A stretch of 39,441 nt of DNA. Source: Sulfurimonas sp. CG01_land_8_20_14_3_00_36_23 (GTDB lineage: Bacteria > Campylobacterota > Campylobacteria > Campylobacterales > Sulfurimonadaceae). Shown piece by piece: positions 1 to 39,441 of this stretch. Each line of letters begins with the position of its first letter. The stretch's first letter is position 1. The position numbers and the translations under genes are program-made. Below the pieces are notes generated by a model. That model was not told the origin of the DNA, did no database searches, and saw only the letters and a list, made by a program, of their open reading frames with translations. Location of the stretch: assembly GCA_002781365.1 (NCBI GenBank), contig PETN01000010.1, positions 77,556 through 116,996 of the forward strand. The letters run 5' to 3'.

Positions 1-133
1 CGAAGGTATCCTCTACGCTTTTTATAACTCTGTTTTTATTGCACAACTCTATATAGACAACGCTTTTTGAACGGAAAACCACTATATTAACAAAGACTTT
101 AAGATAGAGTCCTTCAAAAAGCTTACTTAACAC
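1..133 (-). CDS. Partial CDS, unidentified protein N-terminus (cut by left edge)
   Basis: On the minus strand an open frame begins with GTG at 133-131 and runs without a stop through the left edge, giving 44 complete codons. The GTG shares one base with the TAG stop of the upstream recombinase gene (TAGTG), a typical coupled arrangement, and GGAAATAA lies just upstream as a possible ribosome binding site. The translation begins M(V)LSKLFEGLYLKVFVNIV and continues with VVYIELC; it mixes charged and hydrophobic residues like a real protein. I do not recognise the family. Too short for most ORF finders, it would otherwise look like an empty end. Confidence 0.6.
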   Translation of the reverse strand, partial: MLSKLFEGLYLKVFVNIVVFRSKSVVYIELCNKNRVIKSVEDTF

Positions 134-1005
134 TACTTATTTCCGCCGCAAAGGGGATGTGCTTTGTTATAGTTTTGTTGTTTCAATGCACTGCCTAATT
201 TAGTATATATTTGTGTTGTCGCCATTGAAGAATGACCAAGCAACTCACTAACATCAGCAATAGGAGCACCGTTATTTAAAAGTGCTGTTGCATAAGAATG
301 GCGGAGTTGATGAGGAGAGACTTTAAGAGCCACTCGCTTAAACACTTTAGTAACGATATATCTTAAACTATTTTCGCTTAATTTTTCGCCATTTTTCTCA
401 AAAAGAAATACTTTAGGAAAGTTTAGCTCTAAATAGTGGTTTAATAATAGTTTTGTAGAATGTATAAGAGGAACGTCTCTCTGCTTATTCCCTTTACCCA
501 AAACTCTTATCCATCCTAAGGAGATATCTTCTAGTTTAAGTGCTGTGAGTTCTGAGATTCGTAGCCCTAAAGTATAGAGCAAAGTAACAACTAACTGCTC
601 TTGTAACTCTGCATATTTTAAAGCCTCGACAATATGTTTATGTTGTATTGGCTTGGGTAAAGTTTTTGCTACTTTTACACTCTCATCTGCTTTGAGGTGA
701 ACAGGTATATTTTCATCATTTAAATAGTTAACAAAAGAGCGAATTGCAGAGAGTTTTTTTGAGATTGTTTTTGGATTAAGATGTGCTATTTTTATACGAT
801 ATGGCATTATGTTAAGAATATAAGCCTCATCTTCTCGCACTATATCCACATATAAAAATGCCTCTCTCAGAACATCGTCATAACTTTTGATCGTCAAATC
901 TGAATAACCTCTGAGATTCTCCAGAGAGAGGAGAAACTCACTCTTATACTTATCTATTGACTTTTGCAAGAAGTTTCTCAAAACCATCATTATACTTTGC
1001 TGCAT
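133..1005 (-). CDS. Tyrosine recombinase/integrase (Xer-like)
   Basis: A 290-residue tyrosine recombinase that would cut and rejoin DNA through a 3'-phosphotyrosine intermediate. The full catalytic set is visible: Arg149 in GLRISELT, Lys171 in GKGNKQR, His232 and Arg235 in HQLRHSYAT, His258 in LLGHSS and nucleophile Tyr267 in IYTKL. Residues about 15-105 form the SAM-like core-binding domain. The length matches XerC/XerD; as far as I recall, the single XerH of Helicobacter and Campylobacter is about 350-360 residues, so this may be a second recombinase or the lineage's Xer. The start is uncertain: Met1 overlaps the upstream gene by 56 bases and has no clear ribosome binding site, and Met6 or Met7 are alternatives. 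No flanking attachment site was recognised. It overlaps genes on both sides, so it behaves as an operon member rather than a mobile-element integrase. Confidence 0.88.
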   Translation of the reverse strand: MQQSIMMVLRNFLQKSIDKYKSEFLLSLENLRGYSDLTIKSYDDVLREAFLYVDIVREDEAYILNIMPYRIKIAHLNPKTISKKLSAIRSFVNYLNDENIPVHLKADESVKVAKTLPKPIQHKHIVEALKYAELQEQLVVTLLYTLGLRISELTALKLEDISLGWIRVLGKGNKQRDVPLIHSTKLLLNHYLELNFPKVFLFEKNGEKLSENSLRYIVTKVFKRVALKVSPHQLRHSYATALLNNGAPIADVSELLGHSSMATTQIYTKLGSALKQQNYNKAHPLCGGNK

Positions 1006-1405
1006 CTTCTACTAAAGTAGTATCTGTCACTACACTTGGTGCCAATTTAACATAAGCACTCATCATAATCTGGCATATTAATCTTATCTTTGCTTTATCG
1101 GCTTCTAAGATAGCATCATGATTTGCTATCTCATTTATAGTTATCATATATTTTTTAGCATCCGATATATAAGCAGTATATTTTAAAGAGGTTATGGATT
1201 GCGCCATAATTGTAGATGCCATTCGGTTATATATATCTATAGAAAAGGCCTCTTTAGCTAAATCCAAGGCCTCTTTATAGTCACCAATTTCATAATAATA
1301 CTTCGCTCTAATAGATTTTTCATACGATGGATTACTTAAAAAATAGATGCCCATAATTAGAAGCCAAAAGATTGCGACCATTGGAATAAAAAATTTATTT
1401 TTCAT
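950..1405 (-). CDS. Small membrane-anchored TPR-like protein, unknown function
   Basis: 151 residues. Residues about 5-25 form one hydrophobic segment (PMVAIFWLLIMGIYFL) that would anchor the protein in the inner membrane. It is followed by a predicted all-helical stretch with a pattern like tetratricopeptide repeats (YYYEIGDYKEALDLAKEAFSI). I do not recognise a named family. The gene overlaps the end of the acyltransferase gene by 11 bases and its own 3' end overlaps the recombinase start by 56 bases, so it is co-transcribed with both. A scaffolding or protein-interaction role is the most one can infer from the repeat-like helices. Confidence 0.72.
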   Translation of the reverse strand: MKNKFFIPMVAIFWLLIMGIYFLSNPSYEKSIRAKYYYEIGDYKEALDLAKEAFSIDIYNRMASTIMAQSITSLKYTAYISDAKKYMITINEIANHDAILEADKAKIRLICQIMMSAYVKLAPSVVTDTTLVEDAAKYNDGFEKLLAKVNR

Positions 1406-2027
1406 GTTTTAACAAGCCCTCTCTTATATTGGATTTCGCCTCGTTTAAACTCATCTCACTTACATCTATCAAATCACTTATGTAGTATGTTATTGTACCA
1501 AAAGGTTTTGGTATAACAAATCCATCCCAACTTTTCAACTGCCAAAACTTAGAAGCTTTTATCTCAACGAGCACAATATTGACCTTTGCTTTTTGTGCCA
1601 TCACGACAATACCATCTGCCACCTCATGTCGAGGACCTTTTGGACCATCTGGTGTTATTCCTAAATCATACCCATTTTTTATCTCTTTTATGGAAGCTAT
1701 TAAAGCTTTTGTTCCACCTCGGCTACTTGAGCCTCGAATGGTTTCAAACTTAAAAAAGTTTAAAGTTTTGGCGATTAAATTTCCATCAAAATGTTCTGAA
1801 ATGAGGAGTTTAACATGGGGGGGTTTTCTATATTTTGTATAAGCATAAGGAATCATAAGCAGTTCACCATGCCAACAAGCCATGATGAAATTTTTTTCCC
1901 CTAAACTAGAGGGTGCGTGAAATTTTTTTTTATTTGTTAAATAGAGAAAGCGAATCAAGAGTGAGCCTAAAAAAGGCACAATCATAATAGCTAAAGAGCG
2001 TAAAATCTTTTTAAGCAACAATCTCAC
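1395..2027 (-). CDS. DUF374 lysophospholipid acyltransferase-like protein
   Basis: 210 residues matching the DUF374 branch of the lysophospholipid acyltransferase superfamily, inner-membrane enzymes thought to move acyl chains onto lipid or lipid A-type acceptors. Recognisable blocks are [27 protein letters not shown], the [12 protein letters not shown] glycine/serine block and the family hallmark [17 protein letters not shown]. An N-terminal hydrophobic segment (residues about 9-28) fits membrane attachment. The annotated start is GTG at 2027, overlapping the miaB stop by 17 bases; no strong ribosome binding site precedes it and a TTG a few codons later is possible. In Helicobacter pylori, as I recall, the same trio (HP0268-like, miaB, DUF374) is adjacent. 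Substrate unknown. Confidence 0.85.
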
Positions 2028-3312
2028 CAGTTAAAATAGTTCGACCAATCTCAGTTATCTTTACATCTCTAAATTGACCTAGAAGTTCTTCGGAGCCTTT
2101 AACTCTTATAACAATATTATTATCACTTCTTCCAGCGATGTAATTATCTCTGTTGAGCTCTTCAAAATAGACATTATAAACATTACCAAGGTAAGAGCTA
2201 TGTTTTTCATCTATGATTTCATTGTTAAGTGACTGAAGTTGTGTGAGTCTCTGCGAAGCCACATCTTCATCTACTATATTTGTAAAGTGTTCTGCTTCAG
2301 TCTCAGGACGAGGCGAATACTTAAAAGAAAAAATCTGGTCAAATTTTACTTTTCTTAAGACGTCAAGCGTATCTTCAAAATCTTCATCACTCTCACCTGG
2401 GAATGCGACAATAATATCTGTACTAATTGTTGCTTCTGGTGCGATACTCTTTAACTTTTCAACACGATTTAAGAACCACTCTTTTGTGTAGCCTCTTTTC
2501 ATATCTTTTAAAACTTTTGTTGAACCGCTTTGTAGTGGCATGTGCATTGATTTACAGATTTTAGGGTTAGAAGCGAACTCTTCTATAAACTCATCATCCA
2601 TATGAAATGGATGCGGGGAAGTGAAGCGAATTCTTTGTAGTTTCTCGATTTTACTTAATCTTCTTAGAAGTTCTGTAAAATTTACTTTTTCATGTTCTGC
2701 TGAAAATCTACGCCCATAATTGTTCACATTTTGACCCAAAAGAAATATCTCTTTCGCCCCTGAATCCACAAGACGACTTGCCTCTTTTAAAATTAAATCA
2801 AGTGGAATAGAGACTTCATCGCCTCTCGTTTTAGGAACGATACAAAATGTGCAGGATTTATCACAGCCAATAGAGATATTTATAAAACCCTTGTAAGGAG
2901 AGGAGCGAAAATCTTTAAAAGCAAATGCACTCTCATCATAATTTATATCTACCTCAACAGCCTTGTCTTTATAAAGCACTTGCGTAATTTTAGAAACATT
3001 TCGAGCACCAAGAACAAAGCTCACATAAGGAGCGCGCTTTAATATCTCTTCACCCAAATGTGAAGCGGTACATCCGCAGACACCTATTTTAGCACTCGGT
3101 TTTTTCTTTTTATTAAATCCACCAAGCTCTGAAAAGAGCTTATGAACTGGTTTTTCTCTTACAGAACAAGTATTTATTAAAATAAGGTCAGCTTTTGTAA
3201 AATCATCTATTACTTCATAATTTTCTTTCTCTGTTAGCTCCGCAATCATATGCTCACTATCACGAGAGTTCATAGCACAACCTAAGGTCTCAATAAATAA
3301 CTTTTGCTTCAT
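2011..3312 (-). CDS. miaB: tRNA-2-methylthio-N6-isopentenyladenosine synthase MiaB
   Basis: A radical-SAM methylthiotransferase of 433 residues that adds a methylthio group to i6A37 of tRNAs reading UNN codons. The N-terminal UPF0004 domain supplies cluster cysteines at residue 12 ([12 protein letters not shown]), 49 ([10 protein letters not shown]) and about 81 (GVCGCTASH). The radical-SAM cluster is [16 protein letters not shown] near residue 150, the order expected for the two [4Fe-4S] clusters. A C-terminal TRAM domain covers about residues 370-433. Motifs MPLQSGS and [12 protein letters not shown] are typical of MiaB rather than RimO or MtaB. It lies six bases downstream of the HP0268-like gene and overlaps the acyltransferase gene by 17 bases, so the block is one operon. 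Confidence 0.97.
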
Positions 3313-3318
3313 CTACGA

Positions 3319-3564
3319 TTATCTTAAAATGTGAACTTGGTACATATACTCATTATCTGCAAGACCATACTTTACTTCACTCATATAAAAACTTTTGCCT
3401 TTTGCTTCAAAATAGTCTTGAAGTTCTAACAAATCTTTATGTGAATTTTCTCTGTCAAAATAAAAAATTACACTATCTTCTTTCTCAACAGTAGCCTCAA
3501 TTTTAGCTAACTCAACTTTTTTTGGTTTTGAACTGATATCAGTTCTTGCGAATTTTAAATCCAT
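3319..3564 (-). CDS. HP0268-like small protein (putative nuclease)
   Basis: An 81-residue protein immediately upstream of miaB. Its size, its mix of beta and alpha character (VIFYFDRENSHKDLLELQDYFEAKGKSFYMSEVKYG) and its position next to miaB and a DUF374 gene suggest the Helicobacter HP0268 family, described as a small Smr-fold protein with nicking-nuclease and RNase activity. Assignment rests mainly on gene order and general resemblance; I cannot confirm active-site residues. The start is supported by GGAGAT nine bases before ATG and by a minus-strand -10 (TATAAT) at 3603-3608. It is divergent from nusA. Confidence 0.65.
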   Translation of the reverse strand: MDLKFARTDISSKPKKVELAKIEATVEKEDSVIFYFDRENSHKDLLELQDYFEAKGKSFYMSEVKYGLADNEYMYQVHILR

Positions 3565-3658
3565 ATTATCTCCGTTACTTTTTTATCTCTTAGAATTATT
3601 GCATTATATATAAACTCTACTAAAAAGTGCATTAAAGCTGATTTTAGTAGAATTTTGC

Positions 3659-3664
3659 TACAAT
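3659..3664 (+). promoter_or_regulatory. Probable nusA promoter -10
   Basis: TTTTGCTACAAT ends in a -10 hexamer (TACAAT) preceded by an extended -10 and AT-rich DNA, the usual housekeeping promoter form in Campylobacterota. It would start transcription near 3671, leaving a leader of about 70 bases before nusA. A minus-strand TATAAT at 3603-3608 would serve the divergent HP0268-miaB operon. Confidence 0.55.
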
Positions 3665-3739
3665 GTCGCCACATCATAAGAAATCCCCCAATTACAATTA
3701 TTTTATTTTTTATGAAACGACTCTCACGCAGGAATATTT

Positions 3740-4876
3740 ATGGAAAAAATTCTAGATATAGTTGACGCAATAGCACATGAAAAAGGGCTCAAGCCTGAAC
3801 AGATAAAACAAGCATTAAAAACAGCTTTTGTGCAAACAGCAAAACGAGTAATAAATAATAAATTTGCTTTTGAAGCTAATATAGACACAGATACGAAAAC
3901 TATGATTATTGTTCAAACAATTACAGTCGTCGCAGATGACAATGAGATACTTAAAGATGAAGAGAGAGCGCCTGCTTTTATATCTATCAGTGATGCGAGA
4001 GAGTATGATGATCAAGTAGAGCTTGAAGACCAACTGCAAATAGAACATAAACTAGAAGATTATGGTAGAACAGCGGCTGCTTCACTGCACAGAGAGATTG
4101 AATATCATATCCAGAGATTAGTTGAAGATGATATTTTCAATAAATATAAATCAAAAGTGGGAAGCTTAATCTCAGGTCGTGTAACAAGAGTGGATGATGC
4201 CAATACAACCTATGTTGAAGTAGATGAAATCCGTGCTATTTTACCAATGAAAAGCCGTATTAAAGGTGAATATTTTAAAGTTGGCGACCATATTAAAGCC
4301 GTTGTAAGACGTGTGAACATGGATAAAGAGCAAGGAATTCAAATTGAACTCTCTCGTACAAGTCCAAAATTTTTAGAAGAGCTTTTATCTCTAGAGGTAC
4401 CTGAGATTTCTGATGGAACGGTCATCATAGAAAGATCTGCTCGTATCCCTGGAGAGAGAGCAAAAATTGCCCTTGTGAGCATGCACCCTCAAGTAGATGC
4501 TGTTGGAGCAACTGTTGGAGTAAAAGGTGTTCGTATAAATGCAGTAAGCAAAGAGTTAATCGGAGAAAATATTGACTGTATTGAATACACATCTATTCCT
4601 GAACTTTTTGTCTCTCGAACTATGAGTCCAGCAATTATCTCTCATGTGGAGATTATTAAAAATGAAGCTGGCGAAAATGAGAAGGCTATTGTTACACTTC
4701 CAAGTGACCAAAAATCCAAAGCAATTGGTAAAAGCGGAATCAATATTCGCTTAGCTTCTATGCTTACTGGCTTCAACATTGAACTCGTTGAAAATGATAC
4801 TGCATCAAATCAAGAGAGTGGTCAAATCGAAGAATCAAAAGAGAGTGTGGACGCGCTCAAGGCACTCTTTAGTTAA
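3740..4876 (+). CDS. nusA: Transcription termination/antitermination factor NusA
   Basis: 378 residues. NusA binds RNA polymerase and nascent RNA and modulates pausing, intrinsic termination and antitermination. The N-terminal polymerase-binding domain (about 1-130) is followed by an S1 domain (about 138-205, GSLISGRVTRVDDANTTYVEV) and two KH domains (about 230-350, with GVRINAVSKELIGENIDCIEY and IGKSGINIRLASMLTG). The tail after residue 355 is short and acidic; the extra C-terminal AR repeats of enterobacterial NusA are absent, as is usual outside gammaproteobacteria. AGGA precedes the ATG by a few bases. The gene stands alone on the plus strand and ends 16 bases before a perfect 30-bp palindrome likely to terminate it. 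Confidence 0.97.
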   Translation: MEKILDIVDAIAHEKGLKPEQIKQALKTAFVQTAKRVINNKFAFEANIDTDTKTMIIVQTITVVADDNEILKDEERAPAFISISDAREYDDQVELEDQLQIEHKLEDYGRTAAASLHREIEYHIQRLVEDDIFNKYKSKVGSLISGRVTRVDDANTTYVEVDEIRAILPMKSRIKGEYFKVGDHIKAVVRRVNMDKEQGIQIELSRTSPKFLEELLSLEVPEISDGTVIIERSARIPGERAKIALVSMHPQVDAVGATVGVKGVRINAVSKELIGENIDCIEYTSIPELFVSRTMSPAIISHVEIIKNEAGENEKAIVTLPSDQKSKAIGKSGINIRLASMLTGFNIELVENDTASNQESGQIEESKESVDALKALFS

Positions 4877-4892
4877 GTATTTACCTCACCTC

Positions 4893-4922
4893 TTTGGCAT
4901 GTGGAAATTTCCACATGCCAAA
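4893..4922. terminator. Perfect 30-bp palindrome made of two 13-mer repeats; bidirectional terminator candidate
   Basis: Two copies of TGGCATGTGGAAA (4895-4907 plus, 4908-4920 minus) abut head to head with matching flanks, so the 30 bases 4893-4922 equal their own reverse complement. It sits between the converging ends of nusA (4876) and the ABC permease (4927), the right place for a terminator of both. The palindrome has no spacer, so an RNA hairpin would use some central bases as loop; there is no long T tract in either direction. Confidence 0.75.
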
Positions 4923-4926
4923 CCTT

Positions 4927-5886
4927 CTACTCTCTTTTCATATAGGGATTTAACTTCATCAATAGCAAATCTGCAAGCATATTTCCTAAAAGCGTTAAAA
5001 ATGCCGTTATCATTAACGTGCCCATAATCACTGGATAATCACGGCTAAGTGCACTCATAAAAAAGAGTTGTCCCATCCCTTCAATCCCAAAAATAGACTC
5101 TAAAATTACACTTCCTCCAATCAATCCTGGAAGAGACAAACCTAGAAGCGTAATGATAGGAGGGAGTAAATTTGGCAAGATATAGTATCGAAGTAACTTT
5201 TTTTTATCTAAGCCACGAGATAAAGCGAAATAGTAATAATCACTTTTTAAAATCTCTAAAGTCAAAGAGCGAATGTAAATAATCATACTTCCAAGTCCTA
5301 CAAATATCATCACAGATATAGGAAGAACGAGATGCCACGACATATCTAGATAGTTTGAGATACCTGTTTTTGTTTCTATCGAGTGAAGTCCTGCAATAGG
5401 AAAAAGCTCTAAATAGAGACTAAAAAAGAGAATAAAAAGAAGTGCCAAATAAAAAGATGGCATAGAAAAGGAGATGAGTGAGATTTGACGAATAAGATAA
5501 TCCACTTTTTTTCCATAAGAGAGTGCCGCTTTTATTCCAAGATATAAAGAGAGTCCAAACACAGCGATAAGAGCTGTAATATTCATCACTAAGGTCACAG
5601 GGAGTCTCGTTAAAATCTCAGTACCCACATCTTGCCCACTCACAAAAGAGACACCAAAGTTCAGTGTTAGTATGTTTACTATCCAATCAAGGTATTGCTC
5701 AAACAAAGATTTGTCTAGCCCATAGATAGCTTTAAGTTGTTCTATCGCCTCTTTGGTCATATTTGGATTTAATTCACCTGCTCCAAAGAAACTGTTTGGT
5801 GCGGAATGTATTGCTAAAAATGAGATGATTGAAATTAAGAAAATCATGAGAGATAAATATAAAAGTTTATTAAGTAGTTTTGGCAT
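4927..5886 (-). CDS. ABC transporter permease, DppB/OppB type
   Basis: A 319-residue inner-membrane permease of the peptide/nickel ABC family (binding-protein-dependent type I). It has an N-terminal membrane segment (residues about 7-28), a periplasmic region with the family pattern LNPNMTKEAIEQLKAIYGLDKSLFEQYLDWI, and five more segments. The EAA-like coupling loop is visible as SRGLDKKKLLRYYILPNLLPPIITLLG. No partner permease, ATPase or binding protein lies beside it, so it is an orphan here; partners must be elsewhere. Ligand cannot be told from sequence. Its ATG falls inside a copy of the 13-mer repeat, and no Shine-Dalgarno sequence is evident upstream. Confidence 0.9.
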   Translation of the reverse strand: MPKLLNKLLYLSLMIFLISIISFLAIHSAPNSFFGAGELNPNMTKEAIEQLKAIYGLDKSLFEQYLDWIVNILTLNFGVSFVSGQDVGTEILTRLPVTLVMNITALIAVFGLSLYLGIKAALSYGKKVDYLIRQISLISFSMPSFYLALLFILFFSLYLELFPIAGLHSIETKTGISNYLDMSWHLVLPISVMIFVGLGSMIIYIRSLTLEILKSDYYYFALSRGLDKKKLLRYYILPNLLPPIITLLGLSLPGLIGGSVILESIFGIEGMGQLFFMSALSRDYPVIMGTLMITAFLTLLGNMLADLLLMKLNPYMKRE

Positions 5887-5893
5887 GTGGAAA
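5881..5893 (+). repeat. 13-mer repeat TGGCATGTGGAAA over a start codon
   Basis: A perfect copy with the fuller flank TTTTGGCATGTGGAAAT. The ATG of the minus-strand permease (5886-5884) lies inside it, so the repeat occupies the spot where a ribosome binding site would normally be. Confidence 0.9.
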
Positions 5894-5910
5894 TTATAGC
5901 CTAAATGGGT

Positions 5911-5945
5911 AAAAAAAAGCTCTCCAAAAAGGGAAAAGGAGAGCT
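5911..5945 (-). terminator. Intrinsic terminator of the TorF-like porin gene
   Basis: Read on the minus strand, AGCTCTCC (5945-5938) pairs with GGAGAGCT (5925-5918) around a 12-base loop and is followed at once by a run of T residues (complement of the A run 5911-5918). It begins 18 bases after the porin stop codon. Confidence 0.88.
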
Positions 5946-5962
5946 GGATATAAAATAATTTT

Positions 5963-6622
5963 TTAGAACTCTGTACTGATTGAAGCTACAAAGTTATTTT
6001 GGTCAGAGTCTGCTGCATCTGCTTGGAATCCAGTATAAGCTACTGATAAAGAAAATTTACCGTATGATCTAGATAATCCTGCTGAGTAGAAAGAACCATA
6101 AGTATCATAAGCACCATACGTTGCATCGAAAGTTACTTCTGCAGGTAAAGGAGCAGAAACACTTACTTCCCACTCATCTGTTGCATCTAACTGATTTGTT
6201 TTCATACCTAAAGAGTATTTAGCACCAAGAGAAACAACTCCTAAGTCATACCCTAAACCAAGGTAAGCTTCTGCAAAATTATCTCCTTCAGCTTCATTTG
6301 GATACATATATTCAATTGCACCAATATCATAGCTAAAAGCACCCATTTCAGCTGAATAACCAACATAAATATCTGCTTCCATTGACGTTGTTGATGTTGC
6401 TCCAAAATCTACATTTGAGCCCCAAACACCAGCATAAAAACCTTTATACCCTAAATCAAAGCCACCTTGAATTGCTGGGCTATCATTAGTTTGAGTCATA
6501 CCTCTCCATACATAATTACTCACTGCTGCTACATTTGCACTGATTGACAAGTCTGATGATTCTTCTGCGTGTACTAAAGTTACAGCTAAAGCTGCCGCTA
6601 AACTAAGTTTTAATAATTTCAT
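5963..6622 (-). CDS. TorF-like putative outer-membrane porin
   Basis: 219 residues. A Sec signal peptide (MKLLKLSLAAALAVTLVHA) is followed by alternating amphipathic beta strands and a C-terminal phenylalanine (VASISTEF), the signature recognised by the outer-membrane assembly machinery. The stretch SNYVWRGMTQTNDSPAIQGG with YKGFYAGVWGSNVDFG matches the gcw_chp/TorF family of short beta-barrel proteins. The transported compound is unknown. Ribosome site AAGGAT precedes the ATG, and a strong intrinsic terminator follows. It is separated from fabI by 144 bases and is probably monocistronic. Confidence 0.85.
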   Translation of the reverse strand: MKLLKLSLAAALAVTLVHAEESSDLSISANVAAVSNYVWRGMTQTNDSPAIQGGFDLGYKGFYAGVWGSNVDFGATSTTSMEADIYVGYSAEMGAFSYDIGAIEYMYPNEAEGDNFAEAYLGLGYDLGVVSLGAKYSLGMKTNQLDATDEWEVSVSAPLPAEVTFDATYGAYDTYGSFYSAGLSRSYGKFSLSVAYTGFQADAADSDQNNFVASISTEF

Positions 6623-6734
6623 TTTCTATCCTTCTTATTTTGATAAGAGAAGTATTACATATCTCAGAGAAGAATAGAGCAGATAGTTGATTAATTTTTA
6701 GGCAGTTAATGGTCTTTTTTTATTTAGTGTAGAT

Positions 6735-6759
6735 TTAGAAGAGCTAGGGGCTCTTCTAA
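6735..6759 (-). terminator. Hairpin after fabI, probable terminator
   Basis: TTAGAAGAGC and GCTCTTCTAA form a perfect 10-bp stem around a five-base loop, starting eight bases after the fabI stop. The downstream minus-strand sequence is AT-rich but lacks a clean T run, so efficiency is uncertain. Confidence 0.6.
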
Positions 6760-6766
6760 AGAGGGG

Positions 6767-8321
<1,555 letters not shown>

Positions 8322-8325
8322 CAGA

Positions 8326-9525
8326 CTACTCTTCTGTAGCTATGAGGGGTAGCACACCTGGTAAAACTTTACCTTCTAAAAGTTCAAGAGAAGCACCACC
8401 ACCAGTAGATATAAATGTCATCTCATCATCAAGCCCTATTCTCTGAACTAAATCTGCGGTGTCTCCACCTCCGACCACAGTGGTTGCATAACTATCTGCA
8501 ACGAAATGCGCTATTTTACTTGAACCACGAGCAAATTTATCCATCTCATAGACGCCCATCGGTCCATTCCATAAAACTGTTTGCACATCACTAAGTACTT
8601 CTCTATAAAGTCTCACAGTTGCTGGTCCAATATCTAAGCCCATCCAACCTTTTGGTATCTCTTGTGCTGAAACGAGTTTACTAATCGAATCTGCCGCAAA
8701 TTTTTCTGCTGCAACAACATCAATAGGGAGGTAAAATTTAACACCTAGTTTTTTCGCTTCATCCATAATATGTTGTGCATCTGCGAGTAAATCATCTTCA
8801 ACTAAGGAAGCTCCAACGTCATAACCCATCTGTTTTAAAAATGTAAATGCCATTCCTCCACCGATAAGGACTTTGTCCACCTGTGGAAGTAAGTTTATAA
8901 GAGCTTCTAATTTACCTGACACTTTTGAGCCGCCTACAATCGCGGCAAAGGGACGAACAGGATTTTTGATTAATTTTCCAAAAAATAGCATCTCTTTTTG
9001 AAGCAGGAAACCTGCTGCCTTGTGTTTTTCATCAAAAAAGTGAGTAATACCTTCAACAGAAGAGTGCGCACGATGACTCACACCAAAAGCGTCATTAATA
9101 TAAAACTCAGCCATAGAAGCTAACTTTTGTGATAAGTTCTTATCATTTTCTGTTTCACCCGCTTCAAAACGAAGATTTTCCAGAAGTAAAATTTGAGTCG
9201 GTTGAAGTGCTTTTGCTTTAGAAATAGCATCTTCACCTACTACATCTTTTGCTAAGACAATCTCTCTTTTTAAAATTTGGTGCAATCTTCTTGCTACTGG
9301 AGCGAGTGAATACTTTGTATTCACTTTTCCATCTGGACGACCTAAATGAGAAGCTAAAATAATTGCACAATTTTGGTCTATACAGTAGTTAATCGTTGCT
9401 ACGGCTGAGCGAATACGACGGTCATCAGAAATATTTTCAAACTCATCCATCGGAATGTTAAAATCACATCTAATAAATACTTTTTTGTTCTCTAAATCTA
9501 AATTTTTAATATTTAATAATTCCAC
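8326..9525 (-). CDS. pgk: Phosphoglycerate kinase (GTG start)
   Basis: 399 residues. Pgk transfers phosphate between 1,3-bisphosphoglycerate and ADP, running toward gluconeogenesis in autotrophs. Seen: [13 protein letters not shown] and the basic-patch [10 protein letters not shown] at the N-terminus, GGSKVSGKL in the hinge and the nucleotide-binding [10 protein letters not shown] with [15 protein letters not shown] near the C-terminus. The start must be GTG at 9525: an in-frame TAG lies two codons upstream, and the next ATG (residue 27) would remove the essential N-terminus. AGGA lies at normal spacing. The GTG falls in a near copy of the 13-mer repeat. Eight bases separate it from gap. Confidence 0.97.
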
Positions 9526-9529
9526 ATGC
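9520..9529 (-). repeat. Near copy of the 13-mer repeat at the pgk start
   Basis: On the minus strand GCATGTGGAA matches ten consecutive bases of TGGCATGTGGAAA. The GTG inside it is the pgk start codon. Confidence 0.5.
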
Positions 9530-9533
9530 TATC

Positions 9534-10538
9534 CTATTTAGATATATGAAGTGCCATATCTACAAGTCTCATCGAATAGCCCCACTCATTGTCATACCAA
9601 GCCATTATTTTTATCATATCTCCACCTATAACCTGTGTTAAATCTTCAGCGACAATAGAGCTATATTCACACCCAACAAAATCTTGAGATACTCGCATCT
9701 CTTTATCTATAAGCATAATCCCTTTGAGTGAAGTTTCTGCCATTTTATTAAATACTGCTGTAACTTCTTCTTTAGTTGTTTGCTTTGAAACCACAACATT
9801 TAAATCTACCATAGAGACGTCAGGTGTAGGAACGCGAACACTTTGTCCGTGAAGTTTCCCTAAAAGTTGAGGCATAACAAGACTGATTGCCTTTGCTGCT
9901 CCCGTTGTTGTAGGTATCATATTGATAGCACCTGCTCTTGCACGGCGCTTATCTGAGGAGTGTTTAACATCTAAAATATTTTGATCATTTGTATAAGAGT
10001 GAATCGTTGTCATTAAGCCTTTCTCAATTCCAAAAGCATCATCTAGTACTTTTGCTACTGGACCTAAACAGTTTGTCGTACATGAAGCATTCGAGACAAT
10101 TTTTTGACCATCATAAAACCCCTCATTCACACCCATAACAAATGTTGGTGTCTCTTTATCTTTTGCAGGCGCAGAAAAAAGAACTTTTTCTATGCCATTG
10201 TCAAGATGAACCTGTGCCGATGCTTGTGTTAAAAAAACACCTGTGCACTCTAAGACCATATCTGCACCACAATCAGCAAACTTTAAATTTTTCGGGTCAC
10301 GATCAGAAAAAACTTTAACTTTTTTACCAGCAATACTGATAGTGTTCTCGTCAATCTGTTCAACTTCGCTTTTAAAAGTTCCATGCACAGAGTCATTTTT
10401 GAGTAAATAAACCATCATATCCATACTTGCCATGTCGTTAATTGCTACTAATTCAACATCCTCTCTCGTTGCTGCTATTCGCGCTACGCAGCGACCGATT
10501 CTGCCAAATCCATTAATTGCTATTTTAAGGCCCATCAT
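9534..10538 (-). CDS. gap: Glyceraldehyde-3-phosphate dehydrogenase, type I
   Basis: 334 residues. Gap interconverts glyceraldehyde-3-phosphate and 1,3-bisphosphoglycerate. The Rossmann motif INGFGRIGRCVAR and an Asp in VAINDMAS favour NAD(H) over NADP(H). The catalytic cysteine is in SNASCTTNCLGP and the histidine in TTIHSYTNDQ; NEWGYSMRLVDM ends the catalytic domain. AGGA lies four bases before the first of two ATGs and seven before the second, so either may be used. It heads the operon gap-pgk-tpiA-fabI and is divergent from nadD across 63 bases that must hold both promoters. Confidence 0.97.
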   Translation of the reverse strand: MMGLKIAINGFGRIGRCVARIAATREDVELVAINDMASMDMMVYLLKNDSVHGTFKSEVEQIDENTISIAGKKVKVFSDRDPKNLKFADCGADMVLECTGVFLTQASAQVHLDNGIEKVLFSAPAKDKETPTFVMGVNEGFYDGQKIVSNASCTTNCLGPVAKVLDDAFGIEKGLMTTIHSYTNDQNILDVKHSSDKRRARAGAINMIPTTTGAAKAISLVMPQLLGKLHGQSVRVPTPDVSMVDLNVVVSKQTTKEEVTAVFNKMAETSLKGIMLIDKEMRVSQDFVGCEYSSIVAEDLTQVIGGDMIKIMAWYDNEWGYSMRLVDMALHISK

Positions 10539-10584
10539 ATTTCCTATAATTTTAAAAATTGGCTTATATTACCCAAAGTTTGGT

Positions 10585-10590
10585 TATAAT
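10585..10590 (+). promoter_or_regulatory. nadD promoter -10; near-leaderless transcript predicted
   Basis: TTTGGTTATAAT supplies a consensus -10 (TATAAT). With the usual spacing of six to seven bases the transcript would begin around 10597, only about five bases before the nadD ATG at 10602, and no Shine-Dalgarno sequence fits between them. Confidence 0.6.
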
Positions 10591-10601
10591 TCGCTTTAAA
10601 T

Positions 10602-11144
10602 ATGGAAACTATTGCACTTTTTGGTGGTTCTTTTGACCCACCTCATATCGGTCATGAGGCTATTGTAAGGGCTGCTTTAAAATTGGAAGATGTTGACAAA
10701 GTTGTCATTATGCCAACTTTTTTAAACCCCTTTAAATCCAGTTCTCATGCTCCGTCTGAACTAAGACTCAAATGGCTCAAAGAAATTTTTGCCTCTTATG
10801 AAGATGTCTTTGTAGATGACTTCGAAGCGCAACAAAAAGAAAAAGTATCAAGCATTACAACTGTAAAGCACTTACTGAAAAAATATAAGAAAATATATTT
10901 AATTATAGGTGCTGACAATCTCGCTTTACTTAACAAGTGGGATAGATATGAGGAACTAGAAAAGCTAGTTACTTTTACTGTTGCCCATAGAGATAAAATC
11001 GAAATTCCAAAGAATTTCTTAGATTTATATGTGGATGTAAATATCTCATCTACTAAAATTCGAGAGAACTTGGATATATCAAAATTACCAAAAATAAATG
11101 CAAATGAAATCAGTCAATATTACAAGGAAAAGAATGCAAACTAG
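10602..11144 (+). CDS. nadD: Nicotinate-nucleotide adenylyltransferase
   Basis: 180 residues. NadD adenylates nicotinate mononucleotide to deamido-NAD, the penultimate step of NAD synthesis. The nucleotidyltransferase signature FGGSFDPPHIGH is at residues 7-18, with IIGADNLALLNKW in the middle and ISSTKIREN (the ISSTxIR motif) near the C-terminus. The start coincides with ATG at 10602, near the predicted transcription start, so it may be translated leaderless. It overlaps rsfS by 11 bases; nadD-rsfS pairing is widespread in bacteria. Confidence 0.95.
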   Translation: METIALFGGSFDPPHIGHEAIVRAALKLEDVDKVVIMPTFLNPFKSSSHAPSELRLKWLKEIFASYEDVFVDDFEAQQKEKVSSITTVKHLLKKYKKIYLIIGADNLALLNKWDRYEELEKLVTFTVAHRDKIEIPKNFLDLYVDVNISSTKIRENLDISKLPKINANEISQYYKEKNAN

Positions 11145-11469
11145 AATAGAAAAAATAACAAAAGTGCTAGACACCAACAAAGCTGAGGCTATAGAAGTAT
11201 TTGATTTACGTGATAAAAACTACTTTGTAGATTACGCTATTATCGCCTCATCTTTAGGAACAAGACATACTTTAGCACTTTTAGACCATCTGAAAAAAGA
11301 TTTAAAAGCAACAGAAAAGTTCAACCAAGTAGATGAAAGTGGAGATTGGATTGTTGTTGATTTAGGAGATGTCCTTATTCATATCATGACACCTGAATAC
11401 AGAGTCAAATATGACATGGAGAGCTTCTTAACAAAACTATCAAACGGTAAAGAAGGCGACGAACTTTAA
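11134..11469 (+). CDS. rsfS: Ribosomal silencing factor RsfS
   Basis: 111 residues from the chosen start. RsfS binds ribosomal protein L14 on the 50S subunit and blocks subunit joining under starvation. The family core is clear: IEVFDLRDKNYFVDYAIIASSLGTRHTLAL and DWIVVDLGDVLIHIMTPEYRVKYDME. A longer frame opens at 11098, but ATG at 11134 is preceded by AAGGAAAAG at good spacing and gives the normal family N-terminus (MQTRIEKITKVLD), so it is preferred. It overlaps the end of nadD and is followed after five bases by an inverted pair of the 13-mer repeat. Confidence 0.95.
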   Translation: MQTRIEKITKVLDTNKAEAIEVFDLRDKNYFVDYAIIASSLGTRHTLALLDHLKKDLKATEKFNQVDESGDWIVVDLGDVLIHIMTPEYRVKYDMESFLTKLSNGKEGDEL

Positions 11470-11473
11470 TAAA

Positions 11474-11510
11474 TTTCCACATGCCAAAGCATATGTTTAG
11501 CATGTGGAAA
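11474..11510. terminator. Inverted 13-mer pair, bidirectional terminator between rsfS and mltF
   Basis: A perfect minus-orientation copy (11474-11486) faces a copy with one mismatch, TAGCATGTGGAAA (11498-11510). TTTCCACATGC and GCATGTGGAAA give a stem of 11 bp. It lies between converging genes (rsfS ends 11469, mltF ends 11526). Confidence 0.78.
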
Positions 11511-11525
11511 ATAAAAAGAGAACAA

Positions 11526-12944
11526 CTACTCTTCCTCTGTTATTCTATTCTCTTCAGAAATGTTTTCTAAAATATTTTTAAAATCATAGATGGACTCTAC
11601 ATATCTTACAGGTTCAATCCCTCTTGCGTATCCATATTTTAAAGTTTTGTAATACTTTTTTTGTGCAAGAAGAGGTAATACCTTTTTTAAATCACTCCAA
11701 ATGTTTTCATTGTATCCCATTTTCTTCGCTAATCTTTGAGCATCCATAACATGTCCTAAACCAATATTATACGCAGCAAGAGCGAACTTAAGGCGGTTTT
11801 CCTTCTGCACTTCTTGTGGTACTAACTTCATTAGATTTGTAAGATGTCTTGCACCACCATCTATGCTCTGTTTTGGATCAAGTCTATTTTTAACACCCAA
11901 TAGTTTCGCTGTATTACGAGTAAGCATCATCATGCCCCGTACCCCTGTAAAACTTTTCGCTTTTGGATTCCAATGAGACTCTTGATAAGATATCGCAGCT
12001 AAAAGCGACCATGGAATCTCATAGTGTGCAGATATATCTATAAAGTCTTGTTTATACTTTGGTAATCTTGACTTGATTCTTTTATAAAACATTTTTGTAT
12101 TGTAGTAATCAAAAAAGAGGACATAACTATAGTAGTGATCTTTAAGCTGTGCCAAACCTCCACTTTGATTAAAAGTGTTGAGCCAAGCGTACATATCTGC
12201 TTCTAGTTCTTTAGAGTCAGGGGCTAAAACCCAAGCGAGTTGTTCTCTTTCGCTTATTGTAAAAGCCAATCGCATCTCAGTAAAATATCTCAGATTGAGT
12301 GCGTATATATTTGAGTCGGCAATCGTACAATCAATCTCATTAGAAGCAACCTTTTCTAAAAGCTCTTCTGTTGAATATTCAGAAGTAAAAGAGGCATTAA
12401 TGTCATAGCCATCTAATTGTAAAGACTTTATAGTTTGACTATAACTTGTATCTTCTCCAACCATGATATTGAGACCAGCAAGATGTTCAATATCCCGAGG
12501 GAATTTTCCACTGTTTAGCATTCCTCTATGGCATACGACTTGTTCTTGAACTTCAAAATAAGAGGGTCCAAAATTGAAAATTTTGTCTCTCTCAGCTGTT
12601 TTAGAAAGAGAAGCAGAAGTAATATGTATATTTGGATTTTTACTCAGTTCTATAGCTTCTTTAATTGTATTGGCATGCGTGATGTTTAAATCAACTCCAA
12701 GATGTTTTGCATAATTATGAAGTAAATCATATTCAAAACCTTGAGGTCCCTCCGCTCCTATATAGTAAGTGGAGGGAGCATTTAAAAGAACAACATTTAG
12801 TGTTCTATTTGCTTTTATTTTGTCTAAAATCGTGGTTGTTTTTAGTTTATGTATTGGACTGTATGCGCTATGACTAAACCAACCAAATAAGAAGAAGGAG
12901 AGTGCAAAAAATGCAACTAAAACATATTTTATATATTTATCCAT
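11526..12944 (-). CDS. mltF: Membrane-bound lytic murein transglycosylase F
   Basis: 472 residues. MltF cleaves peptidoglycan glycan strands, forming 1,6-anhydro ends. It has an N-terminal anchor (residues about 7-26), a periplasmic solute-binding-protein-like domain (about 45-265; [28 protein letters not shown] and [23 protein letters not shown]) and a C-terminal lysozyme-like SLT domain from about 300. The catalytic glutamate is in [14 protein letters not shown], with [18 protein letters not shown] and [15 protein letters not shown] completing the fold. In MltF the binding-like domain regulates the catalytic domain allosterically. The gene lies 23 bases after the sensor-kinase gene and probably belongs to that operon. 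Confidence 0.93.
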
Positions 12945-12967
12945 CCCACTATTTTACTAGTAAAAAC

Positions 12968-14242
12968 TTATGCAAATATAAATCGGTTCATTCCATTTAC
13001 ATACTCATGCGCTAAGGCTTGATCATGTGATTTTAGTATTGAATCCACAAGGTAAAGACCGAGCCCAAAACTATTTTTTTCTGGATTATCCTTTGTAAAA
13101 GGTTCAATATAGTAGTGAAGCGGATGTGCGATACATTTGCCCTTACTTTCAAAAGAGAGTTCATTGTTAATAATTTTTATATTGACATGTTTATCAGGAG
13201 AATATTTAATCCCATTGTCTATCATATTTTTAATTGCTGTTGTGTAGAGTCTATAGGAAGCCAAAATTTTAATATTTGCATTAATATCAACGCTCACACT
13301 GCTTCTTTCCACCATAGCCATATCTATTGCACCGTCAATAATGTCCACTAAACGATACTCTTTAAAATTTCGTTTATCATGTGTGCTTGTAACTTCTTCA
13401 ATCATAGCAAACTCTGTTACTAAACTCTCTAATCTTCCAAAGATAGAGGAAAATCTATCTTTTTGCTTTTGAGAGTCAAGCATTTGTGTTGCGATGGTCC
13501 CTTTAGCAATAGGGGTTTTTAATTCATGCATTATATTGCGTAAAAAGAGTGTTCGTGACTCTAAAACAGTTCCTATTTTGACTCTTGCAGCTTCTAGTTC
13601 ATTTGAGACAAGAGCTATTTCATCGCATCCATTCATCTTAAATGAGATATTTAAATTTCCATTTCCAAAAAGTGCAATCTTTCTTCTAAGACGAATAAGT
13701 GGTCTTAATTTTTGTAAAATTAGAAAAAAGGAGATGGAGATAATAGCAACAATGGTAGTATAAGAGTATAAAATATTCCAAGAACGATAAGGTTTAAGTT
13801 GCTCATCCAGAATCATTACAGAGCCATTTTTTGTTTCAAAATAGAAGTAGATGTCATTTTTGAGTTGAATCATTGTCGCTTTCATATCACTTATTGTTTT
13901 TTGAGTATAAAAACCTTGTTCATCAAAACTAAAAGATTCATTCACTCTTTGAAAACCCTCTTTTTTTAGAACGATTCCTTTTTTTAGAATAAGCTTCACA
14001 CTCGCCTCATCTTTTTCGATATGAAAATTATAAACCGCAAGATTTGCTTCAAGCATGATAGATGAACTTTTCATCTGCTCATGCTCTCTAAAAATTTGAG
14101 TAATTACTGAGTATTTGGTAAAAATACTATCAATATATTGCTGTTTATTCAGCTTATAAAACTCAAAAAAGATTACACTTACGCTGACTACAGTGACAAT
14201 TAAAGCAAAAAGTACAGTGATTAAAACGGCATGTTTTGTCAT
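12968..14242 (-). CDS. Sensor histidine kinase, ArsS-like
   Basis: 424 residues. Two membrane segments (about 8-28 and 155-175) bracket a periplasmic sensor of about 125 residues. A HAMP-like linker leads to the dimerisation helix with the phospho-accepting histidine in MHELKTPIAKG. The ATPase domain has the N-box NMIDNGIKYS and a G-box SFGLGLYLVDSIL. The HELKTP form and the placement after an OmpR-type regulator resemble ArsS of Helicobacter, which senses acid, but the signal here is not predictable. It starts eight bases after the regulator stop. Following it with a lytic transglycosylase suggests an envelope-related output. Confidence 0.88.
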   Translation of the reverse strand: MTKHAVLITVLFALIVTVVSVSVIFFEFYKLNKQQYIDSIFTKYSVITQIFREHEQMKSSSIMLEANLAVYNFHIEKDEASVKLILKKGIVLKKEGFQRVNESFSFDEQGFYTQKTISDMKATMIQLKNDIYFYFETKNGSVMILDEQLKPYRSWNILYSYTTIVAIISISFFLILQKLRPLIRLRRKIALFGNGNLNISFKMNGCDEIALVSNELEAARVKIGTVLESRTLFLRNIMHELKTPIAKGTIATQMLDSQKQKDRFSSIFGRLESLVTEFAMIEEVTSTHDKRNFKEYRLVDIIDGAIDMAMVERSSVSVDINANIKILASYRLYTTAIKNMIDNGIKYSPDKHVNIKIINNELSFESKGKCIAHPLHYYIEPFTKDNPEKNSFGLGLYLVDSILKSHDQALAHEYVNGMNRFIFA

Positions 14243-14250
14243 ATAAAATG

Positions 14251-14913
14251 TTACTTAAGTAACTTATACCCCACGCCTCGAACCGATTCTATGAGTGTTT
14301 TATCACCTAATTTATTACGGATTCGCCCGACCATGACATCTATACTTTTGTTAGATGAGTCCTCATTGATGGCATTAACATTATGAATCAAATCTTCTCT
14401 TGAAACAACAATACCCTGCTTTGTAATCATATAGGAGAGTATTCCAAACTCAGCATTTGTTAAGTCAATGTTTCTGCCCTTATAGGTAATAACCATCGAG
14501 GACTTATCACACTTAAAATCGCTCTTAGACTCTTCTTTGGCTTCTATTTTTGCTGCATACCTTCTTAGCACTGAGTGTATTCTAGCTTCGAGCTCTCGTG
14601 GATCATAGGGCTTTGGAAGGTAGTCATCTGCTCCAAGTTCTAAAGCCTTTATCTTATCAGTAACATCACTACGCGCTGAGGATATGATAATAGGGATATC
14701 TTGACGTTCACGAATTGCTGCACACACTTCTAATCCGTCCATTCCAGGCAGTGTTAAATCTAAAATAACTAAATCAAAAGGCTCAAGTTTTAATATACTC
14801 ACTGCTTTAAAAGGATCATCTTCGGTTATAACCTCAAACTCAAACTGCTCCAGATATTCTGTGAGTATCTCTGCCAATTCTAAGTCATCTTCAATCATTA
14901 ATATTTTATTCAT
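14251..14913 (-). CDS. OmpR-family response regulator, ArsR-like
   Basis: 220 residues: receiver domain (about 1-118) with acidic pocket EDD, phospho-acceptor Asp in VILDLTLPGMDG, Thr/Ser switch (IISSARS) and Lys in DYLPKPYDP; then a winged-helix DNA-binding domain (about 130-220) ending ESVRGVGYKLLK. It is first in the regulator-kinase-mltF gene run and partners the adjacent kinase. A likely target is its own promoter and mltF, though no operator was recognised. No clear Shine-Dalgarno sequence precedes the ATG. Confidence 0.9.
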   Translation of the reverse strand: MNKILMIEDDLELAEILTEYLEQFEFEVITEDDPFKAVSILKLEPFDLVILDLTLPGMDGLEVCAAIRERQDIPIIISSARSDVTDKIKALELGADDYLPKPYDPRELEARIHSVLRRYAAKIEAKEESKSDFKCDKSSMVITYKGRNIDLTNAEFGILSYMITKQGIVVSREDLIHNVNAINEDSSNKSIDVMVGRIRNKLGDKTLIESVRGVGYKLLK

Positions 14914-14969
14914 AACAAGAGTTTAACAAATATCAACTAATAAGTAGTTAATAAAAGTATTTTAATAAT

Positions 14970-17108
14970 TTAAATCATCATTTTTGTAATATTAAAAGCG
15001 ATGAATGCAAGAGAATAAGCGACTATAGAGGTAAAAGCCAAAAGATAAAAAAAGTATTTTACACCTCCCGCTTCACGTGTAAAAACAATAGAAGCAGCCA
15101 AACATGGAAGATAAACCATGATTACTGTTATAAAAGCTATAGCAGATGGAAAAGAGATGTTTTTACTTATAGCAGAGATTAAAGAGCGGTTCTTCTCATC
15201 CACGTCATCGCCTAAAGAGTAAAGAACACCTAAAGTTGAGACGACAACCTCTTTTGCAGCTAAACCCGTTTGAAGTGCTATACTCATTTTCCAGTCAAAC
15301 CCAAGTGGTGTAAAAAGTGGCTCAGTAAATTTTCCTGCTTGCCCCAAATAGCTCTGTTCTAAGTGTTCTATAGCTAAAGCATTTGCAAGTGCTGATTTTT
15401 CACTTTTTGTTTGTGCATTTTCTATCTTCGTTGCATACTCTTTACTTAACTCCATATTGTGTGGATAATTGCTTAAAAACCAGACAAGTAAGGAAGCTGC
15501 TGCTATATAGGTTCCAGCTTTTTTTAAATAGAGCCAAGTCTTTGTTAAAACGGTATGCCAAATAAGTTTAAAAGAGGGAAGTCGATATTTTGGCATCTCC
15601 ATAACAAACGGTTCATCCACTCCTTTAAAAGCTGTGACTTTCAGGACTTTAGCAGCTAGCAATCCAAATAAAGCTCCTGAGATATAAATAATAAAGAGAA
15701 CATTTCCCGCCATATCTGCAGAGAAAAAAGCACCTGCAAAAAGAACATAAACAGGAAGTCTGGCACCACAACTCATAAAACCAATGATAAAGAGCGTCAA
15801 AAGTCTATCTCTATCGTTTTTAAGAATTCTAGCACTCATATATGCAGGAATAGAACAACCAAAACCTGTAACTAAGGGGATAAAAGATTGTCCATGAAGC
15901 CCAAATTTATGAAAAAATCCATCGAGCAAAAAGGCAACTCTAGACATATACCCTGTGCTTTCTAAAAGAGCAATTCCAATAAAAAGAATGATAATATTTG
16001 GTACAAAAAGAACAACTGCCCCTACTCCTGAAATAACTCCATCAACTACAAGCGAGCGAATATCCTCATTTGCTATGGTTGCACCAATTGTATCTCCAAG
16101 CCATGTAAAAAATCCATCAATCCACTCCATAGGAATAGAACCAATTTCAAAAGTTATTTGAAAAAGGCTCCACATAAAAAACAAAAAGATTGGAATCCCA
16201 AAAACAGTATGAATTAAGTACTCATCTATTTTTTCTGTTAATGTTTTTTTCTCGTCAGTTGATTCCTGTTGTAAAACTTCAGCGACAATTCCTCTATTAA
16301 AAGATGCATACTCCTGAGCAAAAGCCTCTTTGATATCATCACTGTCATGGTGTAGTTCCACATGCCCAACCGACTCTATAAGTATTGGCTGAAGTTCTGT
16401 CCATATTGGGTCTGCATGTACTTTTGCATAAGTCTGTTTATTGTTCTTTAAAAGATTAATAGCAACATTTCTGTATCTGCTTGTCGTCTCATATTTATAC
16501 TTAACGAGTTGCTTCACAACCTGTCGAATCTCTTCCTCAACTGGCTCAGAAAAGATAAGTTTTGGTTTTTGTATTTTTGCTTCAAATTGTTCTATTAGAG
16601 TATCTATGAGTTTGTTGACTCCATCTTTTGTAACAGCTGACACTTTTATACATGGGATTGCAAGTAGTTGAGACATATACTCAGAGTTTATCTCTATACC
16701 CTCTTTTTTAGCTTCATCACTCATATTGAGAGCAATGACCATATTTTTACTCATACTCATAAGTTCGGAAGAGAGTTGAAGGTTTTTTTCTAGATTGGTA
16801 GAGTCAACAACATTTAAAATGAGGTCATAATCTCTTTGGCATAGGTAGTCATGCGTTACTCTCTCTTCAATAGTATAATCTGTAAAGGCATAGGTTCCAG
16901 GTAAATCTACTACTGTAAAATGGTACTCTTTATAGTCAAAAAGAACCTCTGTCTTTTCAACTGTCACTCCAGTAAAGTTTCCAACATGAAGATGTGCATT
17001 AGATATAGAGTTGATAAGCATACTCTTGCCAACATTTGGTTGACCTACAAGAGCCACCTTTATATGTTTAGCTGTAATTGGGCAACTCTTTTTTAAAGCA
17101 TCGCTCAT
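14970..17108 (-). CDS. feoB: Ferrous iron transporter FeoB
   Basis: 712 residues. FeoB imports Fe(II) across the inner membrane. The N-terminal GTPase domain shows G1 GQPNVGKS (22-29), G3 DLPGTYAF, G4 NMSD and a G5-like SAVTKDG. After a helical GDI-like linker the membrane domain from about residue 295 carries both Gate motifs, including GFGCSIPAYMSARIL (first) and TGLAAKEVVVSTLG (second). Length is a little below the 770 of E. coli, normal for Campylobacterota. It overlaps feoA by four bases (ATGA). No FeoC was seen. A near copy of the 13-mer repeat lies in codons for GHVEL at 16356-16366. Confidence 0.97.
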   Translation of the reverse strand: MSDALKKSCPITAKHIKVALVGQPNVGKSMLINSISNAHLHVGNFTGVTVEKTEVLFDYKEYHFTVVDLPGTYAFTDYTIEERVTHDYLCQRDYDLILNVVDSTNLEKNLQLSSELMSMSKNMVIALNMSDEAKKEGIEINSEYMSQLLAIPCIKVSAVTKDGVNKLIDTLIEQFEAKIQKPKLIFSEPVEEEIRQVVKQLVKYKYETTSRYRNVAINLLKNNKQTYAKVHADPIWTELQPILIESVGHVELHHDSDDIKEAFAQEYASFNRGIVAEVLQQESTDEKKTLTEKIDEYLIHTVFGIPIFLFFMWSLFQITFEIGSIPMEWIDGFFTWLGDTIGATIANEDIRSLVVDGVISGVGAVVLFVPNIIILFIGIALLESTGYMSRVAFLLDGFFHKFGLHGQSFIPLVTGFGCSIPAYMSARILKNDRDRLLTLFIIGFMSCGARLPVYVLFAGAFFSADMAGNVLFIIYISGALFGLLAAKVLKVTAFKGVDEPFVMEMPKYRLPSFKLIWHTVLTKTWLYLKKAGTYIAAASLLVWFLSNYPHNMELSKEYATKIENAQTKSEKSALANALAIEHLEQSYLGQAGKFTEPLFTPLGFDWKMSIALQTGLAAKEVVVSTLGVLYSLGDDVDEKNRSLISAISKNISFPSAIAFITVIMVYLPCLAASIVFTREAGGVKYFFYLLAFTSIVAYSLAFIAFNITKMMI
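16356..16366 (-). repeat. Near copy of the 13-mer repeat inside feoB
   Basis: On the minus strand GGCATGTGGAA is an exact match to the 11 central bases of TGGCATGTGGAAA, with mismatches at both ends. It is read as the codons for GHVE. Confidence 0.55.
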
Positions 17109-17332
17109 ATTTCCTCAACTTCTATCATATCCGCTTCTTTAGCTCTTAGGGCAATTCTCATTTTCCCAACTTTAATTTCAAGTGTGCTTTTATTTGGAGA
17201 GTATTCTAAAACTTCTATTATCGCCTCTTTCATTATTCCAAAAGAGATAAGTCTCTGTTTGAGTCCAGAGTCAGCATTCAATTTTAAAACTTTTAGTTTT
17301 TCGCCTCTTTTAGAGTTTGACAACTGTTTCAT
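17105..17332 (-). CDS. feoA: FeoA family protein
   Basis: 75 residues forming a small SH3-like domain that helps FeoB-mediated ferrous iron uptake in the cytoplasm. Visible family features are GEKLKVLKLNADSGLKQRLISFGIMKEAIIEVLEYSP (glycine turn and the RLxxxGI motif) and the closing IALRAKEADMIEVEE. It lies between the porin gene (30 bases away) and feoB (four-base overlap). No clear ribosome site precedes the ATG, so translation may depend on the upstream transcript. Confidence 0.93.
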   Translation of the reverse strand: MKQLSNSKRGEKLKVLKLNADSGLKQRLISFGIMKEAIIEVLEYSPNKSTLEIKVGKMRIALRAKEADMIEVEEI

Positions 17333-17362
17333 AGAGAAAATTTTAAGGCTACGATATACATA

Positions 17363-18568
17363 CTAAAAATTATAGTTAAGCATAGCTTGTAAACGGTTCC
17401 AATCATTTCCTGTTTTAACGGAACTCTCTTTATCCTCTTGCATCACATAAAAAAGTGAAAAAAGAAGGTTTTCACTTGCGGTGAATTCTACTCCAACATC
17501 TTGTTCAACAATATTAGCTTTGTTTCCAGAGCCATCTGCATCTCCAACAAAATTTCCATATGCATATACAAAACCAAGAGTATCAAATGCGTAAGAGAGT
17601 CCACCTACAATTGCTCTAGCATCTCTATCATTTGCTATCTCGTCAATAATCATAGTGTCCATACTTGTAAACATAGTTCCGCCTCCAAAACCGCTAAAAC
17701 TCGCTTTACCACTCTTTTTATCTGCTTGATTATATGCGATACTTACACCTAAATCACCTAAAAAAAACTCAACTAATGCACCATAAATATTTGCTTCAGT
17801 GCCGCTCAGTTCTAACTCTGTTTCATTAAGGTATTGTGCATTTAAAGAGAGTTCTATCCCCTCTGCCATCCCTATTGTGTATCCAGCTTCTGCATAGATT
17901 GCATTTGTGAGTTGTGCGATATTGTAGTACCAAAGCTGAAGATTAATCTCTTCACCATAAGCAACGCCTGCAAACCATGTCCCTTTTTCACCTGCATTTA
18001 CCCAAGCATCATCAAGCCCTGCATCTGTTCCTTGCCAAGTTTGTAAATTACCCGCCATTACAGTAAGATTCTCAACTTCATAAGTCGCTATGTAAGCTTC
18101 AAATGTATTTAAAACAATGCGTATATCATCACTATCTGCCAGAGGGGTGTCAATAAGCTGTCGCCCTGCACGAAAATTAAATGCACCAGACACATAATTG
18201 ATATAGGCTTCACTTAACTGCGTATAGTTTCCTGCAGCAGATGAAATCTCATCGTTATTTTTGCTTGTTTGACTATCTCCCGTTGCAAAAGAGAGATCCT
18301 GCGCAGTAGAAAAAGCTATGCCAGCATTGAAACCTTTATAAGATGCCAATTCATACTTTAATTGACCACCTACTGCTGTTGTAAATGTATCGACAGCTCC
18401 ACTCTCTTTGTAGGCATAGTCAGCATATACAGCTCTAAGATTTCCACTCGACTTAGCTTCTAAGAACATCCCATTAAAACTCTCTACAGTTGCAAGTTTT
18501 TCTTGCGCATAAACTGTACCTATAAGTAAACTCGCCAATAAACTTACCTTTAATACTCGATTCATCAT
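17363..18568 (-). CDS. Opr-family outer-membrane porin
   Basis: 401 residues. A signal peptide (VLKVSLLASLLIGTVYA) precedes a beta-barrel of alternating strands ending in the outer-membrane signature NRLQAMLNYNF. The pattern FNFRAGRQLIDTPLADSDDIRIVLNTFEAY is typical of OprD-like porins common in Campylobacterota, so diffusion of small anionic or cationic solutes is likely; specificity is unknown. AAGGAAGAAC precedes two ATGs and overlaps the stop of the chemoreceptor gene, coupling the two. Placement upstream of feoAB suggests delivery of iron or a related solute, which is inference. Confidence 0.85.
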   Translation of the reverse strand: MMNRVLKVSLLASLLIGTVYAQEKLATVESFNGMFLEAKSSGNLRAVYADYAYKESGAVDTFTTAVGGQLKYELASYKGFNAGIAFSTAQDLSFATGDSQTSKNNDEISSAAGNYTQLSEAYINYVSGAFNFRAGRQLIDTPLADSDDIRIVLNTFEAYIATYEVENLTVMAGNLQTWQGTDAGLDDAWVNAGEKGTWFAGVAYGEEINLQLWYYNIAQLTNAIYAEAGYTIGMAEGIELSLNAQYLNETELELSGTEANIYGALVEFFLGDLGVSIAYNQADKKSGKASFSGFGGGTMFTSMDTMIIDEIANDRDARAIVGGLSYAFDTLGFVYAYGNFVGDADGSGNKANIVEQDVGVEFTASENLLFSLFYVMQEDKESSVKTGNDWNRLQAMLNYNF

Positions 18569-18576
18569 GTTCTTCC

Positions 18577-20211
18577 TTAAATTTTAAATCTATTCATTTT
18601 TTCATTTAAGCCATCAGTCATATTATTTAAATGTTCTGCGGCGGCGGCTATCTCTTCAACACTTCTTGCGTTGGATGCAACAATCTCATTTGCACCTGTT
18701 ATATCTGCAGTGATTTCATGCACTAATCTACCAGTTTCCTCAAAATCTAAAACTGTTTTATTACTCGCGGTTGTCGCAAAGAGCATTATTTCCAAAGTGT
18801 CATTTATTTTTTGTTCTACCCCTGTAGATATCTCTGCCAATCTTTGTATGTTTGCAGAGTTTTTGTTCATCTGCTCACTTGAATCATTGATAGACTGAAC
18901 CATTATATTTATATTAGATTGTATCTCCACTAACCCTTTTTGTGTTCTCTCTGCAAGTTTACGTACCTCATCGGCGACAACGGCAAATCCTCTGCCATGC
19001 TCCCCTGCACGAGCTGCTTCTATGGCTGCATTAAGTGCCAAAAGATTTGTTTGGTCTGCGATATCCCCTATCACTGTTAAGACCTCTTTTACTGCCGATG
19101 CTTCACTACTTAAATGGCTAATTCTTTCCGCCAATTCTGACTCTATATTTGCTGTTTCTTGAACATCTGAGGTTAGCTTAACAATATCTGTTGTTGCATC
19201 TTGAAGGTTATTGTTTGCCTTAGTTGTATTTTCTCTGCTCTTTTGTGCATCAAAGATAGAATGCTCTATCTCTGAAACTATTTTATTTGCTTTATCTGTT
19301 GCTTGATTTACAATCTGCATGACATTTTCAACTTTTTCTCCAACTATAGTAGAAGTTGTTGATAACTCATGAGAGATAGAGGAGTTTTCAGTAGATGAAG
19401 ACTTTGCCTCAATTAGAAAATCTTTTAGAGTAGAAACAACTTTAGCCAAATTTTGAGCAATTTGTGCAATTTCATTTGTTCCATGTAAAGTCATCTTTTC
19501 CGTAAAATCAAGAGTCGATAATTTGTTCAGGTATTTGTCAATTGTAGCTACTTGACTAAGAACGCGTTCAATAATAAAGAAGGCAATCAAAAGGATTAAA
19601 CTCAACAGAAGATAAAGAGAGATACTTTGAACTGTAAATTTTTTAATACTGCCATCTATATTTGTTGAAGAGTCAGATGTTTGTTGCTTATGAACAACAA
19701 TCCATTCATCTAACGCTAAAGATAGTTTTTCTGCAAAAGGATCAAGCTCTAGCATAAGCTTATTTCCCTCTACTGGTCCACCTTTAATATATGCATGTGC
19801 CATTTTCACACCTATTGCATAATAATCCTGAACACTTTTCTTAAACTCTTGCAACTCTAAAACCATATCTTTTTCGCCTAAACTTTCATGCATACGAATC
19901 AATTTGTCTAAATTTGCGTTTGCTTTGTTAAAATATTTTTCTGCTTCAGCAAAGCCATCATCAAAACCTTCAGCCGCTCTTGTTGCTGAAATATCACTCA
20001 GCCATTGCTGAATTTGAATAATGTTGAGTTGCAAATCTAAGAAATCAAATAAATTTGGCAATACTTCATTTTTTTGTTGGTGTGTGTCTTCTGCAATGGA
20101 ATTCATACTTGCATTGTTTAATACACCACTCACAAGTAGTACCAATAAGACCATAGATGCGGAAGCAAACAAAATCTTTTTAATCTTAAAGTTATTGATA
20201 ACTTTCATCAT
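18577..20211 (-). CDS. Methyl-accepting chemotaxis protein
   Basis: 544 residues from the chosen start. Membrane segments near residues 10-32 and 195-220 flank a periplasmic helical-bundle sensor of about 155 residues ([18 protein letters not shown], then [15 protein letters not shown]), followed by HAMP and the signalling domain, whose hairpin tip [21 protein letters not shown] is canonical. ATG at 20211 is preferred to the upstream ATG at 20235 because AAAGG lies seven bases before it, while the upstream ATG overlaps the predicted -10 (20239-20234). No C-terminal CheR-tethering pentapeptide is present. The gene leads directly into a porin and feoAB, so the receptor may sense something tied to iron or redox. 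Confidence 0.93.
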
Positions 20212-20233
20212 AAAGCAACCTTTTTTTATCGTC

Positions 20234-20239
20234 ATTATA
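20234..20239 (-). promoter_or_regulatory. Promoter -10 of the chemoreceptor-porin-feoAB transcript
   Basis: Minus-strand TATAAT (in AGAATATAATGACG) would start transcription near 20227, sixteen bases before the chosen ATG and just upstream of AAAGG. This excludes the longer reading frame starting at 20235. Confidence 0.6.
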
Positions 20240-20332
20240 TTCTATTCTAGTTAAGTTTTGCTGAAGTAGTTTCAATTAGAATTATTTATGATTATTAAGC
20301 TACAATTGCGCATAATTTTTAGAAGGAAATTT

Positions 20333-20890
20333 ATGAAATTTTTATGGTCGGCAGATTCACACTTCAACTTTGCAAACATGTTTACCTTTGTAAATATCAC
20401 AGCTGGATTAGCGGCTACCTACTGTATCACTCAAAATAATTTTTTCGTAGCTATTATATTGGCTTGGATAGGAGGTGCCTTTGATATTTTTGATGGTAAA
20501 ATTGCAAGGAAATATAAACTCTCTAATGAGTTTGGAGTGCAGCTGGACAGCTTTGCTGACTTTTTAAGTTTTGTTCTTGTCCCAGTCTTTTTAATCTTTC
20601 AAGCAGTCTATATCAGTTCTCTCTCTGGCATGTGGATTATTCTTGCTTCAATTATCAGTATCTATTATGTTATATCTGGATTAAGAAGACTTATCCATTT
20701 CAACATCCATACAGATGCTGGAGAGGTTGCGAAGTTTTTTACAGGAGTGCCTACACCTCTTGGTGCGATACTCTTATGGTTTGTTTACCTTGGTCACGCC
20801 TATGAAGTTTTACCAGCATTTGGGGCTATAGCTTGTATGCTAATCATTGGATGGAGCTTAAATTCTACTTTAAAAGTCCCACATCCTTAG
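20333..20890 (+). CDS. pssA: CDP-diacylglycerol-serine O-phosphatidyltransferase (PssA-like)
   Basis: 185 residues. The CDP-alcohol phosphatidyltransferase signature is complete: Asp51, Asp54-Gly55, Ala58-Arg59, Gly68, Asp72 and Asp76 in DIFDGKIARK and GVQLDSFAD. The leading FNFANMFTFVNITAGLAA and the GLRRLIHFN segment favour phosphatidylserine synthase over phosphatidylglycerophosphate synthase, which would feed phosphatidylethanolamine synthesis. About six membrane helices. A frame opens at 20288, but ATG at 20333 has AAGGA at ideal spacing and gives the normal N-terminus. A candidate -10 (TACAAT, 20301-20306) lies inside the longer frame. The stop overlaps that of the convergent diguanylate cyclase. 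An 11-base match to the repeat lies at 20626-20636. Confidence 0.88.
   Translation: MKFLWSADSHFNFANMFTFVNITAGLAATYCITQNNFFVAIILAWIGGAFDIFDGKIARKYKLSNEFGVQLDSFADFLSFVLVPVFLIFQAVYISSLSGMWIILASIISIYYVISGLRRLIHFNIHTDAGEVAKFFTGVPTPLGAILLWFVYLGHAYEVLPAFGAIACMLIIGWSLNSTLKVPHP
20626..20636 (+). repeat. Near copy of the 13-mer repeat inside pssA
   Basis: TGGCATGTGGA matches the first 11 bases of the repeat; the following TT breaks the match. It is read as codons for GMW. Confidence 0.5.
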
Positions 20891-21780
20891 AGTAAATCTT
20901 CTGAATACTCTACAACTAAATTACGTCCTTTAGCTTTGGCTGTATAAAGAGCTTTGTCTGCTTCTTTAAGTAACTCTTCAAATGATTGATGTGTACTCTT
21001 AAATTCTGCCACTCCAAAGCTTGAAGTGATTGCTATGCCCTTTGGATTTAATTGTTCGATACTTTTTCTGAGATTCTCTGCTTTTTCTTTGGCATCAGCA
21101 ACACCGCAATTATCTAGCACAATAACAAACTCTTCGCCACCGTATCTTATCACAACATCTTCATTTCTTTTAAATTTCATAAGTAGCCTAGAGGTTAAAA
21201 CAAGGACATCATCTCCAATGATATGACCGTAGGTATCATTCACGCTCTTAAAATGATCTATATCAAGTATGATAACACTCAATTTCTCTTGGGTACGTTG
21301 TGCTCTTGAAAATTTGCGTCCACCCTCTTCACTCAGATGGTATCTATTATATAGTCCAGTGAGTTGATCATGCAAAGAGGTATAGACAAGCGCATCCCTC
21401 TGGCTCTTAATTTCAAGATGTGTTTTAATACGTGCCTTTACAATAGAAGGCCGTATAGGCTTAGCAATATAATCAACTGCTCCCCTGAGAAGTCCTTTTT
21501 CTTCCTCTTCGGTTGTATCATAACTCGTAATAAATATGACAGGTATATACTGCGTCGCTTTACTGTTTTTTAACTGCTTTAAAACTTCAAAGCCATCCAT
21601 ATCAGGCATCTCAACATCTAACAAAATAATGTCTGGAATAGGGTAAGTCAGGGCAAGTTCAAGAGCTTTTGCACCACTTTGGGCGACTTTGATTTGATAA
21701 TCATCTTTTAAGACATTCGCTAATACTTCGATATTTGAAGCGACATCATCAACAATCAATATTACACTTTCTTTTTTCAT
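20887..21780 (-). CDS. Diguanylate cyclase response regulator (REC-GGDEF)
   Basis: 297 residues from the chosen start. The receiver domain (about 8-125) has VDD, phospho-acceptor Asp in LLDVEMPDMDG and Lys in IAKPI. The GGDEF domain (about 135-292) has HDQLTGLYNR, a metal-binding LDIDHFKSVND and an intact active site YGGEEF. The inhibitory site RxxD (RNED) sits five residues before GGEEF, so product feedback is expected. It should make cyclic di-GMP when phosphorylated. ATG at 21780 has AAAGG at good spacing and gives MKKESVILIVDD; a frame opens six codons earlier. Its stop and that of pssA overlap tail to tail. Confidence 0.93.
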   Translation of the reverse strand: MKKESVILIVDDVASNIEVLANVLKDDYQIKVAQSGAKALELALTYPIPDIILLDVEMPDMDGFEVLKQLKNSKATQYIPVIFITSYDTTEEEEKGLLRGAVDYIAKPIRPSIVKARIKTHLEIKSQRDALVYTSLHDQLTGLYNRYHLSEEGGRKFSRAQRTQEKLSVIILDIDHFKSVNDTYGHIIGDDVLVLTSRLLMKFKRNEDVVIRYGGEEFVIVLDNCGVADAKEKAENLRKSIEQLNPKGIAITSSFGVAEFKSTHQSFEELLKEADKALYTAKAKGRNLVVEYSEDLL

Positions 21781-21879
21781 GTATTGCCTTTGTGACATAT
21801 TTTAACTACATAATATTTAATCACAACAAACCATATCTTTTTTTGACTTTTATCTCCATTAATAAAAGAGAAAAATATG

Positions 21880-22269
21880 TTACTTATTATTTACTGCGTA
21901 CTTTCCACTGCCAAGTAAAAATATAGCGATAGAGATTACCAAATAAAAGAACGGAAGTTCCATAGCTGGAGCGCCATGCTTTGCTAAAGTAAAAAGTGAA
22001 CTTCCATACGCTAAAAAGATTGCCATAATCATATTAAAAGATAAAAAGAGAGATGCTACTCTTGCATAGAGACCGAGAATGATAAAAATTGGAACAACTA
22101 TTTCCCCTACATAAACACCATAAGCAAAAAATTCAGGAAGTCCTGCGCTGACTGTTAAGTGTTTAATCCCACTAATACCATTGATAATTTTCTCCGCTCC
22201 ATGAAAAAGCATCATAATCCCAACACTCATTCTAAGGAGTAACTTCGCTATATCTGCACTTAAAAACAT
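21880..22269 (-). CDS. DoxX family membrane protein
   Basis: 129 residues with four membrane helices. The family pattern is visible: LLLRMSVGIMMLFHGAEKII at the N-terminus, then GVYVGEIVVPIFIILGLYARVASL and the final AIFLLGSGKYAV. DoxX proteins are small quinone-associated or accessory membrane proteins of mostly unknown role. It follows the small unknown gene with no gap (TAGATG), so the two are co-translated. A near copy of the 13-mer with one base missing lies in its last codons. Confidence 0.85.
   Translation of the reverse strand: MFLSADIAKLLLRMSVGIMMLFHGAEKIINGISGIKHLTVSAGLPEFFAYGVYVGEIVVPIFIILGLYARVASLFLSFNMIMAIFLAYGSSLFTLAKHGAPAMELPFFYLVISIAIFLLGSGKYAVNNK
21902..21914 (-). repeat. 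Degenerate 13-mer copy (one-base deletion) in the DoxX gene
   Basis: Plus-strand TTTCCACTGCCAA equals TTTCCACATGCCAA with the first A of the central ATG region deleted. It could be an eroded copy or chance. Confidence 0.3.
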
Positions 22270-22464
22270 CTATTCATTCCCTTTCTTTCTGAACTTACAA
22301 CTTCCAACACTAATCATTTTATCTTTAGAAAGAGACTCTTTAATGTAAAGGAAAACACCTTTTGTGTCATCCTTACCAATCTCATCTTCTATTATTTTTA
22401 GGAGTTCCACTTCACTTGTATCGCGCCATATTTTTTCATAATTGTATAGTGTTTGTATAATCAT
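22270..22464 (-). CDS. Small hypothetical protein
   Basis: 64 residues, MIIQTLYNYEKIWRD onward, highly charged with a basic end (CKFRKKGNE). I do not recognise a family. It abuts DoxX (stop and start adjacent), which supports it being real. No ribosome site precedes the ATG; a minus-strand TACTAT in GATACTATTCTATCATG would place the transcription start almost on the ATG, so it may be leaderless. It is divergent from the response-regulator gene at 22504. Confidence 0.6.
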   Translation of the reverse strand: MIIQTLYNYEKIWRDTSEVELLKIIEDEIGKDDTKGVFLYIKESLSKDKMISVGSCKFRKKGNE

Positions 22465-22503
22465 GATAGAATAGTATCTAAAAAATAGTTATGGACTCAA
22501 TAG

Positions 22504-23199
22504 ATGAAAGATATGTTGAAAAATTTTACAATACTTTATGTCGAAGACGAAGAGCAAATAAGAAAAAGTGCTGTTGAATTTCTACGAAGAGTGGCTAAAG
22601 AAGTCCTTGAAGCGAAGGATGGCAAAGAGGCTATTGGCATGTGGAAAGAGCATAAACCTGATATTATTATTACGGATATTAGTATGCCTAAATTAAATGG
22701 GCTTGATATGGCTAGCTATATTCGTGCTCATGACCAAAATGTTCAAATCATTGTAGCTACGGCGCACTCTGACACAGAGTATCTTCTTAAAGCTGTTGAG
22801 TTACAGCTTGTAAAATACATCATTAAGCCTATAACAAAAGACAAGCTTATTGACGCTCTAGAAAAATCGATGCAGCTTATAGAAGATAAGAGCAAGTTCA
22901 ATCTAAGTCTTTCGTGTACATGCCAATACAATGCGTATGAAAAGGTTATCTACCAAGATAACCAAGAGATAAAACTTACAAAAAATGAACTCCTCTTCTT
23001 AGACCTTTTAGCACACCATCACACAAGGGTCGTAAAATATGAGGAGATAGAGAATGCAATCTGGGCATACGAAGGGATGAGCCAAGATGCAATCCGCTCA
23101 CTTGTTCGCGGTATTAGGAAGAAAGTACCTGAAAATACGATTGAGAATATCTCTGGTATAGGGTATAAACTACATATCTACTCCCAAGACTCAGAGTAA
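22504..23199 (+). CDS. OmpR-type response regulator
   Basis: 231 residues. Receiver domain about 1-125: EDEE acidic pocket, phospho-acceptor Asp in IIITDISMPKLNG, TAHSD switch and Lys in YIIKPITKD. DNA-binding winged helix about 140-228: LTKNELLFLDLLAHHHTRVVKYEEIENAIW and GIGYKLHIY. No kinase gene adjoins it, so it is an orphan regulator in this window. Two possible starts (22504 and 22513), neither with a strong ribosome site. A perfect copy of the 13-mer repeat lies in its receiver domain. Confidence 0.88.
   Translation: MKDMLKNFTILYVEDEEQIRKSAVEFLRRVAKEVLEAKDGKEAIGMWKEHKPDIIITDISMPKLNGLDMASYIRAHDQNVQIIVATAHSDTEYLLKAVELQLVKYIIKPITKDKLIDALEKSMQLIEDKSKFNLSLSCTCQYNAYEKVIYQDNQEIKLTKNELLFLDLLAHHHTRVVKYEEIENAIWAYEGMSQDAIRSLVRGIRKKVPENTIENISGIGYKLHIYSQDSE
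22635..22647 (+). repeat. 13-mer repeat TGGCATGTGGAAA inside a response-regulator gene
   Basis: A perfect copy, read as the end of Ile then GMWK. This reading frame differs from those of the copies in the PLP enzyme and aat. Confidence 0.9.
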
Positions 23200-23206
23200 G
23201 TTTTTA

Positions 23207-23235
23207 GGAGGATTTTTTCTTTAATTAAAATCCTC
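23207..23235. terminator. Bidirectional terminator between regulator and nosL-like genes
   Basis: GAGGATTTT (23208-23216) pairs with AAAATCCTC (23227-23235). The right arm overlaps the last codons of the convergent nosL-like gene. T-rich DNA in the loop and stem suits termination, but there is no separate long T tract. Confidence 0.5.
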
Positions 23236-23709
23236 TTGAGCTTTTTCTCTAGCTCCCTCAAAGTTCATAATTTCCCCGCCATTTTCAGCTTGAAATTTTT
23301 TCGCATCAGACTCTTTGAGAAAAGCATACTTGCTAACTCTACTCATGGTTGCACTTTTTTTACTGCCAACAACATAATAAGCTTCTTCAACATTAATCAA
23401 TTTTAAACTCGAAACATCTACCACTTTTAGACTTTTGAGATGAACTCCCTTGCCTAAGTGCTCTTCAAGACAATGAAGAGAACAGTATTGATGTTGCGTC
23501 CCTTTTTGCTGTGAAGCATGACTTGTTTTATAAAACTGAACCAGATTCATTCCACATCTTGAACAAGAATCTTTATCTTCTCCCTCTTGCACTAAAGTAG
23601 CCTCTTTAGCGCTTACTGTTTGAAACATTTGATGGGAATTATGCATCTCATGTTCTGCTGCATTTACCAATAAAAATATAGTAGCCAACGTACTTAAAAT
23701 TTTCAACAT
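23221..23709 (-). CDS. NosL family copper-binding protein
   Basis: 162 residues. A signal peptide (MLKILSTLATIFLLVNA) sends it to the periplasm. The NosL-type metal site appears as CSRCGMNLVQFYKTSH and YCSLHCLEEHL, with methionine and histidine nearby (HEMHNSHQM). NosL proteins deliver copper to nitrous-oxide reductase, and NosL-like paralogues occur apart from nos genes; no nosZ is in this window. It is not a lipoprotein by its signal, unlike many NosL. AAGGA lies eight bases before the ATG. It is divergent from a thioredoxin-like gene, which suggests shared handling of copper or thiols. Confidence 0.83.
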   Translation of the reverse strand: MLKILSTLATIFLLVNAAEHEMHNSHQMFQTVSAKEATLVQEGEDKDSCSRCGMNLVQFYKTSHASQQKGTQHQYCSLHCLEEHLGKGVHLKSLKVVDVSSLKLINVEEAYYVVGSKKSATMSRVSKYAFLKESDAKKFQAENGGEIMNFEGAREKAQEDFN

Positions 23710-23808
23710 CTTATTTTCCTTCTTTTATTTTATAAAATAGTATCCTAATACCATTACATAACTGTTAAGTAGAGACCCTCTATTTGAAAATATTTCTAAT
23801 ATTTACAT

Positions 23809-23814
23809 TATAAT
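23809..23814 (+). promoter_or_regulatory. Promoter -10 of the thioredoxin-like gene
   Basis: TATAAT in TTACATTATAATG would give transcription from about 23821, with GGAG then at good distance from the ATG at 23839. Confidence 0.55.
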
Positions 23815-23838
23815 GAAGCAATATACTTTGGAGTACCC

Positions 23839-24336
23839 ATGAAATCTAAAATAACAAACTATCTCAAAGAGATTGCCCTATTCTTTATTGTTATGGCAAT
23901 CTTTGCAAACCTAGTAAGTTTTTATAAGAGTAGCGATATAAACCAAGAGCCTTTAAAAAACATCACTTTTACGCTTATGAATGGCTCAATATACAATGTT
24001 CAAAAAGGTGAACCAATCTTAATTCATTTTTGGGCACCATGGTGTCCTATTTGTAAAATCGAGGCTTCAAACATAGATTTTATTTCACAAAAGTACAATG
24101 TTATTACAGTTGCAGTTCAAGCAAAAAATGAGGATGCAATCCATAACTTTTTGGCAGAACATGATGTAGAATTCAAAGTTTTCAATGACAAAGATGGATT
24201 CTTAGCAAGAGAGTTTAAGATAGCAGGCTATCCTACAACTTTAATCTATGATAGAGAGAAAAAGTTACTCTTTAGTGAGGTTGGCTATACAACTACTCTT
24301 GGCTTATGGGTAAGAATGTGGTGGGCTGGATTTTAA
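23839..24336 (+). CDS. Membrane-anchored thioredoxin-like disulfide oxidoreductase (TlpA/ScsD-like)
   Basis: 165 residues. One N-terminal membrane helix (about 11-29) anchors a periplasmic thioredoxin fold. The active site is WAPWCPICK (CxxC), with the cis-proline in AGYPTTLIY. The length and the closing VGYTTTLGLWVRMWWAGF match the protein-disulfide oxidoreductase group near ScsD, which reduces or isomerises disulfides in the periplasm. Divergent from the nosL-like gene; ScsD proteins are linked to copper tolerance, which fits that neighbour. Partner not visible. Confidence 0.88.
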   Translation: MKSKITNYLKEIALFFIVMAIFANLVSFYKSSDINQEPLKNITFTLMNGSIYNVQKGEPILIHFWAPWCPICKIEASNIDFISQKYNVITVAVQAKNEDAIHNFLAEHDVEFKVFNDKDGFLAREFKIAGYPTTLIYDREKKLLFSEVGYTTTLGLWVRMWWAGF

Positions 24337-24351
24337 AAGGGGAAGTTGATT

Positions 24352-24381
24352 GATTCATTCTCAAAATTTAGAGAATGAATC
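24352..24381. terminator. Hairpin between converging genes
   Basis: GATTCATTCTC (24352-24362) and GAGAATGAATC (24371-24381) form a perfect 11-bp stem with an eight-base loop between the thioredoxin-like gene and the end of the molybdenum-enzyme gene. T tracts are weak, so call it probable. Confidence 0.6.
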
Positions 24382-24390
24382 GGTAAAAAT

Positions 24391-27300
24391 CTATTTTGTA
24401 ATATTTACAGCATACGCTTTATCAGAGAGTGGTACCCAAGGACGTTTAATGTGTTGAGGACGGCGAAGCTTGTCATTCTCATTGAGAGGACGCGTTAAGT
24501 CATCTCTCCACCCTTGGTATATTTTGAAGTTATTCTCATAATTTACAAAAATATCACCTATTTTATCACCAGCCTGTGCCGCTTCTAAAATAACTTTTTG
24601 GTGCCAGCAGTGCATACCAGAGATTGGGTCTGGATGTGCAGCAGCTACTGCATTTTGCCATGAGCCACTGAGTCCATCCCACCAAATATTTCCACTATCT
24701 CTGTTGTAATCAGCAAATCTCTCTGTATGGAAAGGCTTAATCCCCTCAACATATTTGAGTTTACCCTCTTTTCCATCCATTTGAATTTCAGCTGTTGGAA
24801 CACCAAAACTGTTAATACCAGAAGTTCCAGAGTAATCTTCAATCTTGATTTGAGAACCTTCTTGACCAACATTTGCAGGAGAGTGTGCAATAAATTTAGG
24901 GTCATTCATATTTCTAACTACAGGTTGTGAGTCCACTTTACCATCTGTTACTCCATTTGGTACAGAGACAGAGTTTACAAGTTTCCAACGACCTCCATGG
25001 TGAGAACATGCTAGCGTACCAGGAAGAACTCCCTCTGTTGGAACAGCCATAGCAACAAAGTATCCTGAAGCTAAACCAGTAAGACTATCCACAATATTTA
25101 CACGAATAGCATCTCCACGCTTAAAGCCTTGACGCGCTGCATCGGGAGTTGATATCCAGATAGGGTCATGATTTTGTGAAATCTCCATAAGGTGCTTGCT
25201 ATTCGCAGAACGTGTATGAATATTATATGGCAAGCGGAAAACAGTATTGAGTGCATACGAATTTTTCTCTGTCATGAAAGAGTGATCTACATGAGAAACG
25301 ATATGCGCCATCTCTTTTTTCTCTTTAGCTGTTCTTGGATAAAATGGAATCGCATACTCTGGCCACTTCCAATCGTCTGCCAACCACTCACAAAAGAAGT
25401 CTAGTTTCTTATCTAAAGTTGCAAAACCTTCCATTTTCTTACCATCTATCTCGATACCGATAGATTTCTTTTTACCATGATGTTCAACAGACATAACACC
25501 TGTTCTTTTGTCTGTTGTAACCTCTTTCTTGTCATATTCATGACCATGAGAAATATAGTGCGTACCATTATCTTTAATCTCTTTTTCCTGAGCAGAATAG
25601 ATTTTATTCTCTTCCATCCATGCACCATGATCTCTCATATACTCATAAACTGGGAACTCTAAATTTTTATATCTTGCATCAGCTGTTGCTGTTGCCTTTA
25701 AGTTTGGTAAGTTGTCGCCAAAGGCAGCATCATACCACTCTGCGATAGTAACTGGAGTGCCTGGTGTTTTCTTAGATTCCCACATTTTTCTGATGCCAAG
25801 TTTACCAGTTGGATCGATGTAGTTTACACACATATCAAACCAGAACTCATTCTCTTCCCAAACTTCACCAAGACCTGCTTTTATATGTGCTTCAAGTGTA
25901 GCACGTGCAGGATTTTTAGGCTTCCATCCTGCTTTTTCTAAAGCAACTCTCATAACTGGCTGACGGAAAGAGGTCCATCTTGCTGGCATTGTTGCCTCAG
26001 AATGTTGATCATGTCTCTCCCCTGCCAAACCAACAGGTAAGATATAATCCACATACCAGTTTGTCTCAGACCAAGTTGGAGACAAGTTAAAAGTAAGTTC
26101 CATTTTGGACTCGTCTTTAATCGTCTCAATCCATCTAAAACCATCTGGATTAATCCAAACTGGGTTATACATACGAGGAATCCAAACAGCAAGTTTTGTA
26201 GGAACATTCAAGCCCTTCGCTTGCCATTTTTTCTGCCATGCAGTATCTGAAAGAAGATGAGGAAGTAAAAATGACATCTCATACGTAGAGAGAGGCCATT
26301 CAGGTGGCCAAGTGAGTTCATTGTAAACATCAACTTTAGGAATATTTGCACCACGCTTACCTTGACCAATCGTTGCACTACCACCTTTACCAGCGACAGA
26401 AATAACATGGAAATGGTGAAAAAATGTACCACCCTCAGGTCCAATAGCACCTCGAAGAGCAAGTGGTAGAAAACCAGTTCTTCCACTCATCCATCCACCT
26501 CGGTTACCAGCAGCAGTTGCTCTCCAAAAATAAGTTGAGACAGAAGTTCCAGCCCAGATAAACATGTCATACAGTTTTTCAAGTCTATCAGCAGGAACAT
26601 GAGTCTCTTTTGAAACATGTGCAAGTGTATATGGAGTATAAAGCTCTTTGATAGTATCTAAAAATGTATCAAAATCATTTTTAGTAGGGACTTTAGCAAT
26701 ATACCCCTTTTCTACCATATACTCTAAATATTTTTTATTATCTAAAAATACTTCCCAGTTCATCCATTTCTTTACAAAATCTCTATCTACTTTGCCTTCA
26801 TTTAAAATTCTTTGCGTTAAGTAAAGATAGATAAGAGGTTCTGTTCCAGGCCATGCTGCTATCCATAAATCAGCCATACCTGCAGAATTTGACATACGAG
26901 GATCCATAACCACAAGTTTTGCACCCTTCGCTCTCGCATCTGCAATAAACGAAGCTGATTGTTGAAAATAGTGACCAGCATCTGCAGCATGAGACGAGTT
27001 AAGGAATATTAACTTTGCATTCGCCCAATCTGGAGATGATCTATCATCATTTGCCCATTGAATCGTTGGTGTACGTCCACCTGATGAACATATATTAGTA
27101 TGTGAATTAAATGCATCCGTACCAAGAGTGTGCCATACTTTACCAGTAAAACCATTCTCATTTGGACGACCAACATGAAACATAATTGATTTTTTAGATA
27201 ACTCATCCCCTTTTTCAAGCGTATCTCCCATCTTTTTACCGATAGTAGTCATCGCTTCATTCCAAGTAGTACGAACCCATTTCCCCTCACCACGAGCAGA

Positions 27301-27783
27301 ACCAGGCGCACGCTTAAGTGGGAATGCTATTCTGTCTGGATCATACATTTGAGATTGTGTCGCATACCCTTTCGCACAGTTACGACCACGAGATGCTGGA
27401 TGAAGAGGATTCCCCATATATTTCTTCACTGTGAAACTTTTTTTATCAATCCAAGCGGTTAAACCACAAGAAGCCTCACAATTTGAACAGGCTGTAGGAA
27501 CAATCATATAATCATTCACTTCTATACCATCAGGGTTTGATTCACTTCTCACACCTTTACGGTCTATACCACCTCTTTTCCAATCATCACCATCTAACTC
27601 TTTAAAGTCAGCCCACTCTTCCATAGGAGGATAAAATGATAAGGAGTCTGGAGTATTTGTAAACTTGCTCTCTGCAACAGATTCTGCGAGAGCATCTGTT
27701 GTAAACACGCCTTTTGCAATAGCTGCCCCTGCAACACTAAAGGCAGCGCCTTTTAAAAATGTTCTTCTACTTTGTAAATACAT
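24391..27783 (-). CDS. Molybdopterin oxidoreductase catalytic subunit (DMSO reductase family), substrate unknown
   Basis: 1130 residues, unusually long for the family. A Tat signal (SRRTFLKG, residues 5-12) exports the folded enzyme. A [4Fe-4S] site follows: Cys99, Cys102, Cys106 and Cys136 (TACSNCEASCG then GRNCAKGY). Cys232 in SHTNICSSGGR is the likely molybdenum ligand, as in polysulfide, thiosulfate, tetrathionate and arsenate enzymes rather than serine-ligated DMSO/TMAO reductases. LIFLNSSHAADAG and KLVVMDPRMSNSA belong to the first cofactor domain; the C-terminal dinucleotide-binding domain is from about 930. A long lysine/glutamate-rich insert around 740-830 is unusual. It is the last gene after the ferredoxin and NrfD genes. 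The complex exchanges electrons with the quinone pool; direction and substrate cannot be decided here. Confidence 0.9.
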   Translation of the reverse strand: MYLQSRRTFLKGAAFSVAGAAIAKGVFTTDALAESVAESKFTNTPDSLSFYPPMEEWADFKELDGDDWKRGGIDRKGVRSESNPDGIEVNDYMIVPTACSNCEASCGLTAWIDKKSFTVKKYMGNPLHPASRGRNCAKGYATQSQMYDPDRIAFPLKRAPGSARGEGKWVRTTWNEAMTTIGKKMGDTLEKGDELSKKSIMFHVGRPNENGFTGKVWHTLGTDAFNSHTNICSSGGRTPTIQWANDDRSSPDWANAKLIFLNSSHAADAGHYFQQSASFIADARAKGAKLVVMDPRMSNSAGMADLWIAAWPGTEPLIYLYLTQRILNEGKVDRDFVKKWMNWEVFLDNKKYLEYMVEKGYIAKVPTKNDFDTFLDTIKELYTPYTLAHVSKETHVPADRLEKLYDMFIWAGTSVSTYFWRATAAGNRGGWMSGRTGFLPLALRGAIGPEGGTFFHHFHVISVAGKGGSATIGQGKRGANIPKVDVYNELTWPPEWPLSTYEMSFLLPHLLSDTAWQKKWQAKGLNVPTKLAVWIPRMYNPVWINPDGFRWIETIKDESKMELTFNLSPTWSETNWYVDYILPVGLAGERHDQHSEATMPARWTSFRQPVMRVALEKAGWKPKNPARATLEAHIKAGLGEVWEENEFWFDMCVNYIDPTGKLGIRKMWESKKTPGTPVTIAEWYDAAFGDNLPNLKATATADARYKNLEFPVYEYMRDHGAWMEENKIYSAQEKEIKDNGTHYISHGHEYDKKEVTTDKRTGVMSVEHHGKKKSIGIEIDGKKMEGFATLDKKLDFFCEWLADDWKWPEYAIPFYPRTAKEKKEMAHIVSHVDHSFMTEKNSYALNTVFRLPYNIHTRSANSKHLMEISQNHDPIWISTPDAARQGFKRGDAIRVNIVDSLTGLASGYFVAMAVPTEGVLPGTLACSHHGGRWKLVNSVSVPNGVTDGKVDSQPVVRNMNDPKFIAHSPANVGQEGSQIKIEDYSGTSGINSFGVPTAEIQMDGKEGKLKYVEGIKPFHTERFADYNRDSGNIWWDGLSGSWQNAVAAAHPDPISGMHCWHQKVILEAAQAGDKIGDIFVNYENNFKIYQGWRDDLTRPLNENDKLRRPQHIKRPWVPLSDKAYAVNITK

Positions 27784-27795
27784 TTATATTTCTCC

Positions 27796-28701
27796 TTAGC
27801 TCATTGGTAATAATTGTGGGATAATTAGCCAAACATGTTTAACCAACCACAGACCTGCTAGTGCAAAAATAGCAGCAAGTTTTAAAAGATTTTCACTTTG
27901 ACTCGTACGACTGAGTGCTATAAATAACATTGGCAAGAGGTATGCTATCCACTGACCTAACCAAAACATTACTGTATAAGGGCCATCCCCTTTTATATAT
28001 TCTAATACTGCAGCGACCTCTTCTGCTTTCATAGGCCCAAAAATATATTCAGACATATAAAGTAAAAAGGACATAAATGCACTTAAAGCTAAGATATTCG
28101 ATAAACTACTCTTCGCTTCATAATTGAGTTTCTTTCCACCCAAAAGAATCATAAACGCAGAACCAGCAAGAAGTGCAGCAAAAATCATCTGTGCAGACTC
28201 TGTTGGCATTTGCCACAGTTCACGTGCTGTTGCTTGAGACATAAGAGCAGCAGTGTAAAGCGTAACAGGAATAGCTAAAAGCACAGTCCAGAGCAATGTC
28301 TTATCAAACAGTACATTATCTTTTTTGAAAAAGCTAAGATATGCAAGTAAAAAGAGCAAGCCTACAAATAACGTAGCCATCCATGCACCGACAGTAATTG
28401 CTGATGTCCAGTTAGGATAGAAAAATATATGCCACATTCTAAATGGCTGATGTAAATCTGCCAAAGTAAAAAGTAAAAAGATATGAATAAAAATGATAGA
28501 GACAACTGTTGTCTGAAATCGTAAACTACCAACTTGTTCCGGATACTTTCTAATCAATAAAAAGAGCATAAAGATAACACCTGTACCAATACTTTTTGCC
28601 CACATATTTACAGTAACCAACCAAGGCCAAACAATGCCAGGTAAAGCTACATCTAAAGTCACTACAGCATTTGTAGCTGCTAATATCTCATGTGCCGCCA
28701 T
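27796..28701 (-). CDS. NrfD/PsrC-type quinone-interacting membrane subunit
   Basis: 301 residues with eight or so membrane helices, of the polysulfide-reductase NrfD family. Such subunits bind quinone or quinol and pass electrons to or from the iron-sulfur subunit without haem. Clear helices include VNMWAKSIGTGVIFMLFLLI and SAFMSFLLYMSEYIFG. The start overlaps the ferredoxin stop by one base (TAATG) and the gene ends 12 bases before the catalytic subunit, so all three are made together. Confidence 0.9.
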   Translation of the reverse strand: MAAHEILAATNAVVTLDVALPGIVWPWLVTVNMWAKSIGTGVIFMLFLLIRKYPEQVGSLRFQTTVVSIIFIHIFLLFTLADLHQPFRMWHIFFYPNWTSAITVGAWMATLFVGLLFLLAYLSFFKKDNVLFDKTLLWTVLLAIPVTLYTAALMSQATARELWQMPTESAQMIFAALLAGSAFMILLGGKKLNYEAKSSLSNILALSAFMSFLLYMSEYIFGPMKAEEVAAVLEYIKGDGPYTVMFWLGQWIAYLLPMLFIALSRTSQSENLLKLAAIFALAGLWLVKHVWLIIPQLLPMS

Positions 28702-29339
28702 TAGTGGTGTCCTCCTACAGGAAGTGTCGTAATTTTGTTAAATAAGGAATACCCATCAACTCTTTTTGAAGCAAGTGGGTTAAGGGTTGAATTACCAGCA
28801 TTGACATAGAAATGATGAGGATTTGTCCCTTTTTCAGGCTTGCGAACTTGTATGTTGCCTTGATTGACTTGAATATATTTTGAGATATTCGATGTTGCAT
28901 CGTCTAAATCACCAAAGATATTTGCTTGAACTGGACAGGCAACCACACATGCTGGCATCATACTTGAAGCTACACGGTGTGCACAGTAGGTACATTTGTC
29001 AGCTGTTTGCGTCTGAGGGTCGATATAGATTGCACCATAAGGGCAAGCCATAACACATCCTGCACAGCCTATACAGCGCTCTTTATCAATATTTACTATT
29101 CCATTTTCAAGATAATGTAGTGCAGAAACTGGACAGATTCTCTCGCACGGTGCATTCTCACAATGGTTACATCGTAGTGGCGTAAAAGTTCTTTTTGTAT
29201 CTGGAAATGTCCCCACATCTACATATTTTACCCGAAGTCTCCACGTGCTTAAAGGCACTTCATTCTCCACTTTACATGCTATTTCACACCCTTTACATCC
29301 CATGCAAAGATGCAAATCAACTAGGAAACCTAATTGCAT
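28701..29339 (-). CDS. Four-cluster [4Fe-4S] ferredoxin subunit (PsrB/DmsB type)
   Basis: 212 residues from the chosen start. Four cysteine groups are visible: CMGCKGCEIAC, CNHCENAPCERIC, CIGCAGCVMAC and CTYC with PACVVAC, the DmsB/PsrB arrangement of sixteen ligands for four cubanes. It wires the molybdenum subunit to the NrfD subunit. No signal peptide: such subunits are exported with their Tat-tagged partner. A frame opens at 29369, but ATG at 29339 has GGAG at ideal spacing and gives the standard QLGFLVDLHLCMGC start. The C-terminus ends in GGHH. Confidence 0.92.
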   Translation of the reverse strand: MQLGFLVDLHLCMGCKGCEIACKVENEVPLSTWRLRVKYVDVGTFPDTKRTFTPLRCNHCENAPCERICPVSALHYLENGIVNIDKERCIGCAGCVMACPYGAIYIDPQTQTADKCTYCAHRVASSMMPACVVACPVQANIFGDLDDATSNISKYIQVNQGNIQVRKPEKGTNPHHFYVNAGNSTLNPLASKRVDGYSLFNKITTLPVGGHH

Positions 29340-29554
29340 ATATTCTCCTTTGGCCCCTATTTCGGGCAAATTTAAAGTTTATTTTTAATGCTAAATATAC
29401 TCTAAAAGAAGCTTTTCTTATAAAAAACAGCTTCCTTCAATCTTTAAATAGTATCAAAGTAATCTTAAAATATTTGTAAAAAAGTGATAAGTTTTTGATA
29501 ACTTTAGAGAGTTGGGTAAATATGAGATTTTAAATTATAAATATAAGGAAGGAA
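29340..29554. other. Intergenic region upstream of the molybdenum-enzyme operon
   Basis: About 215 AT-rich bases with no credible gene. On the minus strand TATATT in AGTATATTTAGC (about 29390-29395) is a possible -10 for the ferredoxin-NrfD-catalytic operon. A short inverted repeat GAAGC/GCTTC (29408-29436) may be an operator or chance. Confidence 0.4.
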
Positions 29555-29594
29555 ATTTCCACATGCCATATTTTTAGCTTTGGCATGTGGAAAT
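29555..29594. terminator. Inverted pair of 13-mer repeats after the DUF2231 gene
   Basis: Two perfect copies face each other (29556-29568 minus, 29581-29593 plus), giving a perfect 14-bp stem with a 12-base loop. On the minus strand it begins five bases after the DUF2231 stop and leads into TTTCCTTCC, so it likely terminates that gene. Confidence 0.82.
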
Positions 29595-29598
29595 ATTT

Positions 29599-30078
29599 TT
29601 ACTCTTTCTCTTCTAAAAACTCAGAAGGGTCTTCTAAACAATCTAATCCATCCGAGTGATTTTTAACATTTGTTCCATAAGTATAGGTAAGTTCACCACC
29701 CATTTTACCTTGATACATTACACCACCAGAGATAATCGCGACTATTACAATTGCAAAAATCTCTGCTTTTAAAACTTTTTTAAAACAGCCAAAGAACTTA
29801 AAGAGAGTCGCTATAACCATAGCTATAAGCAGATACAAGCCAAATGCTTTATGCTCTTTTAGTAACTCTTGGCCTTCAGTAGGAAGAAGGATGTAGGCTT
29901 CCCCTCCATCACTTTTACCCGTAAAAAAGGCAAACACTAAAAAGAGCGTAGCAAAAACCATAAAACGTGTTGAAATTTTTGACATAAGTTCACTTGGCTT
30001 AATTAAATAAGCCACGCCAAGGACAAAAGAGAGGATTGGAAGAGAGACTGCGAAATGAGATACTACTGGATGTAACAT
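29599..30078 (-). CDS. DUF2231 family membrane protein
   Basis: 159 residues with four membrane helices. Family marks are the start LHPVVSHFAVSLPI, HKAFGLYLLI in the middle and GGVMYQGKMGGELTYTYGTNV near the C-terminus, where the histidines may bind haem; function is not established. The acidic tail (CLEDPSEFLEEKE) is cytoplasmic or periplasmic. It lies alone between two terminators, 8 bases past that of hisD. Confidence 0.83.
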   Translation of the reverse strand: MLHPVVSHFAVSLPILSFVLGVAYLIKPSELMSKISTRFMVFATLFLVFAFFTGKSDGGEAYILLPTEGQELLKEHKAFGLYLLIAMVIATLFKFFGCFKKVLKAEIFAIVIVAIISGGVMYQGKMGGELTYTYGTNVKNHSDGLDCLEDPSEFLEEKE

Positions 30079-30081
30079 GTA

Positions 30082-30112
30082 TAAAACCCTTATTTTAAAA
30101 TTGAATAAGGGT
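30082..30112 (-). terminator. Intrinsic terminator of the hisD operon
   Basis: On the minus strand ACCCTTATT (30112-30104) pairs with AATAAGGGT (30094-30086) around a nine-base loop, followed by TTTTAT. It lies 57 bases after the hisD stop. Confidence 0.8.
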
Positions 30113-30168
30113 ATTTTACATTTTAATTCGTAGTTATTCCTTAGGGATTAAAATTAAAATAGTTTTAA

Positions 30169-31470
30169 CTACTTACTTTTGGAAGTTAATCTTACTCTTA
30201 CAGATTGTTCATGCGCTGTTAAACCCTCTGTATTTGCGATGAGAGCGCACTCTTCACCAATCTCATTGATAGCTTTTGAACTAAAAGAGATAATCGATGT
30301 CTTTTTCATAAAATTTTCAACTCCAAGAGGAGAGTAGAATTTTGCAGTTCCTCCTGTTGGAAGGGTATGATTTGGACCTGCGACATAATCACCGATTGCT
30401 TCTGGTGTATTATGTCCTAAAAATATTGCTCCCGCATGTTTGATGAAAGGAAGCATTTCAAAAGAGTTGTTTGTAGCGACTTCAAGGTGTTCAGGTGCCA
30501 CTCTATTCATCAATGCTATCGCTTCATCCATATCTGCTGTAACGATAATCGCACCTCTCTCCTCTATAGATTTTCTAGCAATCTCTTGACGGGGAAGCTT
30601 TACAAGCCAATTTTCTATCTCAACTTTGACCTCATCCGCTAATTTTTGTGATGGAGTAATCAAAATAGAACTAGCCATCTCATCGTGTTCCGCTTGAGAG
30701 AGCATATCGATTGCCAAATGAGAAGCTTTTGCACTCTCATCTGCTAAAATCCCTATCTCGCTTGGTCCTGCAATCATATCAATGTTTACTTCGCCAAAAA
30801 CCATTTTTTTTGCAGTCGCAACAAAAATATTACCTGGTCCTGTAATGACATCCACTTTAGGAATGGTCTCCGTTCCATAAGCCATAGCAGCGATTGCGCT
30901 TGCTCCACCAACTTTAAAGACTTCTGTGACTCCACAAAGATGGCAAGCTGCAAGAAGAAGCTCATTGGGTTCATTATCTGGAGTTGGAGTACAAACAACT
31001 ATATTCTCAACACCTGCAACCTGCGCTGGGATAACATTCATAAGCAAAGAAGATGGGTACGCCGCTTTTCCACCAGGGATATAAAGCCCTGCACTATCCA
31101 CTGCAGTTACTTTTTGTCCCAATATTGTTCCATTTTCTTCTGTATCAAACCAAGATTTTGGCTTCTGCTTTTCATGGTATGCTTTGATTCTATCATACGA
31201 CAGATGGAGTGCATCTTTTAATCTCTTATCGATATTATTGTACGCTCTTTGCATAGATTCTACGGAGATTTTCAAATCTTCATCACTCTGTGGTGTCCAG
31301 TTGTCAAATTTTGTAATATGCCCTTTCAGTGCCTTGTTTTTGTCACTTTTTATCTCATTGATAATATTTCCAACGATAGCACTTACATTTGAAATATCCA
31401 TCTTTCCTCTTTGAAGTAAGCCTTCAAACTCAGAACTAAAACCAGGAGCTGTAGTAGTAGTAAATATCAT
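30169..31470 (-). CDS. hisD: Histidinol dehydrogenase
   Basis: 433 residues. HisD oxidises histidinol to histidine in two NAD-dependent steps using a zinc ion. Seen: AGLYIPGGKAAYPSSLLMNVIPAQVAGV, VDVITGPGNIFVATAKK, IDMIAGPSEIGILADE, the SQAEHD zinc site and the catalytic VAPEHLEV, then LPTGGTAKFYSPLG. It starts four bases into the thioredoxin-like gene stop (ATGA overlap). No other his gene is present; it is the last gene of a run starting at hemerythrin. Confidence 0.97.
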   Translation of the reverse strand: MIFTTTTAPGFSSEFEGLLQRGKMDISNVSAIVGNIINEIKSDKNKALKGHITKFDNWTPQSDEDLKISVESMQRAYNNIDKRLKDALHLSYDRIKAYHEKQKPKSWFDTEENGTILGQKVTAVDSAGLYIPGGKAAYPSSLLMNVIPAQVAGVENIVVCTPTPDNEPNELLLAACHLCGVTEVFKVGGASAIAAMAYGTETIPKVDVITGPGNIFVATAKKMVFGEVNIDMIAGPSEIGILADESAKASHLAIDMLSQAEHDEMASSILITPSQKLADEVKVEIENWLVKLPRQEIARKSIEERGAIIVTADMDEAIALMNRVAPEHLEVATNNSFEMLPFIKHAGAIFLGHNTPEAIGDYVAGPNHTLPTGGTAKFYSPLGVENFMKKTSIISFSSKAINEIGEECALIANTEGLTAHEQSVRVRLTSKSK

Positions 31471-31895
31471 TGTTTTTCACCCTTTTGAATATTGTGTAAC
31501 TCTTCTTTTACAATTTCTAGTGCCGCTAAGAAGTTCTTTGCGCTAACTGCACCAACCAGCGGTGCGAACATCGGCTCTCCATCAGGTTTTAAAAACCAGA
31601 TGGTTGGAGTCCCAGAGGACAAAAGCGCTCGTGGCGTATAATCATTTTCATCTGTATAAGAAATTATAGAGATAAAATCTTTGTTGAGTGTCTCTATCAC
31701 TTGTTTATCTTGAAATGTAGTCTCTTCTAAGATAACACAATATTTACATGTATGACGAGAGTAAACAAAGAGAACAGGTTTATTTTGCGCTTTAGACTCT
31801 TTGATTCCTGAGTCAAACTCTTTAGCCCACGTTATCTCATTTGCAAAAAGAGTTGCACAGAGCAGGAATATAGATAGTATTGATTTTTTTAGCAT
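31467..31895 (-). CDS. Periplasmic thioredoxin-like protein
   Basis: 142 residues from the chosen start. A signal peptide (MLKKSILSIFLLCATLFA) precedes a thioredoxin-7/DUF255-like fold with redox motif CKYC in YSRHTCKYCVILEETTF and cis-proline in SSGTPTIWFLKPDG. It probably acts on periplasmic or outer-membrane thiols, for example in cytochrome or copper-site maturation; no partner is adjacent. A frame opens at 31931 inside aroK, but ATG at 31895 follows AAGG and gives a clean signal peptide. It overlaps hisD by four bases. Confidence 0.85.
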   Translation of the reverse strand: MLKKSILSIFLLCATLFANEITWAKEFDSGIKESKAQNKPVLFVYSRHTCKYCVILEETTFQDKQVIETLNKDFISIISYTDENDYTPRALLSSGTPTIWFLKPDGEPMFAPLVGAVSAKNFLAALEIVKEELHNIQKGEKQ

Positions 31896-31897
31896 TT

Positions 31898-32413
31898 TTA
31901 TTTTACCTTTTTTAGAAGTTCTTTTGCACACTCAAGTGCACTCTTATCTGTAACATCAATGACTACATCCGCCAATGTCAAGTACTCTGGTCTTCTTTCA
32001 TCATATAACTCTTGCGCTTTTTTGAGATCACTCAAAAGAGGTCTCTTTTTTAACTTTTTAGAAGAGTTTGGATGGCTTTTTATTCTTTTTATTATCTTTT
32101 CAAAAGGGGAATCCAAAAAAACAATTTTACCAATCTTTTTTAAATTCTTCACTTTATAAAAACCACCGCCTGTAGATATTAAAGTGTTTTTCACACTCTT
32201 TTCAAGCCAAGAGGAGATCTCTTTTTCAAGCGCTCTAAAATATTTTTCACCCTCATCATCAAATATATCTTTGACTCTTCTGTTTTCCATGCTCTCTATC
32301 AAGTCGTCTGTGTCAATGGCTATATAGTTTGAGTTTTTAATTACTTCTCTTGCTACACTTCCTTTACCAACACCCATAAACCCAATCAATATTATATTAT
32401 TAGAACCTGCCAC
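31898..32413 (-). CDS. aroK: Shikimate kinase
   Basis: 171 residues. AroK phosphorylates shikimate with ATP in chorismate synthesis. Seen: GFMGVGKGSVAREV (P-loop, residues 11-19), the substrate Asp in AIDTDDL, Arg in FRALEKE, ISTGGGF and the lid arginines in KKRPLL, with ERRPEYLTLAD near the C-terminus. The P-loop reads GKGS rather than GKS or GKT, moving the usual hydroxyl residue by one place. It ends two bases before the thioredoxin-like gene and is part of the hemerythrin-to-hisD run. Confidence 0.93.
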   Translation of the reverse strand: MAGSNNIILIGFMGVGKGSVAREVIKNSNYIAIDTDDLIESMENRRVKDIFDDEGEKYFRALEKEISSWLEKSVKNTLISTGGGFYKVKNLKKIGKIVFLDSPFEKIIKRIKSHPNSSKKLKKRPLLSDLKKAQELYDERRPEYLTLADVVIDVTDKSALECAKELLKKVK

Positions 32414-32444
32414 TTATTCCTCTCTCTTGTGTTATTCTTTTCAC

Positions 32445-33728
32445 TTATTGCTTTAATGAACTCATATCAAAATCTGGTTTTGTTTTTTTAACTCTTCTGT
32501 AAATGAGTACAGGAGAGACGATATTGTATTCTAAAAGAGCCATGCTAATAATAAAACTCACTGCAGAATAGTTCAAAACCGCAGGCATATAAAATGCAAA
32601 AACAAAGCCAATAAGGGCTGCTATAAAAAATAAAAACTGTGTTCTTGCTAAATTTTTATTTATCATCTCATTTATATTAGGAATGTTCATATAACCCGAT
32701 GCATTTAAATGAAACCATACAAGAAAAGGAACGATTTTATAGACCATTCCTATCATAATGGAGAGAATAAAGCCTCCAATGAGTATTGCAACCATCACAA
32801 TATACTCATGTTTAAAATACTCATCAAAAATCCACAGAAATGTACCTAAAATCAAAAAGAGACTCGCACTTCTCCAGTACCAGACTGTCACATCGCTTAC
32901 AGGACGACGACGGCGATTAAGTTTGAGCCAAACCGCTGTTGCAAAAGCCAAAAAGAAAATAGCAATCCAAATCTTTGCCACGATAGAGTACTCTTCATAA
33001 AAAAAGCTTAGAAAAAGCCATAAGAGCAAGCCTGCAGAGATAAGCCAGATTACCTTTTGCTTGCAGAAACTCTTAAATTTCGGTGCAACATAAAACATAG
33101 GTAAAACCTGAAAAGAGACACCTATAATCAAAGTACCAACAAAACCAAAAATAGCCCAGACACTATGAACATTTGCGACAATAGTATGTGCGATGGATAT
33201 ATCTTTAATCATGTGAGACAAAAGAAGGTAGAGCCCCATAAAAACTATAAAAAAAGCGAAGAAAACACTTGTTGCTATTCCTCTTACAGTGGGAGTATAA
33301 TTTACAACACCTTTAAGAGCTATGACAAGTGCAGTTAAAATAATCATAAAACCAATGCCTAAACAGAAAAAGGCAACATACTCTAAAAAATAGTTCCCTC
33401 TCACAAGTCCGATAAGCATAAATAGAGTCCCCACAGTGAGTAAAGCATGTGAAGTTGTCGCAACGAAATGAACTTTTGGAATCTTTGCACCAGCTAAAAC
33501 AGGAAGCATTTGAGTGATAGAACCAAGCATCATAAATGCTAAAAATCCTATAGTCATAGCATGTGTAACCACGATAGAGTCTATAGAGTATCTGCTCATA
33601 AGTATTGTAGAGTCACTCAATAAAACAAATACACCTGCCAAAACCCCAAAAAGAGGGGCAGTTAAAAAAAATCTAAACGGTGCTGATATGGGTGGTGCTT
33701 GATCTGTTGAGAGTCCAGTAAATTCCAA
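32445..33728 (-). CDS. Polytopic membrane protein, NnrS/haem-copper-like (TTG start)
   Basis: 427 residues with about twelve membrane helices. Conserved-looking histidines sit in helices: VTHAMTIGFLAFMMLGSITQMLPVLAG, ATTSHALLTVG, ANVHSVWAIFGFVGTLIIG and FLVWFHLNASG. The layout resembles NnrS-type or CcoN-like haem proteins linked to nitric-oxide or oxygen chemistry, but I cannot fix the family. The start must be TTG at 33728: a TGA stop lies directly upstream in frame, GGAG is six bases before TTG, and the next in-frame ATG is residue 44. It follows the hemerythrin gene by 17 bases. Confidence 0.75.
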   Translation of the reverse strand: MEFTGLSTDQAPPISAPFRFFLTAPLFGVLAGVFVLLSDSTILMSRYSIDSIVVTHAMTIGFLAFMMLGSITQMLPVLAGAKIPKVHFVATTSHALLTVGTLFMLIGLVRGNYFLEYVAFFCLGIGFMIILTALVIALKGVVNYTPTVRGIATSVFFAFFIVFMGLYLLLSHMIKDISIAHTIVANVHSVWAIFGFVGTLIIGVSFQVLPMFYVAPKFKSFCKQKVIWLISAGLLLWLFLSFFYEEYSIVAKIWIAIFFLAFATAVWLKLNRRRRPVSDVTVWYWRSASLFLILGTFLWIFDEYFKHEYIVMVAILIGGFILSIMIGMVYKIVPFLVWFHLNASGYMNIPNINEMINKNLARTQFLFFIAALIGFVFAFYMPAVLNYSAVSFIISMALLEYNIVSPVLIYRRVKKTKPDFDMSSLKQ

Positions 33729-33745
33729 TCATTACTCCTTAGCAG

Positions 33746-34186
33746 CTATTGAGAAATCATTGAGTGCATCATCTCAACTATTTTTTGTGAATCTTCACTT
33801 AAATGTTGTTGTGCCATTGGATACAACATCTGTTCCTCTTTCATGTTATGCTGTTGAATCAACATCATCAGCGTCTCGGAAAAACCAAAAAACTTATCTT
33901 TATTTTCGGCCGCTAATGCTTCTTGCATCTGCTGCATTAAAGTTCGCATTTGAGTATGTTCATGTCGCATCATGGCTGTTGGTCCCTGCGTCATGCCAGT
34001 TTTATTTTCAAACGCGACAAACATGACTCTCTCTTCCATTTGAAAGTGTCTTTCTGTCTCTGCAATAAACTCTGCACAGACCTCTTTTGCACTTTGCAGA
34101 GAGGTAGAAGCCCTCTCCTCCGTCATTGCGAAAAGTTCATCGCATTTATCATGGCTTTGTGTTAGATACTCTTGAATGCTATTCAT
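33746..34186 (-). CDS. Hemerythrin-domain protein
   Basis: 146 residues folding as a four-helix HHE bundle. Iron ligands are visible as H12 in TQSHDKCDELF, HFQMEE, MRHEHTQMR and QHNMKEEQMLYPM. Such proteins bind oxygen or nitric oxide, or help repair iron-sulfur clusters. Methionine-rich composition is unusual for the family. A minus-strand -10 (TATAAT, 34221-34216) lies about 22 bases before a transcription start in line with the ATG. It heads the run hemerythrin, membrane protein, aroK, thioredoxin-like and hisD. Confidence 0.88.
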   Translation of the reverse strand: MNSIQEYLTQSHDKCDELFAMTEERASTSLQSAKEVCAEFIAETERHFQMEERVMFVAFENKTGMTQGPTAMMRHEHTQMRTLMQQMQEALAAENKDKFFGFSETLMMLIQQHNMKEEQMLYPMAQQHLSEDSQKIVEMMHSMISQ

Positions 34187-34215
34187 AGGAATGTGCCTTA
34201 TATAATAATTTTTGT

Positions 34216-34221
34216 ATTATA
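34216..34221 (-). promoter_or_regulatory. Promoter -10 of the hemerythrin-hisD run
   Basis: Minus-strand TCTATATAATAC carries TATAAT; transcription would begin near 34208 and cross five closely spaced genes down to the terminator at 30082-30112. Confidence 0.55.
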
Positions 34222-34298
34222 TAGAAATAATATAAATTTTGGATTGCTCGGTCTTGATTCTTGATTGCATTCATTTGGAATAAAAAGTTGAAGGAAGG

Positions 34299-34351
34299 CT
34301 CCACAAACAATTTTGTGGAGTTTGAAGTAAAAGATTAACCGCTTAATCTTT
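34299..34351 (-). terminator. Two tandem hairpins after the small acidic gene
   Basis: AAAGATTAA/TTAATCTTT (34330-34338 with 34343-34351) overlaps the stop codon, and CTCCACAAA/TTTGTGGAG (34299-34307 with 34312-34320) follows. Read on the minus strand they lie in the order expected for terminators of the acidic gene; T runs are modest. Confidence 0.6.
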
Positions 34352-34592
34352 ACTCATTATAATGTTTTTTATGTGGAAATTTTACTACGGTTTCATATTC
34401 ATCATCGTCAGAATAGTCATCCATCATGTCATAATCAACAGTGAAAATTTTATCATAGCCTTTTTTAACAAGCTCTTCATCAAGTATTTCACTTTCAAAG
34501 CCTCTCGCTTTACAAAGCTCCAAGATGAGAGCGATATCTGCTCCATCAACTCCATTTATTTCCATTTCAAATTTAATATCAGAAATTTTCAT
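34350..34592 (-). CDS. Small acidic hypothetical protein
   Basis: 80 residues from ATG at 34592, chosen because GAGGATAC precedes it; a frame opens at 34616. The protein is acidic in its C-terminal half (VDYDMMDDYSDDDEYE) and ends FPHKKHYNE. I do not recognise a family. Its leader of about 115 bases contains an 18-codon ORF with a terminator-like hairpin, so expression may be regulated. ATTTCCACAT in its last codons matches ten bases of the repeat. Confidence 0.65.
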   Translation of the reverse strand: MKISDIKFEMEINGVDGADIALILELCKARGFESEILDEELVKKGYDKIFTVDYDMMDDYSDDDEYETVVKFPHKKHYNE

Positions 34593-34648
34593 CGTATCCT
34601 CAGAAATACAAATCATCTATTTTACTAGAGACAATTGTTTGAAAAAAA

Positions 34649-34705
34649 TCAAACACAGACAAAAAAACATAAAGCACATCCGAGTGCTTCGATTACCTTC
34701 AACAT
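34649..34705 (-). CDS. Candidate 18-residue cysteine-containing leader peptide
   Basis: On the minus strand ATG at 34705 opens MLKVIEALGCALCFFVCV and stops with TGA. Four features support it: a consensus -10 (TATAAT, 34720-34715) that would start RNA about three bases before the ATG; a CALC motif with a third cysteine; a terminator-like hairpin inside codons 6-12; and a position upstream of the acidic gene. No Shine-Dalgarno sequence, so it would be translated leaderless. It may equally be only a hairpin. Confidence 0.4.
   Translation of the reverse strand: MLKVIEALGCALCFFVCV
34663..34690 (-). terminator. Terminator-like hairpin in a gene leader (possible attenuator)
   Basis: On the minus strand AAGCAC (34689-34684) pairs with GTGCTT (34677-34672) around a six-base loop and leads into TATG then a run of seven T. 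No minus-strand gene ends upstream of it, so it is not an ordinary 3' terminator; it lies in the 5' leader of the small acidic gene. Confidence 0.6.
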
Positions 34706-34805
34706 AAAAAAGAAATTATACTAAATTTTTATCTAACTTGCAGTAAATATTTCAAGCACCCTATATTAATAATAATTCTTTTTTTCATATTTATCTCTAC
34801 TTTGC

Positions 34806-34811
34806 TATAAT
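34806..34811 (+). promoter_or_regulatory. Promoter -10 of the PLP enzyme gene
   Basis: TTTGCTATAAT is a consensus extended -10; transcription would begin near 34818, about 21 bases before the ATG with AAGG in between. Confidence 0.65.
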
Positions 34812-34838
34812 CTCTTAACTAATATAAGGCTTATCTCA

Positions 34839-36074
34839 ATGAATCATTTTGAAAAATATTGTACTACTTTTGTTCAGTCTGTTGGCTCCAAAGAGGGAGC
34901 TGTGAGTCCTGCTATAATAAACTCCGCTTCTTTTGCTTACGCAACACCAGAAACTGCTGAAGGTATTTTTGACGGCAGTGTTAAAAAACCGCTCTACTCT
35001 CGCATGGGAAATCCTACTTCTGCAAAACTTGAAAATATCCTCGCAGAGATGGATGGAGGAGTCGGGGCAGTTGCAACAAGCTCTGGAATGGCTGCGACAA
35101 CACTTGCAACCACTTCCCTTTTGGCATGTGGAAATGAAATCATCTCCATCGGTGGTCTCTTTGGTGGCACCTATGCCCTTTTTACAGAAACGCTTACTCG
35201 CTTTGGAGTTAAAACACACTTTTTTGATGTTGACGAGTTTGAGGCAATTGAAAATGCAATCAATGAAAATACAAAAATTATATTTTTAGAGAGTGTAGGA
35301 AATCCAAATATGAGACTTCCAGATATCAAAAGAGTTGCACAAATCGCAAATAGTGCAGGTGTAGTTTTTATGGTGGACAACACCATCACACCTATGAGTA
35401 TAGCACCCCTCAAGCTTGGTGCAGATATAGTGGTTTACTCTACAACAAAAATCATCTCTGGGAATGCTTCTGCTCTTGGAGGTTGCGCTGTTTTTAGAGC
35501 TATTAACGATGGCGAAGATAAATTTAAAACTCCTCGTTATAAATGGATGGAAAATTTCATCAAAGGTGCTGGGAAAATGGCACTTATTGCAAATACCAAA
35601 AAAAGAGCAATGAGAGATTTTGGAATGAGCGCAAATGCAAATGCAAGTTACCTCACTATGCTTGGACTTGAAACACTCCCTCTTAGGATGGATAGAGTGA
35701 TTAAGAGCATAGAGATTATTGCAAAAGAGCTCGATGCAAATGGACTCAACATAAACCATCCATGCCTCACAAAGCACCCGCATCATGAGAGATATTTAAA
35801 TGATTTTAAAGATGGATGTGGAACTCTGTTTACTATCGATATGGAAACAAAAGAGAGAGCCTATGCATTTTTAAGTAAGAGTAAATTAGCTACACTCACT
35901 GCGAATATTGGCGATAGCAGAACCTTGGCTCTTCACATGGGCTCCACAATTTATAGAGATTTCGATGAAGAGACAAAGAAATTTCTTGGAATTACAGATG
36001 GATTGATTCGTGTGTCTATTGGACTTGAGAATCCACAAGATATTATTGAAGATTTTTTAGCTGCAGCAAAGTAG
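34839..36074 (+). CDS. PLP-dependent Cys/Met metabolism enzyme (O-acetylhomoserine sulfhydrylase or methionine gamma-lyase type)
   Basis: 411 residues of the cystathionine gamma-synthase-like family. PLP lysine is in [18 protein letters not shown]; other marks are [36 protein letters not shown] and the [15 protein letters not shown]-terminus. Homologues in Campylobacterota are annotated as O-acetylhomoserine aminocarboxypropyltransferase (making homocysteine from sulfide) or methionine gamma-lyase; sequence alone does not settle which. A perfect 13-mer repeat is read as LACGN at 35122-35134. It lies seven bases before clpS and may be co-transcribed with it. Confidence 0.88.
35122..35134 (+). 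repeat. 13-mer repeat TGGCATGTGGAAA inside the PLP enzyme gene
   Basis: A perfect copy with the full 15-base flank TTGGCATGTGGAAAT, read as the codons for LACGN. Confidence 0.9.
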
Positions 36075-36081
36075 GAATAGC

Positions 36082-36381
36082 ATGCAAACGCATACAGACT
36101 TAGAACTTATAGAAGAGATTGCACTTAAATATCCAAAAAAATATAAAGTCTATCTTCTTAATGATGATTATACTTCTATGGATTTTGTTGTAGATATACT
36201 TATGAGTATTTTTCATAAAAGTTATGAAGAGTCTGAGGCGATAATGCTTGAAGTTCACAAAAATGATAAAGGCTTATGTGGAGTCTATACGCATGAAATT
36301 GCAGAGACGAAAGTGATGCAAGTCCATAAAAAAGCTCGAGATAATGATTTTCCATTAAAATCCATCATGGAGGAAGAGTAA
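36082..36381 (+). CDS. clpS: ATP-dependent Clp protease adaptor ClpS
   Basis: 99 residues. ClpS binds proteins with a destabilising N-terminal residue and passes them to ClpA. The family core is visible: [22 protein letters not shown] (the Asn-Asp-Asp of the N-degron pocket), [43 protein letters not shown] precedes the ATG. Its stop overlaps the clpA start (TAATG), and aat follows clpA, giving a complete N-degron set. Confidence 0.96.
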
Positions 36382-38555
36382 TGATTAGTCCAGCACTCAA
36401 TGAAATTTTTCAAAAATCCATTCTTTATGCAAAGACATTAAGACATGAATATATAACTATTGAGCATATCTTTTATCTCTTACTCAGCTCAAAAGATGGT
36501 GCAGCCATCATAAGCAGCTGTGGAGGGGATGTACCAAAGATGAAAGAGGCTCTGCAAGAGTACATCATAAGCAATATCTATGTACTTCCTGAAAATGTAA
36601 AGCAAGACCCTTATGAGAGTATTGCACTCTCTCGTCTCATAGAGAATATGATAAAGCACATTCAAAGTGCAGGCGAAGTCAATGCAGATATTGGCGATTT
36701 AATCGCTGCTCTCTATGATGAGAAGAATACCTTTAGTTATATGCTTTTAAATGAGTACAACATCTCAAGACTCGATATTTTAGAGATTATATCTCACAGT
36801 GACCTAGAAATACCCTCTGATGAGACAGAATCTTACCTAGATAAATACTCTATTAACCTCCTTCAAAAAGCGAAAGAGGGAAAAATAGACCCCGTGATAG
36901 GCAGAGATAAAGAGATACAAAGAGTAGTTCAAATCTTATGCAGAAGAAAAAAGAACAATCCGATACTCGTTGGGGAAGCAGGTGTTGGTAAAACTGCAAT
37001 AGCAGAAGGGTTGGCACTCAATATTATTGCAGGAGAAGTTCCACTTATCATTCAAGATGCAGAGTTATATGCTCTAGATTTAAGTGCACTTCTTGCAGGT
37101 GCAAAATATAGAGGTGACTTTGAAAAGCGCTTAAAAGGTGTTATGAATGAGCTTAAAGGACATCCCAATGCCATTCTTTTTATAGATGAAATCCATACTC
37201 TCATAGGTGCTGGTTCAACAAGTGGAACCATGGATGCAGCAAATCAATTAAAACCAGCCTTAGCTTCTGGAGAGTTAAAATGCATGGGTGCTACAACCTT
37301 TGCTGAGTATAGAAATAGTTTTGAAAAAGATAAAGCACTCAGTAGAAGATTTTCTAAAATAAACATTGAAGAACCCTCTGCAAAGAATAGTTATCTCATT
37401 TTAAAAGGGTTAAAAAGTAGCTACGAGAAACATCATAAAGTCCAATATACAGATGGAGCACTCAAAAGTGCTGTTAAACTGTCTAAGCGCTATATTATAG
37501 ATAGATTTTTACCTGATAAAGCTATAGATTTAATAGATGAAACAGCAGCCTCTTTTCACCTCAAAAAAGTGAAAAAAAATAAAATTACTTCAAAAGATAT
37601 TGAAAAAACCATAGCTTCTATTCTTGGTATTTCTAACGCAAAAGTAACTAAAAATGAAACACAATCTCTTATGAACCTAGAAGAAGATTTAAAACTCAAA
37701 GTGATTGGTCAAGATGCAGCAATTATGGAGGTCAGTAAAGCTATCAAAATTTCAAAAGCAGGCTTAACTCCTGACAATAAGCCTATCGCATCTTTTCTTT
37801 TTTCAGGTCCTACAGGAGTCGGAAAAACTGAACTTGCTATTGCCCTGAGTCAAACACTTGGTATCAACTTTGAGAGATTTGATATGAGTGAATATATGGA
37901 AAAACATGCACTAAGCAGACTGGTAGGAGCACCTCCAGGCTATGTTGGATATGAACAAGGAGGATTACTTACAGAAGTAATAAAAAAACATCCTTACACT
38001 CTTTTACTTTTAGATGAAATTGAAAAAGCACACCCAGAGTTAGTCAATATTCTTTTACAGATAATGGATAACGCTACCTTGACAGATAACAACGGCTATA
38101 AAGCAAACTTTAAGAATGTAATATTAATTATGACCTCCAATATCGGAGCCAATGCAAGAAATGTGATGGGCTTTAATAAAGATGATTCTCTCTCAAAAGG
38201 AGAAGAGTTAAAGTCATTTTTTACTCCAGAGTTTAGAAATAGACTCGATGCAATTATAGAGTTTAAACAATTAAGCATAGAAACAGTGCGAGGAATTGCA
38301 GCTAAATTTATCAATGAGTTAAACATAGAACTTAAAAAGAAAAAGATTGATGTATCTGCCTCTGCTGAAGCAATTCATTTTATTGCAGATAAAGGCTACT
38401 CTACAGAGATGGGAGCAAGACCATTAAAAAAATATATTCAAGCCAATATTACAAATAAATTAAGCGAAGAGATACTCTTTGGCAAATTAAAAAATGGTGG
38501 GCATGTTAAAGTTGATTTAGATGAGACGTTACTTCTAGAGTTCTCTGAACTCTAA
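36381..38555 (+). CDS. clpA: ClpA AAA+ unfoldase
   Basis: 724 residues. ClpA unfolds substrates for the ClpP protease. N-terminal Clp repeat domain (about 1-145); first ATPase with Walker A GEAGVGKT (198-205) and Walker B LFIDEIHTLIGAG; second ATPase with GPTGVGKTEL near 476 and LLLLDEIEKAHPE; then the D2-small domain to the end. As in ClpA and unlike ClpB there is no middle coiled coil. The clpS overlap identifies it as ClpA. No ClpP gene is in the window. Confidence 0.97.
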   Translation: MISPALNEIFQKSILYAKTLRHEYITIEHIFYLLLSSKDGAAIISSCGGDVPKMKEALQEYIISNIYVLPENVKQDPYESIALSRLIENMIKHIQSAGEVNADIGDLIAALYDEKNTFSYMLLNEYNISRLDILEIISHSDLEIPSDETESYLDKYSINLLQKAKEGKIDPVIGRDKEIQRVVQILCRRKKNNPILVGEAGVGKTAIAEGLALNIIAGEVPLIIQDAELYALDLSALLAGAKYRGDFEKRLKGVMNELKGHPNAILFIDEIHTLIGAGSTSGTMDAANQLKPALASGELKCMGATTFAEYRNSFEKDKALSRRFSKINIEEPSAKNSYLILKGLKSSYEKHHKVQYTDGALKSAVKLSKRYIIDRFLPDKAIDLIDETAASFHLKKVKKNKITSKDIEKTIASILGISNAKVTKNETQSLMNLEEDLKLKVIGQDAAIMEVSKAIKISKAGLTPDNKPIASFLFSGPTGVGKTELAIALSQTLGINFERFDMSEYMEKHALSRLVGAPPGYVGYEQGGLLTEVIKKHPYTLLLLDEIEKAHPELVNILLQIMDNATLTDNNGYKANFKNVILIMTSNIGANARNVMGFNKDDSLSKGEELKSFFTPEFRNRLDAIIEFKQLSIETVRGIAAKFINELNIELKKKKIDVSASAEAIHFIADKGYSTEMGARPLKKYIQANITNKLSEEILFGKLKNGGHVKVDLDETLLLEFSEL

Positions 38556-38571
38556 ATTTAGTTGTTAAACA

Positions 38572-39264
38572 ATGCATATACCTCAATTAAACACAAACTC
38601 CCTAATATTTCCACATGCCAATGAAGCGAACGAAGATGGCATAGTAGCATGGGGTGGAGACTTAAATCCAACGAGACTTATGTATGCTTATCAAAATGGC
38701 ATATTCCCTTGGTACTCTAAGAATGACCCAATTATTTGGTGGTCTCCAGATCCAAGATTAATCATGGAACTAGATGGATTTAAACTAAGTCACTCCTTAA
38801 AAAAAAGTATGAAAAAATTTGAATATAAATTTGATACAAACTTTACACAAGTGATGCAAAACTGTGCTTCAATTCCAAGAATAAATCAAGATGGAACTTG
38901 GATACAAGAAGAGATAATAGAAGCCTATGAAGTACTACATGGAATGGGGAAAGCACACTCTGTAGAGAGCTATTTAAATGGTGATTTAGTTGGAGGTCTA
39001 TACGGAATTGTAATAGGAAAACTCTTTTGTGGTGAATCAATGTTTGCATATAAAGACGATGCCTCAAAATCAGCCTATGCTGTTTTAATAAAACATCTTA
39101 AAAAATGGGGATATGATTTTATAGATTGCCAAGTTCCAACAGAACATTTAAAAAGTTTAGGAGCCAAAGAGGTTTCTAGAGAGTATTTTTTAAAAAGACT
39201 AGAAAAAGTCAAGATGGATTATATAGAACATTCGTGGGAAATAGATAAATCATTATTAGTATAG
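38572..39264 (+). CDS. aat: Leucyl/phenylalanyl-tRNA-protein transferase
   Basis: 230 residues. Aat adds Leu or Phe to the N-terminus of proteins that start with Arg or Lys, making N-degrons for ClpS. Seen: FPHANEANEDGIVAWGGDLNPTRLMYAYQNGIFPW, IIWWSPDPRLI, TWIQEEIIEAYEVLH, GVLY-like GGLYGIVIGKLFCGESMF and DDASKSAYAVLIKHL with DCQVPTEHLKSLGA. It lies 16 bases after clpA, consistent with one operon. A perfect 13-mer repeat is read in the reverse sense as FPHAN at its N-terminus. No clear Shine-Dalgarno sequence precedes the ATG. Confidence 0.96.
   Translation: MHIPQLNTNSLIFPHANEANEDGIVAWGGDLNPTRLMYAYQNGIFPWYSKNDPIIWWSPDPRLIMELDGFKLSHSLKKSMKKFEYKFDTNFTQVMQNCASIPRINQDGTWIQEEIIEAYEVLHGMGKAHSVESYLNGDLVGGLYGIVIGKLFCGESMFAYKDDASKSAYAVLIKHLKKWGYDFIDCQVPTEHLKSLGAKEVSREYFLKRLEKVKMDYIEHSWEIDKSLLV
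38608..38620 (-). repeat. 13-mer repeat inside aat
   Basis: A perfect copy in minus orientation (TTTCCACATGCCA on the plus strand), with the 15-base flank, read as codons for FPHAN. Confidence 0.9.
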
Positions 39265-39277
39265 AAATATTTCTATA
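39260..39277. repeat. Perfect 18-bp AT-rich palindrome at the aat stop
   Basis: TATAGAAATATTTCTATA equals its own reverse complement and contains the aat TAG stop. It may act as a weak terminator between aat and the converging rRNA operon. Confidence 0.5.
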
Positions 39278-39360
39278 GACATCTTAAAGCAAAACTACAG
39301 ATATAGTAAGTAAAGATAAAGTGATGATTGTTAAAGGGGTGATGAATAAACGATATAACT

Positions 39361-39441
39361 AGGCAGCGACCTACATTTCCACACCTGAAAGATGCAGTAT
39401 TATCAGCGATGAGAGGCTTAGCTTCTGGGTTCGGAATGGAG
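39361..39441 (-). rRNA. rrf: 5S ribosomal RNA (3' part, cut by right edge)
   Basis: On the minus strand the sequence from the right edge, CTCCATTCCGAACCCAGAAG, is the conserved 5S loop region, followed by GCTAAGCC, the GGTGTGGAAATG segment and the 3' terminal GGTCGCTGCCT stem. About the last 81 bases of some 118 are present; the 5' part lies beyond the window, presumably preceded by 23S and 16S. The rRNA operon therefore runs leftward and converges on aat. The exact 3' end is uncertain by a few bases. Confidence 0.9.

Follow-up and report, generated by a model that had tools for sequence, protein, structure and literature searches.

What does the three-subunit molybdenum complex encoded at this locus act on, and in which direction does it work? 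The window, which is the whole stretch of DNA analysed (39,441 nt), comes from Sulfurimonas sp. CG01_land_8_20_14_3_00_36_23 (assembly GCA_002781365.1, contig PETN01000010.1, positions 77,556–116,996 of the forward strand), and open reading frame calls together with Pfam matches delimit within it a three-gene unit at 24391–29339, on the minus strand, with the gene order B-C-A. The unit and two nearby genes are as follows:

24391..27783, minus strand: catalytic subunit A, 1130 aa with an ATG start, predicted Tat-exported Mo-bisPGD subunit
27796..28701, minus strand: subunit C, 301 aa, predicted NrfD-type quinone-binding membrane anchor
28701..29339, minus strand: subunit B, 212 aa from ATG, ferredoxin-like, with four 4Fe-4S motifs
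23839..24336, plus strand: TlpA/ResA-like membrane thioredoxin, 165 aa, convergent with A (association only)
23221..23709, minus strand: NosL-domain lipoprotein-like protein, also found beside this unit in many close relatives (linked by association only)

An alternative TTG start at 29369 is possible for subunit B (ORF 28701–29369, 222 aa). Pfam recognized Molybdop_Fe4S4 (residues 94–147), Molybdopterin and a sub-threshold dinucleotide-binding domain (850–951) in subunit A, whose [4Fe-4S] cysteines are C99, C102, C106, and C136, as well as NrfD in subunit C and Fer4_11 in subunit B, where four 4-Cys motifs can be read. With a MopB subunit carrying a [4Fe-4S] cluster, a four-cluster ferredoxin and NrfD in one operon, the unit is a complex iron-sulfur molybdoenzyme (CISM) with an NrfD anchor, and the top structural matches of the subunit A model are CISM folds from the PDB. 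An earlier note on this DNA had described such a three-subunit complex at these positions, with a four-cluster ferredoxin and an NrfD protein as partners of a Tat-exported subunit; reading frames, domains, and motifs bear this out, including an SRRTFLK motif in subunit A.

The same note took the catalytic subunit to be unusually large and to carry a peculiar charged insert at residues 740–830, and neither view could be maintained. A length of 1130 aa is normal among its relatives in Campylobacterales (1082–1151 aa), and the proteins of a cross-phylum sister clade (see below) have 900–1080 aa. Segment 740–830 has counterparts in this sister clade and is predicted to be well folded (means of 10-residue blocks of ca. 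82–94). What the sister clade does lack is the N-terminus (ca. 1–48) and residues 940–991, both predicted to be disordered, plus smaller stretches near 345–366 and 617–632. The AlphaFold model of subunit A (mean pLDDT 80, pTM 0.84) had ArrA as its top Foldseek match (6cz7, E 1e-33); VIA-align, in turn, left ArrA, polysulfide reductase (PSR), and formate dehydrogenase tied (Z 29.7–30.9; PSR 2vpw, Z 30.5), so that the fold alone cannot pick among the three.

The residues around the metal are more informative. Cys232, already pointed out in the earlier note as the active site, aligns with the Cys that ligates Mo in ArrA and in Thermus PSR and is likely the Mo ligand of subunit A, the conserved pocket residues being H203, R206, H228, R237, and R248. 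In the alignment, R206, H228, C232, and R237 are invariant in all rows of the Campylobacterales family and of the sister clade. Their columns are occupied in ArrA by R165, H189, C193, and K198, which we take, from structural work on that enzyme, to bind arsenate; subunit A keeps the R, H, and C of this pattern and has R in place of K. The same four columns read T-H-C-R in TtrA, S-H-C-S in PhsA, and G-P-C-E in Thermus PSR, where the Cys alone matches. As judged from these alignments, the pocket fits oxyanion binding and not the pocket of a polysulfide reductase. Formate dehydrogenases, in which a His is expected after the active-site Cys or Sec, were discarded, given that Ser follows C232 and that the FdnG/NapA/Nas group is distant in the tree. 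The type II DMSO reductases (NarG, PcrA, EbdA), which have an Asp ligand, were also rejected, with Cys232 in the ligand column and a TIGR03479 score of 110.9 vs 984.75 bits.

No curated NCBIfam equivalog came near its cut-off for subunit A. Its best match was PhsA, standing for PsrA/PhsA (125.8 vs 694 bits), and the scores for ArrA (59.5 vs 1600) and TtrA (46.9 vs 1750, a cut-off also missed by Campylobacterota TtrA references at 954–963 bits) were also far off. The best PDB sequence match was Thermus PSR, and subunits B and C matched best TtrB and TtrC. No SoeA was among the NCBIfam or PDB matches, and no plasmid record bearing a Soe-like name turned up. A first tree joined the Campylobacterales family to the cross-phylum clade at 100% support, followed outward by an Azoarcus protein together with the genus paralog L178, then TtrA, then PSR/PhsA; PSR, PhsA, and Psr804 grouped elsewhere, and TtrA formed its own well-separated clade in the trees. 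A second tree, built on N-terminal regions with the PDB fragments of ArrA and PSR, again grouped the family with the cross-phylum clade at 100 and placed PSR with PhsA, ArrA and TtrA near the group of the family, and the Campylobacterales family nested inside the cross-phylum clade (support 86). Both are quick trees with several long branches. Placement inside a characterized clade, named in the earlier note as what would speak against a new branch, was not found for PsrA/PhsA, TtrA, DmsA, NapA, or FdnG, and its proposal of an undescribed molybdoenzyme branch stands for the clades tested and the NCBIfam models.

Full-length orthologues of subunit A are present in 107 of 299 sampled Campylobacterales genomes, spread over 28 of 81 genera with ca. 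57–91% identity, which is more than chance would give. The sampled full-length copies are all ca. 1080–1150 aa long, and every one keeps RRxFL and the same active-site Cys. Across 19 divergent wide loci, A was found in 19, C in 18, and B in 17 (the three being adjacent in at least 17), accompanied by a TorD chaperone in 15, a 365-aa ferredoxin in 14 and two small uncharacterized proteins in 11 and 13. The locus therefore usually continues with TorD and a ferredoxin; in the subclade of the window TorD is absent from the locus and the TlpA-like thioredoxin takes its place (12/12 closest relatives), often with a NosL-type protein as well. We found no publication characterizing this family.

A tblastn search against plasmids yielded full-length homologues with 34–38% identity in Thermomicrobium roseum, Rhodococcus jostii RHA1, and haloarchaea, and a mixed-profile search of genome contigs retrieved at least 580 relatives, the best 80 of them belonging to Actinomycetota, Chloroflexota, Bacteroidota, Calditrichota, Planctomycetota, Acidobacteriota, and others. 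The resulting sister clade (R. jostii RHA1 pRHL3 WP_011600499.1 and relatives), itself uncharacterized as far as we found, is 36–41% identical to the Campylobacterales subunit A over the full length and shares its invariant pocket. Unlike the Campylobacterales family, its proteins are shorter, have B and C fused and often lie beside sulfur-oxidation genes; a Tat signal was looked for in them and none was seen, which would make them cytoplasmic enzymes. From a set of 86 sister loci, 72 could be tested for the fused ferredoxin-NrfD gene, which is directly upstream of A in 66. The 86 loci contain rhodanese-fused MBL persulfide-dioxygenase-like proteins (33), SulP (18), DsrE2 (14), TusA (7), and TauE (7), mostly at ≤4 kb from A and, for DsrE2, always on the same strand within 4 kb; some sulfur gene is found in 35 of the 58 loci of at least 11 kb. 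None of these kinds of neighbour appeared beside 20 Campylobacterales loci searched with the same representatives.

The neighbours of the sister clade make sulfur the likelier substrate element, and oxidation is the sensible direction because many aerobic lineages are among its hosts (Actinomycetota, Bacteroidota, haloarchaea). Persulfide dioxygenase (PDO) makes sulfite and SulP proteins move sulfate, so an enzyme between them would most simply oxidize sulfite. The earlier idea of a sulfur- or metalloid-respiring enzyme is supported as regards sulfur, but not as regards respiring, i.e., reducing; the gene neighbourhoods of the relatives speak for oxidation.

The host genome (100% complete by estimate) has five proteins matching PF00384, and besides subunit A there is no PsrA- or NapA-type enzyme among them. 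It also encodes two SQR-like proteins (sulfide:quinone reductases), a haem-copper oxidase and [NiFe] hydrogenases. Neither SoxY nor a SorA/SoxC-type protein was found in it. Among 81 family-positive genomes at ≥95% completeness, 41 have SoxY and a PF00174 protein (SorA, SoxC, or MsrP), 19 only SoxY, 2 only PF00174, and 19 neither, i.e., PF00174 is found in 43/81 and absent from 38/81. This mixed pattern led us to reject a simple rule by which the family would replace SorA.

The explanation we prefer, and hold tentatively from sequence comparison, is that subunits ABC may form a periplasmic quinone-reducing Mo sulfite dehydrogenase working like SoeABC. Subunits A and B would be folded and exported together by Tat, as suggested by the Tat motif of A and by the TorD genes linked to the locus in relatives. 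Sulfite would bind at the Mo-bisPGD centre, with C232 as the Mo ligand and R206, H228, and R237 keeping the substrate in place, and would leave as sulfate with the release of two electrons. These, by analogy with the wider family, would run from the [4Fe-4S] cluster of A along the four in B and reach a quinone site of the NrfD subunit C. The quinol would then be used by a respiratory chain ending in the haem-copper oxidase. A likely source of sulfite would be sulfide, oxidized first by SQR and then further oxidized or exported, a step for which the genome has neither Sox nor SorA. The direction of the reaction is the weakest step of this mechanism. What we count in its favour is the join at 100% to a sister clade found in sulfur contexts, the invariant ArrA-like pocket, the presence of SQR and oxidase in a genome where Sox and SorA are absent, the lack of a PsrA- or NapA-like gene among its PF00384 matches, and the 19 of 81 genomes with neither SoxY nor PF00174. 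Against it we count that the Campylobacterales loci are themselves devoid of the tested sulfur neighbours, that the sister clade has that modest identity, belongs to another compartment and owes its presumed function to context, that PF00174 occurs in 43 of the 81 genomes, that SoeA is reported to be cytoplasmic and subunit A carries a Tat signal, and that hydrogenases also permit a reductase role. A broader proposal, which we regard as rather doubtful, is that the Campylobacterales complex and the cytoplasmic sister clade belong to a single, so far overlooked, lineage of sulfite dehydrogenases coupled to quinone and separate from SoeA, SorA, and AprAB-Sat. In other phyla, the cytoplasmic form would then complete the persulfide dioxygenase pathway of many aerobic heterotrophs, and in Campylobacterales the enzyme would have become an exported one.

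The main rival is a quinol-dependent polysulfide or sulfur reductase, in which electrons would go from hydrogenase over menaquinol, NrfD, and B to A, where polysulfide would be reduced to sulfide on the periplasmic side, Wolinella PsrABC being the model. The three-subunit layout and the periplasmic placement agree with PsrABC, the hydrogenases are there, the PF00384 matches include no other PsrA-like gene, and both best matches (Thermus PSR in the PDB, PhsA in NCBIfam) lie on this side; moreover, psr genes have been annotated as polysulfide reductase in Sulfurovum-type genomes (PMC4288042, PMC10045233) and the family may be among them. We nevertheless consider it unlikely, as neither tree puts subunit A in the PSR/PhsA clade, its pocket is ArrA-like and lacks the features of PSR, its sister clade is found in oxidative contexts, and the genus has true Psr-type operons besides, encoded separately (L171, L176). 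Another alternative is an enzyme that couples quinone to a different sulfur compound (thiosulfate/tetrathionate or sulfane sulfur), whether as oxidase or as reductase. It would be in line with the TtrBCA-like gene order, with a subunit B like, and best matched by, TtrB, with the H228, C232, and R237 common to TtrA, and with a position adjoining TtrA in the trees. It appears quite improbable in view of the very low TtrA score, the clear separation of the TtrA clade and the Thr that TtrA has at R206. We give hardly any credence to an ArrA/ArxA-related enzyme acting on arsenic or another metalloid: the Foldseek match, the retained R-H-C-K/R pattern, and the position of a deeper relative, from Azoarcus KH32C, close to arsB and to Arx-like regulators would speak for it, but no ars genes were recognized near the locus in the window, VIA-align ties ArrA with two other enzymes, the ArrA model is missed by far, the sister neighbours are sulfur genes, and the family is too widespread and core-like in sulfur-oxidizing genera. 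A search for ArrA across Campylobacterota returned none, as did its control, and we give it no weight.

The sulfite dehydrogenase reading, if true, would supply a missing oxidation step in Campylobacterota devoid of Sox and SorAB, and the prize would be larger if the cross-phylum clade proves to consist of sulfite dehydrogenases. A survey of Bohai Sea sediment met PDO commonly, SorA and SUOX rarely and SoeABC not at all (PMC12345210); for the disposal of sulfite in PDO heterotrophs, a large Mo-quinone clade beside PDO, DsrE2, TusA, and SulP is a direct candidate. It also calls for caution in naming every NrfD-linked Mo enzyme of vent bacteria a polysulfide reductase. Earlier genome papers may list the family as a polysulfide or tetrathionate reductase (PMC4288042, PMC9938260, PMC4674564). 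The active-site Cys has been given at positions 171/247/183/195 for the PsrA proteins of S. indicum and at Cys257 for NBC37-1 (PMC10045233). It is found at 248–267 in Sulfurovum-type family members, and the NBC37-1 "PsrA" may belong to the family. The two-gene psrA2B2 (Cys247), in turn, resembles L178, a B-A pair with Cys247. The three-gene operon nrfD-narB-ttrB of Thiovulum (PMC9938260) may be another member.

Compared with known systems, the complex resembles PsrABC/PhsABC in layout, Tat export, Cys ligand, and overall fold, but its subunit A is ca. 370 aa larger, belongs to another clade and has different pocket residues. It shares with TtrABC the gene order, the best matches of B and C and three pocket residues, and differs by its separate clade, by R206, and by a score far under the TtrA cut-off. 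ArrA/ArxA have a similar pocket pattern, with K where subunit A has R, and the top Foldseek match, in contrast to an identity of 17–20%, the lack of ars genes nearby and a score under the ArrA cut-off. SoeABC (Allochromatium, Aquifex), compared by description, is alike in being a three-subunit Mo enzyme with a 4x[4Fe-4S] subunit and an NrfD anchor, in the reaction proposed and in the sulfur context of the sister clade. SoeA is, however, described as cytoplasmic (PMC8076601), whereas subunit A is predicted to be Tat-exported in the window and in every sampled family member, and with this difference in compartment and SoeA outside the clade comparison we do not file the complex under SoeABC. SoeC has been reported for the most part from Proteobacteria and Aquificae (PMC8076601), and the sister clade occurs mainly in other phyla.

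Alongside the window's catalytic subunit A and ferredoxin subunit B, these further loci were noted (the first is a neighbour of B within the window):
Window 29599-30078, membrane protein with a DUF2231 domain, upstream of B
L056:9001-12169, split catalytic gene, Sulfurovum mangrovi plasmid
L062:6878-9517, Azoarcus KH32C homologue
L178:2466-5608, two-gene B-A complex, same genus as the window
L183 (own genome, contig C47:15000-31000), 2821-11443, minus strand, NarG-like Mo enzyme operon

The DUF2231 protein holds the same placement in locus L182. In the Azoarcus homologue the position expected to hold the third cluster cysteine is Asp (CHVCNIQD), with arsB and Arx-like regulators close by. The sister clade (L057-L061, L063-L143) is a very large cross-phylum group of uncharacterised cytoplasmic Mo-oxidoreductases, partnered by a ferredoxin-NrfD fusion and adjoining persulfide dioxygenase, SulP, DsrE2 and TusA genes. 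Since the catalytic gene on the S. mangrovi plasmid is shared between two frames and carries no annotation there, this enzyme is readily overlooked in annotation.

The B-A pair of L178 (197 and 853 aa, without NrfD) has the R-H-C-R pocket (R206, H228, C232 and R237 in window subunit A), and may correspond to what papers on Sulfurimonas and Sulfurovum call psrA2B2. The L183 operon encodes a rhodanese-like protein, a Tat-exported type II (NarG-like) Mo enzyme, a NarH-like subunit, TorD, two more proteins bearing N-terminal signals, and a 4Fe-4S ferredoxin of the same kind as that of the B-C-A-TorD-Fd operons; a similar operon, rhodanese-narGH, has been described from Thiovulum (PMC9938260).
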